A stretch of 64,000 nt of DNA from Allocoleopsis franciscana PCC 7113 (GTDB taxonomy: Bacteria; Cyanobacteriota; Cyanobacteriia; Cyanobacteriales; Coleofasciculaceae). Position numbers and translations under genes: made by a program. Positions 1 through 64,000 of the stretch are shown one piece after another; the stretch's first letter is position 1, and each line of letters opens with the position of its first letter. The notes under the pieces were generated by a model that was given only the letters and a program-made list of their open reading frames with translations, was not told where the DNA came from and searched no databases. The stretch is taken from the NCBI RefSeq assembly GCF_000317515.1, contig NC_019738.1, positions 2,251,623 through 2,315,622 on the forward strand. The letters are read 5' to 3'.

Positions 1-930
1 GGCTTGATTCAAACTGATGCCGCCATTAATCCCGGTAATTCAGGCGGACCACTTTTGAATAGTCAGGGTGAATTGATTGGTGTGAATACGGCAATTTTTA
101 CCGATAGTCGTAGGGGTGGCAATATTGGGATTGGTTTTGCGATCGCTCTTGAGCGAGTACAACCGTTCCTCTCGGCGGTGCGCTCCGGAAGTGCTCCCCG
201 GACAACTCAACGCCAAGGGCCAGACCCTGGTAGGAATGCTCCTCAATCCCTAGCTCTTAATGGTTCTGTCATTACAGGCACTCTAGGACGAGGTAGCAGT
301 GTGTTGCCAGTGGATAATAGCTTCTTTGACCTTTATACCTTTGAAGGGAGAGCCGGTCAACGGGTTCAATTTGACATGGCAAGTCAGGAAATCGACCCTT
401 ATTTAATTTTGATTGATCCCAATGGGAATGAGGTAGCTCAAGACGATGATAGTGGGGGCGGGTCGAATGCTCGAATCCTCGCCACTTTACCCGTTGATGG
501 GAGCTACCTATTGATGGCAAACTCTTTTGAGGCAGGACAAGCGGGAGCTTATCAATTACGCGCTCAGGCGGCGACGGTCGGGAGTCCTAATGCTGCCAGT
601 CAGGAACGTTTCCGTTTCGTCTTACGGCAACAAGGTATTCTTGGCCCTGGTTCTTTTGTATTACCTTCAGATGGCAGTTTGTTCAAAGTCCATATCTTTG
701 AAGGCCGTGCGGGTCAGTCAGTCACGATTAACTTAGCGAGTCCAGATTTTAAAACGTATTTGGCACTGCTTGATCCCAGGGGTCAGTCCATTGGCGAAAA
801 TGATCAGGTTAGCCAGAATGACAACAATTCCAGCTTGACGGTTACTTTGCCCCAAACGGGTATCTATCGGGTGATTGTTAATGCGTATGACAGGAGAGGG
901 AGAGGTCGGTACCTTTTGACAATACGCTAG
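1..930 (+). CDS. HtrA-like trypsin-family serine protease with PPC domains, 3' part only
   Basis: The gene enters from the left edge, so its start is missing. Residues 13-18 of the visible part, GNSGGP, carry the nucleophilic serine of trypsin-like/HtrA proteases, followed by the usual strand [11 protein letters not shown] and a GIGFAI segment. Where a typical HtrA has PDZ domains, this protein has two pre-peptidase C-terminal (PPC) beta-sandwich domains, about residues 85-190 and 210-309, each with the FEGRAGQ and DPYL or YLALLDP-type motifs. PPC domains are known from secreted bacterial proteases, so an exported or periplasmic quality-control or processing protease is likely. The His and Asp of the triad lie outside the window. 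The stop codon TAG at 928-930 lies inside a dispersed repeat shared with 13435-13472. Confidence 0.85.
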
Positions 931-963
931 TGCAGCATGGCAGAAATAACTGACCAGCTAAAA
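927..963. repeat. Dispersed repeat, copy 1
   Basis: About 37 bp beginning CTAGTGCAGCATGGC, nearly identical to 13435-13472 with a few substitutions and one indel. It overlaps the stop codon of the protease gene and is followed directly by a CTCCCCTG tandem array. A weaker partial match (TGGCAGAAATAATC) lies near 12770. Confidence 0.6.
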
Positions 964-964
964 T

Positions 965-1036
965 CTCCCCTGCTCCCCTGCTCCCCTGCTCCCCTGCTCC
1001 CCTGCTCCCCTGCTCCCCTGCTCCCCTGCTCCCCTG
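965..1036. repeat. Tandem repeat, 9 x CTCCCCTG
   Basis: Nine perfect copies of the 8-bp unit CTCCCCTG lie in the 305-bp gap between the protease and the Hlip gene. Short tandem arrays of this type are common in intergenic DNA of filamentous cyanobacteria. The length is not a multiple of 3, and I see no sign that the array is translated. Confidence 0.9.
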
Positions 1037-1103
1037 CTTGTACAGAGGTGGTCAGAAACTTTTGCCGGGATGCACTGGGTGGGAAGGTTGAAGAAGTGAA
1101 AGA

Positions 1104-1128
1104 GGGGCAACCACGGCGGGATTGCCCC
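1104..1128. repeat. Hairpin repeat GGGGCAA/TTGCCCC
   Basis: A perfect 7-bp inverted repeat (1104-1110 and 1122-1128) with an 11-nt loop, in the gap 931-1235. It resembles the hairpin families scattered through cyanobacterial intergenic DNA. It could act as a transcript end for the Hlip or protease mRNA, but there is no T-run. Nothing else gene-like is seen in this gap. Confidence 0.4.
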
Positions 1129-1235
1129 GACAGGGGGGAGTTAGTGCGTAAGCCGTAAACTTGTTAAACAGCTTTAACGAAACGATTGCGATGCTCTTGA
1201 GGGTTACCTTCAACCCTGCAAATAGTCTTTAATCC

Positions 1236-1427
1236 TCAATCAAGCAGACCTAACCAAGTCAGTAGACCTTGACGGGTGAGCAATTCCAGTATCAATAAAC
1301 CAACAAAGCCAATCATGGCAAAGCGACCATTAATTTGCTCAGCGTAGGGAGTCCAACCAAAAGCGGGTTCTGGTTGGTTAAATGACTCTTTGGGGGATTC
1401 GGGAGCAGAAGTTGTTTCAGAAGTCAT
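1236..1427 (-). CDS. High-light-inducible protein (Hlip/SCP)
   Basis: A 63-residue one-helix member of the chlorophyll a/b-binding (CAB/ELIP/HLIP) superfamily. The signature [17 protein letters not shown] (about residues 29-45) contains the Glu, Asn and Arg used for chlorophyll binding and helix pairing. A single transmembrane helix ends with a hydrophobic tail. Hlips bind chlorophyll and carotenoid in the thylakoid membrane and protect photosystem assembly intermediates under high light. The ATG overlaps the stop codon of sdhB as ATGA (1424-1427), so translation is probably coupled to sdhB. The residue before the helix, FGWTPYAE, is typical for the family. Confidence 0.93.
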
Positions 1428-2440
1428 GATTTTGATGCCGCGTCCTCCTTAGATGTTTCAGACTCGAAGTTTTGCACGGATTCAATGAGCGATCGCACTT
1501 GTTCTGTTCCCTCGGAGCGATCGAACCCTAAGGGGAATTTCCCGCGTGCGATCATTCGTACTCCCAAGGGTCCTAAACTCAGTAAACCCTTAATATCCCG
1601 GAACGAATTGCCAACGACTTGAATGCCAAACATCCGCTCATCGACCCAGCCTCCTCGTTTGACTAAATTAATTAATGTCTTACGGTGACGAATTTGGCGG
1701 CTAGCTTGGTCGTCCTTACGTTCTAGGATTTCCTGTTTAATTTTACCGATTTGATCCATCGGAGCCACCTCCATTGGGCAAACCGCATTACACATTAAAC
1801 AGCGGGTGCAACCCCACACCCCTTTCGTTCCTTCGTTATATTTTTCCAAGCGACTTTCTTTTTGAGCGTCGCGAGAATCTGCTACCATACGTTGGGCTTT
1901 CGCTAAGGCATGAGGCCCAACAAAGTCTGAGTTAACTTCGCGGGCATTGCATTCCGAATAACAGGCACCACATAGGATACAGTTACCGATCTGATCTAAG
2001 CGCGATCGCTCTTCAGGGGTCTGCAAAAACTCTCGTTCAGGAATCGCTCTTGCCCCCGTGCTGACGTAGGGATCGACAGCTTCCAGGTTATCCCAAAAGC
2101 TACGCATATCTACGATTAAATCCTTAACTACCGGCATATTCCCCATGGGGGCAATGGTAATTTCCGGTATCTTAGATGAGCCGTTTGTTGGTAACCTCTT
2201 TAGTTCAGCGCCTACATTTTCTTTACAAGCCAAAGCCGAGCGACCATTGATTCGCATACTGCAACTGCCGCAAATTGTGTTGCGACAATTCTTGCGAAAA
2301 GCAAGGCTCCCATCTTGCTCCCACTTAATACGATTCAGACAATCCAGAATCGTGTTTCCTTCCTCCACATCCAAGGTATAAGTCTGGAATTCTGGAGAGG
2401 AGTTTTGAGTCTGTCGAAGTATTTTAAAACAAACTTGCAT
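1424..2440 (-). CDS. sdhB: Succinate dehydrogenase/fumarate reductase iron-sulfur subunit
   Basis: 338 residues from the ATG at 2440; an in-frame start at 2479 would add 13 residues not typical of the family. An N-terminal plant-type ferredoxin domain has the [2Fe-2S] ligands in CRNTICGSC plus the later Cys (residues about 52, 57, 60, 72). The C-terminal helical domain carries [11 protein letters not shown] and [12 protein letters not shown] for the [4Fe-4S] and [3Fe-4S] clusters. The subunit passes electrons from succinate oxidation (SdhA) to plastoquinone in the thylakoid or cytoplasmic membrane. No sdhA or membrane anchor is beside it, which is usual in cyanobacteria. The gene overlaps hlip by 4 bp downstream. 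Confidence 0.93.
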
Positions 2441-2844
2441 ATTGACAAGCTCTAGATGCTCGAAAAAGCTACAGAACAACTCGGCTGTTCACGAGTCACG
2501 ACAACACGACTCGCAATTATCCGATCTGTCCATCCTTATAATAGCTGGAGATTTTTCGAGTGCTGTCTACAGTTTATGGCATAAGTGGCAACCTCTCATA
2601 CTAAAATGCTTCTATTTTGATCGAACAACCCAGAAAATTGCCCTAGGGAGAATTTTACTCATAGAAGCGTTAATGAGTTGTAGAAAAATCTGCAATTGCT
2701 AAAATGCATGAAGATTAGAAGAAATGATCGAAAAACACTTGTCAATAGAGAGAGATTTAACGATATATTTTTTATAGAGCTTTCATAGCTTGACTGGGAA
2801 ATGACCAATACCATCCTGAAATTTGAAGGATATCTAGCAAAAGT
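2441..2844. other. Divergent intergenic region, sdhB / cyAbrB
   Basis: 404 bp separating two divergently transcribed genes; it must hold promoters for both. It is AT-rich near the cyAbrB end. No conserved short gene was seen. The best sigma-70-like pair for the plus strand is annotated separately at 2739-2767. Confidence 0.5.
2739..2767 (+). promoter_or_regulatory. Possible promoter of the cyAbrB gene
   Basis: TTGTCA (2739-2744), 17-bp spacer, GATATA (2762-2767), followed by an AT-rich stretch, about 78 bp before the ATG. The -10 is not perfect (consensus TATAAT); an overlapping TATATT sits two bases further. Confidence 0.35.
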
Positions 2845-3258
2845 ATGACAGAAACCCAAACTGCTCCACTTACAGGGAAAGCCTTGCTTCAAAAAGTAAA
2901 AGAGCTTTCCCACTTGCCCCGACGAGAAACAGCAAAACGCTGTGGCTATTACACCGTAACTAAAAACGACCAAACCCGCGTCAATTTAACAGATTTTTAT
3001 GATGCGGTGCTTGCGGCTAAGGGTGTTCCTCTTGATCCAGAGGGAACAAAAGATGGTCGTGGTCGGGAGCCGACTTATCGGGTGAGCGTCCATAAAAACG
3101 GTCAAATTGTGATTGGTGCCACCTACACTCAGGCAATGGGATTAAAGCCCGGTGATGAGTTTGAAATTAAACTGGGCTACAAGCATATCCATCTAAAACA
3201 GGTGGATGGTGATATGAGCCGGGTTGAAGATCAAGAACTGGAAACCGCTGATGTGTAA
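2845..3258 (+). CDS. cyAbrB family transcriptional regulator
   Basis: 137 residues. The N-terminal part (about 8-60) has LTGKALLQKVKEL and RRETAKRCGYYTVTKN, typical of cyanobacterial AbrB-like proteins. The C-terminal part (about 78-120) is the AbrB-like DNA-binding domain with YRVSVHKNGQIVIGATYTQAMG and PGDEFEIKLGYKHIHL. In this family the AbrB domain is C-terminal, unlike in Bacillus AbrB. cyAbrB proteins act as global regulators of carbon and nitrogen metabolism in cyanobacteria. The length matches the family. Sequence alone does not tell me whether this is the cyAbrB1 (Sll0359-type) or cyAbrB2 (Sll0822-type) orthologue. Confidence 0.93.
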   Translation: MTETQTAPLTGKALLQKVKELSHLPRRETAKRCGYYTVTKNDQTRVNLTDFYDAVLAAKGVPLDPEGTKDGRGREPTYRVSVHKNGQIVIGATYTQAMGLKPGDEFEIKLGYKHIHLKQVDGDMSRVEDQELETADV

Positions 3259-3346
3259 TGGGTAACCCTTAAGGATGGGTTGTGGATTTATCCATCCTTG
3301 TGTACGCTTTCGATCTGTAGCTCCTCACAATCTGCCGATCTCGCCA

Positions 3347-4213
3347 ATGGCTATATTTGAGCAGGCAGCTAATCACGGGTTGATGTCTCTGGTAACATCA
3401 TCAGCTCTGGTAAAAGTAGCGGCTTTTTTCATCGCTTGGGTCGCTTTGTGGCTGCCTTTGGCAATTCCTATCGCTACACTCCTGAAATGGCATCCTCTTA
3501 AGCCCTTGGCAGCAGAGCAAAAGCTGCCATTACTCGCTGCACTTTACCTAATTGCCCCCCCCCTTTTATGGGGGGCCTGTTGGGTAGAGGGGGTGTCTTT
3601 TTCTAATTATGGCTTGGACTGGAAATTAGCTGTTTTAAGTTCACTAGGGCAAGGATTAGGCTTCGCGATTCTAAGCTTAATCATTGTTTTTATGGGGCAG
3701 TGGTTACTCGGTTGGATCGAGTGGCATCACCAAAACTGGCAGCGCTTAAGAAAAGTTTTACTACCCATACTGTTTTTGGGATTGTGGATTGGGGTTACAG
3801 AAGAGTTAGTCTTTCGGGGCTTGTTACTCAATGAACTACAACAGGATTACTCAGTCTGGGTAGCCGCTGCAATTTCTAGTGTAATTTTTGCCTTATTACA
3901 CCTAATTTGGGAACAGCAAAATACCTTGCCTCAACTGCCCGGACTGTGGTTTATGGGAATGGTATTAGTGCTAGCTCGTTGGGTCGATGGCGGTAGTTTA
4001 GGTTTAGCATGGGGGCTTCATGCTGGGTGGATTTGGGGCTTAACATGCTTGGATACGGCTGAATTAATTTCTTACACAGGCAAAGGCCCAATCTGGATGA
4101 CAGGTTTGGGAGAAAATCCCTTAGCTGGGGTCGCTGGTTTTCTATGTTTACTAGGAGTCGGTGCCTTACTATTATTTCTCTTGCCTGACGCCTCATGGGA
4201 TTTTAGATTTTGA
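3347..4213 (+). CDS. CPBP family intramembrane metalloprotease-like protein
   Basis: 288 residues from the ATG at 3347; an upstream in-frame start at 3275 adds 24 residues without membrane or family character. Six to eight hydrophobic segments. The CPBP (Abi/CAAX protease) motifs are present: EExxFRG as EELVFRG (Glu about 152-153), a histidine in FALLHLIW (about 185), and a later membrane helix with LAWGLHAGW. The family contains Rce1-like CAAX proteases and bacteriocin-immunity proteins; the substrate here is unknown. It follows cyAbrB by about 90 bp on the same strand and could be cotranscribed with it. Confidence 0.88.
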   Translation: MAIFEQAANHGLMSLVTSSALVKVAAFFIAWVALWLPLAIPIATLLKWHPLKPLAAEQKLPLLAALYLIAPPLLWGACWVEGVSFSNYGLDWKLAVLSSLGQGLGFAILSLIIVFMGQWLLGWIEWHHQNWQRLRKVLLPILFLGLWIGVTEELVFRGLLLNELQQDYSVWVAAAISSVIFALLHLIWEQQNTLPQLPGLWFMGMVLVLARWVDGGSLGLAWGLHAGWIWGLTCLDTAELISYTGKGPIWMTGLGENPLAGVAGFLCLLGVGALLLFLLPDASWDFRF

Positions 4214-4432
4214 ATGAAAAATCTCAGCTTGTTAAGCTTAATGTGACGGTTTTTTATAATACAGCTATTTCGCCTATTATTCTTCGCTTTTTAGCGTCAT
4301 TACGACCCATGACGATCTCCCCGACGGAGGTGAAGCTCTTGTGGGAAAATTTGATATTCCTGGTACTTGTCACATCTTTCCTCAAACCGAGCGTTGATAC
4401 CCGTATGACTATACTCAACTTCTGTTGATGTC

Positions 4433-4495
4433 GGGGTCATGCTCTTAAACTGCTGGAATACTTATCCAATTTATATCTTGGCAGTTTATGACCCC
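4433..4495. repeat. Bulged inverted repeat between convergent genes
   Basis: GGGGTCAT (4433-4440) plus AAACTGC (4447-4453) pair with GCAGTTT plus ATGACCCC (4481-4495), giving 15 bp of stem interrupted by a 6-nt bulge on one side. It sits in the 345-bp gap (4214-4558) between the convergent CPBP gene and the minus-strand operon, so a role as a two-way transcript end or RNA structure is possible. No credible gene was seen in this gap. Confidence 0.45.
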
Positions 4496-4558
4496 ATTGT
4501 TTTAAGGTTTTGTGAGAAATTCGGGTTAATGGATAGACGTTTCTGGTTTTGGAACCGA

Positions 4559-5347
4559 TCAAGTACAAATCTGTAAAGGAACGGCTTGCTTCATTTCTTT
4601 GAGTGCATCCGTTAGTGCTGTCGAGGGATTTTCCACGCTGTAGATTTCCTGCAAGACATCTAACCAAAGCCGCTGTTCGGTAAAGTAATTAGCACGCTGC
4701 CTCGCGATCTCTTCGGGTGTGGCTTGTTGGGCTTGAAGTTGCTCGTCCAAACGCTGCAATTCCTGCTTAATGCGATCGCGCTTTTGGCTGTCCATGACTC
4801 GAAACTGTGTTGTCACCGGTTGAGAGAAACCGATGATCCTCCATTCATAAGTTTGACCGGGTTTGAGCGCCTCTTTGTCATACAAAACTTTGTTCTGATT
4901 CTGTTGGATATTGTGACTCCACAACGGCTTATCACTGCCGACTTGATAAAGTTCCACCCGAATCGGTCGTCCCGTCCAGACAAATAAGGGGCGATCGCTC
5001 CACATTTCTTTGTTGTTGCCCAGCGCAATGGGTGAGAGCAGACAGGGACCACGCGAACTCCCCTTTTTACTATCTTCAGCGGGCTGATTATCTTGTGCAA
5101 GAGGTTGCAAAATACGCGTCCAAGGATTGCTGCTCCGTAAGCTTCCCCGTGAACCTCCAGGTCTACCTTGCTCAGGAGCACTAGGATTAGTAGGAGGCGG
5201 ATTATCTTTGGTTTGAGCTTGAGCGACATTCTCCCCAGAACCGAAGAGATGGGTTTGTGCTCGGGTAGTTTGAGTTGAGTCAGTTAGCAAACTAGAAACC
5301 AGCGTCGTCACGAGCAAGGTTGATAACACCCAGTTAAACTTTGACAT
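4559..5347 (-). CDS. Secreted hypothetical protein of the CHASE2 operon (DUF928-like)
   Basis: 262 residues. An N-terminal signal peptide (hydrophobic residues 6-24, cleavage near TTRAQT) is followed by a Pro/Ser/Gly-rich linker (about 50-80). A beta-rich domain (about 100-180) has CLLSPIALGNNKEMWSDRPL and PGQTYEWRI, resembling the extracytoplasmic proteins that accompany CHASE2 proteins in cyanobacteria. The rest is a coiled-coil-like helical tail (about 185-230). The DUF928 assignment is from memory and not secure. The start codon overlaps the end of the CHAT-CHASE2 gene by 14 bp, which implies translational coupling and a shared pathway. It may be an extracytoplasmic ligand or partner of the CHASE2 sensor domain. 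Confidence 0.7.
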   Translation of the reverse strand: MSKFNWVLSTLLVTTLVSSLLTDSTQTTRAQTHLFGSGENVAQAQTKDNPPPTNPSAPEQGRPGGSRGSLRSSNPWTRILQPLAQDNQPAEDSKKGSSRGPCLLSPIALGNNKEMWSDRPLFVWTGRPIRVELYQVGSDKPLWSHNIQQNQNKVLYDKEALKPGQTYEWRIIGFSQPVTTQFRVMDSQKRDRIKQELQRLDEQLQAQQATPEEIARQRANYFTEQRLWLDVLQEIYSVENPSTALTDALKEMKQAVPLQICT

Positions 5348-7895
5348 GTTTTTTTCTCTCCAATTGAGCTAACAGAATATACGTCCAAAATGTTGCAGTC
5401 GGTACCACTAATGGCAACAGCACTTCTGCTGTGATGTAAAGCTGTAAACTAACGAGTCCATAAATAGCTGTGGCACTCGCCATAACTAACATCCATTTGC
5501 TCCTTCCTGAAGGAAAAACAAATAGCCTATACTTTTCTTTCCGCTGTCTGCTTCCCCCTTTATTGCCTTCTAGCGCCAATACCGCTCCTTTCCCCAACAG
5601 CGCAGCTAAGCCAAGAAGCCACAAATCGGGAATCGGAACCACCAGCCGTTGATTCAAGAAATGATGAATCATATAAGCGTGGGCTTCACCTCCTGTGAAT
5701 TTCTCACGCCCAGAGCCAGGATTCGCTTGAGAATGCCAGTAACCAAGCGCTGGCGGCATGGGGAAATTATCCTCGCCCAATTCAGTAACGCCAGCCTCGC
5801 TATATCCGCCTGGGGCAATCATCACCACTGGCTGGTGATTCGGGTGTTGGGGTAGGGAAGTGGCTGAACTCTCCAGAAACTTCCAAGCGGGTAGGGGTTG
5901 GTAGACGTGATCCGGCGGAATCGAGAAATCAATAATCGGGTGCATCCACATTTGACGTAACAGATAAGCAAAGTTAGTAATCGGATGTAAGCGAGCTTTG
6001 GGGGAGAATACATCCCGATAATCTTTGCCCGTGGTTTTGTAAGCATAGGTGCTCAGGGTTGAGTGCAAATCATTCGTAGATTGCAATTGGGGTTGAGGCA
6101 GCTTTTGGGATGAGGAAGTGTTCAGCCGAGAAGCCAACGCCAAAAGGTAAGAAAAGGGTATGCGCCGGGGATCAGACTTCTGCATCGGCACCAGCGTCAG
6201 ATGTTTGAGATGATTACCCAGAACCAGAATATCCCCTTGCAAGCTCCAATTGGGCTGGGCAAGTTCGGGCAAAACCTCAAACCAACCTCCCGTATCATTG
6301 GGTGTTGTGGCGAATACAAACCAGGTTCCCTGCTGTTCTACGGCGGAACGCAGCGACTGAGCGAGTTTGACATCGTTTTCCTTTTGGGTTTGAGGGCGAT
6401 CCAGCAAATAATCAACGCCGACGACTTTAGCTTTTAGTGCCGCCGCCTTGTCCACCAACTGTGCCAAATAGCGGCGATCCATGGGGACGGCAGGATAAGG
6501 AATTTTTGCCTTTTGCAGGGAGTCGTCGTCAATTTGTACCAGAAGCACAGGAGGCGGCTTGGGGGTTGGGACTTGATGAGTGAGTTGGCGATACATCGCT
6601 TGGACTAACACCCGTCGCTCTAATAAATTGCCTTGTATGGGTAGCTGCCAACTCAGTAAGACGAAGGCGGTTAAAGCGATCGCTTCTTTTGGGGTGGGTA
6701 GCCAGCGCGTGAGGATTTCCTTAATACCAAAGGGTTTCAGACGAAACTGAGGGGCATCAGGATGGCGAAATAAAGACGGAATCAGGTAAGCACTGGGATA
6801 AGTCAGGTGTTTATCTAACTTGAGATACTGACACGCCGTGAGCATCGCCTCGTGGACATCTTTGTACTGGGCGAGACGCTGGAGAAACCGCAGGAGAAAT
6901 TCTTGGGCAACGTTATTGTGAATCGGTTCTCGCATGATCGCCACCTGACTCAACCCTAAGCTAATCAGGGCATTGGCAATGTCGAGTCCGTTGCAGGAGT
7001 TAAATAGGGCAAATTGCAATCCCCGTTCTTTGGCAAGTAACAGCGACTGTTCAATTTCGTTGAGGAATAGGGAGAAACCGGGAGCAATCCCTAATTTCCC
7101 CCCAATTAAATCCGCTTCATTACTGTGACCGGCAAACAGTAACACATCCCAGCCCTGTTCATCTGCGATCGTCTCAATAATTTGGGCTTTAAGTTCGCCT
7201 ACATCCTGTCCCGGTTGCCAGCCGACAAAGTGAACGTCTGCGATGGACTTGAGCGATCGCACTGCTTCTTTATCCGCTTTAAAATCTAACCCCGTATCAT
7301 CCCCCAAAATCGCTAAAATCCTCGTCCGACGACGGCGACTCTGGGGCTGTATGGCTTTTTCGTGAATATTGGGAGGCATACGGACAATCCGAATTTGACT
7401 CGGACGTGCAAACTCAGTCCCAATTTCCCAGGCTTCCCAGGGTAACCGTGCCAAATCTAAGGGATTGCAGGTGAGGAAAACCTCAACAAACGGTGAATTC
7501 TGTGCTTTTTCTCCCTCTGCATTTCTCCCATCCTGGTATGAGTTTCGGTTTCCCTCACTCACTGATTGAGCTATAGTCGAGCGAATGTCAAATAACTCAC
7601 CCTGACGCAGCCAATGATGAAATTCATAGAGTAACTTGGCTTCAGATTGTACGAGTTTAGCGTGCCAATCCACCGGGGGGGGAGCAATCGTGCCGTTTTC
7701 CGCAACTCTCCCCCGTAAACTGGTTTGATAAAAATTGAGATAATCCGTTCTCCACTCTTCGTAGAGTGTGGTAAGCGTTTCCGGGTAGGGAAGCGTCACG
7801 TTGAGTTGCTGTCCTTGTCCCCAAGACAACTCAAATAGACAAAATTGCTCGATTCGTTGAACTTTGAGGTAGAAAACGGCAGCACTTTGGCTCAT
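5334..7895 (-). CDS. Membrane protein with CHAT caspase-like domain and CHASE2 sensor
   Basis: 853 residues. Residues 1-180 have no recognised domain. The CHAT domain spans about 190-380, with the catalytic His-Cys pair visible as FAGHSNE (His257) and FNSCNG (Cys301). A first membrane helix lies around 403-420. A CHASE2-type extracytoplasmic sensor (about 425-730) contains VLLVQIDDDSL and AKVVGVDYLLDRP. Two or three C-terminal membrane helices (from about 735) end in the cytoplasm. CHAT domains are caspase/gingipain-related cysteine peptidases; CHASE2 senses unknown external signals. An architecture in which an external signal controls a cytoplasmic protease is plausible (inference). It overlaps the secreted-protein gene downstream and follows TPR, DUF1822 and sigma-like genes on the same strand. 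Confidence 0.88.
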   Translation of the reverse strand: MSQSAAVFYLKVQRIEQFCLFELSWGQGQQLNVTLPYPETLTTLYEEWRTDYLNFYQTSLRGRVAENGTIAPPPVDWHAKLVQSEAKLLYEFHHWLRQGELFDIRSTIAQSVSEGNRNSYQDGRNAEGEKAQNSPFVEVFLTCNPLDLARLPWEAWEIGTEFARPSQIRIVRMPPNIHEKAIQPQSRRRRTRILAILGDDTGLDFKADKEAVRSLKSIADVHFVGWQPGQDVGELKAQIIETIADEQGWDVLLFAGHSNEADLIGGKLGIAPGFSLFLNEIEQSLLLAKERGLQFALFNSCNGLDIANALISLGLSQVAIMREPIHNNVAQEFLLRFLQRLAQYKDVHEAMLTACQYLKLDKHLTYPSAYLIPSLFRHPDAPQFRLKPFGIKEILTRWLPTPKEAIALTAFVLLSWQLPIQGNLLERRVLVQAMYRQLTHQVPTPKPPPVLLVQIDDDSLQKAKIPYPAVPMDRRYLAQLVDKAAALKAKVVGVDYLLDRPQTQKENDVKLAQSLRSAVEQQGTWFVFATTPNDTGGWFEVLPELAQPNWSLQGDILVLGNHLKHLTLVPMQKSDPRRIPFSYLLALASRLNTSSSQKLPQPQLQSTNDLHSTLSTYAYKTTGKDYRDVFSPKARLHPITNFAYLLRQMWMHPIIDFSIPPDHVYQPLPAWKFLESSATSLPQHPNHQPVVMIAPGGYSEAGVTELGEDNFPMPPALGYWHSQANPGSGREKFTGGEAHAYMIHHFLNQRLVVPIPDLWLLGLAALLGKGAVLALEGNKGGSRQRKEKYRLFVFPSGRSKWMLVMASATAIYGLVSLQLYITAEVLLPLVVPTATFWTYILLAQLERKKHVKV

Positions 7896-8208
7896 ATCAA
7901 TGTAAGGTTGGGGATGAGATGATTAACGATGCACCCTTTTCCAAAAAATTGTTTCAGTCTTTTCTCAATGAATCACAATTCAAAATTTTAAACTAAAGTT
8001 GAATTTGGGATTTTAACGGTTCTTCTGTCCTATATCAATCATGAATTATCAGTAGAGCAATTGTGTTCAGGCTGAGATGGGAATACATGGGTCTAATCCT
8101 CTATCAACTGGAAAGCCGATGGCGTACTCATCTTTCATCTTTATATCTCTCAGCCATATAGGACTTATGCAAAAGTTCTAGCTCAAAGCGCCAGCCCCAA
8201 CCGATTTC
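7896..8208. other. Intergenic region inside the CHAT-CHASE2 block
   Basis: 313 bp between the TPR gene and the CHAT-CHASE2 gene. I see no gene and no strong terminator. The gap is long enough for an internal promoter, so the CHAT-CHASE2/secreted-protein pair may also be transcribed on its own. Confidence 0.4.
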
Positions 8209-9537
8209 TTAATGGTTTTGGTTAAAAAAATTGCAAATCGCTTCTTCACAGGCATTTTCACCGAAAGTTTTAATAATCTCTTGAGCCTCCTGGTAGCACT
8301 TCACGCCTTGAGCCTGTAAACCTAGACGCTCATAGACACTGACTAAATTCTGTAGTAGCTTAGCGATCGCCACTGTATCATCGAGAAATCGATCAATCCT
8401 AGCGGTGTAATTATAAGCTTGCAAAATCCCTAACGCTTGTAAGTGATACCACACAGCACGAGCAGGATGACCCATCTTGTAGTGAACAGCTGCAATGTAA
8501 TCAATGGTTCTCGCTTCAGCACTCGGTAAATCACCCACCTCTCGCCGAATTTCCCAGACTTGCTGATACAGTTCCATCGCTTGTTGATCTTGGTTGAGAC
8601 GGACGTAAGTTGTCGCAATACTCTCTAGAACCTTGGCTTCACTCTTGCGGTTACTGAGTTTTTGGTAATTTGTCAACGCTTGCTCAAAGAATGCCAATGC
8701 CTGACGATATCGCTTCATCTGCAAATAAATTTCCCCAATATTGTGCAGGGCAGTCCCTTCTCTATCAAGGGAATTTCCTAAGTCTTGAAATTCTTCTAGG
8801 GCTTGACGAGAACACGACAGTGCTTGCTCCAACTGACCTAAACTGTTGTAAACGGCTCCTAGATGATTGAGTAAAAGGGCGATACCTGCCTTGTTCCCAA
8901 TATGCTTAAAAATCTCTAAAGCTCGTAAATAAACCTTCAGTGCCTTGTATTCTTGACCGGTTTGGCGATAAGCGGCTCCCAAGTAATTGAGAATCACACC
9001 AACGAGCACATGATTTTCTAGAGATTGAGCCAATTGCAAAGATTGTTTTAGGCAATTAATGCCCCAAGCGTGTTCTCCAAGTTTGCAGTGAATAATCCCG
9101 ATGCGTTTGATGATGTTAACTTGGTTCGCCCGGTTATTTTTCCCTTGGGCGATGGTTAAAGCTTGTTGCAATGTCTTGAGGGTAGCTTGTAGCTGATTAG
9201 AATGATCCTGTCGCTCAATCGGTTGGGGAAGTCCTAGATTTTCTGGGCTTGAGCTTCCCTGACTCAGTAATTCTCTCGGAACGAGGGCATTTGTTGTGTG
9301 CGGCGCTGTGGGATGCCCAATGGTTGACTTTGTACCCAACGTTGATGGTAAACTCGATGCCCTGTCGTGGCTAACGGGATGCCTTTTGGCACTCTCCTCG
9401 TAGGAGCTTCGCTTTGAGTGATGATGTTGACCCCATTGAGAGCGATCGCTGTCCGATGAAGTGCGGTAGAATTCTTCACCCTGTTCATAGTGTTGTCCGA
9501 ATTTCGTTTCAGCTTGATGATCAAGACAAGATTGCAT
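8209..9537 (-). CDS. TPR repeat protein
   Basis: About 442 residues from the ATG at 9537; an in-frame TTG at 9543 is also possible, and GGGAG lies about 10 nt before the ATG. The first 105 residues are polar, Ser/His-rich and probably disordered. From about 110 to 430 there are seven or eight tetratricopeptide repeats, with motifs such as GVILNYLGAAYRQTGQEYKA and ALHNIGEIYLQMKRYRQALA. TPR solenoids bind peptides or partner proteins. Lying between the DUF1822 gene and the CHAT-CHASE2 gene, it probably acts as an adaptor or as a substrate of the CHAT protease (inference). No enzymatic domain is visible. Confidence 0.85.
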   Translation of the reverse strand: MQSCLDHQAETKFGQHYEQGEEFYRTSSDSDRSQWGQHHHSKRSSYEESAKRHPVSHDRASSLPSTLGTKSTIGHPTAPHTTNALVPRELLSQGSSSPENLGLPQPIERQDHSNQLQATLKTLQQALTIAQGKNNRANQVNIIKRIGIIHCKLGEHAWGINCLKQSLQLAQSLENHVLVGVILNYLGAAYRQTGQEYKALKVYLRALEIFKHIGNKAGIALLLNHLGAVYNSLGQLEQALSCSRQALEEFQDLGNSLDREGTALHNIGEIYLQMKRYRQALAFFEQALTNYQKLSNRKSEAKVLESIATTYVRLNQDQQAMELYQQVWEIRREVGDLPSAEARTIDYIAAVHYKMGHPARAVWYHLQALGILQAYNYTARIDRFLDDTVAIAKLLQNLVSVYERLGLQAQGVKCYQEAQEIIKTFGENACEEAICNFFNQNH

Positions 9538-9695
9538 GGTCAAAGTTCTCCCTCATTTTGGACTCAATTGGGTATACCTCTGACCTTTGAAAGGATATGC
9601 ACTTGTAGTGGCAGTAGATCCCTGACAAAAGCCGATTTTTCTTCCCTAGTAGAATACTTATCTGCTTTTTATCAGCCATTTATGCAAGCTGTCGA

Positions 9696-11048
9696 TTAAT
9701 CTTGGGGATTAAAACTAAAGGGGGGTAAGGTCTGCTCGATCCCGGATGGTAAGCTGACAGTGACGATAAACTTCTCATCCCAAGTCCCCACAACACGGGT
9801 AAAGAAATAGGAATTACGCGGTTGTGAATCCAACATCCGTTCTACCAAAATGCCCGTTTGGTCGCTGACTCGTAATTGCACACCTGTGGGTAGATGAGTG
9901 CCTGGAGTCGCCCCTAACACGAGTAATAACGTCCATTCAGGAATCGAGCCAGAGAGCAAAGGCCATGTGACAGCATAAAGGCGTAAGGGCATTCCCGCTA
10001 ACCGCAAATCCCGATAAGCGCCCCGCGCTTCTAGAGGAATCTCGACCTGCGTCTGCCGTAGTTGGGTGACAATGTCTTGAAATTCCTCCACTGGCGATCG
10101 CATCGTTCTGATGGGAGCCAAGCTGGGTAGCAGCACCCACGACAATTCTTGTGCCAATTCATCGAGTTCACCTAATAACCATCGTCCAGCATTCAGGGCG
10201 GGTTGGGTAACCATTTGCAGCGTGTCGGCAAGGTGTTTTTTGATCGCGGTGAGCGGCTCAGGTTGTCCGGCTGGCTGTTGTAATTGATACACCCAGTTCA
10301 GTAACTCCGGATTCGTGAGAACGAGCGCACCCTGTTCCCAGGTCAAAACCTGCCACAACTGGCGATCGGATGATTGTAAATTAGGCAACAAAGCTTCTAG
10401 TTCCGAACGCTTACGTGCTAATTGCATGGAGCGTTGATTGACGCTTTCTGGCAAGGGAATGGCGGTGGGTTCTAGACAGCGCAAATTCAGTAACAAACGG
10501 TCGGGATTGTGCTCAAACCAGTTTAAAGGAACTTGATAAGTCCAGTCTTCTTCGGCCTCTAAATCATGTTGTTTGCGTTGGTTCAATAACTGTTGGTAAG
10601 ATAAGAAACCTTGCACAACGGCAATTTCTTGTTCTTCTTGCACTTCTACCAAAACATAGAAGTGTGCCACAAATTCCGGTAAATCTACAACCGCTCTAGG
10701 CACAGTGACTTCTTCATCCGTGAAGCTACCCATGGCAATCAGGCAAAGTTTAAATTGACCCACTTGCAAATGGCTCACGGCATCAATTGCATTTGCCATA
10801 AACGGCTGTAAAAGAGTGCATTGTTTTTTATTCAGAGTCAAGTCTGTGGCACGGGATTCCAACCATTCCTCAAAACCGCCGAGTGCCAGCGCGTTGAGAT
10901 AAGTTTGCCACTGCCGTTCTTCATCGGGAATTTGAGCACTCAAGTTTAACGCTTGGTCAACAACATCAGGTGATAAGTTGATGGCTTCGGTGGGCAAAAC
11001 ATCAAAATCAGGCAACATTTGGGCAGTACGATTTGAGAAATTAGTCAT
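9696..11048 (-). CDS. DUF1822 family protein
   Basis: About 450 residues from the ATG at 11048. This start is favoured over the upstream in-frame one (11093) by AGGAG 9 nt before it and by the short overlap with the stop codon of the sigma-like gene (11041-11048). The N-terminus has LPDFDVLPTEAINLSPDVVD, and further on WQTYLNALALGGFEEWL, typical of the cyanobacterial DUF1822 family. The C-terminus has an all-beta stretch with WTLLLVLGATPGTHLPTGV and QLRVSDQTGILVER. The function is unknown. From family knowledge, DUF1822 genes repeatedly lie next to sigma-70-like genes in cyanobacteria, and this overlap fits a functional pair. Confidence 0.85.
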   Translation of the reverse strand: MTNFSNRTAQMLPDFDVLPTEAINLSPDVVDQALNLSAQIPDEERQWQTYLNALALGGFEEWLESRATDLTLNKKQCTLLQPFMANAIDAVSHLQVGQFKLCLIAMGSFTDEEVTVPRAVVDLPEFVAHFYVLVEVQEEQEIAVVQGFLSYQQLLNQRKQHDLEAEEDWTYQVPLNWFEHNPDRLLLNLRCLEPTAIPLPESVNQRSMQLARKRSELEALLPNLQSSDRQLWQVLTWEQGALVLTNPELLNWVYQLQQPAGQPEPLTAIKKHLADTLQMVTQPALNAGRWLLGELDELAQELSWVLLPSLAPIRTMRSPVEEFQDIVTQLRQTQVEIPLEARGAYRDLRLAGMPLRLYAVTWPLLSGSIPEWTLLLVLGATPGTHLPTGVQLRVSDQTGILVERMLDSQPRNSYFFTRVVGTWDEKFIVTVSLPSGIEQTLPPFSFNPQD

Positions 11049-12498
11049 TGTTAGAGCTCCTAGTATCGAGGTAGAGGCAGAGTCTCTCCGCAAAGAGACT
11101 TGTGGTGGTCGTTTGGTTTTTGGTGCCAGTGGCGGTAGAAGCTTCCGTTGCCGCTTCTTGGATAAGCTGAGTCACTTGTTCGTCGAGAGCCTCTTCAAGC
11201 TGCTTACTAAGAGCATTGAGGCGTTCCGGATCAGTGTAGATTTTGGCTTGTTCGATCACGCGATCGCGTAATAAGACGAGGAACTGCTGTTGAATATCGG
11301 CACGGAACGATTTCAACTGCAACAACCTTGAGACATGAAATTGAGCTTGTAAATTTACGGCTTTGGCAATGTCCCCCATTGACTTTCCCTGGCAGTGAAA
11401 CAATTGCAAGGCCGTGAGAAAATTTTTGGCTTTCTGGGGGTTTTTGTGGTGTAATTTCCCGGCTTTATCTTCAGTGACTTTGGCGATCGCTTGGTCTAAG
11501 CAAGTGATGAATTGTTGACGGTAAGAGAGTAAAAACTCAGTTTGTTCGTCAGTGGTGTTTCGGTCATCGATAAAGTCACGGAACCAAGTTCGATCGGCTG
11601 AAGCATTACTATTAACAGGGGCGTCCATAGATTCTGTAGGAAGAGAGCCACCTCGAACATGAATTCGGTAATCTCTGAGCATCGACGCCATTTCTTGGAG
11701 TTTTGCCATGATGGTTTCGGGGCGAAACCGCTCTCCGGTTTGAGTCAATAGGCGCATTTGCATTTGTTCGAGTTGTTCCCTAGTGGGTGGCAGGCACTGT
11801 CCCTTGATTCCCTGTTGTCGTGATTGGAGGCGTTGCGCCCGATAGACGGCATGGTAGCTATCTAGAAGTTGTTTGGACTGCTCAATTTCAAACGATGTTA
11901 GTTGATGAAACTGCAAAAAAATTCGCTGAATTTGTTTGGAATTGGTATCGTTGAGAATTGCCCAATCACTGACGAGATAAACGCCGTGTTCGAGTAAAAA
12001 AGTATTGAGTTCTCGATGATGTTTTACCAACCGGGTTGTCCAGGTGCCTAAACTGCTTTGCTCTGGATTAAAGCTTTGCAGGATTTCCTGGGGTAGAGAT
12101 TGATAAGAAGTCGAGACGGCAGGAGTCGTATTTCTCCTCAATCGGCGGCTGTCGTCATCTAAGACACAACGTAGTAAATCGTTACAGGTGAAGCCGTGTT
12201 CCGTGCCAAACTGCGCTTCCAATTGCAGGCAAACACGCTCGATTTGGATAGAGATAAAGCATAAAAGACAAAGTTCTGATAAAAAACGCTTACTGGTATC
12301 GTTAGTTTTGAGTTCAGTAGTTTCTCGCATCCAATGCAGCAGTTGACGCTGGATCAGCGCATCCGGCACTTCGCTTTCAGGCGTAAATTCCGGAAATGAA
12401 GCTAAGAAAAACGTCTTTACGGAGGGAATTTCCTCGATTTTGCGTTTTCCAGCCGCCTCAATTTTTACAATTGTCCAGTATCTCGATGCAGCACTCAT
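11041..12498 (-). CDS. Sigma-70-like regulatory protein, cyanobacterial type
   Basis: 485 residues. The middle part (about 170-250) has HGVYLVSDWAILNDTNSKQI and SYHAVYRAQRLQ, which recur in cyanobacterial proteins annotated as sigma-70 family. Residues about 365-410 form a sigma region-4-like helix-turn-helix: FHCQGKSMGDIAKAVNLQ followed by VSRLLQLKSFRADI. A clear sigma region 2 is not obvious, so it may be a divergent sigma factor or a DNA-binding relative. It is the first gene of the minus-strand block and overlaps DUF1822 by 8 bp. A transcription-factor-like protein heading an operon with a membrane sensor suggests autoregulation. No conserved promoter was identified. Confidence 0.75.
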   Translation of the reverse strand: MSAASRYWTIVKIEAAGKRKIEEIPSVKTFFLASFPEFTPESEVPDALIQRQLLHWMRETTELKTNDTSKRFLSELCLLCFISIQIERVCLQLEAQFGTEHGFTCNDLLRCVLDDDSRRLRRNTTPAVSTSYQSLPQEILQSFNPEQSSLGTWTTRLVKHHRELNTFLLEHGVYLVSDWAILNDTNSKQIQRIFLQFHQLTSFEIEQSKQLLDSYHAVYRAQRLQSRQQGIKGQCLPPTREQLEQMQMRLLTQTGERFRPETIMAKLQEMASMLRDYRIHVRGGSLPTESMDAPVNSNASADRTWFRDFIDDRNTTDEQTEFLLSYRQQFITCLDQAIAKVTEDKAGKLHHKNPQKAKNFLTALQLFHCQGKSMGDIAKAVNLQAQFHVSRLLQLKSFRADIQQQFLVLLRDRVIEQAKIYTDPERLNALSKQLEEALDEQVTQLIQEAATEASTATGTKNQTTTTSLFAERLCLYLDTRSSNND

Positions 12499-12916
12499 TG
12501 CAATTTAATCGGGTGACAGATCATCTAGTATCACTACTGAACCGTATCTTTAAGCAAGGCTCGAATCAGCGAGTAACTTGCTACTGAAGGCTGAGTGATT
12601 GATGCTCTCCTCGTCCTGAAGTAAGAAACAATTCTCAACCTTAGCTTTCCCTTTCACTTGTTTCACCTCCCTTAGACTGGATTTAATGGCTGAGTTGGCA
12701 TAAGAGTTTGTTCTCTCACTGATATCTAACTCTGAACCGGGTTACCTTATGCAGCTAAGCAGGTGCTGACTGGCAGAAATAATCTACTAGTTCTTTTGTT
12801 GATTTTTCTCCCCCCACTCCCCAGCACCCCAGCACCCACTGCCCCAATTTGCATAACCTTGCCGTCCACAGAGAGATAGGTAAGTAGATAGGTAAAACAA
12901 TGGGTACGAGGTAGCT
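12499..12916. other. Intergenic region upstream of the sigma-like operon
   Basis: About 420 bp that should contain the minus-strand promoter of the sigma/DUF1822 operon. It holds a C-rich low-complexity run near 12808-12845 and a partial copy of the 927-963 repeat near 12770. No gene was recognised. Confidence 0.4.
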
Positions 12917-13063
12917 ATGAAGAGGCGTCTACTCTCTAGCATTTTCATTACAGCCTGTCTATGGGCGATTGCGAATCTTTCTGAGTATCAGTCGGCATCC
13001 CCATCAGCGGCAAAACCATCCATAACCACAGCCACTAAGCTGTTCTCCAATTACCAGCATTAA
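12917..13063 (+). CDS. Possible small exported protein, 48 residues
   Basis: ATG at 12917 with GAGG 7 nt upstream; stop TAA at 13061-13063. The protein starts MKRRLLSSIFITACLWAIA, a compact signal-peptide-like N-terminus with three basic residues and a hydrophobic core, followed by a short Ser/Pro/Ala-rich tail. ITAC could be read as a lipobox, but the hydrophobic stretch continues past the Cys, so simple secretion or membrane anchoring is as likely. I know of no homologue. Support comes only from the ribosome binding site and composition. Confidence 0.35.
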   Translation: MKRRLLSSIFITACLWAIANLSEYQSASPSAAKPSITTATKLFSNYQH

Positions 13064-13207
13064 CTCGCCGGACTCTTAGATGAGCCGAGTTGAGCGCGAT
13101 CGCATCTTCAGGACATCCTAATGGCACAATCAAGGACTAATCCTGTCGAGTTTGCCAAGAACGGCAAAAGGTCGTTCAATAGTTGATTGTTGCTCACAAA
13201 GAGAAAT

Positions 13208-13396
13208 ATGACACCTCTGCAAATCGCCGTCCTGATCGGGTTATTCCTTGTTGCCCTCAAATTTGTCGCCTCTCTCTTTGGCTATGGCAACACCCGCCTA
13301 CTGAATAATTTAGTTACAGTCGTTCTCAGTGTCTTCGTGACGTTTGAAATTGTGAAGCTGGTGCAAGCGATCGCACTGCGCTTTGGCGTCGCCTGA
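13208..13396 (+). CDS. Small membrane protein, unknown
   Basis: 62 residues from the ATG at 13208; two TTG codons at 13187 and 13190 are possible upstream starts. Two hydrophobic helices (about 5-25 and 33-55) are separated by a short polar loop, FGYGNTRLLNN. The composition and codon use look like a real gene, and its reading frame contains a HIP1 site near the end. The function is unknown. It stands alone between the small exported open frame and the repeat at 13435. Confidence 0.55.
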   Translation: MTPLQIAVLIGLFLVALKFVASLFGYGNTRLLNNLVTVVLSVFVTFEIVKLVQAIALRFGVA

Positions 13397-13434
13397 ACGA
13401 TTCATCTCACGGGCTGTTTGCGATCAGCTACGAG

Positions 13435-13472
13435 CCTAGTGCAGCATGGCGGAAATAACTATCCAGTTAAAA
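13435..13472. repeat. Dispersed repeat, copy 2
   Basis: The partner of 927-963: CCTAGTGCAGCATGGCGGAA and onward, also lying just after a gene. It is followed at about 13529-13553 by a CTCCTACGGAGAACGC segment, a palindrome-rich repeat type frequent in filamentous cyanobacteria. Confidence 0.6.
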
Positions 13473-13615
13473 AGGTTAAAAAGCTTACTGTAAAAGCTTT
13501 CTTTCCTTCTGCCCTCTGCCTTTTATCTACTCCTACGGAGAACGCTACGCGAACTTCCTTCTGGCACTAGTGTCTTTGGGGAAAAGCGCGTCTCTCCTGA
13601 ATTATAAGAGAATTG

Positions 13616-16375
13616 TTAAGCTTTTTCTCCCCGCTTCCCTTGATTTTGCCGAAGCGGCAGCTCGATCGCAAACTCGCTACCTTGTCCCTCTAGGGATGTC
13701 ACTTCTAACCGGCCCTGGTGATGCTCTACCACAATCTGGTAACTCGTGGTTAAACCTAACCCCGTACCCGATCCAATCGGTTTAGTCGTAAAGAAGGGGT
13801 CGAAAATTCGAGAGCGTACTGACTCACCCATCCCGCAACCATTATCAGAAATCCGAATCAACAGGCGAGGGCTTAGGGATGAAGCTGGATGTCCATCCTC
13901 TTGACTCTTCAGTTCCAGCATTCCCGTGCAAATCTTAATACAAGGTAAAAACTCTTCTGCTGCCTGCGGATGCCTAACTCTCTTTTTCTGGGACGCCTGA
14001 GTCTTACAGCGAGACACAATGGCATCGATCGCATTCGTGAGAATATTCATAAACACCTGATTGAGCTGACCGGCATAGCACTCCACTAGGGGCAAATCCC
14101 CATACTCCTTGATCACCTTAATCGCCGGATATCCCGTAATTTCACAGAGTCGGCTTTGCAGAATCATCAAGGTACTATCTATTCCCTCATGGATATTCAC
14201 CTCTTTCATCTGAGCCTCGTCATAGCGAGCAAAATTCCTGAGTAATCGCACAATCTCACGGATGCGCTCGGCACCCACTTGCATGGAACTTAGTAACTGG
14301 GGAAAATCGTCCATCAAGAAATCCAGCTCAATCGCTTCGATCTCCTGCTGGATGATCGGTGGCGGTAAGGGATAGTGCTTCTGATAAAGCTGCAACACTC
14401 GGAAAAGGTCGGTGCTGTAATCCTTGGCATGGGAGAGATTCCCATAGATAAAACTCACCGGATTATTAATTTCATGGGCAATCCCCGCCACCAATTGCCC
14501 TAGGGAGGACATTTTTTCGGTATGAATCAGTTGTGCCTGGGTTTGTTGCAGATCCGCCAGGGCTTGTTGCAACTGGAGTGCTTGTGCCTTGAGTTGCATT
14601 TCCGATTGCTGTAACTGCTCCAAGGCTTGGCTCAATTCGGCAGTTCGCTCTTGAACCCGGATTTCTAAGTCTAACTTGGCTTGTTGCAGCGCTTGTGCGG
14701 CGAGTTTGCGCTCAGTGATATCCATCACCGTGGCAAAATAGCGAATGACTTGACCTTGGCGATCAAAAGTAGGTTGCCCTTTAGTAGAAATATATCGAAT
14801 CGAACCATCGGGTCGTTGCAGGCGACAGTCAAATTCACAAGGTTGCCCTTGCTGGATGACTTGAGCGATCGCTTGCGTGGCAGCTTCCACATCCTCTGGA
14901 TGGATCTGTTGCATATATTCACTGTAATGGCATGGCGTCTCCCTTAGCTCCAAGCCAAAGATTCGCAAGAGTTCTTCCGATCCCGTAATGCACTTCGTCG
15001 TTAAATCCAGTTCCCCACTCCCCACATGAGCAATTCTTTGGGCTTCAGCCAGAGTGGCTTGGCGTTGAGAGAGGGTGACAAAGGAAGCTTGTAACTGCTG
15101 AGCCATCTGATTAAATGCTCTCGCCAGAACACCTAGTTCATCACAGCGCTCAATCGGTACAGTCTGGTTCCATTCCCCTCTCGTCAGAGCAGAAGCCGCC
15201 GCCGCCAGACGCAGAATGGGCTGAGTAATCCAGTGGTAAGTTAGACATCCCAACAAGGTGGCGAACACCAAGGCTGCTAAACACAGCACGATGGTAGAGC
15301 GAGTGTTCTGATCAATGCGTTCCTGAAAATCTGTCTCAGGCACAACCACCACCATCAGCCAGTCAGGCAGCAGCGCTGCATCGGTTAATTCATTGTTTCC
15401 TTCTCTCAAGGGGGTGACTCGCAGGAATTGTCGCCGATGGTCAATCTTAAACGTAAGCTGCTGACTGCTGTTAATCTGAGAGAGGTTCCCAAAGCGTTGG
15501 GTTAAATAGCGAGCCGTGTGTCGAGTTAGGGAATTGCGGCTTTTGGTAGCGGGGAGGCGTTTTGTCGTACCGTCTTCAATTACAAAGGGTTTTTCTGGTG
15601 TTGAGGTGGCGATGAGCTCTCCAGAACGTTCGATTATAAAGGTCTGTCCTGTCTCTGCAATTTTTAAGCGCTGCAAGAATTCACCGAGCTGGGAAAGGCT
15701 GGAACCCGCATCCAAAACGCCTTGTAGGGTTCCAGCGCGATCAAAGATGGGGCGGACGGCATCGGTGCTGAGTTCTCGATTGTCAATCCATAGATAAACA
15801 TCCGTCCAAGTCGGCCCCCCTACTTTCACAGCGGTTTGATAAAAGGCTCGCAGCCGGGGGTCATAGTTGGGTTCGCTATGCAAAAACTTCCCTCGTTTTC
15901 CCTCTGGGGAAAGGGTATAGGTATGGCGGGATGTACCCGTCGCCGCATCCTTCACTCTGACTAAAAATTGACCGTCGTTCTCACGCAAAACTTCCACATA
16001 GTCCCCATTCTCTTTCCCTAATGCCAAATAACCGAGGGAATCAAAGGTTTGGAGTTGAGTCCAGAAGTAGCGCTCTAAAGTTGGCAAATCGTTGATATTC
16101 AATAAACTGAGATTGATGGCATCGGCATTTAGGTGGTTGGCAATTTGGGGGACTTTAAGGTAAGAATTGAGGTGCTGCTCCAGACGCTGGGTAATTTCTC
16201 GATGTAACTGGGTTGTGACCTCCTGAACCGCTTTCTGTCCACTGCGTAAGGAGATCCACCCTGTAACTCCTACAACGGCACAGATCTGGAGGACGAACGG
16301 CACCACCAGCAGAATGCGGAGTGGTACTTTTTCCGAAACCTTAAACACCCGATTGGCTAAAGAGTTGATGAACAT
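13616..16375 (-). CDS. Hybrid-type membrane sensor histidine kinase (Cache-HAMP-PAS-HisKA-HATPase)
   Basis: 919 residues. TM1 at about 18-42; a double-Cache-like extracytoplasmic domain (about 45-350) with the motif LRAFYQTAVKVGGPTWTDVY; TM2 at about 354-376; HAMP (about 378-430); a PAS/PAC domain (about 450-560) ending ITERKLAA; a coiled coil (about 560-625). The H-box AGIAHEINNP carries the phospho-accepting His. ATP-binding N, G1 and G2 boxes appear as NILTNAIDAI, ISDNGCGMG and GTGLGLTTSY. Cache domains bind small ligands. No receiver domain and no response regulator gene is adjacent, so it is an orphan kinase. The C-terminus is normal. Confidence 0.93.
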   Translation of the reverse strand: MFINSLANRVFKVSEKVPLRILLVVPFVLQICAVVGVTGWISLRSGQKAVQEVTTQLHREITQRLEQHLNSYLKVPQIANHLNADAINLSLLNINDLPTLERYFWTQLQTFDSLGYLALGKENGDYVEVLRENDGQFLVRVKDAATGTSRHTYTLSPEGKRGKFLHSEPNYDPRLRAFYQTAVKVGGPTWTDVYLWIDNRELSTDAVRPIFDRAGTLQGVLDAGSSLSQLGEFLQRLKIAETGQTFIIERSGELIATSTPEKPFVIEDGTTKRLPATKSRNSLTRHTARYLTQRFGNLSQINSSQQLTFKIDHRRQFLRVTPLREGNNELTDAALLPDWLMVVVVPETDFQERIDQNTRSTIVLCLAALVFATLLGCLTYHWITQPILRLAAAASALTRGEWNQTVPIERCDELGVLARAFNQMAQQLQASFVTLSQRQATLAEAQRIAHVGSGELDLTTKCITGSEELLRIFGLELRETPCHYSEYMQQIHPEDVEAATQAIAQVIQQGQPCEFDCRLQRPDGSIRYISTKGQPTFDRQGQVIRYFATVMDITERKLAAQALQQAKLDLEIRVQERTAELSQALEQLQQSEMQLKAQALQLQQALADLQQTQAQLIHTEKMSSLGQLVAGIAHEINNPVSFIYGNLSHAKDYSTDLFRVLQLYQKHYPLPPPIIQQEIEAIELDFLMDDFPQLLSSMQVGAERIREIVRLLRNFARYDEAQMKEVNIHEGIDSTLMILQSRLCEITGYPAIKVIKEYGDLPLVECYAGQLNQVFMNILTNAIDAIVSRCKTQASQKKRVRHPQAAEEFLPCIKICTGMLELKSQEDGHPASSLSPRLLIRISDNGCGMGESVRSRIFDPFFTTKPIGSGTGLGLTTSYQIVVEHHQGRLEVTSLEGQGSEFAIELPLRQNQGKRGEKA

Positions 16376-16796
16376 TTCAGAGTCAGAGCATCAGTCTTGT
16401 ACATGACTGTTACGGCATCAAGGAATCTCCCATCTTTAAGAAAGGGCGATGGGATCACTGCGCTTCACACAAACGCAATGAAAATAACTTAACTGAAATA
16501 ACGATATTCGGAAAAATTGTCAAGGCGATCGCTTTGTAATAGAGTTTCTAAGTTTGAGCAGACTTCTTGCAAAAGTCGGATTTACCTCCTCACTAAAGCT
16601 CCGGCTTAGTCCCCCCTTAATCAGGGGGAAACTTCTCCCTCCCTTTAACAAGCGAACCGGAGCTCTCGCGTGAGGATTGGAGTGGGGTGAGAAATATTTT
16701 CGCAAGAGGTCTAACGTTTATCTATCCGGCTGGGCAAGCGCGTGAAAAATGCCGCTTTAGCCGACTCATCGTGGCGTTGAAGCAACCTACCGCACT
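16376..16796. other. Intergenic region with shared repeat
   Basis: 421 bp. It contains (on the minus strand) GCCGGAGCTTTAGTGAGGA around 16583-16603, which recurs on the plus strand near 28073, and an adjacent CCCCCTTAATCAGGGGG palindrome at about 16606-16626. An open frame across this stretch (16520-16705) is made of repeats and is not regarded as a gene. The promoters of the kinase and of the small gene at 16797 must lie here. Confidence 0.5.
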
Positions 16797-17027
16797 ATGA
16801 AGCACAATTGGATTAAATTTGTTTTTGATCGAAATACTTATGTCGTTAATCTAGACGGCATCAGTAGTTTTGCTTGTGCTGAAAACGGTCGGTTGATGTT
16901 TTCGTTACCCCATGGCAAAGTCCCAGTTGTGATTCATCCACAAAATAATCCAGAGGCTTATCGACAACTTTTAGAGTACATTGAACAGACGACAGGGCAA
17001 TCTCTATCCGGTGGCAGGAAAGGGTAA
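16797..17027 (+). CDS. Small conserved-looking hypothetical protein
   Basis: 76 residues: MKHNWIKFVFDRNTYVVNLD at the start, ending Gly/Arg-rich. It is predicted to alternate beta strands with one C-terminal helix (AYRQLLEYIEQTTGQ). There is no signal peptide or membrane segment. The ribosome binding site is weak. The coding character is good (no repeats, balanced composition). It lies 133 bp upstream of acetyl-CoA synthetase on the same strand. The function is unknown. Confidence 0.6.
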   Translation: MKHNWIKFVFDRNTYVVNLDGISSFACAENGRLMFSLPHGKVPVVIHPQNNPEAYRQLLEYIEQTTGQSLSGGRKG

Positions 17028-17160
17028 CGGCTTCACCGGATTAGCGCTCCTTGGACGCGGTTCGTCACCCTTCGTTTTTCTTAATGAAATTCACACTATT
17101 TTTGGGTCTATCTGCCTCCAGAATGGTTTTCAATGATAAAGCCAATGACAGTAAACACAG

Positions 17161-19131
<1,971 letters not shown>

Positions 19132-19156
19132 TTAGCCATCCTGTATAAAATACTTT

Positions 19157-19182
19157 CTCCTCCAGTGGTGATACTGGGGGAG
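19157..19182 (+). terminator. Hairpin after acs
   Basis: CTCCTCCAGT (19157-19166) pairs with ACTGGGGGAG (19173-19182) apart from one G-T wobble, with a 6-nt loop, 25 bp after the acs stop. No T-run follows, so it may be a non-canonical terminator or an mRNA-stabilising hairpin. Confidence 0.4.
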
Positions 19183-19339
19183 TTAGGCAGGTAAGGAAAA
19201 CGCCAAAATTCAGCCTTAGGGACTAAAATTTTTCCATTTCTATACATCAGGTGAGTTAGAGAAGATAGATGCGATCGCGAAGCGAGTAAAGCTTAATTGC
19301 AGAAATTGCGTTAGCGTAACGGTACAAAATGCGCTTCAT

Positions 19340-20113
19340 TTACACTTCCGGTTCAATTCCTGCGGCTCGCAATTGTGCTGCCAATCGCTCTGCTCTTTGG
19401 CTTTCTTGTTCTAACTGTGATTCAACTTGCTCTGCTCTTTCCTGACCTGTTAATAACAAATTCCCTTGTGCGTCCCACCAACGTAACCAGGGTAATTCTA
19501 AATTCTGATAGTAACCTTGCCAAATTCCCAACTCAACTCCTAGAGGGGAAATTGGATAATGCCCTCGCTCATTGACTGGCATTATCTGATACTCACCATC
19601 AACTAAATGATAAACCTCAACACTAGCGCGTTTGACTTCGTAAATTCCGTAGAACGCTGGACGAATTACTTGTTCATAAATCCAAAATTTTCCGGGTTTC
19701 TGCTCTGTTTTTGGCTCAGTTAAGGATAGAGGGGTTTTGTCTCGTTCCTCGGAGCCATCTCCTGATACAAACTCTAAAACAATCAAAGGTGCAATCAGTT
19801 CTTGCCATAATACATAAGAACGTCGGACTTGATTGTTAAGTTTGGGTGGGACATTTGGCACGTAAAACCAATCAGGTGCTTCTGCTCCTCGCTCTGGTGG
19901 GTCAGTTAAACGCCAGTAGATGCCACAATCTTGACCGATGCAATATTGACCATTGGGATGACGCTTTTGGAGTAGGGGTTCAATCGAATCTGTTAAGAGA
20001 ATGCTTTGCGGATGCTCCTGGAAATTTTTCACAAAACTACCATTTGATTCTGGTAATTGGGTATGGTCAGGTAGGGCTGTAGTTACGGTTGGTGGGTTGG
20101 TAGCAGAAGTCAT
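19340..20113 (-). CDS. Uma2 family (PD-(D/E)XK-like) protein
   Basis: 257 residues. The Uma2 restriction-endonuclease-like fold is suggested by APDWFYVP, LIVLEFVSGDG and YGIYEVKRASVEVYHL, which hold the acidic residues and the Lys expected for the fold. A helical tail (about 225-257) rich in Glu, Gln and Arg, with RAEQVESQLEQESQRAERL, is a coiled coil often seen at the end of cyanobacterial Uma2 proteins. Uma2 genes are strongly amplified in filamentous cyanobacteria and their role is unknown; a mobile-element or nuclease function is the usual guess. It is one of two in this window (the other at 21556-22131), but the two are not close copies. Confidence 0.85.
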   Translation of the reverse strand: MTSATNPPTVTTALPDHTQLPESNGSFVKNFQEHPQSILLTDSIEPLLQKRHPNGQYCIGQDCGIYWRLTDPPERGAEAPDWFYVPNVPPKLNNQVRRSYVLWQELIAPLIVLEFVSGDGSEERDKTPLSLTEPKTEQKPGKFWIYEQVIRPAFYGIYEVKRASVEVYHLVDGEYQIMPVNERGHYPISPLGVELGIWQGYYQNLELPWLRWWDAQGNLLLTGQERAEQVESQLEQESQRAERLAAQLRAAGIEPEV

Positions 20114-20545
20114 AGGAGTACTTATACAGCAAATCTAGCTTGATCGTACTGTGATTAATCTTGAGTCGAGTATTACAAGTTCCGCAACGCTCCCGTACTT
20201 TTCTCCAAACAAACGTAGGTTGGGTTGAGCGATAGTAAACTGCCTATGCGATCGCACTTTTACCTTATCCTCTCCCAGCTTTATACCTCATTAACGGAGC
20301 TTAGAGCCTCATTAATGGAGTTGAATAGCTTCATTAACGGAGTTCAGTACCGGGTACATGAAGCTAAAAACCTCGTATGGGTATAAGACAGGACGATTGT
20401 AGGGGCATGATATATCAGGCTCTGCTGAAGGGGACTGCGCGATCGCCTACAGCAACATCATCGAAGCAATTTGGCAGCACCTTTAAAATCAGGACATTTC
20501 TTACCCCACACTCTCCACTCAACTCTTGTAGAATTTCTGGAAGCT
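20114..20545. other. Repeat-containing intergenic region
   Basis: Between the first Uma2 gene and the HEAT-type pseudogene. Three imperfect copies of a 21-22-bp unit with the core TCATTAACGGAG (at 20288, 20309 as TCATTAATGGAG, and 20331) form a short direct-repeat array at 20287-20352. The array could be an operator cluster or simple repeat growth. No gene was found. Confidence 0.5.
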
Positions 20546-20578
20546 AGATCCCCGACTTTTTAAAAAAGTCGGGGATCT
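20546..20578. repeat. Dispersed hairpin, AGATCCCCGACTT family, copy 1
   Basis: AGATCCCCGACTT pairs with AAGTCGGGGATCT (20546-20558 and 20566-20578), with an A/T-rich loop. Two relatives in this window are at 21333-21365 and 29196-29228. A hairpin of this consensus is a common dispersed element in filamentous cyanobacteria. Here it lies about 40 bp before a gene remnant. Confidence 0.75.
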
Positions 20579-20619
20579 GAACCGATGCATCGCCCCCAGC
20601 CGCATTCTATCCTGCACCC

Positions 20620-21275
20620 ATGCCCAAACCTCCCCGCCCAACCCGCAAACTCTCAACCTTTTTCCTGTTCCCGTTTACCTTTTTCCTTACCCTCCTCCTC
20701 TCCCTCCCTTGGGTAAATGCCAAAGAAGCGCCCAAACCCAAGCCGCAACCTTGGCAGATTGACGGTATTGTAGCTGCCCTGGATGACGGACATGACGGGG
20801 TGAAAGGATATGCTTTCGGCAAATTAGCTGAATACAAGTGGCAAGACTTGAAACCGGTGCTTTGGAGCTAAACGAGGTTGTTGTCGTTCTAGATCGAGTC
20901 TACGAGCCAAAGCAAAAAATTAATTTTGAACAATGGCGATTTTTGACCTATTTCCTGAGTGGTGGCACTGATGAGGTGAAAACCCTGCTCAAATGGGTTG
21001 GCAATCCTAAATCACCCCCCACTCAACTCAACTACGAAGAAGCCAAGAAAACCCTAGAAGTCTTTCGCGATACTTGGACAGCAAGCCAGAGGCTGCAACG
21101 ATTACAACAAGACTTAGCCAACAAGATAGCTGACGTTGCCCGCATGGTTTCGTGGAAACCCCAGGACATCCCCTTACTGCAAACTCACTACAACAATCTG
21201 AAAACAGGCGGATATAACCAAGCCGATACCGTGCAGTCAGTCATCAATGATCTAGCACGAAGATCAGCAAGTTAA
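20620..21275 (+). pseudogene. HEAT-repeat-type secreted protein with internal deletion and frameshift
   Basis: Two frames read together. The first (20620-20871) gives an 83-residue piece with a signal peptide (hydrophobic residues about 12-34) and the HEAT-like opening WQIDGIVAALDDGHDGVKGY. The second (continuing to 21275) gives ALELNEVVVVLDRVYEPKQK through QSVINDLARRSAS with no start of its own except a GTG within the overlap. In the cyanobacterial proteins I recall with these two ends, a long HEAT-repeat array lies between them. Here the pieces meet near 20855-20870, out of frame. The simplest reading is loss of the repeat array by recombination, leaving a broken gene. A shorter functional product by frameshift is not excluded. 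Confidence 0.6.
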
Positions 21276-21332
21276 ATCTGTGTAGCTTGAGAAGGATTAC
21301 AGCGATCGCTTATTCAATTATCTGTGAAAACA

Positions 21333-21365
21333 AGATGCCCGACTTCTCCAAGAAATCGGGCATCT
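21333..21365. repeat. Dispersed hairpin, AGATCCCCGACTT family, copy 2
   Basis: AGATGCCCGACTT (21333-21345) against AAATCGGGCATCT (21353-21365), same layout as 20546-20578 with a compensating change (CCC/GGG with G-C to C-G at one pair), which indicates selection or a family of hairpins. It is located just past the chlH fragment. Confidence 0.75.
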
Positions 21366-21396
21366 AAACCTCTGATAAGTTACTGACGACTCAATC

Positions 21397-21553
21397 CCCT
21401 CAATCCGATCCTCAACCTCCTGGTACAACTCACACAACATTTGTAAATTACTCTCACTAGTCTCCCAATAACCGCGACCGTTCACTTCCAGCAACGTCGT
21501 TACCACCTTGCAGAAAGAATAACGTTGAGAGTTATCAACCGCTTGCGTATCGC
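21397..21553 (-). pseudogene. Duplicated 3' fragment of chlH
   Basis: About 155 bp matching the last codons of the intact chlH gene (22567-22723) with clear but imperfect identity. On the minus strand it reads [20 protein letters not shown] and then [18 protein letters not shown], compared with [20 protein letters not shown] and [18 protein letters not shown] in ChlH. The chlH stop codon is not retained and the frame runs on into the adjacent hairpin. There is no start codon or promoter of its own. The homology begins 3 bp beyond the end of the Uma2 gene, so the Uma2 gene sits between the full gene and the fragment. This is a relic of duplication or insertion, not a functional subunit. Confidence 0.85.
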
Positions 21554-21555
21554 TG

Positions 21556-22131
21556 TTACCAAATTGATGCAAGATATAGTACAAAACCAGGCAAAACATC
21601 TTCACCCGATAAAGTCACTGGATTTTCTACTACTTCAACATCCTGCCCTTGCCTATAAATTTCCACTTGCCTAGATTTCCGATTAATTAACCAACCCAAA
21701 CGAGCGCCATTATCTCGGTATTCTTTCATTTTCTCCTGAGTGTCTTTTAAGCTATCGCTTGGAGAAAGTAACTCAACCACAAAATCAGGGCAAAGGGGAG
21801 CAAATTTCGTTTGTTGTTCGGGAGTCAGAGCATTCCAGCGTTCCAATTTTACCCAAGAGGCATCAGGAGAACGGTCTGCACCATTAGGCAGTTTAAAACC
21901 ACCAGAGGAGTCGAAGGCAATCCCAGTTCCGTCTGTGTCTGTCCAATTAAATAACTGCTGATTTAGCCTACCATTGCGGTTACTGGTTTCTCCTCCGGCA
22001 GGTGGCATGATAATTAATTCCCCTGTGGCAGTGCGTTCAAATCTAAGAGTTTCATTGTCCTGACATAGTTGATAAAATTGCTCGTCTGTCAGTTTAATAA
22101 TGGAGTTAAAGTTAACGGTTAGAGCATTCAT
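21556..22131 (-). CDS. Uma2 family (PD-(D/E)XK-like) protein
   Basis: 191 residues from the ATG at 22131 (an in-frame start at 22182 would add 17 residues unlike the family). It has the classic Uma2 layout: LTDEQFYQLCQDNETLRFER, then GELIIMPPAGGETSNRNGRL, SPDASWVKLERW, CPDFVVELLSPSD and GARLGWLINRKSRQVEIYR. The acidic residues (the Asp in SPDASW, Asp/Glu in PDFVVELLSPSD) and the LGWLI strand complete the nuclease-like core. The end, LPGFVLYLASIW, is normal for the family even though a foreign chlH fragment begins 3 bp later. It is closer to the family consensus than the Uma2 protein at 19340-20113. Confidence 0.9.
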   Translation of the reverse strand: MNALTVNFNSIIKLTDEQFYQLCQDNETLRFERTATGELIIMPPAGGETSNRNGRLNQQLFNWTDTDGTGIAFDSSGGFKLPNGADRSPDASWVKLERWNALTPEQQTKFAPLCPDFVVELLSPSDSLKDTQEKMKEYRDNGARLGWLINRKSRQVEIYRQGQDVEVVENPVTLSGEDVLPGFVLYLASIW

Positions 22132-22215
22132 AGCACTTTTGAATTTCAGCTTGTTTAACCCCTGTAGAGACTTTACAGGCAATATTTCTAACGCTTATAT
22201 ACAATATGTTATTAC

Positions 22216-22557
22216 TCACATCCATAGGTTAGCTGGATTATCCTTGTCCTCTTCCCACTTTGCAGGATTGTTAATAATATATTCCCGAATTCGGTCTAAA
22301 GACCCATCCAGACGAATGATGTGTTCGTAAAATCTTTCTTGCCAACCAAAATACTCTTGACCGTTTTTTCTACACCAGCGGGTGACAGAAGACTTGTAGG
22401 CATTCATGATAGCCTGCAATGAACCGCGTTTTAAGGGTCCAAATTTATTGGACTGGTCGATTGGCTGCGTTTGGGGTTGGTGTAAAGACGTGCCAACAGC
22501 CCTACGGGCATCCTTCGGCGGGCACGTCTCTACAGGAATGTGATTTGATTGACCGAA
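22216..22557 (-). pseudogene. REP-associated tyrosine transposase (RAYT) remnant, C-terminal part
   Basis: The last 67 codons (22419-22216) contain LQAIMNAYKSSVTRWCR, WQERFYEHIIRLDGSLDRI and REYIINNPAKWE, the C-terminal signature of IS200-like RAYT proteins (Transposase_17/Y1). The catalytic HUH part and the Tyr-bearing N-terminal half are missing. The same frame stays open upstream to 22557 and abuts the TAG stop of chlH in the same phase, so chlH read-through would fuse to it. The stretch includes an inverted repeat (22482-22533). It is not functional; it marks a former mobile element at the chlH 3' end. Confidence 0.75.
22482..22533. repeat. REP-like inverted repeat within the RAYT remnant
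   Basis: GTAAAGACGTGCC (22482-22494) and GGCACGTCTCTAC (22521-22533) form 13-bp arms with one mismatch, around a 26-nt centre containing TACGGGCATCC. Such GTAGAGACGTGCC hairpins are frequent in cyanobacteria and are the type of element mobilised by RAYTs. Confidence 0.7.
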
Positions 22558-25500
22558 CTATTCTATTCCTTCAATCCGATCCTCAACCTCCTGATACAAC
22601 TCGCGCAACATCTGCAAATTACTCTCACTCGTCTCCCAATAGCCGCGACCATTCACTTCCAACAAAGTCGATACAACCTTGCGGAACGAATGAGGATTTA
22701 GATTCATCAACCGCTTCCGCATTTCTTCATCCTGGATAAACGTCGTATTTGTATCCTCGTAAATCCAGTTATCCACAGCGCCAGCGGTTGCAGACCAACC
22801 CATCGTATTCACCAAACGCTTCGAGAGTTCGCGCACTCCCTCATAGCCGTGACTCAGCATCCCCTCATACCACTTGGGATTGAGTAGCTTCGTCCGGGCA
22901 TCCAAACGCACGGTTTCCGAAAGGGTGCGGATTTGGGCATTTGCCGTTGTGGTATCGGCAATGTACGAGGCTGGCGTCTTACCATCTCCGCGCAGACTGG
23001 CAACAACCTTGGTGGGGTCAGAATCGAAGTAGTGGCTGACATCAGTCAGGCTAATCTCGGCAGAGTCGAGATTTTGGAACGTAGCATCGGCGGTTTTCAA
23101 GGCTGTCTCAAAAATCTGCCGATTTTGTTCCATCGTGCCTGGGTTATCGGAGGTGAAAGCAAAGGATTTCCGTGCCAGGTACATATCCTGTAACTCAGAT
23201 TCGCTTTCCCAAGTGCTATTCTCTACTGCCAGGTTGATATTAGAAGAGTAGGAACCCGAAGCATTGGAGAAGACACGAGTTGCCGCTTGTCGCAGATTAA
23301 TCCCCATTTCCTCTGCCTGTTGCATCGCGTGTTTGCGGACAAAGTTCATTTCCACAGGTTCATCCGCCTCTGCTGCCATCTTCACCGCTTGGTCGAGGAG
23401 GTTCATTTGGTTGATGAACAAGTCGCGGAAGACGCCGGAACAGTTGATCACAACATCAATCCGAGGACGCCCCAACTCTTCTAAGGGAAGCAATTCTAAC
23501 TTGTTCACGCGACCCAAAGCATCTGGTACAGGTTTAACCCCCACCATCCACATAATTTGTGCCAACGATTCCCCATAGGTCTTGATGTTATCCGTACCCC
23601 AGAGAACACAAGCGATCGTTTCAGGCCACTTCCCGCCATTTTCATAGCGTTGACGTTCTAACAAGCGGTCTACCACAATTTTGGCTGATTTAACCGCCGC
23701 TGTTGTCGGGATGGATTGAGGGTCGAGGGCGTGGATGTTCTTACCAGTGGGGAGAACATCGGGGTTGCGGATGGGGTCGCCACCAGGGCCGGGGAGAACG
23801 TACTCACCTTCCAGGGCTTTCAGCATTGCCCCTAGTTCGTTATCCGCCACGATTTGCTGGAGGCAGAATTCCAGGTACTCAAACAACGGTTTCAGCGCTT
23901 GCTCGTCAACCTTGGTGTAACCTAATTGATGCATCGCTTCAATCCAAGGCTCTTTTTTGCCCATGTTGAAGAAATTGAGCTTAGAGACTTTGGATACCCG
24001 ACCATCGGCATCGGCTTGCGCTTTCACCAAGGCGGAGACGGCTTCACGAGTTGTTAGGGTAATCTCTTGCAACAATTGGACATCACTTAAGACGCCTCTG
24101 TCGTTATTGGTGTAAATTTCATCAATATCGCGCCCGATACTATTGGCGATAATCCGAGGTAAACTTTGGATTTCCTCTTCAGGACGGTCAAGTCCAGCGA
24201 TATTGACTAAAGTTGCGATCGCTTCTTCTGCTGTTGGTGGTTTCCCAATCACATGCAACCCACAGGGCAGCAGCCGAGACTCAATCTCCATCAGCTTCTT
24301 GTACACCAAGCCTACCACCGTATCCCGTTCCTCGGCGGTCAGCCCACTGGCGTCTTCAACTAAGTCGATATCCTTATCCAGATTCACCAAGCGGCACTTG
24401 TCCATAATGGTGTTCACAATCGGGATACCCCGCCCGGTATCTTTCAGGGTTTGGTAGGACGCAATTAACTCACTCAGTTCCTTCAACCCCTTATACAACC
24501 CCGCATTCTCAGCCGGTGGCGTCAGGTAGGAAATCGTTGCGGCATAGCTGCGGCGCTTGGCAATCGTCGCCTCACTGGGATTATTCGCGGCGTAGTAGTA
24601 GAGGTTGGGGGTGGAACCAATCAAGTTATCGGGGTAACACGTCCCAGACATCCCCATCTGCTTACCGGGCATGAATTCCAAAGAACCATGTGTCCCGAAG
24701 TGCAGTACGGCGTCAGCTTTCCAGATTTTTTCTAAATAGGTGTAGTAAGCGGCAAAACCATGGTGAGGGCTGGCAGAACGAGAGAACAACAGCCGCATCG
24801 GGTCGCCTTCGTAACCAAAGGTGGGTTGAACCCCGATGAAAACATTACCAAATTGCTTTCCGTAAACTAAGAGATTTTGTCCATCACTATTTAAATTTCC
24901 CGGAGGTGGCCCCCAATTTTCTTCCAACCGTGTTGAATAAGGTGTGAGTTCTTCATACTCCGGCACTGACATCTTGTAGGCAATATTCAGTTCAGGAGTG
25001 GCGTACTGCGCTTGGGCGTCGTGAATCACCTCTTGCATCAACGCCTCGGATGACTCTGGCAAACCTTGAACATCGTAGCCGTTGTTGTTCAGGGCTTCCA
25101 TCAGTTTATAGATGGAACCAAATACGTCGAGGTAGGCGGCTGTTCCCACATTCCCTTTATCTGGCGGGAAGCTGAAAACGGTGATAGCGACTTTTTTATC
25201 GAGTTTTGGCTTACGGCGCAGGTTCGCCCATTTTAAAGCACGCTGAGCGATCGCTTCGATTCGGTCTTGGAGTGCGATCGCTTTTCCGGTTGTGCCATCT
25301 CTACCGGATAAAATAATCGGTTCAATCGCGCCATCCAATTCAGGAATGGCAATCTGCAACGCCACTTGAATCGGGTGCAATCCTAAATCGCTATCTTCCC
25401 ATTCCTCCGTGGTTTGGAACACCAGAGGCAGCGCCACCATGTAGGGACGATTCAACCGTTTTAATGATTCAATGGCTTTAGGATGGTCTTGCCGTGCGGG

Positions 25501-26529
25501 GCCACCCACCAACGCGAAACCGGTCAGGGAGACAACGCCGTCCACTAAGGCTGTCGGTGTTTTAGCGGTTGACTCGTAGAAGAACGCATCCACCGGTTTG
25601 GAGAAATCTAGACCCCCGGCAAACACAGGAATCACACGAGCACCCATGGCTTCAAATTCCTGCACGATGGCTACATAATGGGCATCGTCCCCTGTAACTA
25701 AGTGGGTACGTTGCAACACTAAACCAATGGAGGGTGCTAGGGGGTCTTTTAAGTCGGCAGAGATATCCTTGCGGCTACTGTACCAGTTTAGGTACTCCTT
25801 AACATCCTCAAACATGGTGGGAGCCAAGGGGTGCCAAACGCCCATATCAGGGTAAACCACTGGCTCATTGAAGCTCAGTTGACGCCCTTTCAAGACATAC
25901 TTATCGGCAAGCATCAGCAGGAAGTTCTCCAGGTTATCGGAGGAACCGCCCAGCCAATATTGGAAGCTAAGCATGAAGTTGCGGGCATCCTGCGCCTTAT
26001 CCATCGGTAGGTACTTCAAGACTTTGGGCAGGGTTTGCAGTAGCTTCAACATCCCGTCTTGGAAGGAGGAACCGGATTTCTCCTTGCGCTTACGCATAAA
26101 CTGCGCGATCGCACTCTTCGACTGTCCCAACTGCGCCATCGAGAAGCTACCCAATTTATTCAGGCGCATGACTTGAGGCATGGAGGGGAAGACGATGGCC
26201 GCCTCCATACGATCGCGGTGCGGTTCTACTGCCGCCACCACTTTATCTGCTAAGTCTTCAATGAAGATGAGTGAAGCAATGAAGATGTTGGCTTCGGCAA
26301 CATCCCGCTTGAAGTCCTCATAGTTTCCTGCGTCCCGAAGTTCCTCGATCAAGTAGCCACTAATTTCAACCGCTAAGTTGGGATTGTTTTGATTGATGGA
26401 TTGAACAGCGGCTGATAATGCACTCTGATACTGTGGCTCCAGCACGACATAGACCACCTTAAGCAAATGACGCCCATTCAAGGCATTGGGGGTAATGTGT
26501 CGAATGGTGGACTTGACGTGTGTGAACAT
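22558..26529 (-). CDS. chlH: Magnesium chelatase subunit H
   Basis: 1323 residues, the full family length. ChlH binds protoporphyrin IX and, with ChlI and ChlD, inserts Mg2+ at the first committed step of chlorophyll synthesis. Diagnostic stretches include [79 protein letters not shown] and the C-terminal [15 protein letters not shown]. It is the large CobN/BchH-type subunit and starts at the ATG at 26529 with AAGGAG 10-11 nt upstream. chlI and chlD are not in the window. Its 3' end is disturbed: a RAYT remnant directly follows the stop and a second partial copy of the last 50 codons lies beyond a Uma2 gene. The gene itself appears intact. Confidence 0.97.
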
Positions 26530-27150
26530 GCGACTAGATCTCCTTATGATGCGCGTTCTCTTCTCATCGGATGAGTGCTGAGGAGTGAGCGATCAGTTGA
26601 GTAAGGACTCACTCTTCATGGCTCAGGTTTTGTATAGGCAACATTAGTGTTTGTATCAAAAAATGCTTACCTGATGGTGGTTTGAGCCTCCATCTGACAC
26701 AATTCGATAGGATTTTTGAGATATTTGTTTACAAATCTTGACAATTTATGAAGTGATTACTTATACTATTTGTTTGCAAAAGTTAATATAAAATATTTTG
26801 ACAAAATAATTTAAATATGCACTAATGTTAGGCTGATTAATCATAATGCGTTAAGCTACGTTAATAAGCTCTACAAATTTAAGTTCTACAAATTTAAGTT
26901 CTAGTTCTTAATGTTGTGCATTGGCTGACCTCAGAAGGATTTTGCCAGAGCGATCGCGCCTTCTAAGCTAAAGTGCATTTAACTTGTACATTCTCAACAC
27001 AGGATAAAAACGAGCAAATCCGCTATTCGTAGGGTAAGAGCGATCCGGGTTTGTCGATTAATAGCTGCAAGTATTCCCAATGTTTATGGAATCAAGTCGA
27101 GGCTGACTGAAGGATTAAGTATAGATTTGGACTTGAGGTGAAATTAACGT
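26530..27150. promoter_or_regulatory. Long divergent upstream region of chlH
   Basis: 621 bp without a gene, strongly AT-rich between 26700 and 26910. It holds two copies of TTTGTTT(A/G)CAAA (26724-26735 and 26769-26780, 45 bp apart), each close to a TTGACA-like hexamer, and a perfect tandem duplication of CTACAAATTTAAGTT (26871-26885, 26886-26900). A plus-strand sigma-70-like promoter is listed separately. Regulation of chlH by light or iron is known in cyanobacteria, but I cannot assign these sites to a named regulator. Confidence 0.5.
26738..26767 (+). promoter_or_regulatory. Strong plus-strand promoter candidate
   Basis: TTGACA (26738-26743), 18-bp spacer, TATACT (26762-26767): both hexamers are near the sigma-70 consensus. 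The next plus-strand gene starts 384 bp downstream at 27151, so the product would have a long leader or be a separate small RNA. It points away from chlH, and its position between the two TTTGTTTnCAAA motifs is notable. Confidence 0.45.
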
Positions 27151-27996
27151 ATGAAAACTATCCTAATTTCAGGGCTGACACTAGCGTTAGCGACCTCATG
27201 CAGTTCTCCCCCACCCTCTGCTCCTCAATCTTCAAACCCTCAAGCTACTCTATCCCCAATCAATACAGTTAACAGCAATCAGACAACTTTAGTATCAGAG
27301 GGTGCTACTCAGCCAGTATCTCAGCCTCCAACCTTCACGAATTATTCAGTAACAGAAAAATTCTCCGGTACTCCTGCACCCGTAAATTTAACCAGCCATC
27401 CTCAAGCCAGAAGATTCCGAACTGTATTGCAACAGGGAGCAAAAAAAGGACCTAATTTTGCGGGTAAATATACAGTTGTGACATGGGGATGCGGCACAAG
27501 TTGTCAATCAGTTGGCATTATTAATGCTAAAACAGGCTCGGTTTATATGTTAAAGAGTCCGGCGGAAGCAGGGGTTAAGTTTCAGCTTAATAGTCGGCTA
27601 CTTATTGTTAATCCGCCAGAAAATTTCTCCGCAAATGAACCCGACTGGATGCAAACTCGCTACTACCTCTGGGATGGTACACAACTTAAGCAAGTTTCTG
27701 CGTCAACTTCTGAAACTCCAGCTAAGAGGGAAAACCCCGCTGTTGCCACCGTCAAAGGTATGGTTAATGGGGACTTAATGTGTTACGTTAGTCTAGTCGA
27801 TGAAAACAACATCAAGCATGAAGTTGGTGCTACTTTTGAGATTTGTGAAAACCCAAATAAGTTCTTAAATCAGAAAGTACGCCTCTCTTATAAAAAGCTT
27901 TCCGTTAATGATTGCGAAAGTGCTGAACCTTGTGGCAAAACTCGAATAGAGTCCCTCATTATCAACATGGAATTACAGAAAAACCACAGAAACTAG
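27151..27996 (+). CDS. Exported hypothetical protein, probable lipoprotein
   Basis: 281 residues. The N-terminus MKTILISGLTLALATSC has a basic start, a hydrophobic core and a lipobox-like ATSC (the -3 Ala is less usual than Leu), followed by a Ser/Pro/Thr-rich linker to about 70. The central domain (about 75-180) has HPQARRFRTVLQQGAKKGP and FAGKYTVVTWGCGTSCQS, shared with unnamed exported proteins of other bacteria; the paired Cys residues suggest a disulfide. The C-terminal part (about 195-275) carries two more Cys pairs. A GAGGTG ribosome binding site precedes the ATG. The function is unknown. Confidence 0.7.
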   Translation: MKTILISGLTLALATSCSSPPPSAPQSSNPQATLSPINTVNSNQTTLVSEGATQPVSQPPTFTNYSVTEKFSGTPAPVNLTSHPQARRFRTVLQQGAKKGPNFAGKYTVVTWGCGTSCQSVGIINAKTGSVYMLKSPAEAGVKFQLNSRLLIVNPPENFSANEPDWMQTRYYLWDGTQLKQVSASTSETPAKRENPAVATVKGMVNGDLMCYVSLVDENNIKHEVGATFEICENPNKFLNQKVRLSYKKLSVNDCESAEPCGKTRIESLIINMELQKNHRN

Positions 27997-28179
27997 AGTT
28001 TCCGACTCAACCATCCAGAAAATAAGCTGTCACGCATGTAATTTGCTTGTTGAGGCGGCGGGGGAGCAGGGCCGGAGCTTTAGTGAGGACAGGGGAGCAG
28101 GGGAGAGGATTTGAACTCTTTTATCCTGTGTTTAGAATGTGCAAGTTAAATGCGCTTTAGCTTATTACTCACACCTGAG

Positions 28180-28983
28180 CTATCCTCTATCTAATCTCAA
28201 AAGCTTGCGTACCAAAGATTCTTTCTTAACAACATAAACATCTAGTGCTTTATTATTCACCGTTTCAATGCTTAATGTTGATTCAGAAAAACAGAGAACC
28301 GATGTGACGCTGCGTAACCGCTTCATAGTCTGAAGCGCCAATGATTGAGCCATCATTTGCTGAAGTAAATCCTGCTCAAAGTGAGAAATTCCTTTCCAGT
28401 CGCGGCGCTTCAATATACCCTCATCAAAAAACACCTCACCTCGATAAGACTGAAAATTAACAATAAAGTAATTCTTATTAGGGGATTGCAAAAATACATC
28501 CACTTCCCCTAGGTTAGGAATCGGTAAATTGTATTTCATCTTCCATCCCTGTTGCTGCAAATCGCTTAAAAGGATGCCGATGGCATCTTCGCTTTGATGG
28601 TTCGGCGCGACGGCCTGTGGTGTCTGTTGGATTCTAGCGTTCCGACGTTGCGAACGAGGTAATTTAGAGGCTCTACGACTTTGAACAACTAAACTGGGAG
28701 AGGGATTTGTTGTCGTACTCTTCATCTCTGGAGTGTTTGAAAACAAGAGTTTAAATCCCTGGATTACAAACGGCACTGAACAGACTCCAGCCGCAACTAT
28801 AACCAACATTTCCTGTTCATAGAACAGAGGTGCAATCCAAAAACCGATCAACAGGGTAAAACCCGCTTGAGCAAATTGTATTAAAGCGTCATAACGCCGC
28901 TGTCTAGCGGCTGTTTGATTGGAGTTGTCAGTTGGGGATGGGGCAAAAACAGCTAGCACTCTCTCCTTAATGTTTTTGAACAT
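28180..28983 (-). CDS. Membrane-anchored NERD/restriction-endonuclease-like protein
   Basis: 267 residues from the ATG at 28983, chosen because GAGAGG lies 4 nt upstream; a longer frame to 29091 has no such signal. Two hydrophobic helices (about 35-75) are followed by a basic, disordered linker (about 85-140). The C-terminal domain (about 145-265) reads IPNLGEVDVFLQSPNKNYFI then VNFQSYRGEVFFDEG, which follows the NERD/PD-(D/E)XK pattern G(D/E)xDxxx...(E/V)xK(S). The normally catalytic Lys is Gln here (FQSYRG), so activity is doubtful. It could be a DNA-binding or inactive relative. No operon partner is obvious. Confidence 0.55.
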   Translation of the reverse strand: MFKNIKERVLAVFAPSPTDNSNQTAARQRRYDALIQFAQAGFTLLIGFWIAPLFYEQEMLVIVAAGVCSVPFVIQGFKLLFSNTPEMKSTTTNPSPSLVVQSRRASKLPRSQRRNARIQQTPQAVAPNHQSEDAIGILLSDLQQQGWKMKYNLPIPNLGEVDVFLQSPNKNYFIVNFQSYRGEVFFDEGILKRRDWKGISHFEQDLLQQMMAQSLALQTMKRLRSVTSVLCFSESTLSIETVNNKALDVYVVKKESLVRKLLRLDRG

Positions 28984-29171
28984 ATACCTCTCGTTCAACC
29001 TCTGTTCGGTGCCGTCTTGTAAGAGTATCTTCTTTAGTATGGCAATGCTAATCGAAAAAGCCCAACAAAAAGCCGCCCTGGTACTCTCCAAAGCGGACTT
29101 TTTTTATGAGGGGATCATCCGTTAGGGGCACAGCGGCAATCTTCTTATGGTCTTCTACCTAGACGTTCAAA

Positions 29172-30443
29172 TCAAGATATAGTTTCTGACCTCTTAGATC
29201 CCTGACCTCTATAAGAAGTCAGGGATCTGAAAACGCGGCGAAACTTATTCAATAACCCAAAGACCTTGTTGTTTAAGTACATGGAGAACCCTTTTTTCAA
29301 CTGACCTAGCTCATAGTAGAACAGAACATCGATAATTTGTTCTGTTGTCAAAAATCCCAAATAAGTAAATACCTCATCAAATTTTTTGTCACTTTCGATT
29401 AAATATTGTTGGATTCCTACTTGCGCTGAAATATCCCACTTTGGCAAAAAGTATTTTCGCATCTCAATCTGGTACTCTTGAAAATCGGAAATTTGGTTTT
29501 CTAAGTACTTCTTTATATGCGTCGCCGCTATTTCTGCACTGTACATGCCATGCCTAATTCCTTCTCCTCCCAGGAAACTCACTGTTGATACTGCATCACC
29601 CACTGCGATCACATTGTCTTTGTAGTAAATATCTTTGAGTCCTTGGGAGTATTTAATCGTTGAACCATGAATATCAATAATTCGGTATTCTTTAGGCATT
29701 ACATGTTTATCAATTAAAAGTTGGATATAGTATTGGAGCGACTCAGGATTTTTGATATTTTTATGCTCCATCTTCAAACGACCTGCACCAACTTTTAATC
29801 TAAATTTATCCATAGGAAATATCCAAGAATAACCTTTGGGCATCCATTTATATCCTAAGAAAAAGAAGAGCGCCTTTGAGTATTGGTTGTAAGCCTCTTC
29901 ATCTACCTCAATCAGATACTCAATCCCAGTTCCACTTAAAAGCTTTGGTTGTTCGCTTTGCTTCTCGTACATGACTGATCGAGCAAAACCCGTTGCATCA
30001 ACTAGAACTTTGGTGCAGATAGTCTCAAACTTGCCTTCAGAACGCTGCTTGAGTGTGACTAGCGTTTTTCCTTCGTCTTGGAGATGTCTGACATAGCGGT
30101 AACCCATCCAAACTTCACCACCATAAGATTTAACATCATTCGCTAGAAATTCCTTAAGCTTGGCGAAGTCTAGAACAACACCTAAATTTTCAGGAGAGTC
30201 CCAAACCTGTTTGGTGTTCGTCGTCACAGCAACAAACTGATTCCAGAAACTGCCAACGACTTGTTCAGGTAAGTCAAATTGCTCCAGCGTACTCAAAAGA
30301 GTGACTGCACTGGAAAAGTCATTTTTTGAGAAGTCCTCATGTTGCTCTATGAGTAAAACTTTGTAACCCGATTTTGCCATCAACCGAGCCATTTGACCGC
30401 CTGCTGGCCCTGCGCCTACCACAACCACATCAAAGCTATTCAT
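29172..30443 (-). CDS. FAD-dependent geranylgeranyl reductase-like oxidoreductase
   Basis: 423 residues. The N-terminal Rossmann FAD motif VVVGAGPAGGQMARLMAKSG is at about 7-26. The second FAD motif, DNVIAVGDAVSTVSFLGGEG with IRHGMYSAE, is near residues 280-310. The fold matches the geranylgeranyl reductase/p-hydroxybenzoate hydroxylase superfamily (ChlP, archaeal GGR). It is not the main ChlP, whose sequence I would expect to be more conserved. Likely substrates are prenyl or related lipids or pigments (inference). A decayed cis-prenyltransferase sits 49 bp upstream on the same strand, supporting an isoprenoid role. A hairpin repeat (29196-29228) lies inside the last codons, suggesting the C-terminus was extended by a repeat. 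Confidence 0.75.
   Translation of the reverse strand: MNSFDVVVVGAGPAGGQMARLMAKSGYKVLLIEQHEDFSKNDFSSAVTLLSTLEQFDLPEQVVGSFWNQFVAVTTNTKQVWDSPENLGVVLDFAKLKEFLANDVKSYGGEVWMGYRYVRHLQDEGKTLVTLKQRSEGKFETICTKVLVDATGFARSVMYEKQSEQPKLLSGTGIEYLIEVDEEAYNQYSKALFFFLGYKWMPKGYSWIFPMDKFRLKVGAGRLKMEHKNIKNPESLQYYIQLLIDKHVMPKEYRIIDIHGSTIKYSQGLKDIYYKDNVIAVGDAVSTVSFLGGEGIRHGMYSAEIAATHIKKYLENQISDFQEYQIEMRKYFLPKWDISAQVGIQQYLIESDKKFDEVFTYLGFLTTEQIIDVLFYYELGQLKKGFSMYLNNKVFGLLNKFRRVFRSLTSYRGQGSKRSETIS
29196..29228. repeat. Dispersed hairpin, AGATCCCCGACTT family, copy 3
   Basis: AGATCCCTGAC (29196-29206) and GTCAGGGATCT (29218-29228), a perfect 11-bp stem with an 11-nt loop, inside the 3' end of the reductase coding region. 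It differs from copies 1 and 2 by a compensated C-to-T/G-to-A pair. It contributes residues near the C-terminus of the reductase. Confidence 0.75.
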
Positions 30444-30492
30444 CTGAATTCTCCTTGTCTATTCCTTAACGACTGATTGCAACCCTAAGTGC

Positions 30493-30870
30493 CTAGTCTT
30501 GAGTGGCTTTAACTCGACCAAAGCGACGGTTTCGTGCCTGATAAGCTAAGAGAGCTTGATGAAATTTACCTGCGTCGAAATCGGACCAGAAGGTGTCGGT
30601 AAAATAGAGTTCGGTGTAGGCAAGCTGCCACAGCAGAAAATTAGAGAGTCGCTTCTCTCTAGAGGTGCAAATTAGCAAGTTTGGGTTTTGCTTCGTGCGG
30701 GTGTACAAATGCTGCTTAAACAAAGCTCGATTAATTTGCGAAGCTTTGATCGTCCCCCATTCTACCTGTGCTGCGATCGCTTGACAAGCTTGAAGTATCT
30801 CTTACTGCCCCCCGTAATTGATTGCCATCACAACCTCAACGCTAGTATTATCGACCGTCTATAGCGGTTC
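30493..30870 (-). pseudogene. Truncated isoprenyl (cis-prenyl) transferase, UppS-like
   Basis: The minus-strand frame reads VVMAINYGG, then CAG TAA (an in-frame stop where the family has RQEI), then EILQACQAIAAQVEWGTIKA and so on to the end. The last 76 codons include KRLSNFLLWQLAYTELYFTD, FWSDFDAGKFHQALLAYQ and NRRFGRV, the C-terminus of undecaprenyl diphosphate synthase family proteins. The family motif TSGExRLSNF has decayed to TSREKRLSNF. The first two thirds, with the substrate-binding Asp and P-loop, are absent. Loss of the N-terminus plus a nonsense codon makes it a pseudogene. It was probably a second, specialised copy rather than the essential uppS. Confidence 0.85.
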
Positions 30871-30981
30871 TTAAATAAGTGGAGTACACTCAACTTCTGC
30901 CCTTTGCCCTCTGCCTTCTGCCTTCTGCCTTCTGCCTTAAAGCCAACTACGTTGTACTTCACCAAATAGAGAAACGCTATA
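30860..30981. mobile_element. MITE-like element with ~30-bp imperfect terminal inverted repeats
   Basis: The left end 30860-30889 (TATAGCGGTTC... GAGTACAC) and the right end 30952-30981 (TTGTACTTCACC... CGCTATA) are imperfect inverse complements, with GTACA next to the core and TATAGCG at the outer tips. Between them lies a C/T-rich array of TGCCTTC units (about 30897-30937). No coding capacity. Sequences of this look are common in filamentous cyanobacteria. The left tip abuts the prenyltransferase remnant and may be the boundary of its truncation. Confidence 0.5.
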
Positions 30982-31048
30982 TATAACTTTCTGTATGAGT
31001 TGAGCCGTAAATTAAAACAAAGTGGTTAACTACACCTAATTCCTAAAG

Positions 31049-32335
31049 ATGCAAGCGGCAGACATTTTAATTCTCTCAAATGGCCCAGGTGAGGTGACAA
31101 CCTGGGTGCGTCCTGTAGTCAAAGCATTACGCCAACAGTTAGGAGATGATCGATCGCAGATACGTATCTCTGTACTGCTGTCCCCTTGTCCCAATGCGAC
31201 GGGGAAAGAAGCTGCGATCGCACAATCTTATCCTGAAGTAGACCGAGTTCAGAGTGCAGAACATTTCTTTCCTTTTTTGCTGTGGGGAACAACAGCCCAA
31301 AACTGGGACTGGCGTGACAAAGGTGTGGTTGTCTTCTTAGGCGGCGACCAATTTTTCCCTGTCGTTATTGGTAAGCGATTGGGTTACCGTACCGTTGTCT
31401 ATGCTGAATGGGAAGCGCGATGGCATCGTTGGATCGATCGCTTCGGCGTCATGAAACCCGAAATGATGGCCCAAATTCCCCAGAAATATGCCGACAAGTT
31501 GGCTGTGGTGGGGGATTTAATGGCAGACGTAGGAGAAGAGAGGGAGAACAACCCTCAATCCCAAACCCCAACTCCCAATTCTCAACTCGAACTCATTGGA
31601 CTACTGCCAGGGTCGAAATCGGCTAAACTAGCCCAAGGTGTGCCCCTAACATTAGCGATCGCCCAATCTATCCACGCACAACGTCCTCAAACTCGCTTTG
31701 TCATTCCTGTTGCCCCAACATTAGATTTTTCAACGCTTGCTCATTTTGCCAACCCACAACAAAATCCCCTGATTCAACAGTTGGGATGGGGTGAGGCTCA
31801 ATTGATTGTTCCACATCCTGATACTCCAGATAAAGCATGGCTGGAAACACCCAGCGGTTTGTGTATCGAACTTTGGCGAAAGTTTCCCGCTCATGATTTA
31901 TTGTCTCAGTGTCACCTATGTCTGACGACGGTGGGAGCGAATACGGCAGAGTTAGGTTCTTTAGCCGTACCCATGATTGTCTTACTTCCCACCCAACAAC
32001 TCGATGCCATGCGTGCGTGGGATGGGTTGCCTGGAATTTTAGCTCGTTTGCCTGGAATTGGGTCTGGTTTAATTAGGATTATTAATTTAATAATGATTCA
32101 ACAGATTTTGCGTCAAAAGCGGTTATTTTCATGGCCTAATATTTGGGCAAAGAAAGAGATTGTGCCGGAATTGTTTGGTAAGATTCAGCCTTGTGAAGTC
32201 GCACAACGAGTTGTTGATTATTTAGAGCATCCAGAACAGTTAGAGGAGATGCGATCGCGCCTTCGTAGCGTTCGGGGACAACCTGGAGCAGCACAAAAAC
32301 TTGCTCAACTGGTGCAGCAGGAACTTTACCTGTAA
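31049..32335 (+). CDS. LpxB-like (lipid-A-disaccharide synthase related) glycosyltransferase
   Basis: 428 residues. The start MQAADILILSNGPGEVTTWV and the later IGLLPGSKSAKL (nucleotide-sugar-binding turn, about residue 190) and LTTVGANTAELGSLAVPMIV (about 290-310) follow the GT-B fold of the LpxB/MurG type, with the conserved 'T..G..T.E' pattern. The family here is the cyanobacterial 'lipid-A-disaccharide synthase-related' group, whose substrate is not established. True LpxB would be expected with LpxA/LpxD nearby, and none are seen. The insert at about 172-186 (ENNPQSQTPTPNSQ) looks like low-complexity growth. It is probably a cytoplasmic, membrane-associated enzyme. Confidence 0.8.
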   Translation: MQAADILILSNGPGEVTTWVRPVVKALRQQLGDDRSQIRISVLLSPCPNATGKEAAIAQSYPEVDRVQSAEHFFPFLLWGTTAQNWDWRDKGVVVFLGGDQFFPVVIGKRLGYRTVVYAEWEARWHRWIDRFGVMKPEMMAQIPQKYADKLAVVGDLMADVGEERENNPQSQTPTPNSQLELIGLLPGSKSAKLAQGVPLTLAIAQSIHAQRPQTRFVIPVAPTLDFSTLAHFANPQQNPLIQQLGWGEAQLIVPHPDTPDKAWLETPSGLCIELWRKFPAHDLLSQCHLCLTTVGANTAELGSLAVPMIVLLPTQQLDAMRAWDGLPGILARLPGIGSGLIRIINLIMIQQILRQKRLFSWPNIWAKKEIVPELFGKIQPCEVAQRVVDYLEHPEQLEEMRSRLRSVRGQPGAAQKLAQLVQQELYL

Positions 32336-32357
32336 CGATTGTTTTCCCTACTACATC

Positions 32358-33011
32358 TTAATAGGTACCTTGTGAAGAATCAAAAAAATTATCAAGTTTA
32401 CGTTTGATGAAATGCGCGTATTCCGGCGAACTAAAAGTTAATAATTCTTCTTGATAATCATTAGTGAAAATTGCTGTTAATTCATATCTATTTTCACTGA
32501 TTTTTTCCTGTTCATTCTGAGAATTCAACTGAATTTTTTCTTTGACAATAAACTGGTTTATTTGGTTCGAGTAGAGTTGTTTTTCCCCTAGCCATTTTAG
32601 AGGAGAAAAACTTAGAGAAACACAGTTCTTAGTTCCTCTCAATGTTGTGGTATTAACTATAGAGCAAATACCGTAGTAAAACAGAAATAACCCTATTGTG
32701 AGAAAAAAAAGTACCAAAGGGATTGAAAATAGAAAACTACTTTGAGGAATTGTGGGAGCAATCAATTGCTTGAGAAACCAGGAAATTAGCAGGCTGTTCC
32801 AAATTACAGAAAAAGGGATCATCATGTAACCTGGTTGTCTGGGCCACTCTATAACACTGTTTTCTTTATTCTTGATTAGATAAGGTGGCATTATGTATTC
32901 AGTTACTTTAGACCAAGAATATCGAATGATGATTTCATCTTCGATTTCAACCACATCAAGACCTGGGGGAATCGGATCATTGGGTTCTTGTTCTTGATTG
33001 AAGTTGTTCAT
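32358..33011 (-). CDS. Hypothetical membrane protein
   Basis: 217 residues. An acidic, Pro-rich N-terminus (NNFNQEQEPNDPIPPGLDVV) is followed by a beta segment with IIIRYSW. Two hydrophobic helices (about 62-82 and 92-118) are followed by a soluble C-terminal domain with many polar residues. It has the look of bacterial PH-like membrane proteins. It is AT-rich relative to its neighbours. The function is unknown. It is convergent with the LpxB-like gene (23 bp between the stops). Confidence 0.6.
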   Translation of the reverse strand: MNNFNQEQEPNDPIPPGLDVVEIEDEIIIRYSWSKVTEYIMPPYLIKNKENSVIEWPRQPGYMMIPFSVIWNSLLISWFLKQLIAPTIPQSSFLFSIPLVLFFLTIGLFLFYYGICSIVNTTTLRGTKNCVSLSFSPLKWLGEKQLYSNQINQFIVKEKIQLNSQNEQEKISENRYELTAIFTNDYQEELLTFSSPEYAHFIKRKLDNFFDSSQGTY

Positions 33012-33251
33012 ACTTCACACAGATAGAATTCATAACGGGGTATTTTATCTCAGATTTATTTTGAGATCACACTATTCAGGCTCATTCAACAAAAAATTAA
33101 ATTAGCTCAACCAAGACCCGGAAGATAATTTTTGCTTCCACCTTAACCAGACACTGAATAAAAGAAGTAAGGTCTGGTAGGCATGGCTATGAAGATAATG
33201 TTGAGACTTCAATTCAAGTCATTAACTTAGAATTATTTGAGATAACCTGGG

Positions 33252-33782
33252 TTAATTAACCGCTCTTTGCCAGTAATGATAAGTCACATCACCAATGGTT
33301 TCACCCTCTTCTAAGTAGATTTGGTTTAAACAATTGAAAAAAGCCAGAGAATAGTTTTCTAATCCTAGTAGCCTCAAACTGGTTAAAATTCTTGTTATCC
33401 GAAGGTAATTATGATTTTCTGGATCAATCCAGTTGGATTTTCTTTGCGGATATTCAGCCGATTTGGTGATGTTGAGCGCCCTACCCTTAATTTCGTTGCA
33501 TTGCAGCCCATAAAACTGGAGCATGACTTTGAATGAATGAAGCAAACGCATTCTTAGTTGCTCGTTTGTCCAAAAGGCGTGAACTACGTTGTCATCTACA
33601 ACAGGTGCCCTCCAGTTAAATTGACTCGGTTCTTCTAAAGGAAAAAGCCATTGAATATAATCATGGGTATATTCAAGCTTTTGGTAATCCCACAACCATA
33701 TTTCTTCTATCATCCGTCCTTTTGAGTCGGGAGATTGACCTTGATAAAATGACAGAATGTCTTCTGGCGTATTGTGAGACAT
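33252..33782 (-). CDS. OGFr-domain protein (opioid growth factor receptor-related)
   Basis: 176 residues. The motif LEYTHDYIQWLFPLEEPSQF (about 36-55) is the hallmark of the OGFr conserved domain. It is preceded by DILSFYQGQSPDSKGR and followed by helices including LLHSFKVMLQFYGLQ. Despite its name the family is widespread in bacteria, where its role is unknown. There is no signal peptide or membrane segment. The length corresponds to the single domain. It shares a strand with its neighbours but has gaps of 240 and 93 bp, so operon membership is unclear. Confidence 0.85.
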   Translation of the reverse strand: MSHNTPEDILSFYQGQSPDSKGRMIEEIWLWDYQKLEYTHDYIQWLFPLEEPSQFNWRAPVVDDNVVHAFWTNEQLRMRLLHSFKVMLQFYGLQCNEIKGRALNITKSAEYPQRKSNWIDPENHNYLRITRILTSLRLLGLENYSLAFFNCLNQIYLEEGETIGDVTYHYWQRAVN

Positions 33783-33875
33783 AAATACCTTGTTCCTACA
33801 ATCAGTGGATAGACGAAGGCATCGCCTGTTGAGCGCGTGACGCTAATCTTTTTTTCCCTCTGTTCGGACTAACCC

Positions 33876-34259
33876 CTAATTCGACTGCCCATCCCGACGC
33901 CCTAATTCATAAACCCCACAACCGATACAAGCTAAGATTCCCATACTAATCGCCCAACTGCGACCGAGACTGAGTTCAACACCCCAATTACACAAACCTC
34001 CCGCCATTAAAAACGGTACGATGCTGAAAATTGAGGCATACAAAGCATTTTGAGCTTCTCTACCCTGGCGAGTGTTTTCAACTTGCTTTGTTGAGGCGTA
34101 AAGGGAGGCTTGAGCAACAGTGAACCAGCGATTGAGTTGCTCTATCAACCATTGGCTTAAGGATGAGAAGCTTAAATACAGTGCCAGTGCCCACAAGGAG
34201 GCACCTGCAATTAACGTTGCATCCAGGGTGAACTTAAAGGGAAAAATATTAGTCAGCAT
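33876..34259 (-). CDS. Hypothetical membrane protein
   Basis: 127 residues. Three hydrophobic helices (about 12-34, 70-93 and 98-118) with a polar stretch between the first two (SQWLIEQLNRWFTVAQASL); the C-terminus ends ELGRRDGQSN. Coding composition is good. I recognise no family. The plus-strand open frame over the same DNA is a shadow. Confidence 0.6.
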   Translation of the reverse strand: MLTNIFPFKFTLDATLIAGASLWALALYLSFSSLSQWLIEQLNRWFTVAQASLYASTKQVENTRQGREAQNALYASIFSIVPFLMAGGLCNWGVELSLGRSWAISMGILACIGCGVYELGRRDGQSN

Positions 34260-34691
34260 GGGTAGAGCGAGGGTGGAGAGCAGGAAATTAACAACTATTC
34301 AGGCATCTTAACAAAACTACAGATTTGAAGAAATACCAAAAAGGTTTGAATTTTGGGTTATGGGGATTTTTTGGAACCCTCCGCTCTCTGGAGCGTCTTC
34401 CCTGAAGAAGCGTCTTCCTCATAACTCGTCAACCTCACAATTCGGAGCAAAAGGATGACAAGGCAGATTCTTAGAGATTAAGATCCTGCGAAGAATTAAT
34501 TTGTGATGGTAAAAGCCTATCCAGTGAACGTCCACAACTCCCAAGAACAGTAGAGGCCGTTTCAAGTATTGCTTCGGGTGTCAGCTACTCCAGAAATCTG
34601 CCACAAACTCGGAATGTAAAGAATCGTTACTACATTCTGGCGTGAGAGTTACCCCACTGATTAATTCATCCAGCAGTAGAGAAGTAAACAA
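34260..34691. other. Intergenic region before the M23 peptidase gene
   Basis: 432 bp between divergent genes. It contains GAAGCGTCTTCC-type short repeats around 34390-34425. No gene and no strong promoter pair were recognised. Confidence 0.4.
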
Positions 34692-35366
34692 ATGCAGCAA
34701 GTATCTAAGCCTTACCAGCGCCCAAACCACAAGAGAGCAAATCGACGCTGGCTACTTTTGGCTGTGCTGAGTCTTATCAGTGTGATTACACTAGGAGGGC
34801 TGTACAAACAGCAGGTGAGAGCCTCAGAAGTCCGAGCCATCCAGGTAGCGAGTATCAATTCCTGGCAAGGCGGTTCTTTTCCTGTGGAAAACTTTCAAGC
34901 TTACACCTCTGGTTTCGGCTACCGACGCTCTGCCACAGGAGGCTCAGGATGGGAATTGCATCGAGGCTTAGATATCGCCGCTCCGGAAGGAAGCTATATC
35001 CGCAGTTGGTGGACAGGTCAGGTGATTGAACTGTCTGATCATACCGCCTGCGGCACCTTAATTAAAATTCAATCCGGAGAGTGGACGCATGTCTACTGTC
35101 ACATGAAAGGGCATGTTGAAACCGCCGGGGGTCGTCGTTATCTCATTGATCGTAGCGGTGGTCTGCAAATCTGGGAAGGTCAACAGGTGCCATCAGGAGC
35201 CAGAATTGGTCGAGTGGGAATGAGCGGTCGTACCACTGGCCCTCATCTGCATTGGGGGATGAAATATGCCAACCAATATGTAGACCCTGCCTTAGTTCTT
35301 CGGGCAATGTATAACCAGCAATCTAACACTGGTTCGGTGGCAAAATACAAAAATCAACGGGATTAA
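34692..35366 (+). CDS. M23 family metallopeptidase (peptidoglycan endopeptidase)
   Basis: 224 residues. A basic N-terminus and one hydrophobic helix (about 22-40) indicate a membrane anchor or uncleaved signal. The LytM/M23 domain (about 70-205) keeps the zinc site: His and Asp in HRGLDIAAPEG and the HxH in GPHLHWGM, plus a third His in HVYCHMKGH. M23 enzymes cut peptide cross-links in peptidoglycan. Compared with lysostaphin-like proteins there is an insert with GGRRYLIDRSGGLQIWEG. The amidase gene is 158 bp downstream on the same strand, suggesting a wall-hydrolase pair. Confidence 0.9.
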   Translation: MQQVSKPYQRPNHKRANRRWLLLAVLSLISVITLGGLYKQQVRASEVRAIQVASINSWQGGSFPVENFQAYTSGFGYRRSATGGSGWELHRGLDIAAPEGSYIRSWWTGQVIELSDHTACGTLIKIQSGEWTHVYCHMKGHVETAGGRRYLIDRSGGLQIWEGQQVPSGARIGRVGMSGRTTGPHLHWGMKYANQYVDPALVLRAMYNQQSNTGSVAKYKNQRD

Positions 35367-35524
35367 TTTCACGGCTCGATTGAGGAAATATTGTCTCTGA
35401 ATTGTGTACTATCCAGACTGTACACTCAAGTGTGTAAAGATTGTCAGAGAAACAGGTATTTTCTCCACTGAACTGAACTGAAGAACAACGCTTCAAAGCT
35501 TCTATAAATTCAACGGTAATTTCC

Positions 35525-36445
35525 ATGAAATACGGAATAGATATTGGTCACAACTGTAATCCTGACATTGGAGCCAGAGGAATTCGGCAGGAAGATCACC
35601 TGACGATGGAAGTCGGAACTCGTGTTATCTCCAAGCTGAAATCCCTTGGTCATCAAGTGATTAATTGTAAGCCGAGTCGCGCTAGTAGTGTCGGAAATTC
35701 TCTCCAGCAGCGATGTAATATCGCGAACTTTAATCGAGTGGATGTTTTTGTCTCGATTCACTTTAACTCTTTTAATCGGCAAGCGAATGGAACGGAAATT
35801 TTCACAGGAAGTGATACGGGAAGACGGATTGCTCAACCTGTTTTAGACAATATTGTGAAGCTGGGTTTTTTCAATCGAGGGGTTAAAAGTGGTTTGCATT
35901 TGTATGTTGTTAAAAATACAAACATGCCAGCCATTCTGGTTGAGTGCTGTTTCTGCGATGCTCAACAGGATATGAATCGGTACAATCCTGATTCTCTATC
36001 CGATGCCATTGTCAGGGGGTTAACCGGACAAACCGCACCGAATCCGGATGAGGCTGAAAAGAAGACAATTTTAGAACTTCAAAAAGCCTTAAATCGATTA
36101 AAAATAAGAGACGACAACAGTAAGCCCTTAGTGGAAGATGGCATAATTGGTAATGCAACAAGATCGGCGACTAGAAACTTTCAACGGCTTGTAGGCATCA
36201 CTGAAAATGGAATGGCTGGGCCTACTACATGGCAAGCTATTGAGCAAATATTAGCGAAGCCCGTTCTTAGAGCTAATCATGCGGCAGGCACCACGGTTAA
36301 ATACCTGCAACACCAACTCAAAGTTGTGGTAGATGGGGTCTATGGCGTCGTGACAGCAACGGCTGTTCAGGTGTTTCAAAGACAGGAAGGCTTGACGGCG
36401 GATGGCATTGTTGGGCCAAAAACCTGGGATAAATTGTTTAGTTAA
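35525..36445 (+). CDS. N-acetylmuramoyl-L-alanine amidase with two peptidoglycan-binding domains
   Basis: 306 residues. The Amidase_3 domain (about 1-175) begins MKYGIDIGHNCNPDIGARG (zinc His) and has the other metal and catalytic residues in RQEDHLT, SIHFNSF and AILVECCF (Glu). Two PG_binding_1 domains follow (about 180-240 and 250-306), each with GIIGNATRSATRNFQ or GVYGVVTATAVQVFQ. There is no signal peptide, which is unusual for an amidase that cuts the glycan-peptide bond outside the cell. It may be exported by a non-classical route, act like a phage or secretion-system endolysin, or need the neighbouring M23 protein. Confidence 0.88.
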   Translation: MKYGIDIGHNCNPDIGARGIRQEDHLTMEVGTRVISKLKSLGHQVINCKPSRASSVGNSLQQRCNIANFNRVDVFVSIHFNSFNRQANGTEIFTGSDTGRRIAQPVLDNIVKLGFFNRGVKSGLHLYVVKNTNMPAILVECCFCDAQQDMNRYNPDSLSDAIVRGLTGQTAPNPDEAEKKTILELQKALNRLKIRDDNSKPLVEDGIIGNATRSATRNFQRLVGITENGMAGPTTWQAIEQILAKPVLRANHAAGTTVKYLQHQLKVVVDGVYGVVTATAVQVFQRQEGLTADGIVGPKTWDKLFS

Positions 36446-36506
36446 GACCATAGCAAGGAGCATGAAAAAAGGGGAAAGAAAATATCTTTCCCCTCTCCCT
36501 TGTTCA

Positions 36507-38459
36507 TCATCCAGAAACTACCAGCTTTTCTCCATCCAATTGCTTGTTTTCATTCATGATTTGAACCAATTGATCGCCGTCAATTGTTTCTTTTTCAATT
36601 AACAGCTCAACTAAGTAGTCAATGACTACGCGATTTTCGCGGATGATTTGGCGAGCTTTATCGTGGCATTCTTTGACAATTTGCTCAACTTGTGAATCAA
36701 TTTTGGCGGAAATCTTCTCAGAGTATTCCGATCGCGTGGACATCCAACCACCGAGAAAGACTTCGTTTCCTTGTTCTTCCAAGGATAGGGGGCCTAAATC
36801 GCTCATACCGAAGCGAGTCACCATCTGCCGTGCCAAGGAGGTCACCGTTTGCAAATCGCCACCTGCCCCAGTGGTAACCTCGGCGTCACCAAAGACTTCT
36901 TCTTCTGCCGCCCTACCACCTAAAGCGGCTGTGATGCGATCACGGATCTGAGAGCGAGACAATAAACCTTGTTCTTCATTGGGAGTAAACCAAGTGAGTC
37001 CACGGGCTTGTCCACGAGGAATCAGGGTAACCTTCTGTACAGGGTCATGGTTGGGCAAGAGGGTACCGATGACTGCATGTCCAACTTCATGGTAGGCAAT
37101 CAAGCGCTTGCTCTTGCTATCCACCAGTGGGGTGCCTTCCATCCCTGCCACAACCCGGTCAATGGCATCATTAATCTCTAGCATCGTCACCGCCTCTTTA
37201 CGGCGTCGGGCGGTGAGAATCGCGGCTTCGTTGAGCAAATTAGCTAAGTCAGCACCGGTGAATCCGGGGGTACGCCGTGCGATCGCCTCCAGGGAAACGT
37301 CAGGGTCGATTTTTTTGTTGCGGGCGTGGACTTCCAGGATACCCAGCCTTCCTTTCAGGTCGGGGGCATCCACAATGACTTGGCGATCAAAGCGTCCAGG
37401 GCGCAACAAGGCGGCATCAAGAACATCCGGTCGGTTGGTCGCGGCGATGATGATAATCCCTGTATTTCCCTCAAAGCCGTCCATTTCCGTCAACAACTGG
37501 TTGAGGGTTTGCTCTCTCTCATCGTTACCACCCCCAATCCCGGCACCCCGCTGTCTACCGACTGCATCAATTTCATCAATAAAAATCAGGCAGGGGGCGT
37601 TTTCTTTGGCTTTCTTGAACAAGTCGCGGACGCGAGAAGCCCCCACACCCACGAACATTTCGACAAATTCACTCCCCGAAATGCTAAAGAAAGGAACTCC
37701 CGCTTCTCCGGCTATCGCTTTTGCCAAGAGGGTTTTTCCTGTACCTGGAGGCCCCACCAGCAGCACTCCCTTGGGAATTTTTGCCCCCACAGCCGTGAAG
37801 CGTTCAGGTTGTTTGAGGAAAGTCACGACCTCTTGCAGTTCTTCCTTCGCTTCTTCAATGCCGGCGACATCATTGAACATCACGCCGGTTTTGGCTTCCA
37901 TCTGGAACCTCGCCCTCGATTTTCCGAAGTTCAAGGCTTGACCTGAACTGCTACTAGAGCGACGCAGGATGATCATTAACCCTGCTAGTAACAATAAGAG
38001 TAAAAACAAGTTGGCAACAAGTCCTAGGGCTGCTGAGTTATCGGTCGTGGCCTCAACATCCAGCTCAACTTTTTTTTCACGGAGTTTTTCAATCAATTCT
38101 GGATTTTGATCGAGTAGATCCACTTCTAAGGGGGGGTCAGTCTTTTTTTGCCCCATCAGCCTGACTTTTGCCGTCCTTGTCCCTGGGTCAAGTTGGACTC
38201 GCGTGACTTCGTCTTGGTCAATTTTCTCCAATAATTCCCCATATTTAAGTGATTTTTTTTCTGTTTGCTGTGCTTGGGCTGGGGTGCCTAACACAACTCC
38301 TTGAATCAGGAGTACACTAGCCGCAAGACGCCAGAAGTTGACGGTCGCGGCCTTTTGCTTGTGGTTTGTCGAAACACACTCGCGTGTCCCCTGTTTATGA
38401 GCCGAACTTTTTGCTGGTTTCTTTCCCATCCATGCCCTTATCCAGGAACTGTCTTTCAT
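36507..38459 (-). CDS. ftsH: ATP-dependent zinc metalloprotease FtsH
   Basis: 650 residues from the ATG at 38459, with AAGGA 7-8 nt upstream. A signal-anchor helix (about 44-60) follows an unusually long, basic N-terminus of about 43 residues; a periplasmic/lumenal domain and a second helix follow (about 148-168). The AAA module has GPPGTGKT (Walker A), IFIDEID (Walker B) and the SRH arginines in RPGRFDRQ; the zinc site is HEVGH. FtsH hexamers degrade damaged membrane proteins such as photosystem II D1. Cyanobacteria have four paralogues; the core here ([17 protein letters not shown]) suggests one of the FtsH1/FtsH2-type group, but the exact orthologue is not decided. Confidence 0.95.
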
Positions 38460-38822
38460 CACAATTTCCTTGCGCGTCTTGCCTTAACTCAACTCCTGTG
38501 TAAACCGCGTTACCTTTCAGTTGAAGTCTCTTTCCAATTTCTAGTTTAACTTTCTCAATTCTCGCCGTATCTGCCCAGGGTTGACTGATCTTCACAGTTG
38601 TACAGAGTCTGTGCGGGTTACTATAAGCTCTGTTTGACGAGGTTGAGCTAAATTCGTTATATTAAACGTAGTCGAAATGACTTCATCTTAGGGTTTGAAG
38701 CTTTGAGGTGTATCCCCTACTCCCTAAATTTATATTTATCTCTATAGTGAGAAGAATTTAGCAGACTTATTGACTAGATTAAGCCGATTATTTTAGATGT
38801 TTGAGTAGAGAGTGTTAGTAAC
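38460..38822. other. Divergent intergenic region, ftsH / FMN reductase
   Basis: 363 bp with divergent promoters. A short open frame at 38395-38595 on the minus strand is not convincing. A good plus-strand sigma-70-like pair is annotated at 38634-38663. Confidence 0.4.
38634..38663 (+). promoter_or_regulatory. Candidate promoter of the FMN reductase gene
   Basis: TTGACG (38634-38639), 18-bp spacer, TATATT (38658-38663). The leader to the ATG at 38823 would be about 150 nt. An alternative -10 is not obvious nearby. Confidence 0.4.
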
Positions 38823-39368
38823 ATGGTGAAGATTGTGGGAATTGCTGGTAGTTTGCGACCTGACGCTACGAGTTATCTTGCGCTAACTCTAGCAATCCAG
38901 CGCGTGCAAGCGTTAGGAGCCTCTACCGAAATACTTGACCTACGCCAGATGCAACTCCCGTTTTGTACGGGCGGCAATGATTATCCAGGCTATCCAGATG
39001 TGATGCGATTACGGGAAACCGTTCAGGAAGCGGATGCTTTGATTCTGGCGTCTCCAGAATATCACGGTAGCATCAGTGGTGTTTTGAAAAATGCCCTGGA
39101 TTTGATGAGTTTTGATCACATGTCGGGCAAAGTCACGGGTTTGATTAGTGTATTGGGCGGTCAGCATAATAGTAATGCCCTGAATGACTTACGGGTGATC
39201 ATGCGTTGGGTACATGCCTGGGTGATTCCAGAGCAAATTGCCATTGGTCAATCCTGGAAAGCGTTTGGTGAAGATGGCAAAATTTTGGACGAAAAACTCT
39301 CGCAGCGCTTCGATCAGTTTGCTCAAAGTTTAGTCGAAAATACCCGCAAACTTCGAGAGATTCCCTAA
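38823..39368 (+). CDS. NADPH-dependent FMN reductase family protein
   Basis: 181 residues with a flavodoxin-like fold. VKIVGIAGSLRPDATSYLAL forms the FMN phosphate-binding loop, and ILASPEYHGSISGVLKNALD is the highly conserved motif of the family, which includes chromate and azo-dye reductases. It reduces FMN (and often quinones) with NADPH in the cytoplasm. It is complete and of normal size. The 3' flank carries a strong hairpin (39408-39441). Confidence 0.9.
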   Translation: MVKIVGIAGSLRPDATSYLALTLAIQRVQALGASTEILDLRQMQLPFCTGGNDYPGYPDVMRLRETVQEADALILASPEYHGSISGVLKNALDLMSFDHMSGKVTGLISVLGGQHNSNALNDLRVIMRWVHAWVIPEQIAIGQSWKAFGEDGKILDEKLSQRFDQFAQSLVENTRKLREIP

Positions 39369-39751
39369 CTTCAGTCTGTCAAAGATTAATTGTCAAGAGT
39401 TCATGGTTTTAGGGGCGAGGGCAATGCCTTGCCCCTCCTAAATGTCAGATTTCTATGACAATTACGTCCGTGTGTATTGGTATCTTAGAGAAGTATTAAG
39501 GGTCTGCGCGATCGCTTAAGTGTTAATGAAATTTTCTAATTCTTTGATGATTGCATCTATCTTAAGAAATGGTTTTTCCCAAACACCGATTTTTAACCGC
39601 CAGTGTAGGTAGATCGATTGAAATTGGAATGCCCAATTTCTGAGCAATTTTTGCCAAATTATAATCTTATCACATTTTTAATTAATAATCATTGCTTGAC
39701 CTTGACACGGTTACTGAATTATGCTTTTTGAGACCAGTCGTAACACTACTC
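39369..39751. other. Intergenic region with hairpin repeat
   Basis: 383 bp. Apart from the hairpin repeat at 39408-39441 (listed separately) it is AT-rich, particularly 39650-39700. No gene was found. Confidence 0.4.
39408..39441 (+). terminator. Hairpin repeat after FMN reductase
   Basis: TTTTAGGGGCGAGGGCA pairs with TGCCTTGCCCCTCCTAAA, with an interruption in the middle, about 40 bp after the stop codon. Hairpins with the core GGGGCGAGGCAATGCCTTGCCCC are frequent repeats in cyanobacteria. It may serve as a terminator by position. Confidence 0.5.
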
Positions 39752-40021
39752 ATGAATACCATGTTGAATATTGGCGACTACGCACTTCACAAAACAACTG
39801 GCAAAATCGGGCAGGTTGTTGCCTACGGACATGAGATGATTGACAACGCTTATTTAGCAACACTCAAAGTCGAGGTGGTTGATGATGCAAAAATGAACAA
39901 GAAAACGTTTGTAGAAGATGTGACAAGTAACTGGATGCCAGTCCAGTCAGTAGAAATCTCTGAACACGAGATTTCGCACAAGGTTCGTGACAAATCGAGC
40001 AATATGCTGACAAGGGTTTAA
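39752..40021 (+). CDS. Small hypothetical protein
   Basis: 89 residues if started at ATG 39752 (further in-frame ATG at 39764, giving MLNIGDYALHKTTGKIGQVV). The opening resembles KOW/SH3-like beta-barrel proteins that start 'GDxVxHKxTGxxGxV', seen in several small cyanobacterial proteins; the role is unknown. An earlier in-frame start at 39692 would add 20 residues without family support. Confidence 0.55.
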   Translation: MNTMLNIGDYALHKTTGKIGQVVAYGHEMIDNAYLATLKVEVVDDAKMNKKTFVEDVTSNWMPVQSVEISEHEISHKVRDKSSNMLTRV

Positions 40022-40274
40022 GTGACCTTTAAAGCTAATTTAAGGAATAAACTCCTGTCCTAAAAACTGAGTGATTGGTATAAAAAGGACGGGTATATCG
40101 CGGAGGTTCACGGTTGTTTTACGGATGTAATCACTTCAAGTGAGTCCCTACTTGGATGATATCGTTCCAGAGAATTGGGGAATTTTTAGATTTTGTCCGT
40201 AGCATCTAAATGGGGAAGTAAATCTGTAGGGACTCACTCAAATTACAGGCTTGGCTTTTGCACCAAAATAAATT

Positions 40275-40913
40275 TCATACCTCTGTCATTACCTGCCCAA
40301 GGCGTTTGAGAATCTGCAAAATATTGTAGAGTTGGTTGTGACGCTGATAGAGAGAGAACTCATCGGACAGGTCATATTGTGGCTCTCTAGATTGAACCAA
40401 CTTAATAAAGATAAAATGACTGCCATTTGTGACTAATCCAAAAATGGGACGTTCTGGATTAGGGTTAGCCATCATGTAGGCTAAAGCTTGCGGTAACGCT
40501 ACATCTGTCGAGAAGGTTGTACGCTTTGACTCAATGACGAGAACCCAGAACTGTTCCTGTATAACTAGGGCATCAATACGTCCCCGCAAGATTTCATCCC
40601 GATCTTCAATGGCTATCTCAACACCTGTTTCTGTGCGAAACCTGAAGGGAGGGTCATAGAATCCAGCTAAATCCAAGAGTTTAGCCAACACCACCATTTT
40701 GACAGCACCTTCTGCTAAGGGGCCATCTGATCTCTGATAAAAGTATTGTTGTTTAATCCCATCGAGAGCTTGCTTTTCTAAGTCAGTGAGTTGGCTTAGA
40801 CCATTGAACCATTCAGTGAAGAATTGGTCATTGTCACTACGCCTGAGATTGAACCTGCCTTGTAGCTGGTTAAGAGTGGTGATGTTCTTCTCAATCGCAA
40901 TAGTCTGAGCCAT
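40275..40913 (-). CDS. PD-(D/E)XK nuclease-like protein (HsdR N-terminal type)
   Basis: 212 residues. The central motif is the Asp in ILRGRIDALVIQ, 13-15 residues before VLVIESKRT: the D...ExK signature of the restriction-endonuclease fold, as in the N-terminal domain of type I R subunits. The later helix ALPQALAYMMANP and strand PIFGLVTNGSHFIFIKL complete the usual 'nuclease plus QALAYM' pattern. There is no helicase domain, so it is a stand-alone nuclease module. It begins 47 bp after the CHAT/STAND/TPR gene on the same strand and is likely cotranscribed, which suggests a nuclease effector of that system (inference). Confidence 0.75.
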   Translation of the reverse strand: MAQTIAIEKNITTLNQLQGRFNLRRSDNDQFFTEWFNGLSQLTDLEKQALDGIKQQYFYQRSDGPLAEGAVKMVVLAKLLDLAGFYDPPFRFRTETGVEIAIEDRDEILRGRIDALVIQEQFWVLVIESKRTTFSTDVALPQALAYMMANPNPERPIFGLVTNGSHFIFIKLVQSREPQYDLSDEFSLYQRHNQLYNILQILKRLGQVMTEV

Positions 40914-40960
40914 AAAAGCGTCTGCTGGAGATTACTGGTAATACTACTATGCGATCGCTT

Positions 40961-43900
40961 TTACGAGATGTCGTCTCTCATCTGTTGTACTCTGGCGATA
41001 ATTTGCCTCACTGTCTCAGCGCCAGGTGATTGGAGACGCTGCAATATCTCCAACGATTGCTGCAAATAATTCAATCCGGTGTTAAAGTCGCCTTTCTCGT
41101 CGGCTAACAACTGCCCTAGCATGGCTAATGTCGCTGCCTTGCCTTGGGCATTACCGATACGTTCAGTGATTTCCAACGATTGCTGATAAAGTGCGATCGC
41201 CTCTTCGATTTCTCCTGTGTTGGCTTTGAGTCTCGCCAGTTGGTGCAACGTCGCTGCCTTGGTTTGGGCATTACCGATACGTTCAGTGATTTCCAACGAT
41301 TGCTGATAAAGTGCGATCGCCTCTTCGATTTGTCCAGTGTTGGCTTTGAGACTCGCCAGACAGTGCAACGTCGCTGCCTTGCCTTGGGCATTACCGATAC
41401 GTTCAGTGATTTCCAACGATTGCTGATAAAGTGCGATCGCCTCTTCGATTTCTCCTGTGTTGGCTTTGAGTCTCGCCAGTTGGTGCAACGTCGCTGCCTT
41501 GGTTTGGGCATTACCGATACGTTCAGTGATTTCCAACGATTGCTGATAAAGTGCGATCGCTTGTTCGATTTCTCCCGTGTTGGCTTTGAGACTCGCCAGT
41601 TGGTGCAACGTCGCTGCCTTGCCTTGGGCATTACCGATACCTTCTTCGATATCCAACGATTGCTGATAAAGTGCGATCGCCTCTTCGATTTCTCCCGTGT
41701 TGGCTTTGAGTATCGCCAGACAGTGCAACGTCGCTGCCTTGCCTTGGGCATCACCGATACGTTCTTTGATTTCCAACGATTGCTGATAAAGTGCGATCGC
41801 CTCTTCGATTTCTCCCGTGTTGGCTTTGAGTATCGCCAGTTGGTGCAACGTCGCTGCCTTGCCTTGGGCATTACCGATACCTTCTTCGATATCCAACGAT
41901 TGCTGATAAAGTGCGATCGCCTCTTCGATTTCTCCCGTGTTGGCTTTGAGTATCGCCAGACAGTGCAACGTCGCTGCCTTGCCTTGGGCATCACCGATAC
42001 GTTCTTTGATTTCCAACGATTGCTGATAAAGTGCGATCGCCTCTTCGATTTCTCCAGAGTTGGCTTTGAGTATCGCCAGATTGTGAATAATGGCTGACTT
42101 CTCTTTTTCGTCGTCTTGAGGGCAGCTATCTAGGGCTTGTTGATAATGGGTTTGTGCTTGACTCACCTCACCCAATTCTTTCTCAGATCGAGCCAACCCA
42201 TGCAGCACTCGGTAATCTTCAGCGATTTCTAGAGTGGCTTGGCACAACTCAACGGCTTCCCGAAATCGGCTTTGATTAACCCATCGCCATGCGAGAGTAT
42301 CTGCTATTTCTACAGCAATCGTTTCCACCTTCCCCCGCAACGCCAAGCGATGAATTTCTAGCCGTTGTTCCTCGGTTGAAGTTTCTGCCTCCTCCCACCA
42401 GAGACGATACAGCACCTCAGCCGCTTGCTGATGCAACCTCTCCCCCAACCCCTCTCCTGCAAGGAGAGGGGAGAAAGAGGAATCTGACTCCCCCTTCCCT
42501 CGTAGGGAAGGGGGTTGGGGGGTTAGGTTTTTCTCCAAAATGCGCGGCACTCGTAGCGACTGATCAGGACTTACTTCCAACAATCCCAACGCCACTGCCC
42601 GATTAATCTGCCGTTCGAGATTAGGAGTTTCTTCACAAACTGCGGCTATTGCCTCCCTCGGTACTGGCAACTCAAACACCAATCCCCGCCGTAATATCTC
42701 CTCTAGCGTTGGATCGATCTGTTCCAGCAGCGCTTTTGCCAAAACTTTCTCCCGCAACTCCACTGGATTCGTTTCCAAACCCTGTAAAATCTCCGCCACT
42801 GTTTTCTTTTCCCCCTGTTGAGAACCCCCCCAACCCCCCTTATCAAGGGGGGAGAAATCTCTGGCTTCCCCCTTATCAAGGGGGGAGAAATCTCTGGCTT
42901 CCCCCTTATCAAGGGGGACGGGAGGGGGTTCTAAATTCAGCAGCACCTTATCCAACCATTCCAATAACCGAGGATTCCCATCCGCCAATCTGGTTGCTTG
43001 AGACTGTAACGCCTCATCCACCTGAGATTTCGCATCAAAGGCAGAGAGACGACTACACTTTTTTCGCAAATCCGCCCCCCGCAATCCCTCCATTGGTTGC
43101 TTGTAGAAATCCTGCAACAGGGTGGACTCAAAATCGTAACGGCAGGTAAGGATTAAACGGTGAGGCGCGGAAGTATCCTCAATAGCCCAGACTAACGCCT
43201 CCAATACCCTTGCCGCTTCCGGTTGCAGCACATACCCACCATCGCGAGGTTCCAGATTCGCTTCAAAATCATCCAGCACCAGCAAAAAGGGCTTTGCCGC
43301 CCCGTCTTCCAACTGCCGAAACACCCGCCGCAGGCGAAACTTCAACTCCTCCTTGTCATCCTGTAACGCTTCCCGCAGTTCCCGACTATCCAACGCCGCC
43401 GCTAACTTATTTACCAGACTGGGTTCATCGACTCTCCCCACCCAGACAATCCGCTCAAATTCCGGGAGTCTGTCGCACAACCTTGCGGCTAAACTACTCT
43501 TACCCAAACCCCCCATGCCATGAATCAACACCCCCACTCCTTCTATGTTCCCCCCTTGATAAGGGGGGCTAGGGGGGTTCTTCAATGCCCGCAAGCAATT
43601 TTGCAACTGACGGCGACGCCCGATAAAACTGCCACGAGTCGGGACTTTTACCTTACCAGCCGGATCTAAAAACCGTTCGGCAACTGAAGGCTTGGGTGCA
43701 GGTTTCCGTCCAAGAGTCAGCAACGGCGTCACCAACCCCCCCGGTAACGTTTCCGCCACGTACAACCGCAACAAATGCCAATCCCTGGCTTTATTCTCAA
43801 TCAACTTCTGGTACGTCAGGGCAACTGCCTCCGTCACCGACTTCCCCGCCGCCAACCCTTTATACAATGCTGCTGCTGCCGCCCTCGCATCCGTATCTAA

Positions 43901-44764
43901 AACCGGCTGTCCCCAACCCAAAACCAAATTTGCTCCAGCTTGCAGCAACTCCTCTGCCATCGACGGCACCGCCCCCGCATCGCCAGCTTGCCCCGTGCGA
44001 CACCCAGAGAGGAAAATCAGTTTGGGTAATTGGAATTGCAGTTCGGTAGCAATATCCCTCGCACTGGCAAGGTACAGTTCCCCGGTTTCCGTCTCGGTAT
44101 AAAATCTTGCTCCCTCCTCCGTAATCGTCGCATGACCCGTCAGGTGCAAGATATCAAAAAACCCCTTCCCCCGATCCTCAGCTAAATAGCCCAACTCGGT
44201 CAAGCAGCCACTTTCTTCCACCGTCAGCGATAAAGGTTTCCGCGCCGTCGCTTCCAGGATTAGTGCCTCCTCCCGTTCAAACTCCAGCACGGGTTCCACC
44301 CCTAACGGAGAGGTTGCCATAAACAAAACATTCAGCGCCCGATTTTCCGGTTTCGCCTCTACGGACAATTTTTTCCCGGTATCCGATGCTACCCACCGCA
44401 CGGGAACTACCCCAGGCAATCTCTCCAGCAAAAAGCCCTTGCCATCATGCAGCAACTCCCAAGGCAAGTGAGCGAGTTTTTCCGCCGCTTTAATCGCTAA
44501 AACAATCCCTTCCCGCCAATATCGGTCAATTGCTTGTTGGAGAAGGCGATCGCTGCCATCTAACCAGTTATACAGTTTTCGCCCAGTTATGGTATAGTTA
44601 ACAGCCAAGCGAACGTAGTAGTCTTGTTCTGCTAACTGAATCAGGTCTGCGATTTCCCCCAGAGGAAGCGATCGCTTCTCGTACTGGTTGGGATTGTCCC
44701 AGAAATAACGCAGCTCTACGTAATTATCCGCGACGGGCTTGAGGTCGAGGTGGAGCGTCTTCAC
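40961..44764 (-). CDS. CHAT protease - STAND NTPase - TPR protein (NLR-like)
   Basis: 1267 residues, GTG start at 44764. The N-terminal CHAT domain (about 135-345) has the catalytic His in LHLTGHATI (His211) and Cys in FLSGCRTGQ (Cys255). The NB-ARC/STAND NTPase (about 375-680) has SFIGRRRQL, Walker A HGMGGLGKS (415-423), Walker B FLLVLDDF (493-500) and a sensor-1-like LILTCRYDF. A winged-helix-like linker follows. The C-terminus (about 860-1240) is a TPR array of eight near-identical 40-residue units plus degenerate ends. The overall plan is that of NLR proteins with a caspase-like effector. It overlaps the small EACC1-like gene by 41 bp and precedes a nuclease gene by 47 bp. Repeat-derived peptides interrupt it at three sites. 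It is probably an activation-by-sensing conflict protein (inference). Confidence 0.88.
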   Translation of the reverse strand: MKTLHLDLKPVADNYVELRYFWDNPNQYEKRSLPLGEIADLIQLAEQDYYVRLAVNYTITGRKLYNWLDGSDRLLQQAIDRYWREGIVLAIKAAEKLAHLPWELLHDGKGFLLERLPGVVPVRWVASDTGKKLSVEAKPENRALNVLFMATSPLGVEPVLEFEREEALILEATARKPLSLTVEESGCLTELGYLAEDRGKGFFDILHLTGHATITEEGARFYTETETGELYLASARDIATELQFQLPKLIFLSGCRTGQAGDAGAVPSMAEELLQAGANLVLGWGQPVLDTDARAAAAALYKGLAAGKSVTEAVALTYQKLIENKARDWHLLRLYVAETLPGGLVTPLLTLGRKPAPKPSVAERFLDPAGKVKVPTRGSFIGRRRQLQNCLRALKNPPSPPYQGGNIEGVGVLIHGMGGLGKSSLAARLCDRLPEFERIVWVGRVDEPSLVNKLAAALDSRELREALQDDKEELKFRLRRVFRQLEDGAAKPFLLVLDDFEANLEPRDGGYVLQPEAARVLEALVWAIEDTSAPHRLILTCRYDFESTLLQDFYKQPMEGLRGADLRKKCSRLSAFDAKSQVDEALQSQATRLADGNPRLLEWLDKVLLNLEPPPVPLDKGEARDFSPLDKGEARDFSPLDKGGWGGSQQGEKKTVAEILQGLETNPVELREKVLAKALLEQIDPTLEEILRRGLVFELPVPREAIAAVCEETPNLERQINRAVALGLLEVSPDQSLRVPRILEKNLTPQPPSLRGKGESDSSFSPLLAGEGLGERLHQQAAEVLYRLWWEEAETSTEEQRLEIHRLALRGKVETIAVEIADTLAWRWVNQSRFREAVELCQATLEIAEDYRVLHGLARSEKELGEVSQAQTHYQQALDSCPQDDEKEKSAIIHNLAILKANSGEIEEAIALYQQSLEIKERIGDAQGKAATLHCLAILKANTGEIEEAIALYQQSLDIEEGIGNAQGKAATLHQLAILKANTGEIEEAIALYQQSLEIKERIGDAQGKAATLHCLAILKANTGEIEEAIALYQQSLDIEEGIGNAQGKAATLHQLASLKANTGEIEQAIALYQQSLEITERIGNAQTKAATLHQLARLKANTGEIEEAIALYQQSLEITERIGNAQGKAATLHCLASLKANTGQIEEAIALYQQSLEITERIGNAQTKAATLHQLARLKANTGEIEEAIALYQQSLEITERIGNAQGKAATLAMLGQLLADEKGDFNTGLNYLQQSLEILQRLQSPGAETVRQIIARVQQMRDDIS
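41131..42090 (-). repeat. Eight tandem 120-bp repeats encoding TPR units
   Basis: Eight consecutive 120-bp units, about 90-98% identical by eye, each encoding one 40-residue TPR of the type LHxLAxLKANTGEIEEAIAL followed by YQQSLEI. Variation is limited to a few codons: the third residue (H/N/C/Q alternate), 'I/S/R' in LA(I/S/R)L, and EIKERIGDAQ, DIEEGIGNAQ or EITERIGNAQ. Each unit contains one HIP1 octamer GCGATCGC at the same place. Units 2-3 and 4-5 (counting from the N-terminal end) share paired features that suggest a 240-bp duplication. The array is subject to length change by recombination. Confidence 0.95.
42435..42527. repeat. Intergenic-type hairpin repeats inside the CHAT/STAND/TPR gene
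   Basis: Two hairpins, CCTCTCCTGCAAGGAGAGG and CCCCCTTCCCTCGTAGGGAAGGGGG-like (the second about 42489-42513), plus spacer, sit in frame and encode a Leu/Gly/Glu/Pro-rich peptide (TPQPPSLRGKGE, LLAGEGLGE). Such hairpins normally lie between genes in cyanobacteria (compare 47439-47460). They lie at the boundary between NTPase and TPR regions. Confidence 0.8.
42835..42918. repeat. Triple 33-bp repeat inside the CHAT/STAND/TPR gene
   Basis: Two full copies (42835-42867 and 42868-42900) and a partial third (42901-42918) of a 33-bp unit whose palindromic core is CCCCCTTATCAAGGGGG. It encodes SPLDKGEARDF repeated in frame. The 33-bp length keeps the reading frame. Confidence 0.9.
43550..43580. repeat. 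Palindromic repeat insertion inside the CHAT/STAND/TPR gene
   Basis: CCCCCCTTGATAAGGGGGG plus a GGCTAGGGGGGTT tail, in frame, encodes NPPSPPYQGGN just before the Walker A motif. It is of the same palindrome class as 42835-42918. Confidence 0.75.
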
Positions 44765-45101
44765 GTTTACGGCTCCACTGGTCGTCTAGAATTTGCTTGA
44801 TTTGCTCAAGTGTGGCATTCTCCAGCAGCAATCGCCTACCGTTGCGCCCCTGAATCAGTACCTTCTCAATCTTTTTACCAGACTTGCCTTGTTTATATTC
44901 CTTGTACCACTTGCGAATTTGTTCAGCGATCGCAACTGTGCCCCCAACAATGGCGACAATAGTACCAATTGTGATTAGAGTACCCTCTTTCCCTGCTCCG
45001 CCCTCAGTTTCCCAACTTCCTGATAACCCAGAAATTGAGAAGAGTTCTTCTGTTGCCTCAACGGCGTCTTGTCCTTGTATCTCGAATTGAATATCTGCCA
45101 T
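44724..45101 (-). CDS. Small EACC1-like membrane protein of conflict systems
   Basis: 125 residues. An N-terminal soluble stretch (MADIQFEIQGQDAVEATEEL, about 1-35), one hydrophobic helix (about 40-60: TLITIGTIVAIVGGTVAIAE), a basic amphipathic segment (IRKWYKEYKQGKSGKK) and a C-terminal domain with GRNGRRLLLENATLEQIKQI. The layout resembles EACC1 (effector-associated constant component 1), which from memory of the comparative-genomics literature accompanies variable effectors in NTP-dependent conflict systems of multicellular bacteria. Its coding region overlaps the CHAT/STAND/TPR gene by 41 bp, so the two are translationally coupled. It likely tethers or regulates the large protein at a membrane (inference). 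Confidence 0.6.
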   Translation of the reverse strand: MADIQFEIQGQDAVEATEELFSISGLSGSWETEGGAGKEGTLITIGTIVAIVGGTVAIAEQIRKWYKEYKQGKSGKKIEKVLIQGRNGRRLLLENATLEQIKQILDDQWSRKREDAPPRPQARRG

Positions 45102-45340
45102 TGCTTTGTAAATTCACCAATACAGCAAAATTGTAGCTGCTCAGATGATTGAAGCTTGGGCTGAGATAGGTATCTCATCTGCAAGGCTTAAAGCCAAGCG
45201 GAGTTACTTGGATTTACCTCAATAACTGGCAAAATTAAACAAAAACGTTGAACCTTATTCTAGCCAACTCACTGAAACGACTAGCTATAAGATTCAACGC
45301 CTTTCAAATTATTGAAAATTAGCCTTAATCGGCTATGTTC

Positions 45341-46525
45341 TTAATGATCATGGGAATGAGCTGAATGGCTATGCCCCTCATGATGGTGATGGTGTTCATG
45401 ATCATGATGATGGTGGTGAGATGCCTGCACCGCCGCCAACTGGGGATTAACAGCCAGTGAGGTTTCTGCCAAAAGCGCCTCAATCTGAGGATTTGCCCAC
45501 TCTGCCGCCATCCTTAAAAAGTCAGGATTATCGTTAACGCAGGGCATCTCAACGTAGGTAACGTGAGGACTTGTGCGTTTTAGATTATGGACGATGTGAT
45601 GCACATCCAATATCGTTTCATGATTTTCTGTGGCAAAGCCAATCGGCATCATCACAAGGGCAGTAGCACCCAAACCAATCAGGTTCTTAGCGGCTAACTC
45701 CACATTTGGCTGAGTCCATTCGATTAAGGGGGTTTGATGGTTGAGCCAACCCACTGAAATCAGAGGATACTTGTAAATCAGTTTTTCCCGGACTCGCTCA
45801 TAAAGTGCCTCACTTTCTAAGATGCCAGAGGTAAAGCCTTTTGCCTTATGAGGGCAACCGTGATTCATCAACACAATACCCGTTTGGGAAGGCAAGTGGG
45901 CGACGGCTAAATCTTTAGCAATTTTCTCCTCAACCATTCGGGCGAGTAAGTCAATGTAGTCTGGTTCGTTGTAAAAAGAAGGGATGTAACGCTGTCCTTT
46001 AACCCAGTGTTCGCCGCCATCCGTCAACTGAGTCAGAGCTCGGTTAACTTGTTCAACCGCAATACCGCTAGTGAAGATAGAATCGACGACTAATAGGGGA
46101 TAGATTAGCAGCTTGTCGAAGCCTTGGGCTTTAATATCCGCTAAAACCTGTTCAGCTAGGAAAGGGGCACAGAAGTTATAAACTTTGAAGACTTGGACTC
46201 GTTCGCCCCATTTTTCCTGCAAGTGCTTCTCAATCCCTGCCCGTTGCTGTTCAAAGATTTTATTATGGGGAGAGATAAAATTATCGTGTGTGTGTCCCCA
46301 CTCGTGCAAGTCGAACATTGCCAGAAGTTTCGCCAGTGACGGGTAAACCCAAGTGGGGACAGGGGCAAATTTGGCAGTGAGTAAGTTTAAAGCTTGTTCG
46401 TTGTAGTTGGCGAAATCTTCGTAGCTTTCGACTTCGCCATAGCCCATGAGTAAGACAGCAACTCGATCATTACCGCCCGTGCGAGGGGATGTTATTTGTT
46501 GAGGTTTTTCAGGAGTGGCAACCAC
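45341..46525 (-). CDS. Ferrochelatase-like (class II chelatase) protein with His-rich tail
   Basis: 394 residues. The ferrochelatase/HemH fold shows in RVAVLLMGYGEVESYEDFAN, VLMNHGCPHKAKGF (metal or active-site His) and MMPIGFATENHETILDVHHI (the conserved His/Glu site; canonical HemH has ...FVSEHIET). The last ~26 residues are almost all His, Asp, Glu, Ser and Gly, a metal-binding tail. Cyanobacterial canonical ferrochelatases usually carry a C-terminal Hlip-like helix, which this protein lacks. So it is a paralogue: it may insert or deliver a metal other than iron (Ni, Co, Zn) or buffer metal. Bacterial CbiX-type cobaltochelatases also have His-rich tails. Confidence 0.8.
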   Translation of the reverse strand: MVATPEKPQQITSPRTGGNDRVAVLLMGYGEVESYEDFANYNEQALNLLTAKFAPVPTWVYPSLAKLLAMFDLHEWGHTHDNFISPHNKIFEQQRAGIEKHLQEKWGERVQVFKVYNFCAPFLAEQVLADIKAQGFDKLLIYPLLVVDSIFTSGIAVEQVNRALTQLTDGGEHWVKGQRYIPSFYNEPDYIDLLARMVEEKIAKDLAVAHLPSQTGIVLMNHGCPHKAKGFTSGILESEALYERVREKLIYKYPLISVGWLNHQTPLIEWTQPNVELAAKNLIGLGATALVMMPIGFATENHETILDVHHIVHNLKRTSPHVTYVEMPCVNDNPDFLRMAAEWANPQIEALLAETSLAVNPQLAAVQASHHHHHDHEHHHHHEGHSHSAHSHDH

Positions 46526-47142
46526 GTCACGTACCTATCCAATAGATTCGAGTTCAATGGCTAGGGTGCGTCAGCATTGTTGTCAGAGGCACCCTGGCTA
46601 TCTCTTAGGTTAGCATCCCCTCTGGGGGGATGGGTAAGGATTTATATCTAAAGAAATTCTAATGAAGGGAGCTGAAACCTTCCAAGACGTTTTGAGCGCC
46701 GATTCGTTCGCCAGAAGTAAACACCAGCCATTTTTGTTGGATTCTACTTACTTTTTATTTGAGAACCTATTGACCCCATCTAAAGTACGAACAGTTACGG
46801 CTGTTCGACTGGTAGGGAATCGCCGTTCTTTTAGGACGGCGAGGATGTCAAATTATTAGCTATTGCTTTGATGCGACACAGCTATTTCCGTGTAAGAGCG
46901 CGTCTTTATCTTCCAGTTTCCATCGCCTATCGCACTTTCTTAACTAAATAAGAGATTAAGGGCGATCGCTCCCTCTTAATCCCCTGTTCTGTTGCATCTT
47001 TGAAGGCTTTATCCGTTTAAAAAATGGGCATATATCACAAAAAGACAAGAATGTAAATCTACACAGATCTGTGAGGATTTTCAAAACTCTGATAACTCCT
47101 TAAAGTGAATATCACTGCTTATGAGAAATCAGAAAAACCCAA
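46526..47142. other. Intergenic region with repeats and a possible IS200/IS605 right-end relic
   Basis: 617 bp. The segment holds an imperfect inverted repeat AGGGTGC (46563-46569)/GCACCCT (46589-46595) upstream of the chelatase-like gene, CATCCCCTCTGGGGGGATG at about 46614-46632, and, near 46811-46850, GAATCGCCGTTCTTTTAGGACGGCGAGGATG-like sequence that resembles the 3' end of IS200/IS605-family elements. No intact transposase is present. A 65-codon open frame here (46662-46859) is not regarded as a gene. Confidence 0.4.
46811..46851 (+). mobile_element. Possible IS200/IS605-type right-end hairpin
   Basis: GCCGTTCTTTTAGGACGGC forms a hairpin (GCCGTCC-type arms with a mismatch) followed by GAGGATGTCAA, a tail I associate with right ends of IS605-like elements in cyanobacteria. 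No tnpA or tnpB remnant was recognised, so this is only a candidate. Confidence 0.3.
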
Positions 47143-47397
47143 ATGGTTACAAACTTTTTGACCGATGCAAATCAACCCGACTCATCATCCGTTCAAGTTC
47201 GCACTTCCACCGATCCAAAGTCCGGGCGAGAATATGTCAAAGTGATCGTCGTTGGTTCACTCAAAGGAGTGGGTAAAATCATTCACACCCTGTATCGCCT
47301 TGGTTTTGCCGAAGTAACAGAGTGGAGTGTACCCACACCAACGAAAACTCCTGGAGAAGTGATGAGTGTAATGAGGCGGTGTGTTCTTTTGGATTAA
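47143..47397 (+). CDS. Small conserved-looking hypothetical protein
   Basis: 84 residues. The middle, SGREYVKVIVVGSLKGVGKI followed by IHTLYRLGFAEVTEWS, resembles small cyanobacterial proteins of unknown function. There is no membrane segment or signal. A later TPGEVMSVMRRCVLLD ends the protein. It lies between two minus-strand genes and has no operon partner. Confidence 0.7.
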   Translation: MVTNFLTDANQPDSSSVQVRTSTDPKSGREYVKVIVVGSLKGVGKIIHTLYRLGFAEVTEWSVPTPTKTPGEVMSVMRRCVLLD

Positions 47398-47544
47398 ACT
47401 CTTTGCAAAAATCAACGCCTAGCAAGAATCAAAGCCTCTCTCCTTGTAGGAGAGAGGTTTGGAGAGAGGTCAGAGTGTCCCGCCTCCACCCAAAAATCGC
47501 TATAAGGGTAGCAAATGTAGCACTATTTAACGTAATTGATCCAA

Positions 47545-48510
47545 CTAAACATTGCCATTCCCGTTATCACCAACAATCGAACGAATACCCTCAATCGTTG
47601 CCGGAATACTACGAGCATCCATAAACATCACCTTGCTGCTATCGCTACTACCAATCTTCATCCCCATCTCTAAATAATTCTGAGCCAATAAGAACTGAAG
47701 CGCTTCATGAGCACCAGAATCACCCTTCATCGCCTTGGTAACAATTTGCAGCGCCTCAGCCGTCGCTTGTGCTCGCAGCACTGCCTGCTGGCGTTCTGCC
47801 TGGGCTTTAAGCACGATCGCCTTTTGTTGACCCTCTGCCTCCAAAATCGCTGCCTTTTGACGCGCTTGAGCATCCAATTCTAGGGCTTCCGCTTTACCTC
47901 TAGCCGAGTTCACCGCAGATTCCCGTTCCCCCTCCGAAGTCAGAATTGCCGCCCGTTTGCGCCGTTCTGCCGACATCTGCAACTCCATCGAGTCTTGTAC
48001 CGCTTTAGAAGGAACAATATCACGCAGTTCAACTCGCGTCACTTTGACACCCCAAGGGTCAGTCGCAATGTCCAATTCCCGCAACAGAATTTCATTGATT
48101 TCTGCCCTAGCGGTAAAGGTTTGATCGAGCTCCATTTGACCCATTTCTGCCCGAATCTGAGTTAACACCAGGTTCTGCATCGCTAAGCGGAGATTTTCTA
48201 CCTTGTAATAGGCTTTCTCCATATCCATAATTCGCCAGTAGACGACCGCATCAACACTGATAGAAACGTTGTCGCGGGTGATACATTGCTGGGGTGGAAC
48301 ATCCAATACTTTTTCCCGAATCGTCTCTTGGTAAACCACTCGATCCAGAACAGGAACAAGAAAATTAATACCAGGTTCTAGTTTCTTACCGCTATATTTC
48401 CCCAAACGTTCAACTAAGGCGGCGTTGCCTTGATTGACAATCTTCACAGAACTGGCAAGACCGGAAGCGCCAAGAACCATGAAAATTATAAAACCGAACA
48501 AACTTTCCAT
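47545..48510 (-). CDS. SPFH-domain (stomatin/prohibitin-like) membrane protein
   Basis: 321 residues. An N-terminal membrane anchor (about 3-20) is followed by the SPFH domain (about 22-200) with [37 protein letters not shown] and a C-terminal coiled coil rich in Ala/Glu ([20 protein letters not shown]). This is the stomatin/paraslipin (QmcA-like) group; members form large membrane cages or rafts and often pair with an NfeD protein. The NfeD-like gene lies upstream on the same strand (190-bp gap). Confidence 0.93.
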
Positions 48511-48700
48511 TTCAAGTCTCCTAAGAGTTTTGTGTAATATTCCACAGCCTGCGCTGGATAAACGTTGCGAAATCGATGTGTAGGCTAAAGGTTAGAACTC
48601 CAGATGTCCGTGTGATGTTTTCAGGAAAGCAAGGAATCGCATCATCGCGGTGTCCTCCTATGAACTCCGGCTTGGGCAATCACCCATCCAATCACTCGGC

Positions 48701-49144
48701 TTAGGAATGCAACAAGTTTCGTGGCACAACAATTAGGGTGTTGCCTTCCCGGCGGACGACGTAGACGGATTGGTTGGGCGCGATCGCTTCCACGCCATCT
48801 TCACAACGTGCCATCCAAGAGTTTCCTTCGTACAGTACCCGCCCAGTTTGCCCTGCTGGGATTTCTGTCAAGGTTTGGGCATCCTTCGCATCCAATGTTT
48901 TAGACGCCCTCGCATGGGGCAAGAAGCGACGGGATACAAATACCAGCGCCGTCGAAAGCAAGAGCCATACGACAACTTGTAAGGGGAACGCCGTCGGTAA
49001 CACCCACGCCACGATCGCCACTAAAAAGGCGCTCAGCCCCATCATGAAGGCGACGAAAGCCGTTGGCACAAACAGTTCCACAGAACAAAGCATCGCTCCT
49101 GCCAGTAGCCAGAGCAGTGAAGGACTTAGCAATGGCATATTCAC
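48701..49144 (-). CDS. NfeD-like membrane protein
   Basis: 147 residues. Two or three hydrophobic helices (about 7-25, 28-50, 55-70) are followed by an OB-fold-like C-terminal domain (about 85-145) with AGQTGRVLYEGNSWMARCED and VYVVRREGNTLIVVP, the short NfeD type (NfeD1b) without the ClpP-class serine protease domain. Its usual partner is an SPFH protein, here the next gene downstream. It is likely part of a membrane microdomain unit. Confidence 0.88.
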   Translation of the reverse strand: MNMPLLSPSLLWLLAGAMLCSVELFVPTAFVAFMMGLSAFLVAIVAWVLPTAFPLQVVVWLLLSTALVFVSRRFLPHARASKTLDAKDAQTLTEIPAGQTGRVLYEGNSWMARCEDGVEAIAPNQSVYVVRREGNTLIVVPRNLLHS

Positions 49145-49572
49145 ATCCGGTATCGCCAGCGTTTATATCGGTAGATCCAAGAGTGGATCGATCAATTCCA
49201 GTTTTTGTTGGCATCAGTATCTGTGCCCATTGACAAGTCTGCCATGTTTAGATATGTTTCTGGACACAAAAACAAGGTTTGTATTGATTCTTTTAGTTTC
49301 TTTTTAAAGCAATGAAGCAACATGGGGGAAAATGCAAAAATTCGCCCACCTAGCTCCAATTTATCGTAGCGAACTCGTTGTTGACCGAACCAGAAGTGAG
49401 GTTGTCAGGATCGGGGCATCGAGAGAAGATAAGGAGTTGGGACTCGCTATCTCGGCTTCCAGTGAAGTGAATACTTGAACCCAGTAGCGATCGCTTTTTT
49501 CTTAACACTCTGACGACCTTCTTGACCCGCAATTAACCTAATGGTTGTTTCTAAGCCGTTTTAATAAATATT
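49145..49572. other. Divergent intergenic region, NfeD / PP2C
   Basis: 428 bp with no gene seen. A good plus-strand sigma-70 promoter candidate is at 49230-49258. Confidence 0.4.
49230..49258 (+). promoter_or_regulatory. Candidate promoter for the PP2C gene
   Basis: TTGACA (49230-49235), 17-bp spacer, TATGTT (49253-49258). It is well placed to transcribe towards the PP2C gene at 49573, with a leader of about 310 nt. Confidence 0.4.
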
Positions 49573-51588
49573 ATGAGCAGTTCCAAGCCGCTGATGAATC
49601 GCTATCTTTGGGCAGTTGGTGCAACTGCCATGCAGATTCCTGCTGGAGAATTCGTTAAAGACCGATATGAGGTCGTTGCACCACAAATTTGGCGAGATAC
49701 GCAGCCGGAACTGCTACCAGAGATGCCCACTCAACTGAGTGGCGATATCCTCACATACCTGCGCTTGTATCCCCACCGTCTCCACGTTCCTGAGGTGTAT
49801 GGCGTGTGCCAGTTGGGAGAGTCGGTGGTCACCTTGCTAGAAAATGTCCCAATTAATCCGAGCGGAGAGCTATATCCCTCCATCAAGTCGATGTGGACAC
49901 AGGTGCCAGCCGTTCGTCAGGTTTATTGGCTCTGGCAGCTTCTAGAACTGTGGACACCCTTACAGGAAATGGGTGTGGCTTCCAGTCTTTTAGTTCCCGA
50001 TAATCTGCGGGTTGAGGGGTGGCGACTGCGGCTACGGGAATTCTATGTTGATAGTACAGCCTCTGTTGTTGACGAGCCTGAGCGAGAAGCCTTGGTGGCA
50101 TCCACTACAGGAGGTGGAACAAGTTCCTCAGACGGATTAGAAAGCGAGAAAATTCCTGGCGTCAGTTCCACCCTGCAAAGGCGCACCCAGAAAGCCAGTC
50201 TCCAACAACTGGGAGAGTTGTGGGCATCTTTATGTTCTAAGGCTGCAATGTCTGTGGCGTCTCGCTTGCAAGCGCTTGCCCAACAGTTACAAGGCGAGGA
50301 ACCTTCGTTAACAGCCATCTCCACTAGGCTGAATAAGCTATTGCTAGAACAAGCCGCTAGACAACCTCTGCGCCTTAAAATTGCGGGTGCGACCGATATA
50401 GGTTCTGTGCAAAGGCACAACGAAGATAGCTGCTATCCCACAATGGCAGACTTACCGACAGACCTCAGCCTCCCCCGTGATTCCTTAATTCCTCATCTAT
50501 CCATTATTTGTGATGGCATTGGTGGACATGAAGGGGGGGAAGTCGCCAGCCAATTGGCGGTGCAGTCGATTAAACTCCAAGTGCGGGCACTCTTGTCTGA
50601 GTTGGCAGATGACCCGGAACTGATGACGCCGGAACTGGTGAGTCAGCAGCTAGCTGCTATTATCCGAGTCGCGAATAACTTGATTGCCTCTCGTAATGAT
50701 GAACAAGAACGAGAGTCCCGGCGTCGCATGGCAACCACTCTAACCCTGGCGCTGCAACTGCCACAGATTATGAAGATGGCGGATGGTCAGGGCAATGCTC
50801 ACGAACTCTATATTGCCAGTGTTGGGGATAGCCGTGCTTATTGGCTGACTCCTCGCTACTGCCAACGGCTAACGGTGGATGATGATGTGGCAACACGGGA
50901 AGTCCGGCTGGGTCGCAGTCTGTACCGTAAGGCGTTGCAGCGCCCTGATGCTGGGGCACTCACTCAAGCGGTGGGAACAAAAGATGCTGAGTTACTACGT
51001 CCAACCGTACAACGGTTCATTTTAGAAGAAGATGGCTTACTGTTGTTATGTTCAGACGGCTTAAGTGACAACAACTTGCTTGAACAATTTTGTGCTGACT
51101 ACCCACGAGATGTTTTTAGTGGCAAGCTTTCTTTAGAAGCGGCTGTTCAGGCGTTAGTTGACCTCGCTAATCAAAAGAATGGTCAAGATAACATTTCGGT
51201 TGTCCTCACCTACTGTGCTGTTTCTCCCCAATATCCGGTGGTGCTGAATCTGGGAGAACTCCCCGTCGGCACCAAGGATTACACCTTCACTCTGGACACA
51301 GACTTTTCTGGATTACGTCAGGATTATGAGTCGGATGAACCTGAAATCACAGAGGAAACCGAACCTGTTGCCCAAAGCTCAAAAGGGGAATGGTTTAAGG
51401 TGATTCTTGGCATGGTGGGGGTATTACTGGTACTATTTTCAGCGGGTGCAGCCTTATTGACGGCTCAGTGGCTAATTAATCCCGATGGTTTCCAGAAGAT
51501 GCGCCAGCGTATGTTCCAAACTGATCGTATTAAGATTTCTCCGTCTTCCTCTGTTCCGGCACAACCTCCCGAACAGGGAGAAAGCTAG
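49573..51588 (+). CDS. PP2C-family protein phosphatase with pseudokinase-like N-terminus
   Basis: 671 residues. The PPM/PP2C domain (about 270-550) has ATDIGSVQRHNEDSC, ICDGIGGHEGGEVAS, SVGDSRAYWL, LLLCSDGLSDNN and NGQDNISVVL: all metal-binding Asp residues are present, so it is a Ser/Thr phosphatase. Residues about 25-160 follow a protein-kinase layout without the catalytic residues: FVKDRYEVVAPQIW, VTLLENVPI, LLVPDNLRVEGWRLRLREFY (positions of HRD/DFG lost). A single membrane helix (about 594-616) and a short tail follow. It probably acts at the cytoplasmic face of a membrane with a pseudokinase regulatory module (inference). Confidence 0.88.
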   Translation: MSSSKPLMNRYLWAVGATAMQIPAGEFVKDRYEVVAPQIWRDTQPELLPEMPTQLSGDILTYLRLYPHRLHVPEVYGVCQLGESVVTLLENVPINPSGELYPSIKSMWTQVPAVRQVYWLWQLLELWTPLQEMGVASSLLVPDNLRVEGWRLRLREFYVDSTASVVDEPEREALVASTTGGGTSSSDGLESEKIPGVSSTLQRRTQKASLQQLGELWASLCSKAAMSVASRLQALAQQLQGEEPSLTAISTRLNKLLLEQAARQPLRLKIAGATDIGSVQRHNEDSCYPTMADLPTDLSLPRDSLIPHLSIICDGIGGHEGGEVASQLAVQSIKLQVRALLSELADDPELMTPELVSQQLAAIIRVANNLIASRNDEQERESRRRMATTLTLALQLPQIMKMADGQGNAHELYIASVGDSRAYWLTPRYCQRLTVDDDVATREVRLGRSLYRKALQRPDAGALTQAVGTKDAELLRPTVQRFILEEDGLLLLCSDGLSDNNLLEQFCADYPRDVFSGKLSLEAAVQALVDLANQKNGQDNISVVLTYCAVSPQYPVVLNLGELPVGTKDYTFTLDTDFSGLRQDYESDEPEITEETEPVAQSSKGEWFKVILGMVGVLLVLFSAGAALLTAQWLINPDGFQKMRQRMFQTDRIKISPSSSVPAQPPEQGES

Positions 51589-51756
51589 AAGGAGACTAGG
51601 CAGGGTATGGTATCTAACAAAGAAGAGTAAATAAAACTCCGGTCAGGATTAGTTGAGTCGGGTCTGTGGAAAGAACGCTGCTGTGCAAGAATAGAAAGGT
51701 TGTCTGGGCAAGTTCCGGCTTAATTCAGGCTATTTGAGAGAACACGAGCTTCATCT

Positions 51757-51978
51757 ATGAAAGTTGGCGATCGCGTCCGTATTAACAAATCTGTCATTGT
51801 TTACCACCATCCTTCTCACAAAAACGAGCCTTTTGATGTTAAAGGGCTAGAAGGGGACGTGCTTGGGATTGTTGTTGAGTGGCAAGGCAGACCTGTGAGC
51901 GCTAACCTGCCTGTGTTAGTTCAATTCGATAAAAAATTCCGCGCTCACTTTCGGGAGGATGAGGTGGAAATTATTTAG
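51757..51978 (+). CDS. ftrV: Ferredoxin-thioredoxin reductase variable subunit
   Basis: 73 residues of small beta barrel: MKVGDRVRINKSVIVYHHPS, FDVKGLEGDVLGIVVEWQGR, PVSANLPVLVQFDKKFRAHF and REDEVEII. It forms the heterodimer with the catalytic subunit FtrC, which uses reduced ferredoxin to reduce thioredoxin in the light. ftrC is elsewhere, as usual in cyanobacteria. A perfect CCTCCTC/GAGGAGG hairpin follows at 51996-52012. Confidence 0.95.
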   Translation: MKVGDRVRINKSVIVYHHPSHKNEPFDVKGLEGDVLGIVVEWQGRPVSANLPVLVQFDKKFRAHFREDEVEII

Positions 51979-51995
51979 CAATTCCTTGAGCCTCT

Positions 51996-52012
51996 CCTCC
52001 TCATAGAGGAGG
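51996..52012 (+). terminator. Hairpin after ftrV
   Basis: CCTCCTC, loop ATA, GAGGAGG: a perfect 7-bp stem 18 bp after the ftrV stop codon. The T-run is missing immediately after it, but a T/A-rich stretch begins at 52026. Confidence 0.5.
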
Positions 52013-52200
52013 TTCGATACCTCCTCTTTCAAAAATTATTATTTTTAGGACTTACGCACGAACGCCATCTGTCGAGGCAATGCGTAAATTATGATGTTGA
52101 CAAATAAGATATTTAATGATATACAGCTAAAGAAAAATCAACCAGAGTCTAATCCTACTGTTGTGGCTGCAACTTCGGCTGTAGGGAGTACGAAAGCCCA

Positions 52201-52488
52201 TTAAGACTTGCGGCGGCAGAACCAACCAAACAGGTTGATGTCTCCTTGCATTTTTTGCAACTCTTGCTTGTGGCTTTCAGCAGTGGCGCGATACCACTCA
52301 CAGTAGCGTTCTTGCTCCTGCCGATATAGCGCTTCCCGGTGAAACTCATGAGCGAGTTGGTAAGTGGCAAAGATATCAGCCGATGGGGGAGGCGCTGGGA
52401 CAATGAATTGGAATTTTTCTGGCATTCCTGAATAAGAGTAAATGAAGGTCGGTGAAACAATTGGCAATTTTCTGTTTGTTTCCACCAC
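52201..52488 (-). CDS. Small hypothetical protein with strong RBS
   Basis: About 95 residues from a GTG at 52488 (or the adjacent GTG at 52485). GGAGG lies 3-6 nt upstream and decides for this longer form; an internal ATG at 52425 starts MPEKFQFIVPAPPPSADIF, which by memory matches the N-terminus of related small proteins. The middle is Tyr/Glu/Arg-rich helix (HREALYRQEQERYCEWYRA). No membrane segment. The function is unknown. Confidence 0.6.
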   Translation of the reverse strand: MVETNRKLPIVSPTFIYSYSGMPEKFQFIVPAPPPSADIFATYQLAHEFHREALYRQEQERYCEWYRATAESHKQELQKMQGDINLFGWFCRRKS

Positions 52489-52530
52489 CTTCCTCCATAG
52501 TATTTATTTTTTAATTTTCAGCTTTTTCAA

Positions 52531-53322
52531 TCACAGCCAGCCTCGGAGGCGATAAACAGCCATTCCGATGTATTCCTTAAGCGCACGAGTCGTTCTGTCG
52601 AGGCGCTCTGTATCCGGCATCAGGCTCAGCACAATGGCTTGAGGGCTACTGTTCGGCTCCTCTATCTCTTGTTCACTGACCAAGAAATCAGTAGGAGCAG
52701 GGATAGCGTCAATCCCCTGACGTTGAAAAATGCGGAGCGATCGCGGCATGTGCATCGCCGATGTTACCAATAAGATGCGGCGGATACCTCGCTCCTGCAT
52801 AATTTTCTTCACATTGACAGCATTTTGGTAAGTATTGAGGGATGTGGGATCTTGCAAAATAGCAGAGGACGGAACACCCACCGTTTTTAGGAGTTGAGCC
52901 ATATCTGCCGACTCGGATGGCCCACCACCCCGCCACGCCACACGACCCCCGGAGGAAATGACAATCGGAGCCTTCCCTTCACGGTAGAGTTGTCCACCGT
53001 AGAGGACGCGATCGCCGGCTTCACTCAAATCAACTCCGGGACGTGGGGGAAAAGCCGACTTGGTCGCACCCCCTAAAATCACAATAGCATCAGCCGTCGG
53101 TAATGTTTTCGGTGGGAGATGCTGCCACTCTAAGGATTGCACCAAGCCATGCGCGACCCAATTATTGCTGGCTAACAATAACACCATCAAAGCCAAAGAA
53201 ATGGGAAACGGCACCCAACGGGAGCGTCGCCACCACATCACCAACGCCACAACCATGAGTATGCAAGCGAGTCCCAAGGGATACAAGAACAACGGCAGCA
53301 GCTTGGAGAGGAATAAAAACAT
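52531..53322 (-). CDS. YdcF/ElyC family (DUF218) membrane protein
   Basis: 263 residues. Two N-terminal helices (about 5-28 and 35-53) precede the DUF218 domain (about 80-250): ADAIVILGGATKS, VLYGGQLYREGKAPIVISSG, then QERGIRRILLVTSAMHMPRS with the conserved SAxHMxR. The family includes E. coli YdcF, SanA and ElyC, linked to cell envelope integrity. There is nothing unusual in its length or motifs. Confidence 0.9.
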   Translation of the reverse strand: MFLFLSKLLPLFLYPLGLACILMVVALVMWWRRSRWVPFPISLALMVLLLASNNWVAHGLVQSLEWQHLPPKTLPTADAIVILGGATKSAFPPRPGVDLSEAGDRVLYGGQLYREGKAPIVISSGGRVAWRGGGPSESADMAQLLKTVGVPSSAILQDPTSLNTYQNAVNVKKIMQERGIRRILLVTSAMHMPRSLRIFQRQGIDAIPAPTDFLVSEQEIEEPNSSPQAIVLSLMPDTERLDRTTRALKEYIGMAVYRLRGWL

Positions 53323-53432
53323 GCTAAATAGGTCTAAGGGCTAGAACCACGAAGACGGAGTCCGGTAATATTTTTTCCTTTGTCATTAAACGCGGCAGAT
53401 GCGGATTCCGGCGAGACTTGTAGGGGAGGATT

Positions 53433-53789
53433 TCACCGTCTCAAAAAGCCGCCAAACGTTACCAGGGGTCTTTGGGTACGCTTCCGAGAGCGATTATCTC
53501 TCCGTTGTTTGGCTAAACGTAGCCCACTGACTCTGGGCTGTTCCTCTAGTTCTAAATCCTCTTCTTCCTCTGATTCCACCACTCTGGGGCCTTCCGAGCT
53601 TTTCCACCAACCCATTGCCCAACCCCCGGCGATACCTCCAGCAAAGCCCAGTAAGATACTTAAGGGCACTGGGTATCCCAGAAAGAAAAAGCAGAACAGA
53701 AAAAACAACCAAAGTCTTAAACCCGTTCCAGTGGAAAATCCTGTGAACAGACCGGGCTTTGATTTGTCATTACCTTTTTTGTCACTCAT
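53433..53789 (-). CDS. Small hypothetical membrane protein
   Basis: 118 residues from the ATG at 53789 (GTG at 53792 also in frame). One strong hydrophobic region (about 25-60) with LRLWLFFLFCFFFLGYP, forming one or two helices, then an acidic patch (VESEEEEDLELEEQ) and a very basic C-terminal tail (LAKQRRDNRSRKRTQRP). It lies 111 bp upstream of the YdcF gene on the same strand. The function is unknown. Confidence 0.65.
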   Translation of the reverse strand: MSDKKGNDKSKPGLFTGFSTGTGLRLWLFFLFCFFFLGYPVPLSILLGFAGGIAGGWAMGWWKSSEGPRVVESEEEEDLELEEQPRVSGLRLAKQRRDNRSRKRTQRPLVTFGGFLRR

Positions 53790-54003
53790 CACGAGTCAGC
53801 CAGTGAAGGGGATTGATTACCAAGTTTTACACTTTCAAACCGAAAGTTTTGCGGCATCAAAACAATTTTATAAGAACGAGGCGGGAAAACCCTAGCGGCT
53901 GTGGTATGACAGTTAACATCGTGCGATCGCTAATACCCCCGTCTGGGCAGCTTTCACCTAGCAAGGTTTACCCTAAAAGATAAATATTCTACAAGCTAGA
54001 CCG

Positions 54004-55260
54004 ATGGTTTCCCTTGCCCGTAAGAACCTGCTCGAAGACATTCCTCGCTTCCTGGTGGCTCAAGCCGGAATCATGTTTGCCGTCAGCTTAGTGACCCTGC
54101 AAACGGGTATTTTCAACGGATTTACTCGCTCTACGGGGCAGCTAATTCACAATGCCGACGCTGATATTTGGGTGGCCTCAGAGAGTCAAGTTCAAATTGA
54201 ACTAACCTTGCCACTGCCCCTTTCCCATGTCCTTCAAGCTCGACAGGTAGCAGGTGTAGAGTTAGCGGAAGCCCTGATTTTTAGTGGTGCGATGTGGCGT
54301 CGTTCCGAGAGCGAAATTGGACTCGTCAAAGTCGTTGGATTTGACCCCAATGGGCAATTGTTTACACCCATGAACCTGAAAAAAGGAAGTGTCAGGGCCC
54401 TGACAGAGCCTTATACCGCGATTATCGATCAGACAACCCTCGACTCTCTGGATGTTAAAGGAGTGGGTGAAGTCGCTAATGTCAACTCCATACCCACGCG
54501 AGTCGTTGGCTTAACCCAAGGCAACCGCGCGATTGTATCTAATCCTTTTCTATTCACCTCTTTAAAGAGTGCTAACGTTTATATCACGTCAGGTCAAAAA
54601 TCTGATTTATCTTGCCAATTACCATCGGGTTCGCAGGAATTAGTTTGTACCAACACCTCTATACGTCCCTCTCAAGATGGGGCACCGATTCCGCCTCCTC
54701 CTGTACCCGATAAATTAGTCGCCTCTGATTTGATTACATATATCTTGATTAAAGCCAAACCAGGAGAAGATTTACAGGCACTGAAGAAAAAACTAGAAGC
54801 GGCTTTGCCCAACACCCGCGCCTACACTCGTAAGGAATTTATCCTCAAAAATCAAGACTACTGGCAGCAGCGAACCGGAGTCGGTTTTATTTTAGGTCTG
54901 GGTGCCGTTGTGGGTATTATTGTTGGCGTGATTATTGTTGGTCAAATTCTTTATTCTTCTGTTTCTGACCATCTTAAAGAGTTTGGCACACTTAAGGCGA
55001 TGGGGGCTTCGGATTGGACAGTCTATGGTGTGATTGTTGAACAAGCCATTTGGATGGCTGTTACGGGTTATATTCCCAGTGTGGCACTGTGCTATGGCGT
55101 AGCCACTTGGGCTTATTTTACCGAGGGCATCCTAATTTTAATCACACCCGTCTCTGCGATCGCCGTTTTTGGCATAACCATCGCCATGTGTGTTGGTTCA
55201 GCCATCTTTGCGATTCAAAAAGTTACCCGACTCGATCCGGCAATGGTATTTAAGGCATAA
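54004..55260 (+). CDS. devC: DevC-type ABC transporter permease
   Basis: 418 residues. MacB/FtsX-type permease: an N-terminal helix (about 20-40, LVAQAGIMFAVSLVTLQTGI), a periplasmic MacB_PCD-like domain (about 45-280) and three more helices near the C-terminus, including VGFILGLGAVVGIIVGVIIV and LKEFGTLKAMGASDWTVYGV, which is the typical coupling-helix region. In Anabaena, DevBCA exports heterocyst-envelope glycolipids together with TolC. Here no DevA ATPase or DevB fusion protein is adjacent, so partners must be elsewhere. Its periplasmic loop with two extra Cys (QKSDLSCQLP, LVCTNTS) is of note. Confidence 0.85.
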   Translation: MVSLARKNLLEDIPRFLVAQAGIMFAVSLVTLQTGIFNGFTRSTGQLIHNADADIWVASESQVQIELTLPLPLSHVLQARQVAGVELAEALIFSGAMWRRSESEIGLVKVVGFDPNGQLFTPMNLKKGSVRALTEPYTAIIDQTTLDSLDVKGVGEVANVNSIPTRVVGLTQGNRAIVSNPFLFTSLKSANVYITSGQKSDLSCQLPSGSQELVCTNTSIRPSQDGAPIPPPPVPDKLVASDLITYILIKAKPGEDLQALKKKLEAALPNTRAYTRKEFILKNQDYWQQRTGVGFILGLGAVVGIIVGVIIVGQILYSSVSDHLKEFGTLKAMGASDWTVYGVIVEQAIWMAVTGYIPSVALCYGVATWAYFTEGILILITPVSAIAVFGITIAMCVGSAIFAIQKVTRLDPAMVFKA

Positions 55261-55439
55261 TCCCAATTCCCATTTATGTAAAGCTGCATAAGTTACCTGC
55301 ACTCAGAGATAGGCAAGAGCAAGTAAAAGCTAAACATAACCAGGTCATGTCTTCACGATATGTTACTATCGATGAATTTTTTCATGATTTAACTGGGATT
55401 AGCCGAAAATACGGTTGGATCAGAAAAGCCAAAAAACCT

Positions 55440-56549
55440 ATGCAGAAACTCTCTCGGATTTTATTCGCTATAACTCTAACCTTAAGCATCTTGGGTTTTC
55501 CCACTCAAGCTTTTGCTAAAACTAAAATTCAAATGGCCATCCTTTTAGACTCTAGTAATAGTATGGATGGACTGATTGACCAGACTCGGACTCAACTTTG
55601 GCAAATTGTTAATTATTTAACTCAAGTCAGCAAAGATGGCGAAGTCCCCGAATTAGAAGTAGCTCTCTACCATTATGGCAACGATAATTTACCCTCCTCC
55701 GAAGGGTTTGTTAGGCTCTTAACAGGATTTACTCCTGAATTAGATTTAGTTTCCGAAAAGCTCTTTAGTATCCGAACGAACGGTGGTCAAGAATATGCGG
55801 GTTGGGCAATGCGCTCAGCTATGCGAGAATTAAACTGGAGTAAAGACAAGGAAGATTTTCGCGTTATTTTTATTGCCGGTAATGAACCCTTCGATCAAGG
55901 CCCGATACCTTGGAGAGAATCCGTTGCTCTTGCGGTTAAGGGAAATACTTTCGTTAATACTATCTACTGTGGTTCAGCAGAAAGTCAGGAACGACAACTT
56001 TGGGCTGAAGGCGCTTCTTTAGCACAAGGAAGTCACTTCAATATTAACCAAAACGAAAAAGTTGAATTTATTAAGTCTCCTTATGATGAGCAAATAGCAG
56101 CTTGGAATGCCAAACTCAATCAAACCTATATTCCCTATGGGGCACAAGGAGAAGTAGGACAACAACGTCAGGTCATTGAAGATAGTAACTCTGGCGTCAA
56201 TTTGGCGACACGGGGTGGTTCCAAGGCTTCGAGATATTATAACAATGCTTCTTGGGACTTGATTGATGCTATCAATGAGGGAAGAGTTACCCTTGAGCAA
56301 TTACCTAATGAGGCTTTGCCATTAGCTATGCAGGGTATGACTTTAGCTCAAAAACAAGAATATGTAGCGGCAAAGAAAGCTGAAAGAGAGACTATTCAAA
56401 AAATGATTCGTGATTTATCTCAAAAGCGGAGCGAATATGTGGAAAAACAGCGCCTTTTGAGTGCCAATAGTGGCAAGAATACTCTTGATTCCGTCATCAT
56501 TCAAAGTCTGAGCCAACAATTAGCGGCTAAAGGATTTAAAGTTCGGTAG
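55440..56549 (+). CDS. Exported VWA-domain protein
   Basis: 369 residues from the ATG at 55440, chosen because it starts a good signal peptide (LSRILFAITLTLSILGFPTQ, cleaved near AFA). An in-frame ATG at 55347 would add 31 residues ahead of the signal; neither has a strong ribosome binding site. The von Willebrand factor A domain (about 30-210) begins IQMAILLDSSNSMDGLIDQT (MIDAS DxSxS, with Asp-Ser-Ser-Asn-Ser). The C-terminal part is helical (AERETIQKMIRDLSQKRSEY). VWA proteins bind metals and partners outside the cell. It is not linked to an obvious operon. Confidence 0.8.
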   Translation: MQKLSRILFAITLTLSILGFPTQAFAKTKIQMAILLDSSNSMDGLIDQTRTQLWQIVNYLTQVSKDGEVPELEVALYHYGNDNLPSSEGFVRLLTGFTPELDLVSEKLFSIRTNGGQEYAGWAMRSAMRELNWSKDKEDFRVIFIAGNEPFDQGPIPWRESVALAVKGNTFVNTIYCGSAESQERQLWAEGASLAQGSHFNINQNEKVEFIKSPYDEQIAAWNAKLNQTYIPYGAQGEVGQQRQVIEDSNSGVNLATRGGSKASRYYNNASWDLIDAINEGRVTLEQLPNEALPLAMQGMTLAQKQEYVAAKKAERETIQKMIRDLSQKRSEYVEKQRLLSANSGKNTLDSVIIQSLSQQLAAKGFKVR

Positions 56550-56589
56550 TTCCAGTTAAGTTATAGGGATAGCTCAGCGGGGGAATTTT

Positions 56590-57981
56590 ATGTTGAGTCC
56601 ATTACCGAATCGCATTACCAGCCCATCTTGGTGGCAACTGCTCAATTGGATCGCTGATCCACTCGGATTTCAGGACAGATACAGCCGAAAGTACGGAGAC
56701 ATCTTTACGATGCGGCTTTCGGGACTCGGCTCTTATGTAGTCGTTGGTAATCCGCAAGCCATTCAGGAGATTTTCAGCCTTGATTCCAAGTTTGATGTAG
56801 GTCGTGCCAATGAACTCGCCAAACCACTAATTGGGCAAAATTCTGTAATGTTAATGGACGGCAATCGTCATCGACGAGAACGAAAATTATTAATGCCTCC
56901 GTTTCATGGGGAAAGACTACAGACTTATGCCCAACAAATCTGCCTGATTACTGAACAGGTGGCGAACCAGTGGCAAGTCGGTCAGCCTTTTGTGGCTCGG
57001 ACTGCTATGCAGAAAGTTAGCTTAGAGGTAATTTTACAAATCGTCTTTGGCTTGAGCGAAGGGGAACGTTATCAACAACTGAAACCCTTACTGACAGATT
57101 GGATCAATATGACCGATTCTCCCCTACGTTCCAGTATGCTATTTTTGCGATTTTTACAACAAGATTGGGGAGCGTGGACTCCTTGGGGGCGGATGAAACA
57201 GCGACAACGCCACATTCATGACTTGCTCCAAGCAGAAATTGAGGAGAGAAGAACTAAGGAAAACGAGGGGCGTACCGATATTTTGAGCCTAATGATGGCA
57301 GCGCGGGATGAAAATGGGCAAGCGATGAGCGACTCCGAATTAAGAGATGAACTGTTAACCATTTTATTTGCTGGGCATGAAACCACTGCAACAACACTTG
57401 CTTGGGCTTTCTATCAGATTCATCAACATCCAGATGTCCTGGAAAAATTGCTACACGAACTGGACAGTTTGGGGGAAAATTCCAACCCGATGGAAATTGC
57501 TAAACTTCCCTACTTAACAGCCGTTTGTCAAGAAATACTGCGGATGTATCCAGTCCTTCCGGTAATTTTTCCACGCATCACCAAATCACCGATGAAAATT
57601 GCAGGATACGAGTTTGATGCTGAGACGACTTTCATGCCAAGTATTTATCTCGTGCATTATCGGGAAGACTTGTATCCTAATGCTCAAGAATTTCTTCCAG
57701 AACGTTTTCTTGAGCGCCAGTACTCCTCTTGTGAATATCTTCCGTTTGGTGGTGGAATCCGACGCTGTTTGGGATATCCCTTAGCTCAGTTAGAAATGAA
57801 ACTAGTCCTCGCCACGATTTTATCAAAGTATCAACTGACCTTAGCCGAGGATAAACCTGTTAAGCTGCAACGTCGTGGGTTTACTCTTGCTCCCACAGGT
57901 GGGGTGAAGATGGTGATGAATGGAAAACGAGAAAAAAAGCTATCTGGTTACCAACTCTCAGACATTAGTGTCAAAAGTTAG
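56590..57981 (+). CDS. Cytochrome P450
   Basis: 463 residues. Typical P450 motifs: I-helix [10 protein letters not shown] (about 258-267), ExxR in EILRMYP (about 316-322), the heme loop [10 protein letters not shown] with the Cys at about 391, and the N-terminal PxxN/Pro-rich start. The closest type by eye is the CYP110 group of filamentous cyanobacteria, which hydroxylate fatty acids or related substrates. There is no N-terminal membrane anchor, so it should be soluble. The ATG is preceded by a GGGGG ribosome binding site (6 nt). It stands 153 bp before the convergent radical SAM gene. Confidence 0.95.
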
Positions 57982-58134
57982 AATGTTTGTCACTGACCCA
58001 AGGGAAATTAAAATCAGGAGACAACTATCAAACTAAAATTAAATTGGCATCATTAATCCTTACAGAATTAATTGAGTTGGGCTTCAAAAAAGTATGCCAT
58101 TTAAATGCACCTCAGCTTATGAGCCATTTACCTA

Positions 58135-59736
58135 TCAGTTACCACTCGAATTAATAGTCGCTAACTCTACTGGAGGAGTTACAGATTGATATTGAGCTTT
58201 ATTCGCTAAATATTCAGCTAATTGCCCTTCAACTTCATTCCGTACAATTTGGCGGTAATGAATGAAATGTTCAATCAGAGCACAGTTACTCAGGTAAGGC
58301 ACGAATACACCTGGATTCCGCCGCATGATCGAATAAAGTTGACGCCAAAACTGAAAGCGAGTGTTGCGCTTAATTCCCTGTCGCCAGAAGATAGTCAGCA
58401 CCGCCTTCATCTCCACCAACTCCAGCATCCGAAAAGGCACCTTATTCGGCGATGGCTTCATGTTCATAAAATGCCGATAAACACGAGACAAATAGCGTCT
58501 CGGTTCATACAATTGCCAAAAACAATTAACATACTCACGAGCCAATTCTTCAGGCGGTCGCGTCGGAATAAAATTCATCAGTGCCATCTGATGTCCCTGA
58601 GTTTCCTTATTATGTTCCATCAGGCGACCTTCCTGTTCCAACCGCTTCCATAAGGCCGTATTGGGTAGGGCATGAAGCATCCCAAACATCGCTTTCGGGA
58701 TTGCCGTTGCTTCTACAAACTCAATTATGCGATCGCCTGCCCCAGCTTTTTCCCCATCAAAACCTAGGATAAAACCCGCCATCACACTCAATCCCGCCCG
58801 ATTGATTTTCCCAACCGCTTCAATCAAAGAATGGCGGGTATTTTGGAATTTCTGAGTCAGGGATAGACTATCTGTGTCGGGTGTCTCAATCCCCAAAAAC
58901 ACAGCCGTGAAGTTGGCCTGAATCATCAAATCCAGCAATTCATCATCCTGTGCTAAGTCCACCGAAGCTTCCGTTGAGAGGCGGAAGGGGTAGTCGTGTT
59001 GAGCCATCCACGGCCCCAATTCCCGCAACAGCAGCTTCACATTGCGTTTGTTGCCGATGAAGTTGTCATCCACCATAAACACAGAACGCCGCCAGCCCAA
59101 GTCATAGAGAGTCTGCAACTCCGCGAGTAGCTGTGCGGGGGTTTTGGTACGGGGCTTACGTCCATACAGAACGATAATGTCACAGAACTCACATTGGAAT
59201 GGGCAACCCCGTGAGAACTGTACCGACATTTCGGTGTAGGCTTTGAGATCCAACAAATCAAATCGAGGAATGGGTGTGATTGTTACATCCGGCTTCTCCC
59301 CATTAGCACGGATGACTCCTGAGGTTTCCCCCCGTTCTAAAGCCTCAACAAAAAGCGGTAGGGTAATTTCGCCCTCATCCAACACCAGAAAATCCACTCC
59401 GGCTGCCTGTGCTGACTCCGGCACCGAGGTTACATAGGGACCCCCCACGGCGACTAACTTCCCACGCCGCTTTGCCTCCCGAATCAGGTGCAGCATATCC
59501 GCCTTCTGGACAATCATGCCGGAAATAATCACCAGTTCAGCCCAATCCCAATCCGCTTCCGTCTCACACCGAACATTGCGGTCTACTAAGCGAAATTCCC
59601 AGGTTTGAGGCAAGATGGCGGCGACGGTAATCAGACCCAATGGAGGGAGTGAAACCTTACGCCCAATCAGTTCTAGCGCTTTGTCAAACGACCAGAAGGA
59701 AGTAGGAAAAATGGGATAGAGCAGTAAAACTCGCAT
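58135..59736 (-). CDS. B12-binding-domain radical SAM protein
   Basis: 533 residues. An N-terminal cobalamin-binding Rossmann domain (about 1-150) with LLYPIFPTSFWSFDKALELI and VGGPYVTSVPESAQAAGVDF; the radical SAM [4Fe-4S] motif is CPFQCEFCDI (about 177-186); and a C-terminal helical region of the DUF4070 type. The lack of a DxHxxG motif is normal in this group. Family members methylate or rearrange lipids and cofactors; close relatives are of unknown substrate. It is adjacent to a fatty-acid-hydroxylase superfamily gene (108 bp), suggesting lipid or pigment chemistry. Confidence 0.9.
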   Translation of the reverse strand: MRVLLLYPIFPTSFWSFDKALELIGRKVSLPPLGLITVAAILPQTWEFRLVDRNVRCETEADWDWAELVIISGMIVQKADMLHLIREAKRRGKLVAVGGPYVTSVPESAQAAGVDFLVLDEGEITLPLFVEALERGETSGVIRANGEKPDVTITPIPRFDLLDLKAYTEMSVQFSRGCPFQCEFCDIIVLYGRKPRTKTPAQLLAELQTLYDLGWRRSVFMVDDNFIGNKRNVKLLLRELGPWMAQHDYPFRLSTEASVDLAQDDELLDLMIQANFTAVFLGIETPDTDSLSLTQKFQNTRHSLIEAVGKINRAGLSVMAGFILGFDGEKAGAGDRIIEFVEATAIPKAMFGMLHALPNTALWKRLEQEGRLMEHNKETQGHQMALMNFIPTRPPEELAREYVNCFWQLYEPRRYLSRVYRHFMNMKPSPNKVPFRMLELVEMKAVLTIFWRQGIKRNTRFQFWRQLYSIMRRNPGVFVPYLSNCALIEHFIHYRQIVRNEVEGQLAEYLANKAQYQSVTPPVELATINSSGN

Positions 59737-59844
59737 AGCACTGAGTTGTTATTGGTTCAATGGTTGGTTGTTCGTTGTTATGAGCCACGCAGGGATAACC
59801 AACAACTTATAACCGCCCCTACACCGCTTCAAGCTTAGGACACT

Positions 59845-60348
59845 TTACCACCAACGCAGTTGTAAATAACCTCGTTCCGGTTGGCTCAGTTCCTCTTGTG
59901 TCAGCCATTCCACTGGCTTATAGGTGCCAAACACCCGATCCCACCAATCGACTGCCAGACCAAAATTGTGATGCCACATGCCGTATTTATGATGAACATA
60001 GTGAACCGGCATCTTCATCCAAAAGCATTTCGTCGGGTTTTCGTGTTGTAGCTGATGGGCATAGGCGGAAAACGCGGCATAGCTGACACCGCCCAAGCAC
60101 CAACCGATTCCAGCCTCCCAGGAGAGAAAAAACATTAAGCCCATGACCAAGAAGCTGCCTCGGATATAATCTCGGAACTCCCACACCACCCCTTGTCCTT
60201 CGTTGCGGCGGTGATGGTCTCGGTGGCGTTCACCAATCCGAGGCGAGACATGCATCAAGCGATGCAGCCAGTATTCCACTAAACTCGCTAGGACAAAAGC
60301 CAGGGCAAAGCAGACAAGTCCCACAGCAAGCTTGGCTAATGCGGTCAT
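59845..60348 (-). CDS. Fatty acid hydroxylase/sterol desaturase superfamily protein
   Basis: 167 residues. Four or so hydrophobic segments and the di-iron His motifs HRLMH (about 30), HRDHHRRN (about 42-49), HQLQHENP and HYVHHKYGMWHHNFG (about 117-131). The family includes sterol C-4 methyl oxidase, carotenoid beta-hydroxylase (CrtZ/CrtR-like) and sphinganine C4-hydroxylases. The short length and last motif best match small bacterial members, so the substrate is open. It is located between the radical SAM gene and the MFS gene on the same strand. Confidence 0.9.
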   Translation of the reverse strand: MTALAKLAVGLVCFALAFVLASLVEYWLHRLMHVSPRIGERHRDHHRRNEGQGVVWEFRDYIRGSFLVMGLMFFLSWEAGIGWCLGGVSYAAFSAYAHQLQHENPTKCFWMKMPVHYVHHKYGMWHHNFGLAVDWWDRVFGTYKPVEWLTQEELSQPERGYLQLRWW

Positions 60349-60489
60349 GAACTCTTTTCCTCACAACTTTTTTTCACAAAAACGTTTTTAAAACATTTTG
60401 ACATCTGAACATGTCCAGAGAAAGTGCGATCGCTTAAACCGACAGGTTATACCCAAGTTGCATGTCATTCGTATAAATCTCTGTTTCTC

Positions 60490-61710
60490 TTACCTCAGCG
60501 TCCTGGAGTTCCTCTGTGATTCGTTAAATTCTACGTTAGAGAGCAACTCAGTATTAGACTTTTTACCCGATCGCTCCAGCAGCAATAACCCTGCAATCAT
60601 GGAGATAATAGCAGCGCCATAAAATACTTCTTCGAGTCCGCCATAGTTCAACATTGGCCCTAGCAACAAGGGCGAAAGGAACTGTCCTAAAAAGCCTGCA
60701 CCGGTTCCAATCGCTAGCACACTAGACTTCAGGGAGGAGGGCGCTAAGTCAGCCAGGGTGCTGTACAGGGTGGGGAGTACGATGCCGAATCCGACGCCAA
60801 ACAACACGGCTGTGAGCAGAATCCAGCTAAGTTGGTTGAGCCAGGGAATGGTGATTAAGGTCAAAGCCATTAATCCAAACCCCATCGCCATTGCTGTAGC
60901 TGGTTTCATCGCTTTAGACAGGCGTTTAGCACCCAAGGCGGAAATCATCGCAGCCCCTACAGCCCGTGATGCCAAAACAATCCCATTCACAACGGTGTCC
61001 GCGCCAATTTTCTGCTCCAGATAGAGGGGTGCATAAATCACCACTGCATACATCGCCACAGAAGTCAAGGCAAGGGTGAGTAATAGCCGTAGTGTGTGGG
61101 GATGTCTTAGAACGCTCAACAGCTTATCCCCCTCGGCTTTGGCTTTGGGTTTGGCTTTTGTTTTGGGCTTTGCCTTCAAGCCAACAGCGGCGAGGGCGGC
61201 GATGGGTAATCCTAACCCATACAAATAGAACGCATATTGCCAGTGAGTCGCACCCACCCAACCCCCGATTAAGGGAAAGGCAATACCGGAGAGGGCGATG
61301 GTACTGGTCGTCAGTCCGAGGGCTTGTGCTCGCTCCTCGCCTTCATACAGATTCCCCAGTAAGCCCAAGGCGGCGGCAGCAATCCCCCCACTGGCAGCAC
61401 CCAACAATGCCCGTGTCGCCAACAAAGGCCAGAAATTGGGCATGAACGCTCCTGCTACACCGAACAGGGCGTAGAAAATCAGGGAGGGAACGAGTATCCG
61501 TAAGTGACCGATCCGGTCTGCCAAGATGCCCAGGGGAGGGCTGAATAAGGCAATGGTTAAGCAATGCATACTCACCAAGTTAGCGGCTAGGGCTGGATCG
61601 AAGTGCAGTTGTTTGACCATTTCTGGCAAAACTGGAGCTACCACTCCTCCCGCGATGTTGGTGAGCGAACCTGCCGCTAAGAGTATTAATAGCCTGCGAT
61701 CGCGCAACAT
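60490..61710 (-). CDS. MFS transporter
   Basis: 406 residues from the ATG at 61710, supported by GAGAGG about 9 nt upstream (a TTG at 61740 is in frame but unlikely). 12 transmembrane helices; the loop-2 signature DRIGHLRILVP (MFS G-x-x-x-D-R-x-G-R-R type) and the central cytoplasmic loop (about 190-205) consisting of an unusual Lys/Pro repeat KAKPKTKAKPKAKAE. Drug-type efflux (DHA1) is the closest grouping. It could export the product of the neighbouring oxidative enzymes (inference). It is divergent from the Rieske gene. Confidence 0.9.
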   Translation of the reverse strand: MLRDRRLLILLAAGSLTNIAGGVVAPVLPEMVKQLHFDPALAANLVSMHCLTIALFSPPLGILADRIGHLRILVPSLIFYALFGVAGAFMPNFWPLLATRALLGAASGGIAAAALGLLGNLYEGEERAQALGLTTSTIALSGIAFPLIGGWVGATHWQYAFYLYGLGLPIAALAAVGLKAKPKTKAKPKAKAEGDKLLSVLRHPHTLRLLLTLALTSVAMYAVVIYAPLYLEQKIGADTVVNGIVLASRAVGAAMISALGAKRLSKAMKPATAMAMGFGLMALTLITIPWLNQLSWILLTAVLFGVGFGIVLPTLYSTLADLAPSSLKSSVLAIGTGAGFLGQFLSPLLLGPMLNYGGLEEVFYGAAIISMIAGLLLLERSGKKSNTELLSNVEFNESQRNSRTLR

Positions 61711-61877
61711 AAAGTCAGCCTCTCGACGTTTTCGTAACAACCTGTAACAATAGTGCAGATTGTTTCAATTTGTAGAGACGGTTGTTACAGCTTTTTTGAT
61801 TCGCACACGAAGAATTAGTTGACTTTCAGGAGCGTCGGAAGCTAAATATTGTCAGATAAACACAAGAGGCATGATTG

Positions 61878-63029
61878 ATGGAACTGGCGACGACCCTAAA
61901 AAGCCAGACAGTTCAAAATGCTGTCAGGGAAGTAGGCATTAACCCAAATTACTGGTATCCGGTTGGTTGGGCAAGCCAGCTCAAGCCAGGGGACATCATG
62001 CCTGTTGTAATTTGGCAACAAGCGATCGCCGTTTATCGGGATGAAACCGGTCAAATTCATGCCTTAGAGGATGCCTGTCCTCACAAAGGCATTGCCCTAC
62101 ACAAGGGGAAAGTCCAAGGGTGTCATCTAACCTGTGCTTATCATGGTTGGGAGTTTAATGGTAACGGCGAATGTGTGGGCATTCCTTACCTCCCTGAAGG
62201 ACAAAAACTGCCCCGCGCTCAAGCCCGCAGTTACCCAGTCCAGGAAAAATATAATCTGATTTGGCTTTTCCCTGGCGATCCGACCCTGGCTGCCAGCCAA
62301 GAGCTGCCCCATGTGCCAGAGTTTGACCATCCTGACTACCTGATGATACCTTTAGCCGCCCACATGCAATCCCATTTTTCTATTTGTAATGAAAATGCGA
62401 TGGATGTATTTCATGGGTTTTTGCACCAAAATCTTCAGGGGTGGTTCAATCCGGTACTCAAGAGTTTGCGCGAAACAGACGCTTCGGTATGTGCGGAATA
62501 TGACGTATCCTATAAAGGCCGGATGGCGAAGTTTTTGGGGTTGAGCGACAAGGCCGACCAGGTTACGACCCGTAGAATCTCCATCAACTACAACTATCCC
62601 CATTACGCCACAAGTCTGGAGGGGATTTCCTCGGTTTACCTGATGCGACTCCCCATCGGGTTGAGGGAAAGTCGCTCCTTTGCCTTTTTCTTCTTAAAAG
62701 TTCGCTTACCCAAATGGCTCTTAAAGCGCCTCGAACCAATTCTGCAAAAAGTCCTGAGAGATTTCGTATTTATGAAGTTTCTCTCCCAAGATATCGAAAT
62801 GATGGAGAGCGAACAGCAAACCTATTTGGCCAATCCAGAGCGGCGCTATGTCGAAATTAACCCGGCTATTATAGCTCTTGAGCGGCTGATTATCCGGCAA
62901 TATGAACAATTTATGCAAAAATCGAGTCAGCTACGAAACAATCAGCAATCTTTGGTGTCTGGGACGTTATCGTCCGTTAATCTTCCCAGCCCGACTGAGT
63001 CAACCCCAAACAATTCACTTGTAGGATGA
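61878..63029 (+). CDS. Rieske-type aromatic ring-hydroxylating oxygenase (PaO-like group)
   Basis: 383 residues from the ATG at 61878, with GAGG 9 nt upstream. The Rieske [2Fe-2S] domain (about 28-125) has CPHKGIALHKG and CAYHGWEF; the mononuclear iron site follows in NENAMDVFHGFLHQ (Asp and two His; about 172-185). This fold includes pheophorbide a oxygenase, choline/chlorophyllide oxygenases and many cyanobacterial homologues of unknown substrate. The C-terminal ~100 residues are helical and could be membrane associated. It is divergent from MFS and upstream of an oxoamine synthase. Confidence 0.93.
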   Translation: MELATTLKSQTVQNAVREVGINPNYWYPVGWASQLKPGDIMPVVIWQQAIAVYRDETGQIHALEDACPHKGIALHKGKVQGCHLTCAYHGWEFNGNGECVGIPYLPEGQKLPRAQARSYPVQEKYNLIWLFPGDPTLAASQELPHVPEFDHPDYLMIPLAAHMQSHFSICNENAMDVFHGFLHQNLQGWFNPVLKSLRETDASVCAEYDVSYKGRMAKFLGLSDKADQVTTRRISINYNYPHYATSLEGISSVYLMRLPIGLRESRSFAFFFLKVRLPKWLLKRLEPILQKVLRDFVFMKFLSQDIEMMESEQQTYLANPERRYVEINPAIIALERLIIRQYEQFMQKSSQLRNNQQSLVSGTLSSVNLPSPTESTPNNSLVG

Positions 63030-63275
63030 AGGCACCTTTAAAGGCAACGGTGGATTGGCTGTTCAGCTCCTTGCTTAACGGGACGCTGATACTGCCTCAG
63101 TACCCAACTTTCTTGAGAAGTTGGCTTCCTAGATGGGCCGAAATTTTCAGATCGACTCTCGTTAGGCATAGTAATCAGACTGGATAGCCGCTATCTTATC
63201 TAAAAATAAAGCAATTCTTTAGCTAGAGGCGATAGGCTAATAGGCTACCTAGGGAAAGGGTGAGAGGAGCAAGTT

Positions 63276-64000
63276 GTGCAAGTTGTCAAAGAATACGTTC
63301 AGCGTTGGTACGAGAGTGATTTAGATCCGGATGAATATATCTGTCATCATAAGCGGGGGAATTTAGTCGAAATTGAAGAGGCAACCACAGGGAAACGTCG
63401 AACAGTATTGACTTTCTGCACCAATGATGTATTAGGCTTGGTTCAGGAAGACGCGGTGAAGCAAGCCGCCATTGATGCCATCCTTCAGTATGGAACGTCA
63501 AATAGTTCCTGTTCAGTCTTGAGTGGTCGCATCGATTTACATCGGCAATTGGAACAGGAAATTTCTGAGTTTAAGCATCTGCCTCACACTCAGTTGTTCA
63601 TTAATGCGTGGATGGCGATGCAGGCTTTGATGGATGCCTTTTGTCACTTAGCCATTCCCGTGCCGGGATTTCAGAATACTCGCGAGACATTGATTCTCAC
63701 AGATGTTCTTAATCACGGCTGTATTGTCTCAGCGGTTGCCAATGCGGGTACCCGTTCGGGAAAATTGTTCGGTCATAGTCCCCGTGTGCGTGTGCGAGCA
63801 TATCGTCACTGTGATGTGGAGGATTTAGCTCGCAAGCTGCGCCGTTATGCCCGTCCTGACGAGCGGATTATGGTGATTTCCGATGCCGTGTTCTCGATGG
63901 ATGGCGATATTGCCCCCTTGCCCGACATGCTCGATGTGATGCAACATTACGACGGCAGTGTTCTGGTGATGGATGAGGCTCATGCCAGTGGTGCGATTGG
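63276..64000 (+). CDS. Alpha-oxoamine synthase (PLP-dependent, aminotransferase class I/II fold), 5' part
   Basis: Starts with GTG at 63276, AGGAG 6 nt upstream, and runs off the right end after 241 codons. The pattern is that of the 8-amino-7-oxononanoate synthase/5-aminolevulinate/serine palmitoyltransferase family: TFCTNDVLGL, YGTSNSSCSVLSGRIDLHRQ, then ILTDVLNHGCIVSAVANAGT and SDAVFSMDGDIAPLPDMLDV, ending with the PLP-binding Asp in MDEAHASGAIG. The PLP lysine lies beyond the window. The family condenses an amino acid with an acyl-CoA with loss of CO2. A true BioF would sit with bio genes; the oxidative/lipid-type neighbours suggest a secondary function instead. Confidence 0.9.
   Translation, partial: MQVVKEYVQRWYESDLDPDEYICHHKRGNLVEIEEATTGKRRTVLTFCTNDVLGLVQEDAVKQAAIDAILQYGTSNSSCSVLSGRIDLHRQLEQEISEFKHLPHTQLFINAWMAMQALMDAFCHLAIPVPGFQNTRETLILTDVLNHGCIVSAVANAGTRSGKLFGHSPRVRVRAYRHCDVEDLARKLRRYARPDERIMVISDAVFSMDGDIAPLPDMLDVMQHYDGSVLVMDEAHASGAI

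Follow-up and report, generated by a model that had tools for sequence, protein, structure and literature searches.

The closest known counterpart of the gene set studied here is that of Kaur et al. 2021 (eLife, PMC8195603), who report an EACC2-caspase encoded with an ECF sigma factor and a DUF1822 protein, in some cases with CHASE2, and propose a pathway of sensing, autopeptidase activation, and sigma-mediated response. Because that set is so closely related to ours, the core of the system is already known. The middle steps of such a pathway have a precedent in Csx29, a CHAT protease whose substrate Csx30 is a sigma inhibitor (PMC10028731), and one CHASE2/DUF928 gene cluster was noted earlier in Nostoc punctiforme (PMC5587647).

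Here, we analyzed a locus in a 64,000-nucleotide stretch of DNA (the window, meaning the whole stretch) that encodes a long sigma-like protein, called SIG below, a DUF1822 protein, and a CHAT-CHASE2 receptor-protease. The best explanation for the locus, in which we place slightly better than even confidence, is a transmembrane protease-gated sigma circuit. CHASE2, with an exported DUF928 protein as its periplasmic partner, would sense an envelope or extracellular cue, and the signal would activate the cytoplasmic CHAT protease at the N terminus of the same polypeptide. CHAT would then cleave DUF1822, the proposed anti-sigma factor or adaptor keeping SIG inactive, and the released SIG would direct RNA polymerase to TGMATAAG-N12/13-AGANNTA promoters. 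It would thereby transcribe from its own promoter, from that of the receptor operon wherever this operon is unlinked from SIG, and from those of a group of exported proteases that includes TPR-CHAT and caspase C14 proteins. The computations establish which genes make up the set, their order and co-inheritance, the likeness of the SIG model to sigma factors, the element with its linkage to SIG, and a candidate regulon; binding of the element by SIG itself, the roles of DUF1822 as inhibitor and substrate and of DUF928 as sensor partner, and the signal are inferences. The original prediction for this DNA had sketched a signal outside, a protease inside, and release of a transcription factor; as an outline, this fits the anatomy of the encoded proteins and matches the proposal of Kaur et al. 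2021 (PMC8195603).

Five genes in two probable transcription units

The five minus-strand ORFs that had been proposed as a single operon are all present. SIG (11041..12498, 485 amino acids) has a sigma2-like fold at residues 15-172 and a helix-turn-helix (HTH)/sigma4-like region at ~315-421. It is followed by the DUF1822 protein (9696..11048, 450 amino acids; PF08852, E=2e-59), a TPR protein (8209..9543, 444 amino acids; TPR_12, E=6e-39), the CHAT-CHASE2 receptor-protease (5334..7895, 853 amino acids; Pfam CHAT and CHASE2, a conserved dyad, and hydropathy), and a divergent DUF928 protein with a signal peptide (4559..5347; Pfam DUF928 at 19.6 bits, plus profiles). The predicted tight spacing holds at the two ends, with an 8-bp SIG/DUF1822 overlap when DUF1822 starts at the ATG at 11048 and a 14-bp overlap between CHAT-CHASE2 and the last gene, and fails around the TPR gene, where the gaps are 152 and 313 bp. 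A second promoter-like element, at 8144-8171, precedes CHAT-CHASE2. Because the CHAT operon has this element of its own, one five-gene transcript is doubtful, and the window probably contains two transcription units with a common promoter class. Generic sigma-70 promoter and terminator matches around the genes were no better than chance and were not used.

The TPR protein had been cast as an adaptor of the system. Only 7 of 75 comparable loci have a TPR gene at this position, behind DUF1822 and ahead of CHAT, and the only clear orthologue is in a same-genus genome (82%). We therefore reject it as a component; the gene is probably a lineage-specific insertion and not a core part.

A conserved four-gene cassette

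The remaining four genes, encoding SIG, DUF1822, CHAT-CHASE2, and the divergent DUF928 protein, are a conserved cyanobacterial signalling cassette. Profiles built here served to annotate two sets of loci, one from 20 genomes of the same family and the other, of 79 loci, from a scan across a wide range of genomes. Since the loci were picked by similarity to the CHAT part, the counts that follow describe cassettes of this kind and not an unbiased census: DUF1822 comes after 81 of the 88 sigma-like genes with room downstream (overlapping in 40 of the 81), and DUF928 follows CHAT-CHASE2 in 72 of the 89 genes with room (overlapping in 47 of the 72). The median gap from DUF1822 to CHAT in the annotated loci is 42 bp. 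The recurrence of DUF1822, sigma-like, and CHASE2 genes named in the original prediction was right, and the neighbourhood statistics that had been suggested as a check show clustering far beyond chance.

The cassette is also inherited as a unit. Distance matrices of SIG, DUF1822, CHAT, and DUF928 are congruent (r 0.80-0.90; 0/2000 permutations, with a largest permuted value of 0.23), although species relatedness inflates such tree correlations. Three paralogous cassettes in each of four same-genus genomes hold together: for each core protein, identity is at least 76% within a cassette type between species and at most 48% between the cassettes of one genome. Cassettes number one to three per genome and are inherited like a stable signalling unit.

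The genome that contains the window, of ~8 Mb, has four DUF1822 loci. Two of the others are ordered ECF-type sigma, DUF1822, CHAT-CHASE2, DUF928. Another (L026) has a sigma-like gene, DUF1822, CHAT fused to Peripla_BP_6, and a kinase-like gene; here, a ligand-binding Peripla_BP_6 domain stands in place of CHASE2 behind CHAT (L026:9282-11792, plus strand), the kinase-like gene is next, and an N13 copy of the promoter-like element overlaps the start of the sigma-like gene.

In close relatives the cassette can be split, with SIG-DUF1822 on one contig and CHAT-CHASE2-DUF928 on another; a TPR gene adjoins the split SIG-DUF1822 module in three cases. On splitting, SIG keeps DUF1822 and CHASE2 keeps DUF928. 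From this split and the adjacency of CHASE2 and DUF928, we infer two partnerships: DUF928 with the CHASE2 sensor on the periplasmic side, and DUF1822 directly with SIG. One locus (L216, G019:C43) carries SIG and DUF1822 in a single 558-amino-acid ORF, with short CHAT and CHASE2 remnants behind it. We dropped this fusion as interaction evidence, since it is part of a decayed cassette.

The CHAT-CHASE2 receptor and its DUF928 neighbour

CHAT in the window protein scores 24.9 bits against the Pfam cut-off of 24, and CHASE2 matches with E=6e-18. CHASE2 spans residues 412-766, and C-terminal transmembrane helices give hydropathy peaks at 751-843. The predicted catalytic residues are intact: the window protein has both His257 and Cys301, and of 117 aligned relatives 106 keep the His and 112 the Cys. 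A conserved N-terminal region precedes CHAT in the four paralogues.

The last gene had been called simply a secreted protein, and its family was missed. Its match to Pfam DUF928 (PF06051), at 19.6 bits, is under the curated cut-off of 26; with iterative profiles, all 112 of 112 matches of the secreted-protein profile fall inside the 138 matches of the DUF928 profile. By these profile matches, the protein is a divergent DUF928 member. The divergent family has two invariant Cys residues, and a PDB sequence search with the DUF928 profile gave only weak, unrelated matches. In the window's genome, 11 of 15 DUF928 genes lie less than 3 kb from a CHASE2 gene, where random placement would give 0.24; the corresponding count in a second genome is 10 of 14. 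DUF928 accompanies CHASE2 receptors with several outputs, namely cyclase, TIR, and CHAT, a pattern consistent with a predicted role at the periplasmic side of the sensor.

DUF1822 as a putative inhibitor of SIG

The AF2 model of DUF1822 (pLDDT 90) combines an alpha/beta portion with a helical portion and an Ig-like sandwich. It contains no TPR solenoid, whereas Kaur et al. (PMC8195603) call DUF1822 a TPR protein. The protein is soluble by hydropathy and does not resemble a known anti-sigma factor; a PDB sequence search with its profile returned weak, unrelated matches and no sequence link to Csx30. We propose DUF1822 as the anti-sigma factor or adaptor of SIG. A nuclease reading of its N terminus was also considered, from a match to D212 (PD-(D/E)XK-like; Z 7.3 over 132 residues); because this match is below trust level, we make no nuclease claim.

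SIG appears to be a very divergent sigma-like protein

None of 39 SIG family members matches a Pfam sigma domain (Sigma70_r2 or Sigma70_r4), and Pfam, NCBIfam, and PADLOC gave no credible match for SIG. The sigma resemblance comes from its AF2 model, which is helical (pLDDT 86.5). Foldseek placed mostly sigma factors at the top, with weak E-values, and in VIA the best 50 rows were all (50/50) primary or alternative sigma factors (sigma70/A/B/S), with a top Z of 8.0. For a helical protein, VIA values of 7-8 are in the tool's "possibly only a common arrangement" range; since a Z near 8 is modest for such a protein, the fold by itself is suggestive only. Residues 15-172 superpose on sigma70 region 2 (112 residues at 4.2 A), and full-length superpositions on sigma factors have an rmsd near 20 A. 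The SIG profile is separate from that of the ECF-type proteins of sister loci: only 18 columns align, covering the FNPEQSSLGTW motif and a few residues after it. PDB sequence searches with the SIG and ECF-type profiles gave only weak, unrelated matches. On the strength of the model, SIG appears to be a very divergent sigma-like protein.

SIG could instead be an activator or repressor whose HTH binds the element upstream of ordinary promoters, with the rest of the circuit as proposed above. The missing Pfam sigma domain in all 39 members and the modest structural Z values are what this reading would lead one to expect, and the HTH region alone could bind DNA. Set against it are the matches of both the sigma2-like and the sigma4-like parts to sigma factors and, as described below, the form of the element itself. 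We regard it as unlikely, at roughly one chance in five.

SIG homologues also occur in other arrangements. Two same-genus genomes encode one fused to the C terminus of an AAA_35 STAND-like ATPase (L027:10868-13735 and L215:12588-15476, both plus strand); these homologues are 66-68% identical to the window SIG and lie adjacent to a LuxR-TIR-AAA_35 gene. The middle part of SIG (~162-286, with a WAILND motif) is found alone as a small protein at L027:2818-3300, L215:4879-5358, and L217:6053-6520 (minus strand). These stand-alone genes sit just upstream of AAA_35 genes, of which those in L027 and L217 bear the promoter-like element.

A bipartite promoter-like element linked to SIG

The element, TGMATAAG-N12/13-AGANNTA, is 27-28 bp long. 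It is non-palindromic and bipartite with near-fixed spacing, like a -35/-10 pair, which argues for a sigma factor over an activator or repressor. The original prediction included neither this element nor its candidate regulon. In its N12/13 form it has three copies in the window, where shuffles give 0.01. Copy 1, TGCATAAG-N12-AGAGTTA (12727..12753, minus strand), is 228 bp upstream of SIG; copy 2, TGCATAAG-N13-AGAGATA (8144..8171, minus strand), is 248 bp upstream of CHAT-CHASE2 and is kept in the same-genus genome and in unlinked relatives; copy 3 (55285..55311, plus strand) is 35 bp upstream of a gene for a vWA-like exported protein. An additional N14 copy at 12850-12878 (plus strand) points away from SIG with no ORF behind it, possibly marking a small RNA; it is conserved in the same-genus genome (L063:1204).

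When the DNA upstream of SIG was aligned within the window clade, TGCATAAG-N12-AGAGTTA was exact or nearly so in 11 of 11 loci. Across the family, 29 of 71 SIG upstream regions contain TG[AC]ATA[AG]-N13-A[GC][ACT]NNTA, which is the N12 element with the count shifted by one base; the spacing hardly varies, and shuffles give 0.06. The remaining 42 regions do not match the element in this form. Since part of these data also served to define the pattern, loci of more distant SIGs provide a fairer test. Upstream of other genes it was found before 0 of 14 ECF-type, 1 of 105 CHAT, 1 of 95 DUF1822, 0 of 83 DUF928, and 25 of 447 other ORFs. The last count is itself above chance, and many of the ORFs concerned lie nearby and code for a caspase, for TPR proteins, or for RTX-like proteins.

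The element also marks receptors that have separated from SIG. Among 94 CHAT-CHASE2 genes, it lies within 450 bp of none of the 63 directly after DUF1822 and of 9 of the 31 that are not (Fisher 1.9e-5), a comparison in which a 250-bp cut was picked once the data had been seen. In three loci (L110, L114, and L115), it precedes a TPR gene running into CHAT. A receptor unlinked from SIG thus often carries a promoter-like element of this class, which is what control of both by SIG would predict.

We sought SIG and the strict form of the element, TGMATAAG-N12-AGANATA, in 117 cyanobacterial genomes. The strict element was present in 13 of the 30 genomes with SIG and in 1 of the 87 without it (Fisher 2.3e-8, a genome correlation that species relatedness also inflates); 17 of the 30 SIG genomes lacked it. 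One of the 13 (G113) is probably a chance case, having a weak SIG match and equal control matches. In addition, the base at position 3, C or A, is the same in the element before SIG as in further copies at that locus in 22 of 23 comparisons. This agreement fits a DNA-binding protein changing with its sites, and lineage may explain part of it. SIG recognition-helix residues 385/387/397 are strongly linked to C or A at position 3; because the A-type SIGs look like one related group, we did not take this link as proof.

These distributions bear on a further alternative, that another regulator reads the element, with SIG among its targets and the cassette feeding a different output. A conserved element upstream of SIG indicates control of SIG and does not alone imply autoregulation, and the 17 SIG genomes lacking the strict element accord with such an arrangement. 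The single occurrence among 87 genomes without SIG speaks against it, as do the ECF-type cassettes, which are without the element, and the change of position 3 with SIG lineage, in which phylogeny is a confounder. We consider it improbable, somewhat more so than a role for SIG as an activator or repressor.

Candidate regulon

Under our preferred reading, in which SIG would act as the sigma factor for this element, genes behind other copies are candidate targets. The window's genome has 30 sites at no more than two mismatches, against 7 for the reversed pattern, and 13 of its 15 strict sites have an ORF on the same strand no more than 150 bp downstream, where 3% would be expected at random. The genes behind these sites, some of which are at one or two mismatches, encode five TPR-CHAT proteins, a C14 caspase with DUF4384, a WD40 protein, an AAA_35 protein, a sulfatase, an ABC ATPase, a pilin-like protein, and the vWA-like protein; a subtilase gene has a weak site. 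The vWA-like exported protein (55347..56549, plus strand, 400 amino acids) has no Pfam match and was assigned by its motif ILLDSSNSMDG. Export of candidate targets was judged by eye from N-terminal sequences. In other families, genes behind the element encode TPR-CHAT, RTX, and trypsin-like proteins (G040), a caspase together with TPR-CHAT proteins (G022), a caspase (Nodosilinea, L138), and TPR-CHAT proteins (L132 and L133).

In G040, the SIG cassette is surrounded by an array of RTX genes and genes for TPR or TPR-CHAT proteins, of which many have the element in front (L319-L320, G040:C1:1384500-1421000); the array is an apparent target island. The window also encodes a CHAT-AAA_16-TPR protein of 1267 amino acids (40961-44764, minus strand), with no element ahead of its gene.

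The presence of caspase and TPR-CHAT proteins among the candidate targets would also suit a conflict or cell-death device in which CHAT is the effector, a suicide protease, and SIG-DUF1822 an accessory raising expression. Kaur et al. 2021 (PMC8195603) place EACC2-caspase systems among immunity and apoptosis systems, and the window's genome has a TIR-CHASE2 protein with its own DUF928. PADLOC models, on the other hand, match none of SIG, DUF1822, and CHAT-CHASE2, and stable inheritance as a unit of one to three per genome with congruent trees is likewise against such a device, to which we give about one chance in ten. The TIR-CHASE2 membrane protein (L018, C1:3795402-3797581) is a possible conflict-type relative of the receptor.

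Returning to the protease-gated circuit, its fullest form is that SIG represents a new sigma factor family with its own promoter class, switched on by a membrane caspase-like protease and inducing exported caspase-like proteases. To this combined claim we assign a little less than an even chance.

Comparison with known systems

If this fullest form of the circuit is real, filamentous cyanobacteria would use a two-step proteolytic cascade with a transcriptional relay. The system bears on CHASE2 ligands, on DUF928 and DUF1822, and on the roles of many cyanobacterial CHAT and caspase-like proteins. DUF928 gains a specific predicted partner, and the defined element with its named candidate targets makes the output of the system directly measurable.

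Four points are new as far as the literature searched shows: a sigma-like component, SIG, that Pfam does not see; the rule for DUF928; the element; and the candidate regulon. The system resembles the EACC2-caspase systems of PMC8195603 in having a conserved N-terminal region, the possible counterpart of their alpha+beta EACC2 domain, followed by a caspase-like domain and a variable C terminus that can include CHASE2, and in its sigma-like and DUF1822 gene neighbours. It differs in its SIG, which is long (~485 amino acids), escapes Pfam, and forms a family apart from the ECF-type proteins of sister loci; the available text of that paper also contains neither DUF928 nor the element nor a regulon of this kind. 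With respect to DUF928, a single cluster was noted in PMC5587647, whereas here its association with CHASE2 is a genome-wide rule across cyclase, TIR, and CHAT outputs.

Two better-known pathways offer mechanistic parallels. In Craspase/CASP (TPR-CHAT Csx29, Csx30, and CASP-sigma; PMC10028731), a CHAT protease relieves sigma inhibition, and by analogy we propose the same here. The proposed trigger is a membrane CHASE2 receptor and not RNA-guided Cas7-11. Because none of the five genes encodes Cas7-11 and the CHAT domain is part of a CHASE2 protein in place of a TPR-CHAT Csx29, the system may work like Craspase (type III-E CASP) but is not a member, and it offers a membrane-gated counterpart to the Craspase CHAT-to-sigma switch. 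The proposed order of envelope signal, anti-sigma proteolysis, and sigma release is that of DegS/RseA/RpoE (cited in PMC10028731). Unlike that pathway, the present one would combine receptor and protease in one polypeptide, with CHAT as the protease and a DUF1822 protein, soluble by its hydropathy, as the proposed anti-sigma substrate.

Follow-up and report, generated by a model that had tools for sequence, protein, structure and literature searches.

Gene layout of the locus

Three open reading frames, of 125, 1267 and 212 aa, follow one another on the minus strand of the window (here, the whole analysed stretch of 64,000 nt from the filamentous cyanobacterium Allocoleopsis franciscana PCC 7113). 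They encode a small protein, a protein combining CHAT, STAND and TPR regions, and a PD-(D/E)XK nuclease. An earlier note, made from the sequence of this stretch, had described three same-strand genes with a 41-bp overlap between the small and the CHAT-STAND frames and a 47-bp gap from the latter to the nuclease, and these coordinates agree with the list of open reading frames. The features considered below are as follows.

44724..45101, minus strand: putative small partner gene, 125 aa (open reading frame, DNA of relatives, AF2 fold)
44778-45101, minus strand: ancestral 108-aa part of the small protein, as judged from the DNA of relatives
44724-44777, minus strand: private 17-aa extension of the small protein and its new stop, attributed to stop loss
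40961..44764, minus strand: CHAT-STAND-TPR gene, 1267 aa (open reading frame, Pfam, motif alignment)
43781..44587, minus strand: CHAT caspase-like protease domain, aa 60-328 (PF12770, 3e-21)
44132-44134 and 44000-44002, minus strand: codons of His211 and Cys255, respectively, the CHAT dyad
43262..43627, minus strand: STAND NTPase core of the AP-ATPase/NB-ARC type, aa 380-501 (PF13191 and PF00931)
41130..42079, minus strand: predicted TPR sensor array, 7.9 copies of a 120-bp unit (tandem-repeat analysis and unit comparison)
40275..40913, minus strand: PD-(D/E)XK (HsdR_N-like) nuclease gene, 212 aa, adjoining the pair and outside the conserved unit
43549..43581, minus strand: in-frame palindromic mini-repeat between CHAT and the NTPase, aa 396-406
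42815..42933, minus strand: in-frame palindromic mini-repeats with a 33-bp unit in the STAND C-terminal linker

Two close relatives (G001, a congener, and G006) have a TGA stop at codon 109 of the small gene, and 10 nt separate it from the GTG with which the CHAT gene starts. In the window, the TGA of codon 109 has become TGG, whereby 17 residues are gained and the 41-bp overlap is created. As both relatives retain the TGA and the 10-nt gap, the overlap appears to be a private stop loss and not a conserved coupling device. Scanning the locus for promoters and terminators yielded nothing exceeding shuffled sequence, PADLOC matched the cassette by generic TPR and PD-DExK models only, and sequence searches against solved structures gave no convincing relative for any of the three proteins.

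The palindromic mini-repeats, formed by a core CCCCCTTATCAAGGGGG and a C-rich relative of it, are located at 43549-43581, 42815-42933 and 42440-42526, in frame within linkers of the CHAT-STAND gene; the core has 15 exact copies genome-wide, four of them inside this gene.

The CHAT-STAND protein

The N-terminal part of the large protein matches the CHAT protease domain (PF12770) at 3e-21, the central part matches the NTPase domains AAA_16 (PF13191) and NB-ARC (PF00931), and TPR repeats are found at 3e-57. Walker A (GMGGLGKSS, aa 416-424) and Walker B (LLVLDDFE, aa 494-501) are both intact, and H211, C255, K422 of Walker A and D498, the first Asp of Walker B, do not vary across 37 aligned relatives. 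The domain match combined with the His-Cys dyad identifies the N-terminal region as a CHAT protease, and the order of effector at the N-terminus, NTPase, and repeats or another sensor at the C-terminus is that of a STAND, NLR-like switch. Thus, the description of this gene in the earlier note, a CHAT-STAND-TPR protein with intact dyad and Walker motifs, is confirmed by the Pfam matches and the invariant motifs. In an AF2 model the CHAT region has as its best solved relatives the activated SAVED-CHAT, the Craspase TPR-CHAT and separase, with E from 7e-6 to 6e-4.

The genome as a whole contains 54 CHAT matches; besides the gene considered here, one more, weak match lies in the window, at 6822-7214.

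The small gene and the CHAT-STAND gene are found together

The small protein and its profile were searched in 57 relatives and 386 cyanobacterial genomes, and the DNA around the matches was read. A CHAT gene lies directly downstream of 27 out of 30 intact small genes with readable downstream sequence, at a distance of 0–310 bp, one of these CHAT genes being truncated; the three small genes without a CHAT gene are L033, L035 and L137. Six further loci (L153, L155, L156, L157, L036, L037) are not among the 30, being fragments, situated at a contig edge, or doubtful. From the CHAT side, the small gene is present at 13 of 20 loci; the seven loci lacking it include distant copies from Acidimicrobiia and Holophagales, and one of them is on a contig with only ~1 kb upstream. 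These neighbourhoods indicate that the small gene and the CHAT-STAND gene are a real, conserved two-gene unit, so that, when co-occurrence is taken as the test of the cassette, this part of it stands.

The pair is patchily distributed. It occurs across the order of the host, in 29 out of 386 cyanobacterial genomes, and the small gene was found in 9 of the 57 relatives. The CHAT-STAND gene of the congener G001 breaks off inside CHAT; most of the STAND-TPR part is missing and the remainder is out of frame. Given the patchy distribution and this broken copy, the pair is dispensable.

The large gene of the congener (L030, G001, 7811-10020) is an apparent pseudogene. Two more observations concern the surroundings of CHAT-STAND genes. 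At L020, where the small partner is missing, the gene is preceded by one for a 647-aa protein (2617-4560) with a HExxH-like motif (LHEIGH) and a TPR-like tail. In many Nostocales (L010, L013, L014, L016, L022, L026) short tandem repeats of ~21-33 bp, as estimated by eye, follow the CHAT-STAND gene and translate to repetitive open reading frames, e.g., LNSINESLILIKEA.

The adjacent nuclease

The earlier note had assigned the third gene to the PD-(D/E)XK nucleases by its D...ExK motif. This holds: D114, E128 and K130 (D114...E128-S-K130) are invariant in 31 homologues, while the HSDR_N match, at 22.8 bits, is under the Pfam cut-off of 25.1. Since the three residues are invariant, the nuclease is probably an active enzyme with a role of its own.

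It had also been proposed as a component of the system and its second effector. The system would then have three genes, and the nuclease might be a zymogen that CHAT cleaves. The same strand, the 47-bp gap and the intact active-site residues are consistent with this proposal, as are the retention of the nuclease beside the pair in the congener and the nuclease-protease pairs recruited by immune systems (PMC12799240). The distribution of the family argues against it. Nucleases of this family are dispersed and multicopy: 45 out of the 57 relatives have them, and a single genome can contain as many as 29. Just two of 30 nuclease loci, those of the window and of the congener, adjoin the pair (with ~1.5 kb of flank on each side), and the flanks retrieved for the other small-CHAT loci contain no homologue of the nuclease. 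Moreover, the congener has retained an intact nuclease, 96% identical, beside the truncated and frameshifted CHAT-STAND gene. The proposal of a nuclease component thus does not survive the co-occurrence comparison, and we regard a three-gene system as very improbable; the nuclease is best described as a passenger from a dispersed family and not a third part of the device.

Fold of the small protein

The small protein has no match in Pfam, NCBIfam or PADLOC. Its central stretch, which includes a GIVGG patch, has a hydropathy of 2.1 over 19 residues, and values around 2 are seen in most members of the family, which by hydropathy alone would be called transmembrane; the earlier note had taken it for a membrane-spanning protein. 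Yet the AF2 model (pLDDT 80, pTM 0.72) is compact and ferredoxin-like, with a beta-alpha-beta-beta-alpha-beta-beta-alpha topology in which the supposed transmembrane segment is split into a strand and a helix. Comparison of the model using Foldseek and VIA gave generic ferredoxin-like folds, with no match at E <0.001 and Z values <8. We therefore prefer a soluble domain to a transmembrane one, without certainty, as the model was built on a shallow alignment of 10 sequences.

The same features bear on the possibility that the small protein itself is the effector, a membrane-active peptide that would be silent until cut or released by CHAT in the manner of gasdermins. Its hydrophobic glycine-rich stretch with hydropathy of about 2 over 19 residues, the basic conserved segment RKW.EY.....K that follows it, and the adjoining gene for a caspase-like protease would suit such a role. 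The compact alpha+beta fold of the model is difficult to reconcile with it, and so are a polar insertion (TSIIINN) within the stretch in one member (L154) and Glu and His inside the stretch of another (L035), where hydropathy falls to 1.3. Taken together, we consider a membrane-active effector unlikely.

Relation to EACC1

The earlier note had called the small protein EACC1-like. Compared with the published description (PMC7159879), it shares the order of elements of EACC1 and the central glycine-rich hydrophobic stretch, and the adjacent 3' gene encodes an N-terminal caspase-superfamily protease with a variable C-terminus, as in EACC1 systems. EACC1 proteins also have a single conserved TM helix with a patch of small residues; for the small protein, the hydropathy and the GIVGG patch speak for such a helix, the AF2 fold and an indel in a relative against it. 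Sequence membership is another matter. PF19953 (EACC1) has no match in the small protein or in its whole own genome, no match above the cut-off was obtained in any of 292 cyanobacterial genomes, and the best member of the small family reached E=0.029. The profile-profile score of the small family with EACC1 is 18.7, which does not stand out from decoys (20.4 for the reversed one, at most 18.2 for flank-shuffled ones with the hydrophobic block kept); a first comparison had given P=0.0015, a signal no longer distinct once the alignment was deepened and decoys were added. For comparison, true EACC1 loci were located in actinobacterial genomes. Membership is thus supported neither by HMM searches, direct and family-wide, nor by searches of whole genomes, nor by the profile-profile comparison against decoys, and the small protein appears EACC1-like by its layout and gene position alone, though the two may be distantly homologous. 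The sole weak EACC1 match in cyanobacteria, L085, aligns poorly to the small family and was set aside as unrelated.

Exchange of the sensor and the TPR array

Among the 17 relatives scanned, the C-terminal sensor is a TPR array in ten and GUN4, a tetrapyrrole-binding domain, in seven. In the tree of the CHAT-STAND part a TPR protein, L025, is nested in the GUN4 clade, and hence the sensor has probably been exchanged at least twice.

The array in the window comprises 7.9 units of 120 bp with a 93% match between units, which exceeds the level considered as high internal conservation in fungal NLRs, 85% over 100 aa (PMC4986451). Differences between the units are concentrated at few positions, mostly 7, 10, 32 and 40, and are mainly amino-acid changing. 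The pN/pS ratio of units in the window is 1.24, an indication only, as unit pairs are non-independent; pooled over relatives it is 0.67, again peaking at these positions, so that positive selection is not general in these units. In the customary TPR numbering, position 10 of the unit corresponds to the canonical position 9, one of those that face the ligand.

The GUN4 versions bear on the trigger and on a further reading, a stress or developmental regulator in which CHAT would process a regulatory protein upon an internal signal, e.g., tetrapyrrole level. Such a role would agree with the GUN4 sensor in seven of the 17 relatives, with the abundance of CHAT proteins in the genome (54 matches), and with the lack of recognised defence genes around the cassette. 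On the other side, patchiness, decay and fast change of the TPR array are more usual in conflict genes than in core regulators, and we consider a regulator rather unlikely. Still, the exchange for GUN4 is as compatible with the sensing of stress as with that of phage, and as to the trigger, the GUN4 versions lean to internal stress, the patchy and decaying distribution, to phage.

Proposed mechanism and comparison with known systems

We consider it probable that the two genes make up an NLR-like protease switch that is triggered by a ligand and serves a defence-type response, the small protein being its dedicated partner. The C-terminal sensor, the TPR array here and GUN4 in some relatives, would bind the ligand, upon which the STAND NTPase would change its state and oligomerise; the N-terminal CHAT protease would thereby be switched on and cleave at least one cellular protein, the outcome most likely being dormancy or cell death upon infection. 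The small protein would be the dedicated partner of CHAT, possibly a ferredoxin-like adaptor, an inhibitor or the first substrate. Of this scheme, the pairing, the conserved catalytic and NTPase motifs and the sensor exchange are observed, and the remaining steps are drawn from what the named families do. Counting against the scheme, the cassette has no recognised defence genes around it, the pair is patchy and broken in the congener, and seven of 20 CHAT loci do without the small gene. The logic of sensor, switch and effector suggested earlier is retained here for TPR, STAND and CHAT, now with the small partner conserved, and is abandoned for the nuclease, which as an effector lacks conserved co-occurrence.

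Among known systems, System 4 of Kaur et al. (2020) consists of a 5' small gene and a 3' gene for a caspase with a variable domain, and EACC1 systems are described as common in actinobacteria, with sporadic occurrences in proteobacteria (PMC7159879). The resemblance of the present pair to System 4 concerns both genes: the 5' protein has ~110 aa, with short alpha+beta flanks around a centre that is hydrophobic and rich in glycine, and the 3' gene encodes a caspase-superfamily protease at the N-terminus, followed by C-terminal modules that are exchanged and include STAND and TPR. In contrast to System 4, the protease here is CHAT, while that of the actinobacterial loci with the 3' gene in view resembles, by eye, the C14 caspase; moreover, STAND is among the variable modules there and constant here. 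The best reading of these likenesses is a cyanobacterial variant that would work like the EACC1-caspase two-gene conflict systems, with membership unproven.

Antiviral STAND proteins have a tripartite logic of effector, STAND and sensor (PMC10907252), and the order of these parts, as well as the TPR sensor, is shared with Avs, bNACHT and NLRs; the proteins studied here differ from them by the fused CHAT effector, the AP-ATPase/NB-ARC core, the usual small partner and the GUN4 alternative. The CHAT protease fold is common to the Craspase TPR-CHAT (Csx29) and SAVED-CHAT, but these are gated by CRISPR RNA and by a cyclic nucleotide, respectively, whereas we propose gating by STAND and the sensor. 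EACC2-caspase and bacterial TRADD-N systems (PMC8195603) are similar in having, in cyanobacteria, a constant caspase module with a variable C-terminus, and the RRM-like partner domain of TRADD-N may be likened to the partner found here; the difference is that no Pfam match to those families is observed.

As a more tentative extension, possible but not favoured, the pair may represent a distinct cyanobacterial family, in which a soluble ferredoxin-like partner, instead of a membrane sensor, would control or feed the CHAT-STAND protein and the sensor would swap between the fast-changing TPR and the tetrapyrrole-reading GUN4, so that caspase-like death would be tied to heme or photosynthetic status; EACC1 itself might share this soluble fold.

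For the description of the system this means that the nuclease, which is misleading, and the overlap should be dropped, and that the membrane-sensor model for EACC1-like partners is called into question. In filamentous cyanobacteria with large genomes, CHAT genes of unassigned use are present by the dozen. For one of these, a partner and a switch are now defined, and as its sensor is swapped in nature, its ligand specificity may be approached by exchanging the TPR and GUN4 ends.
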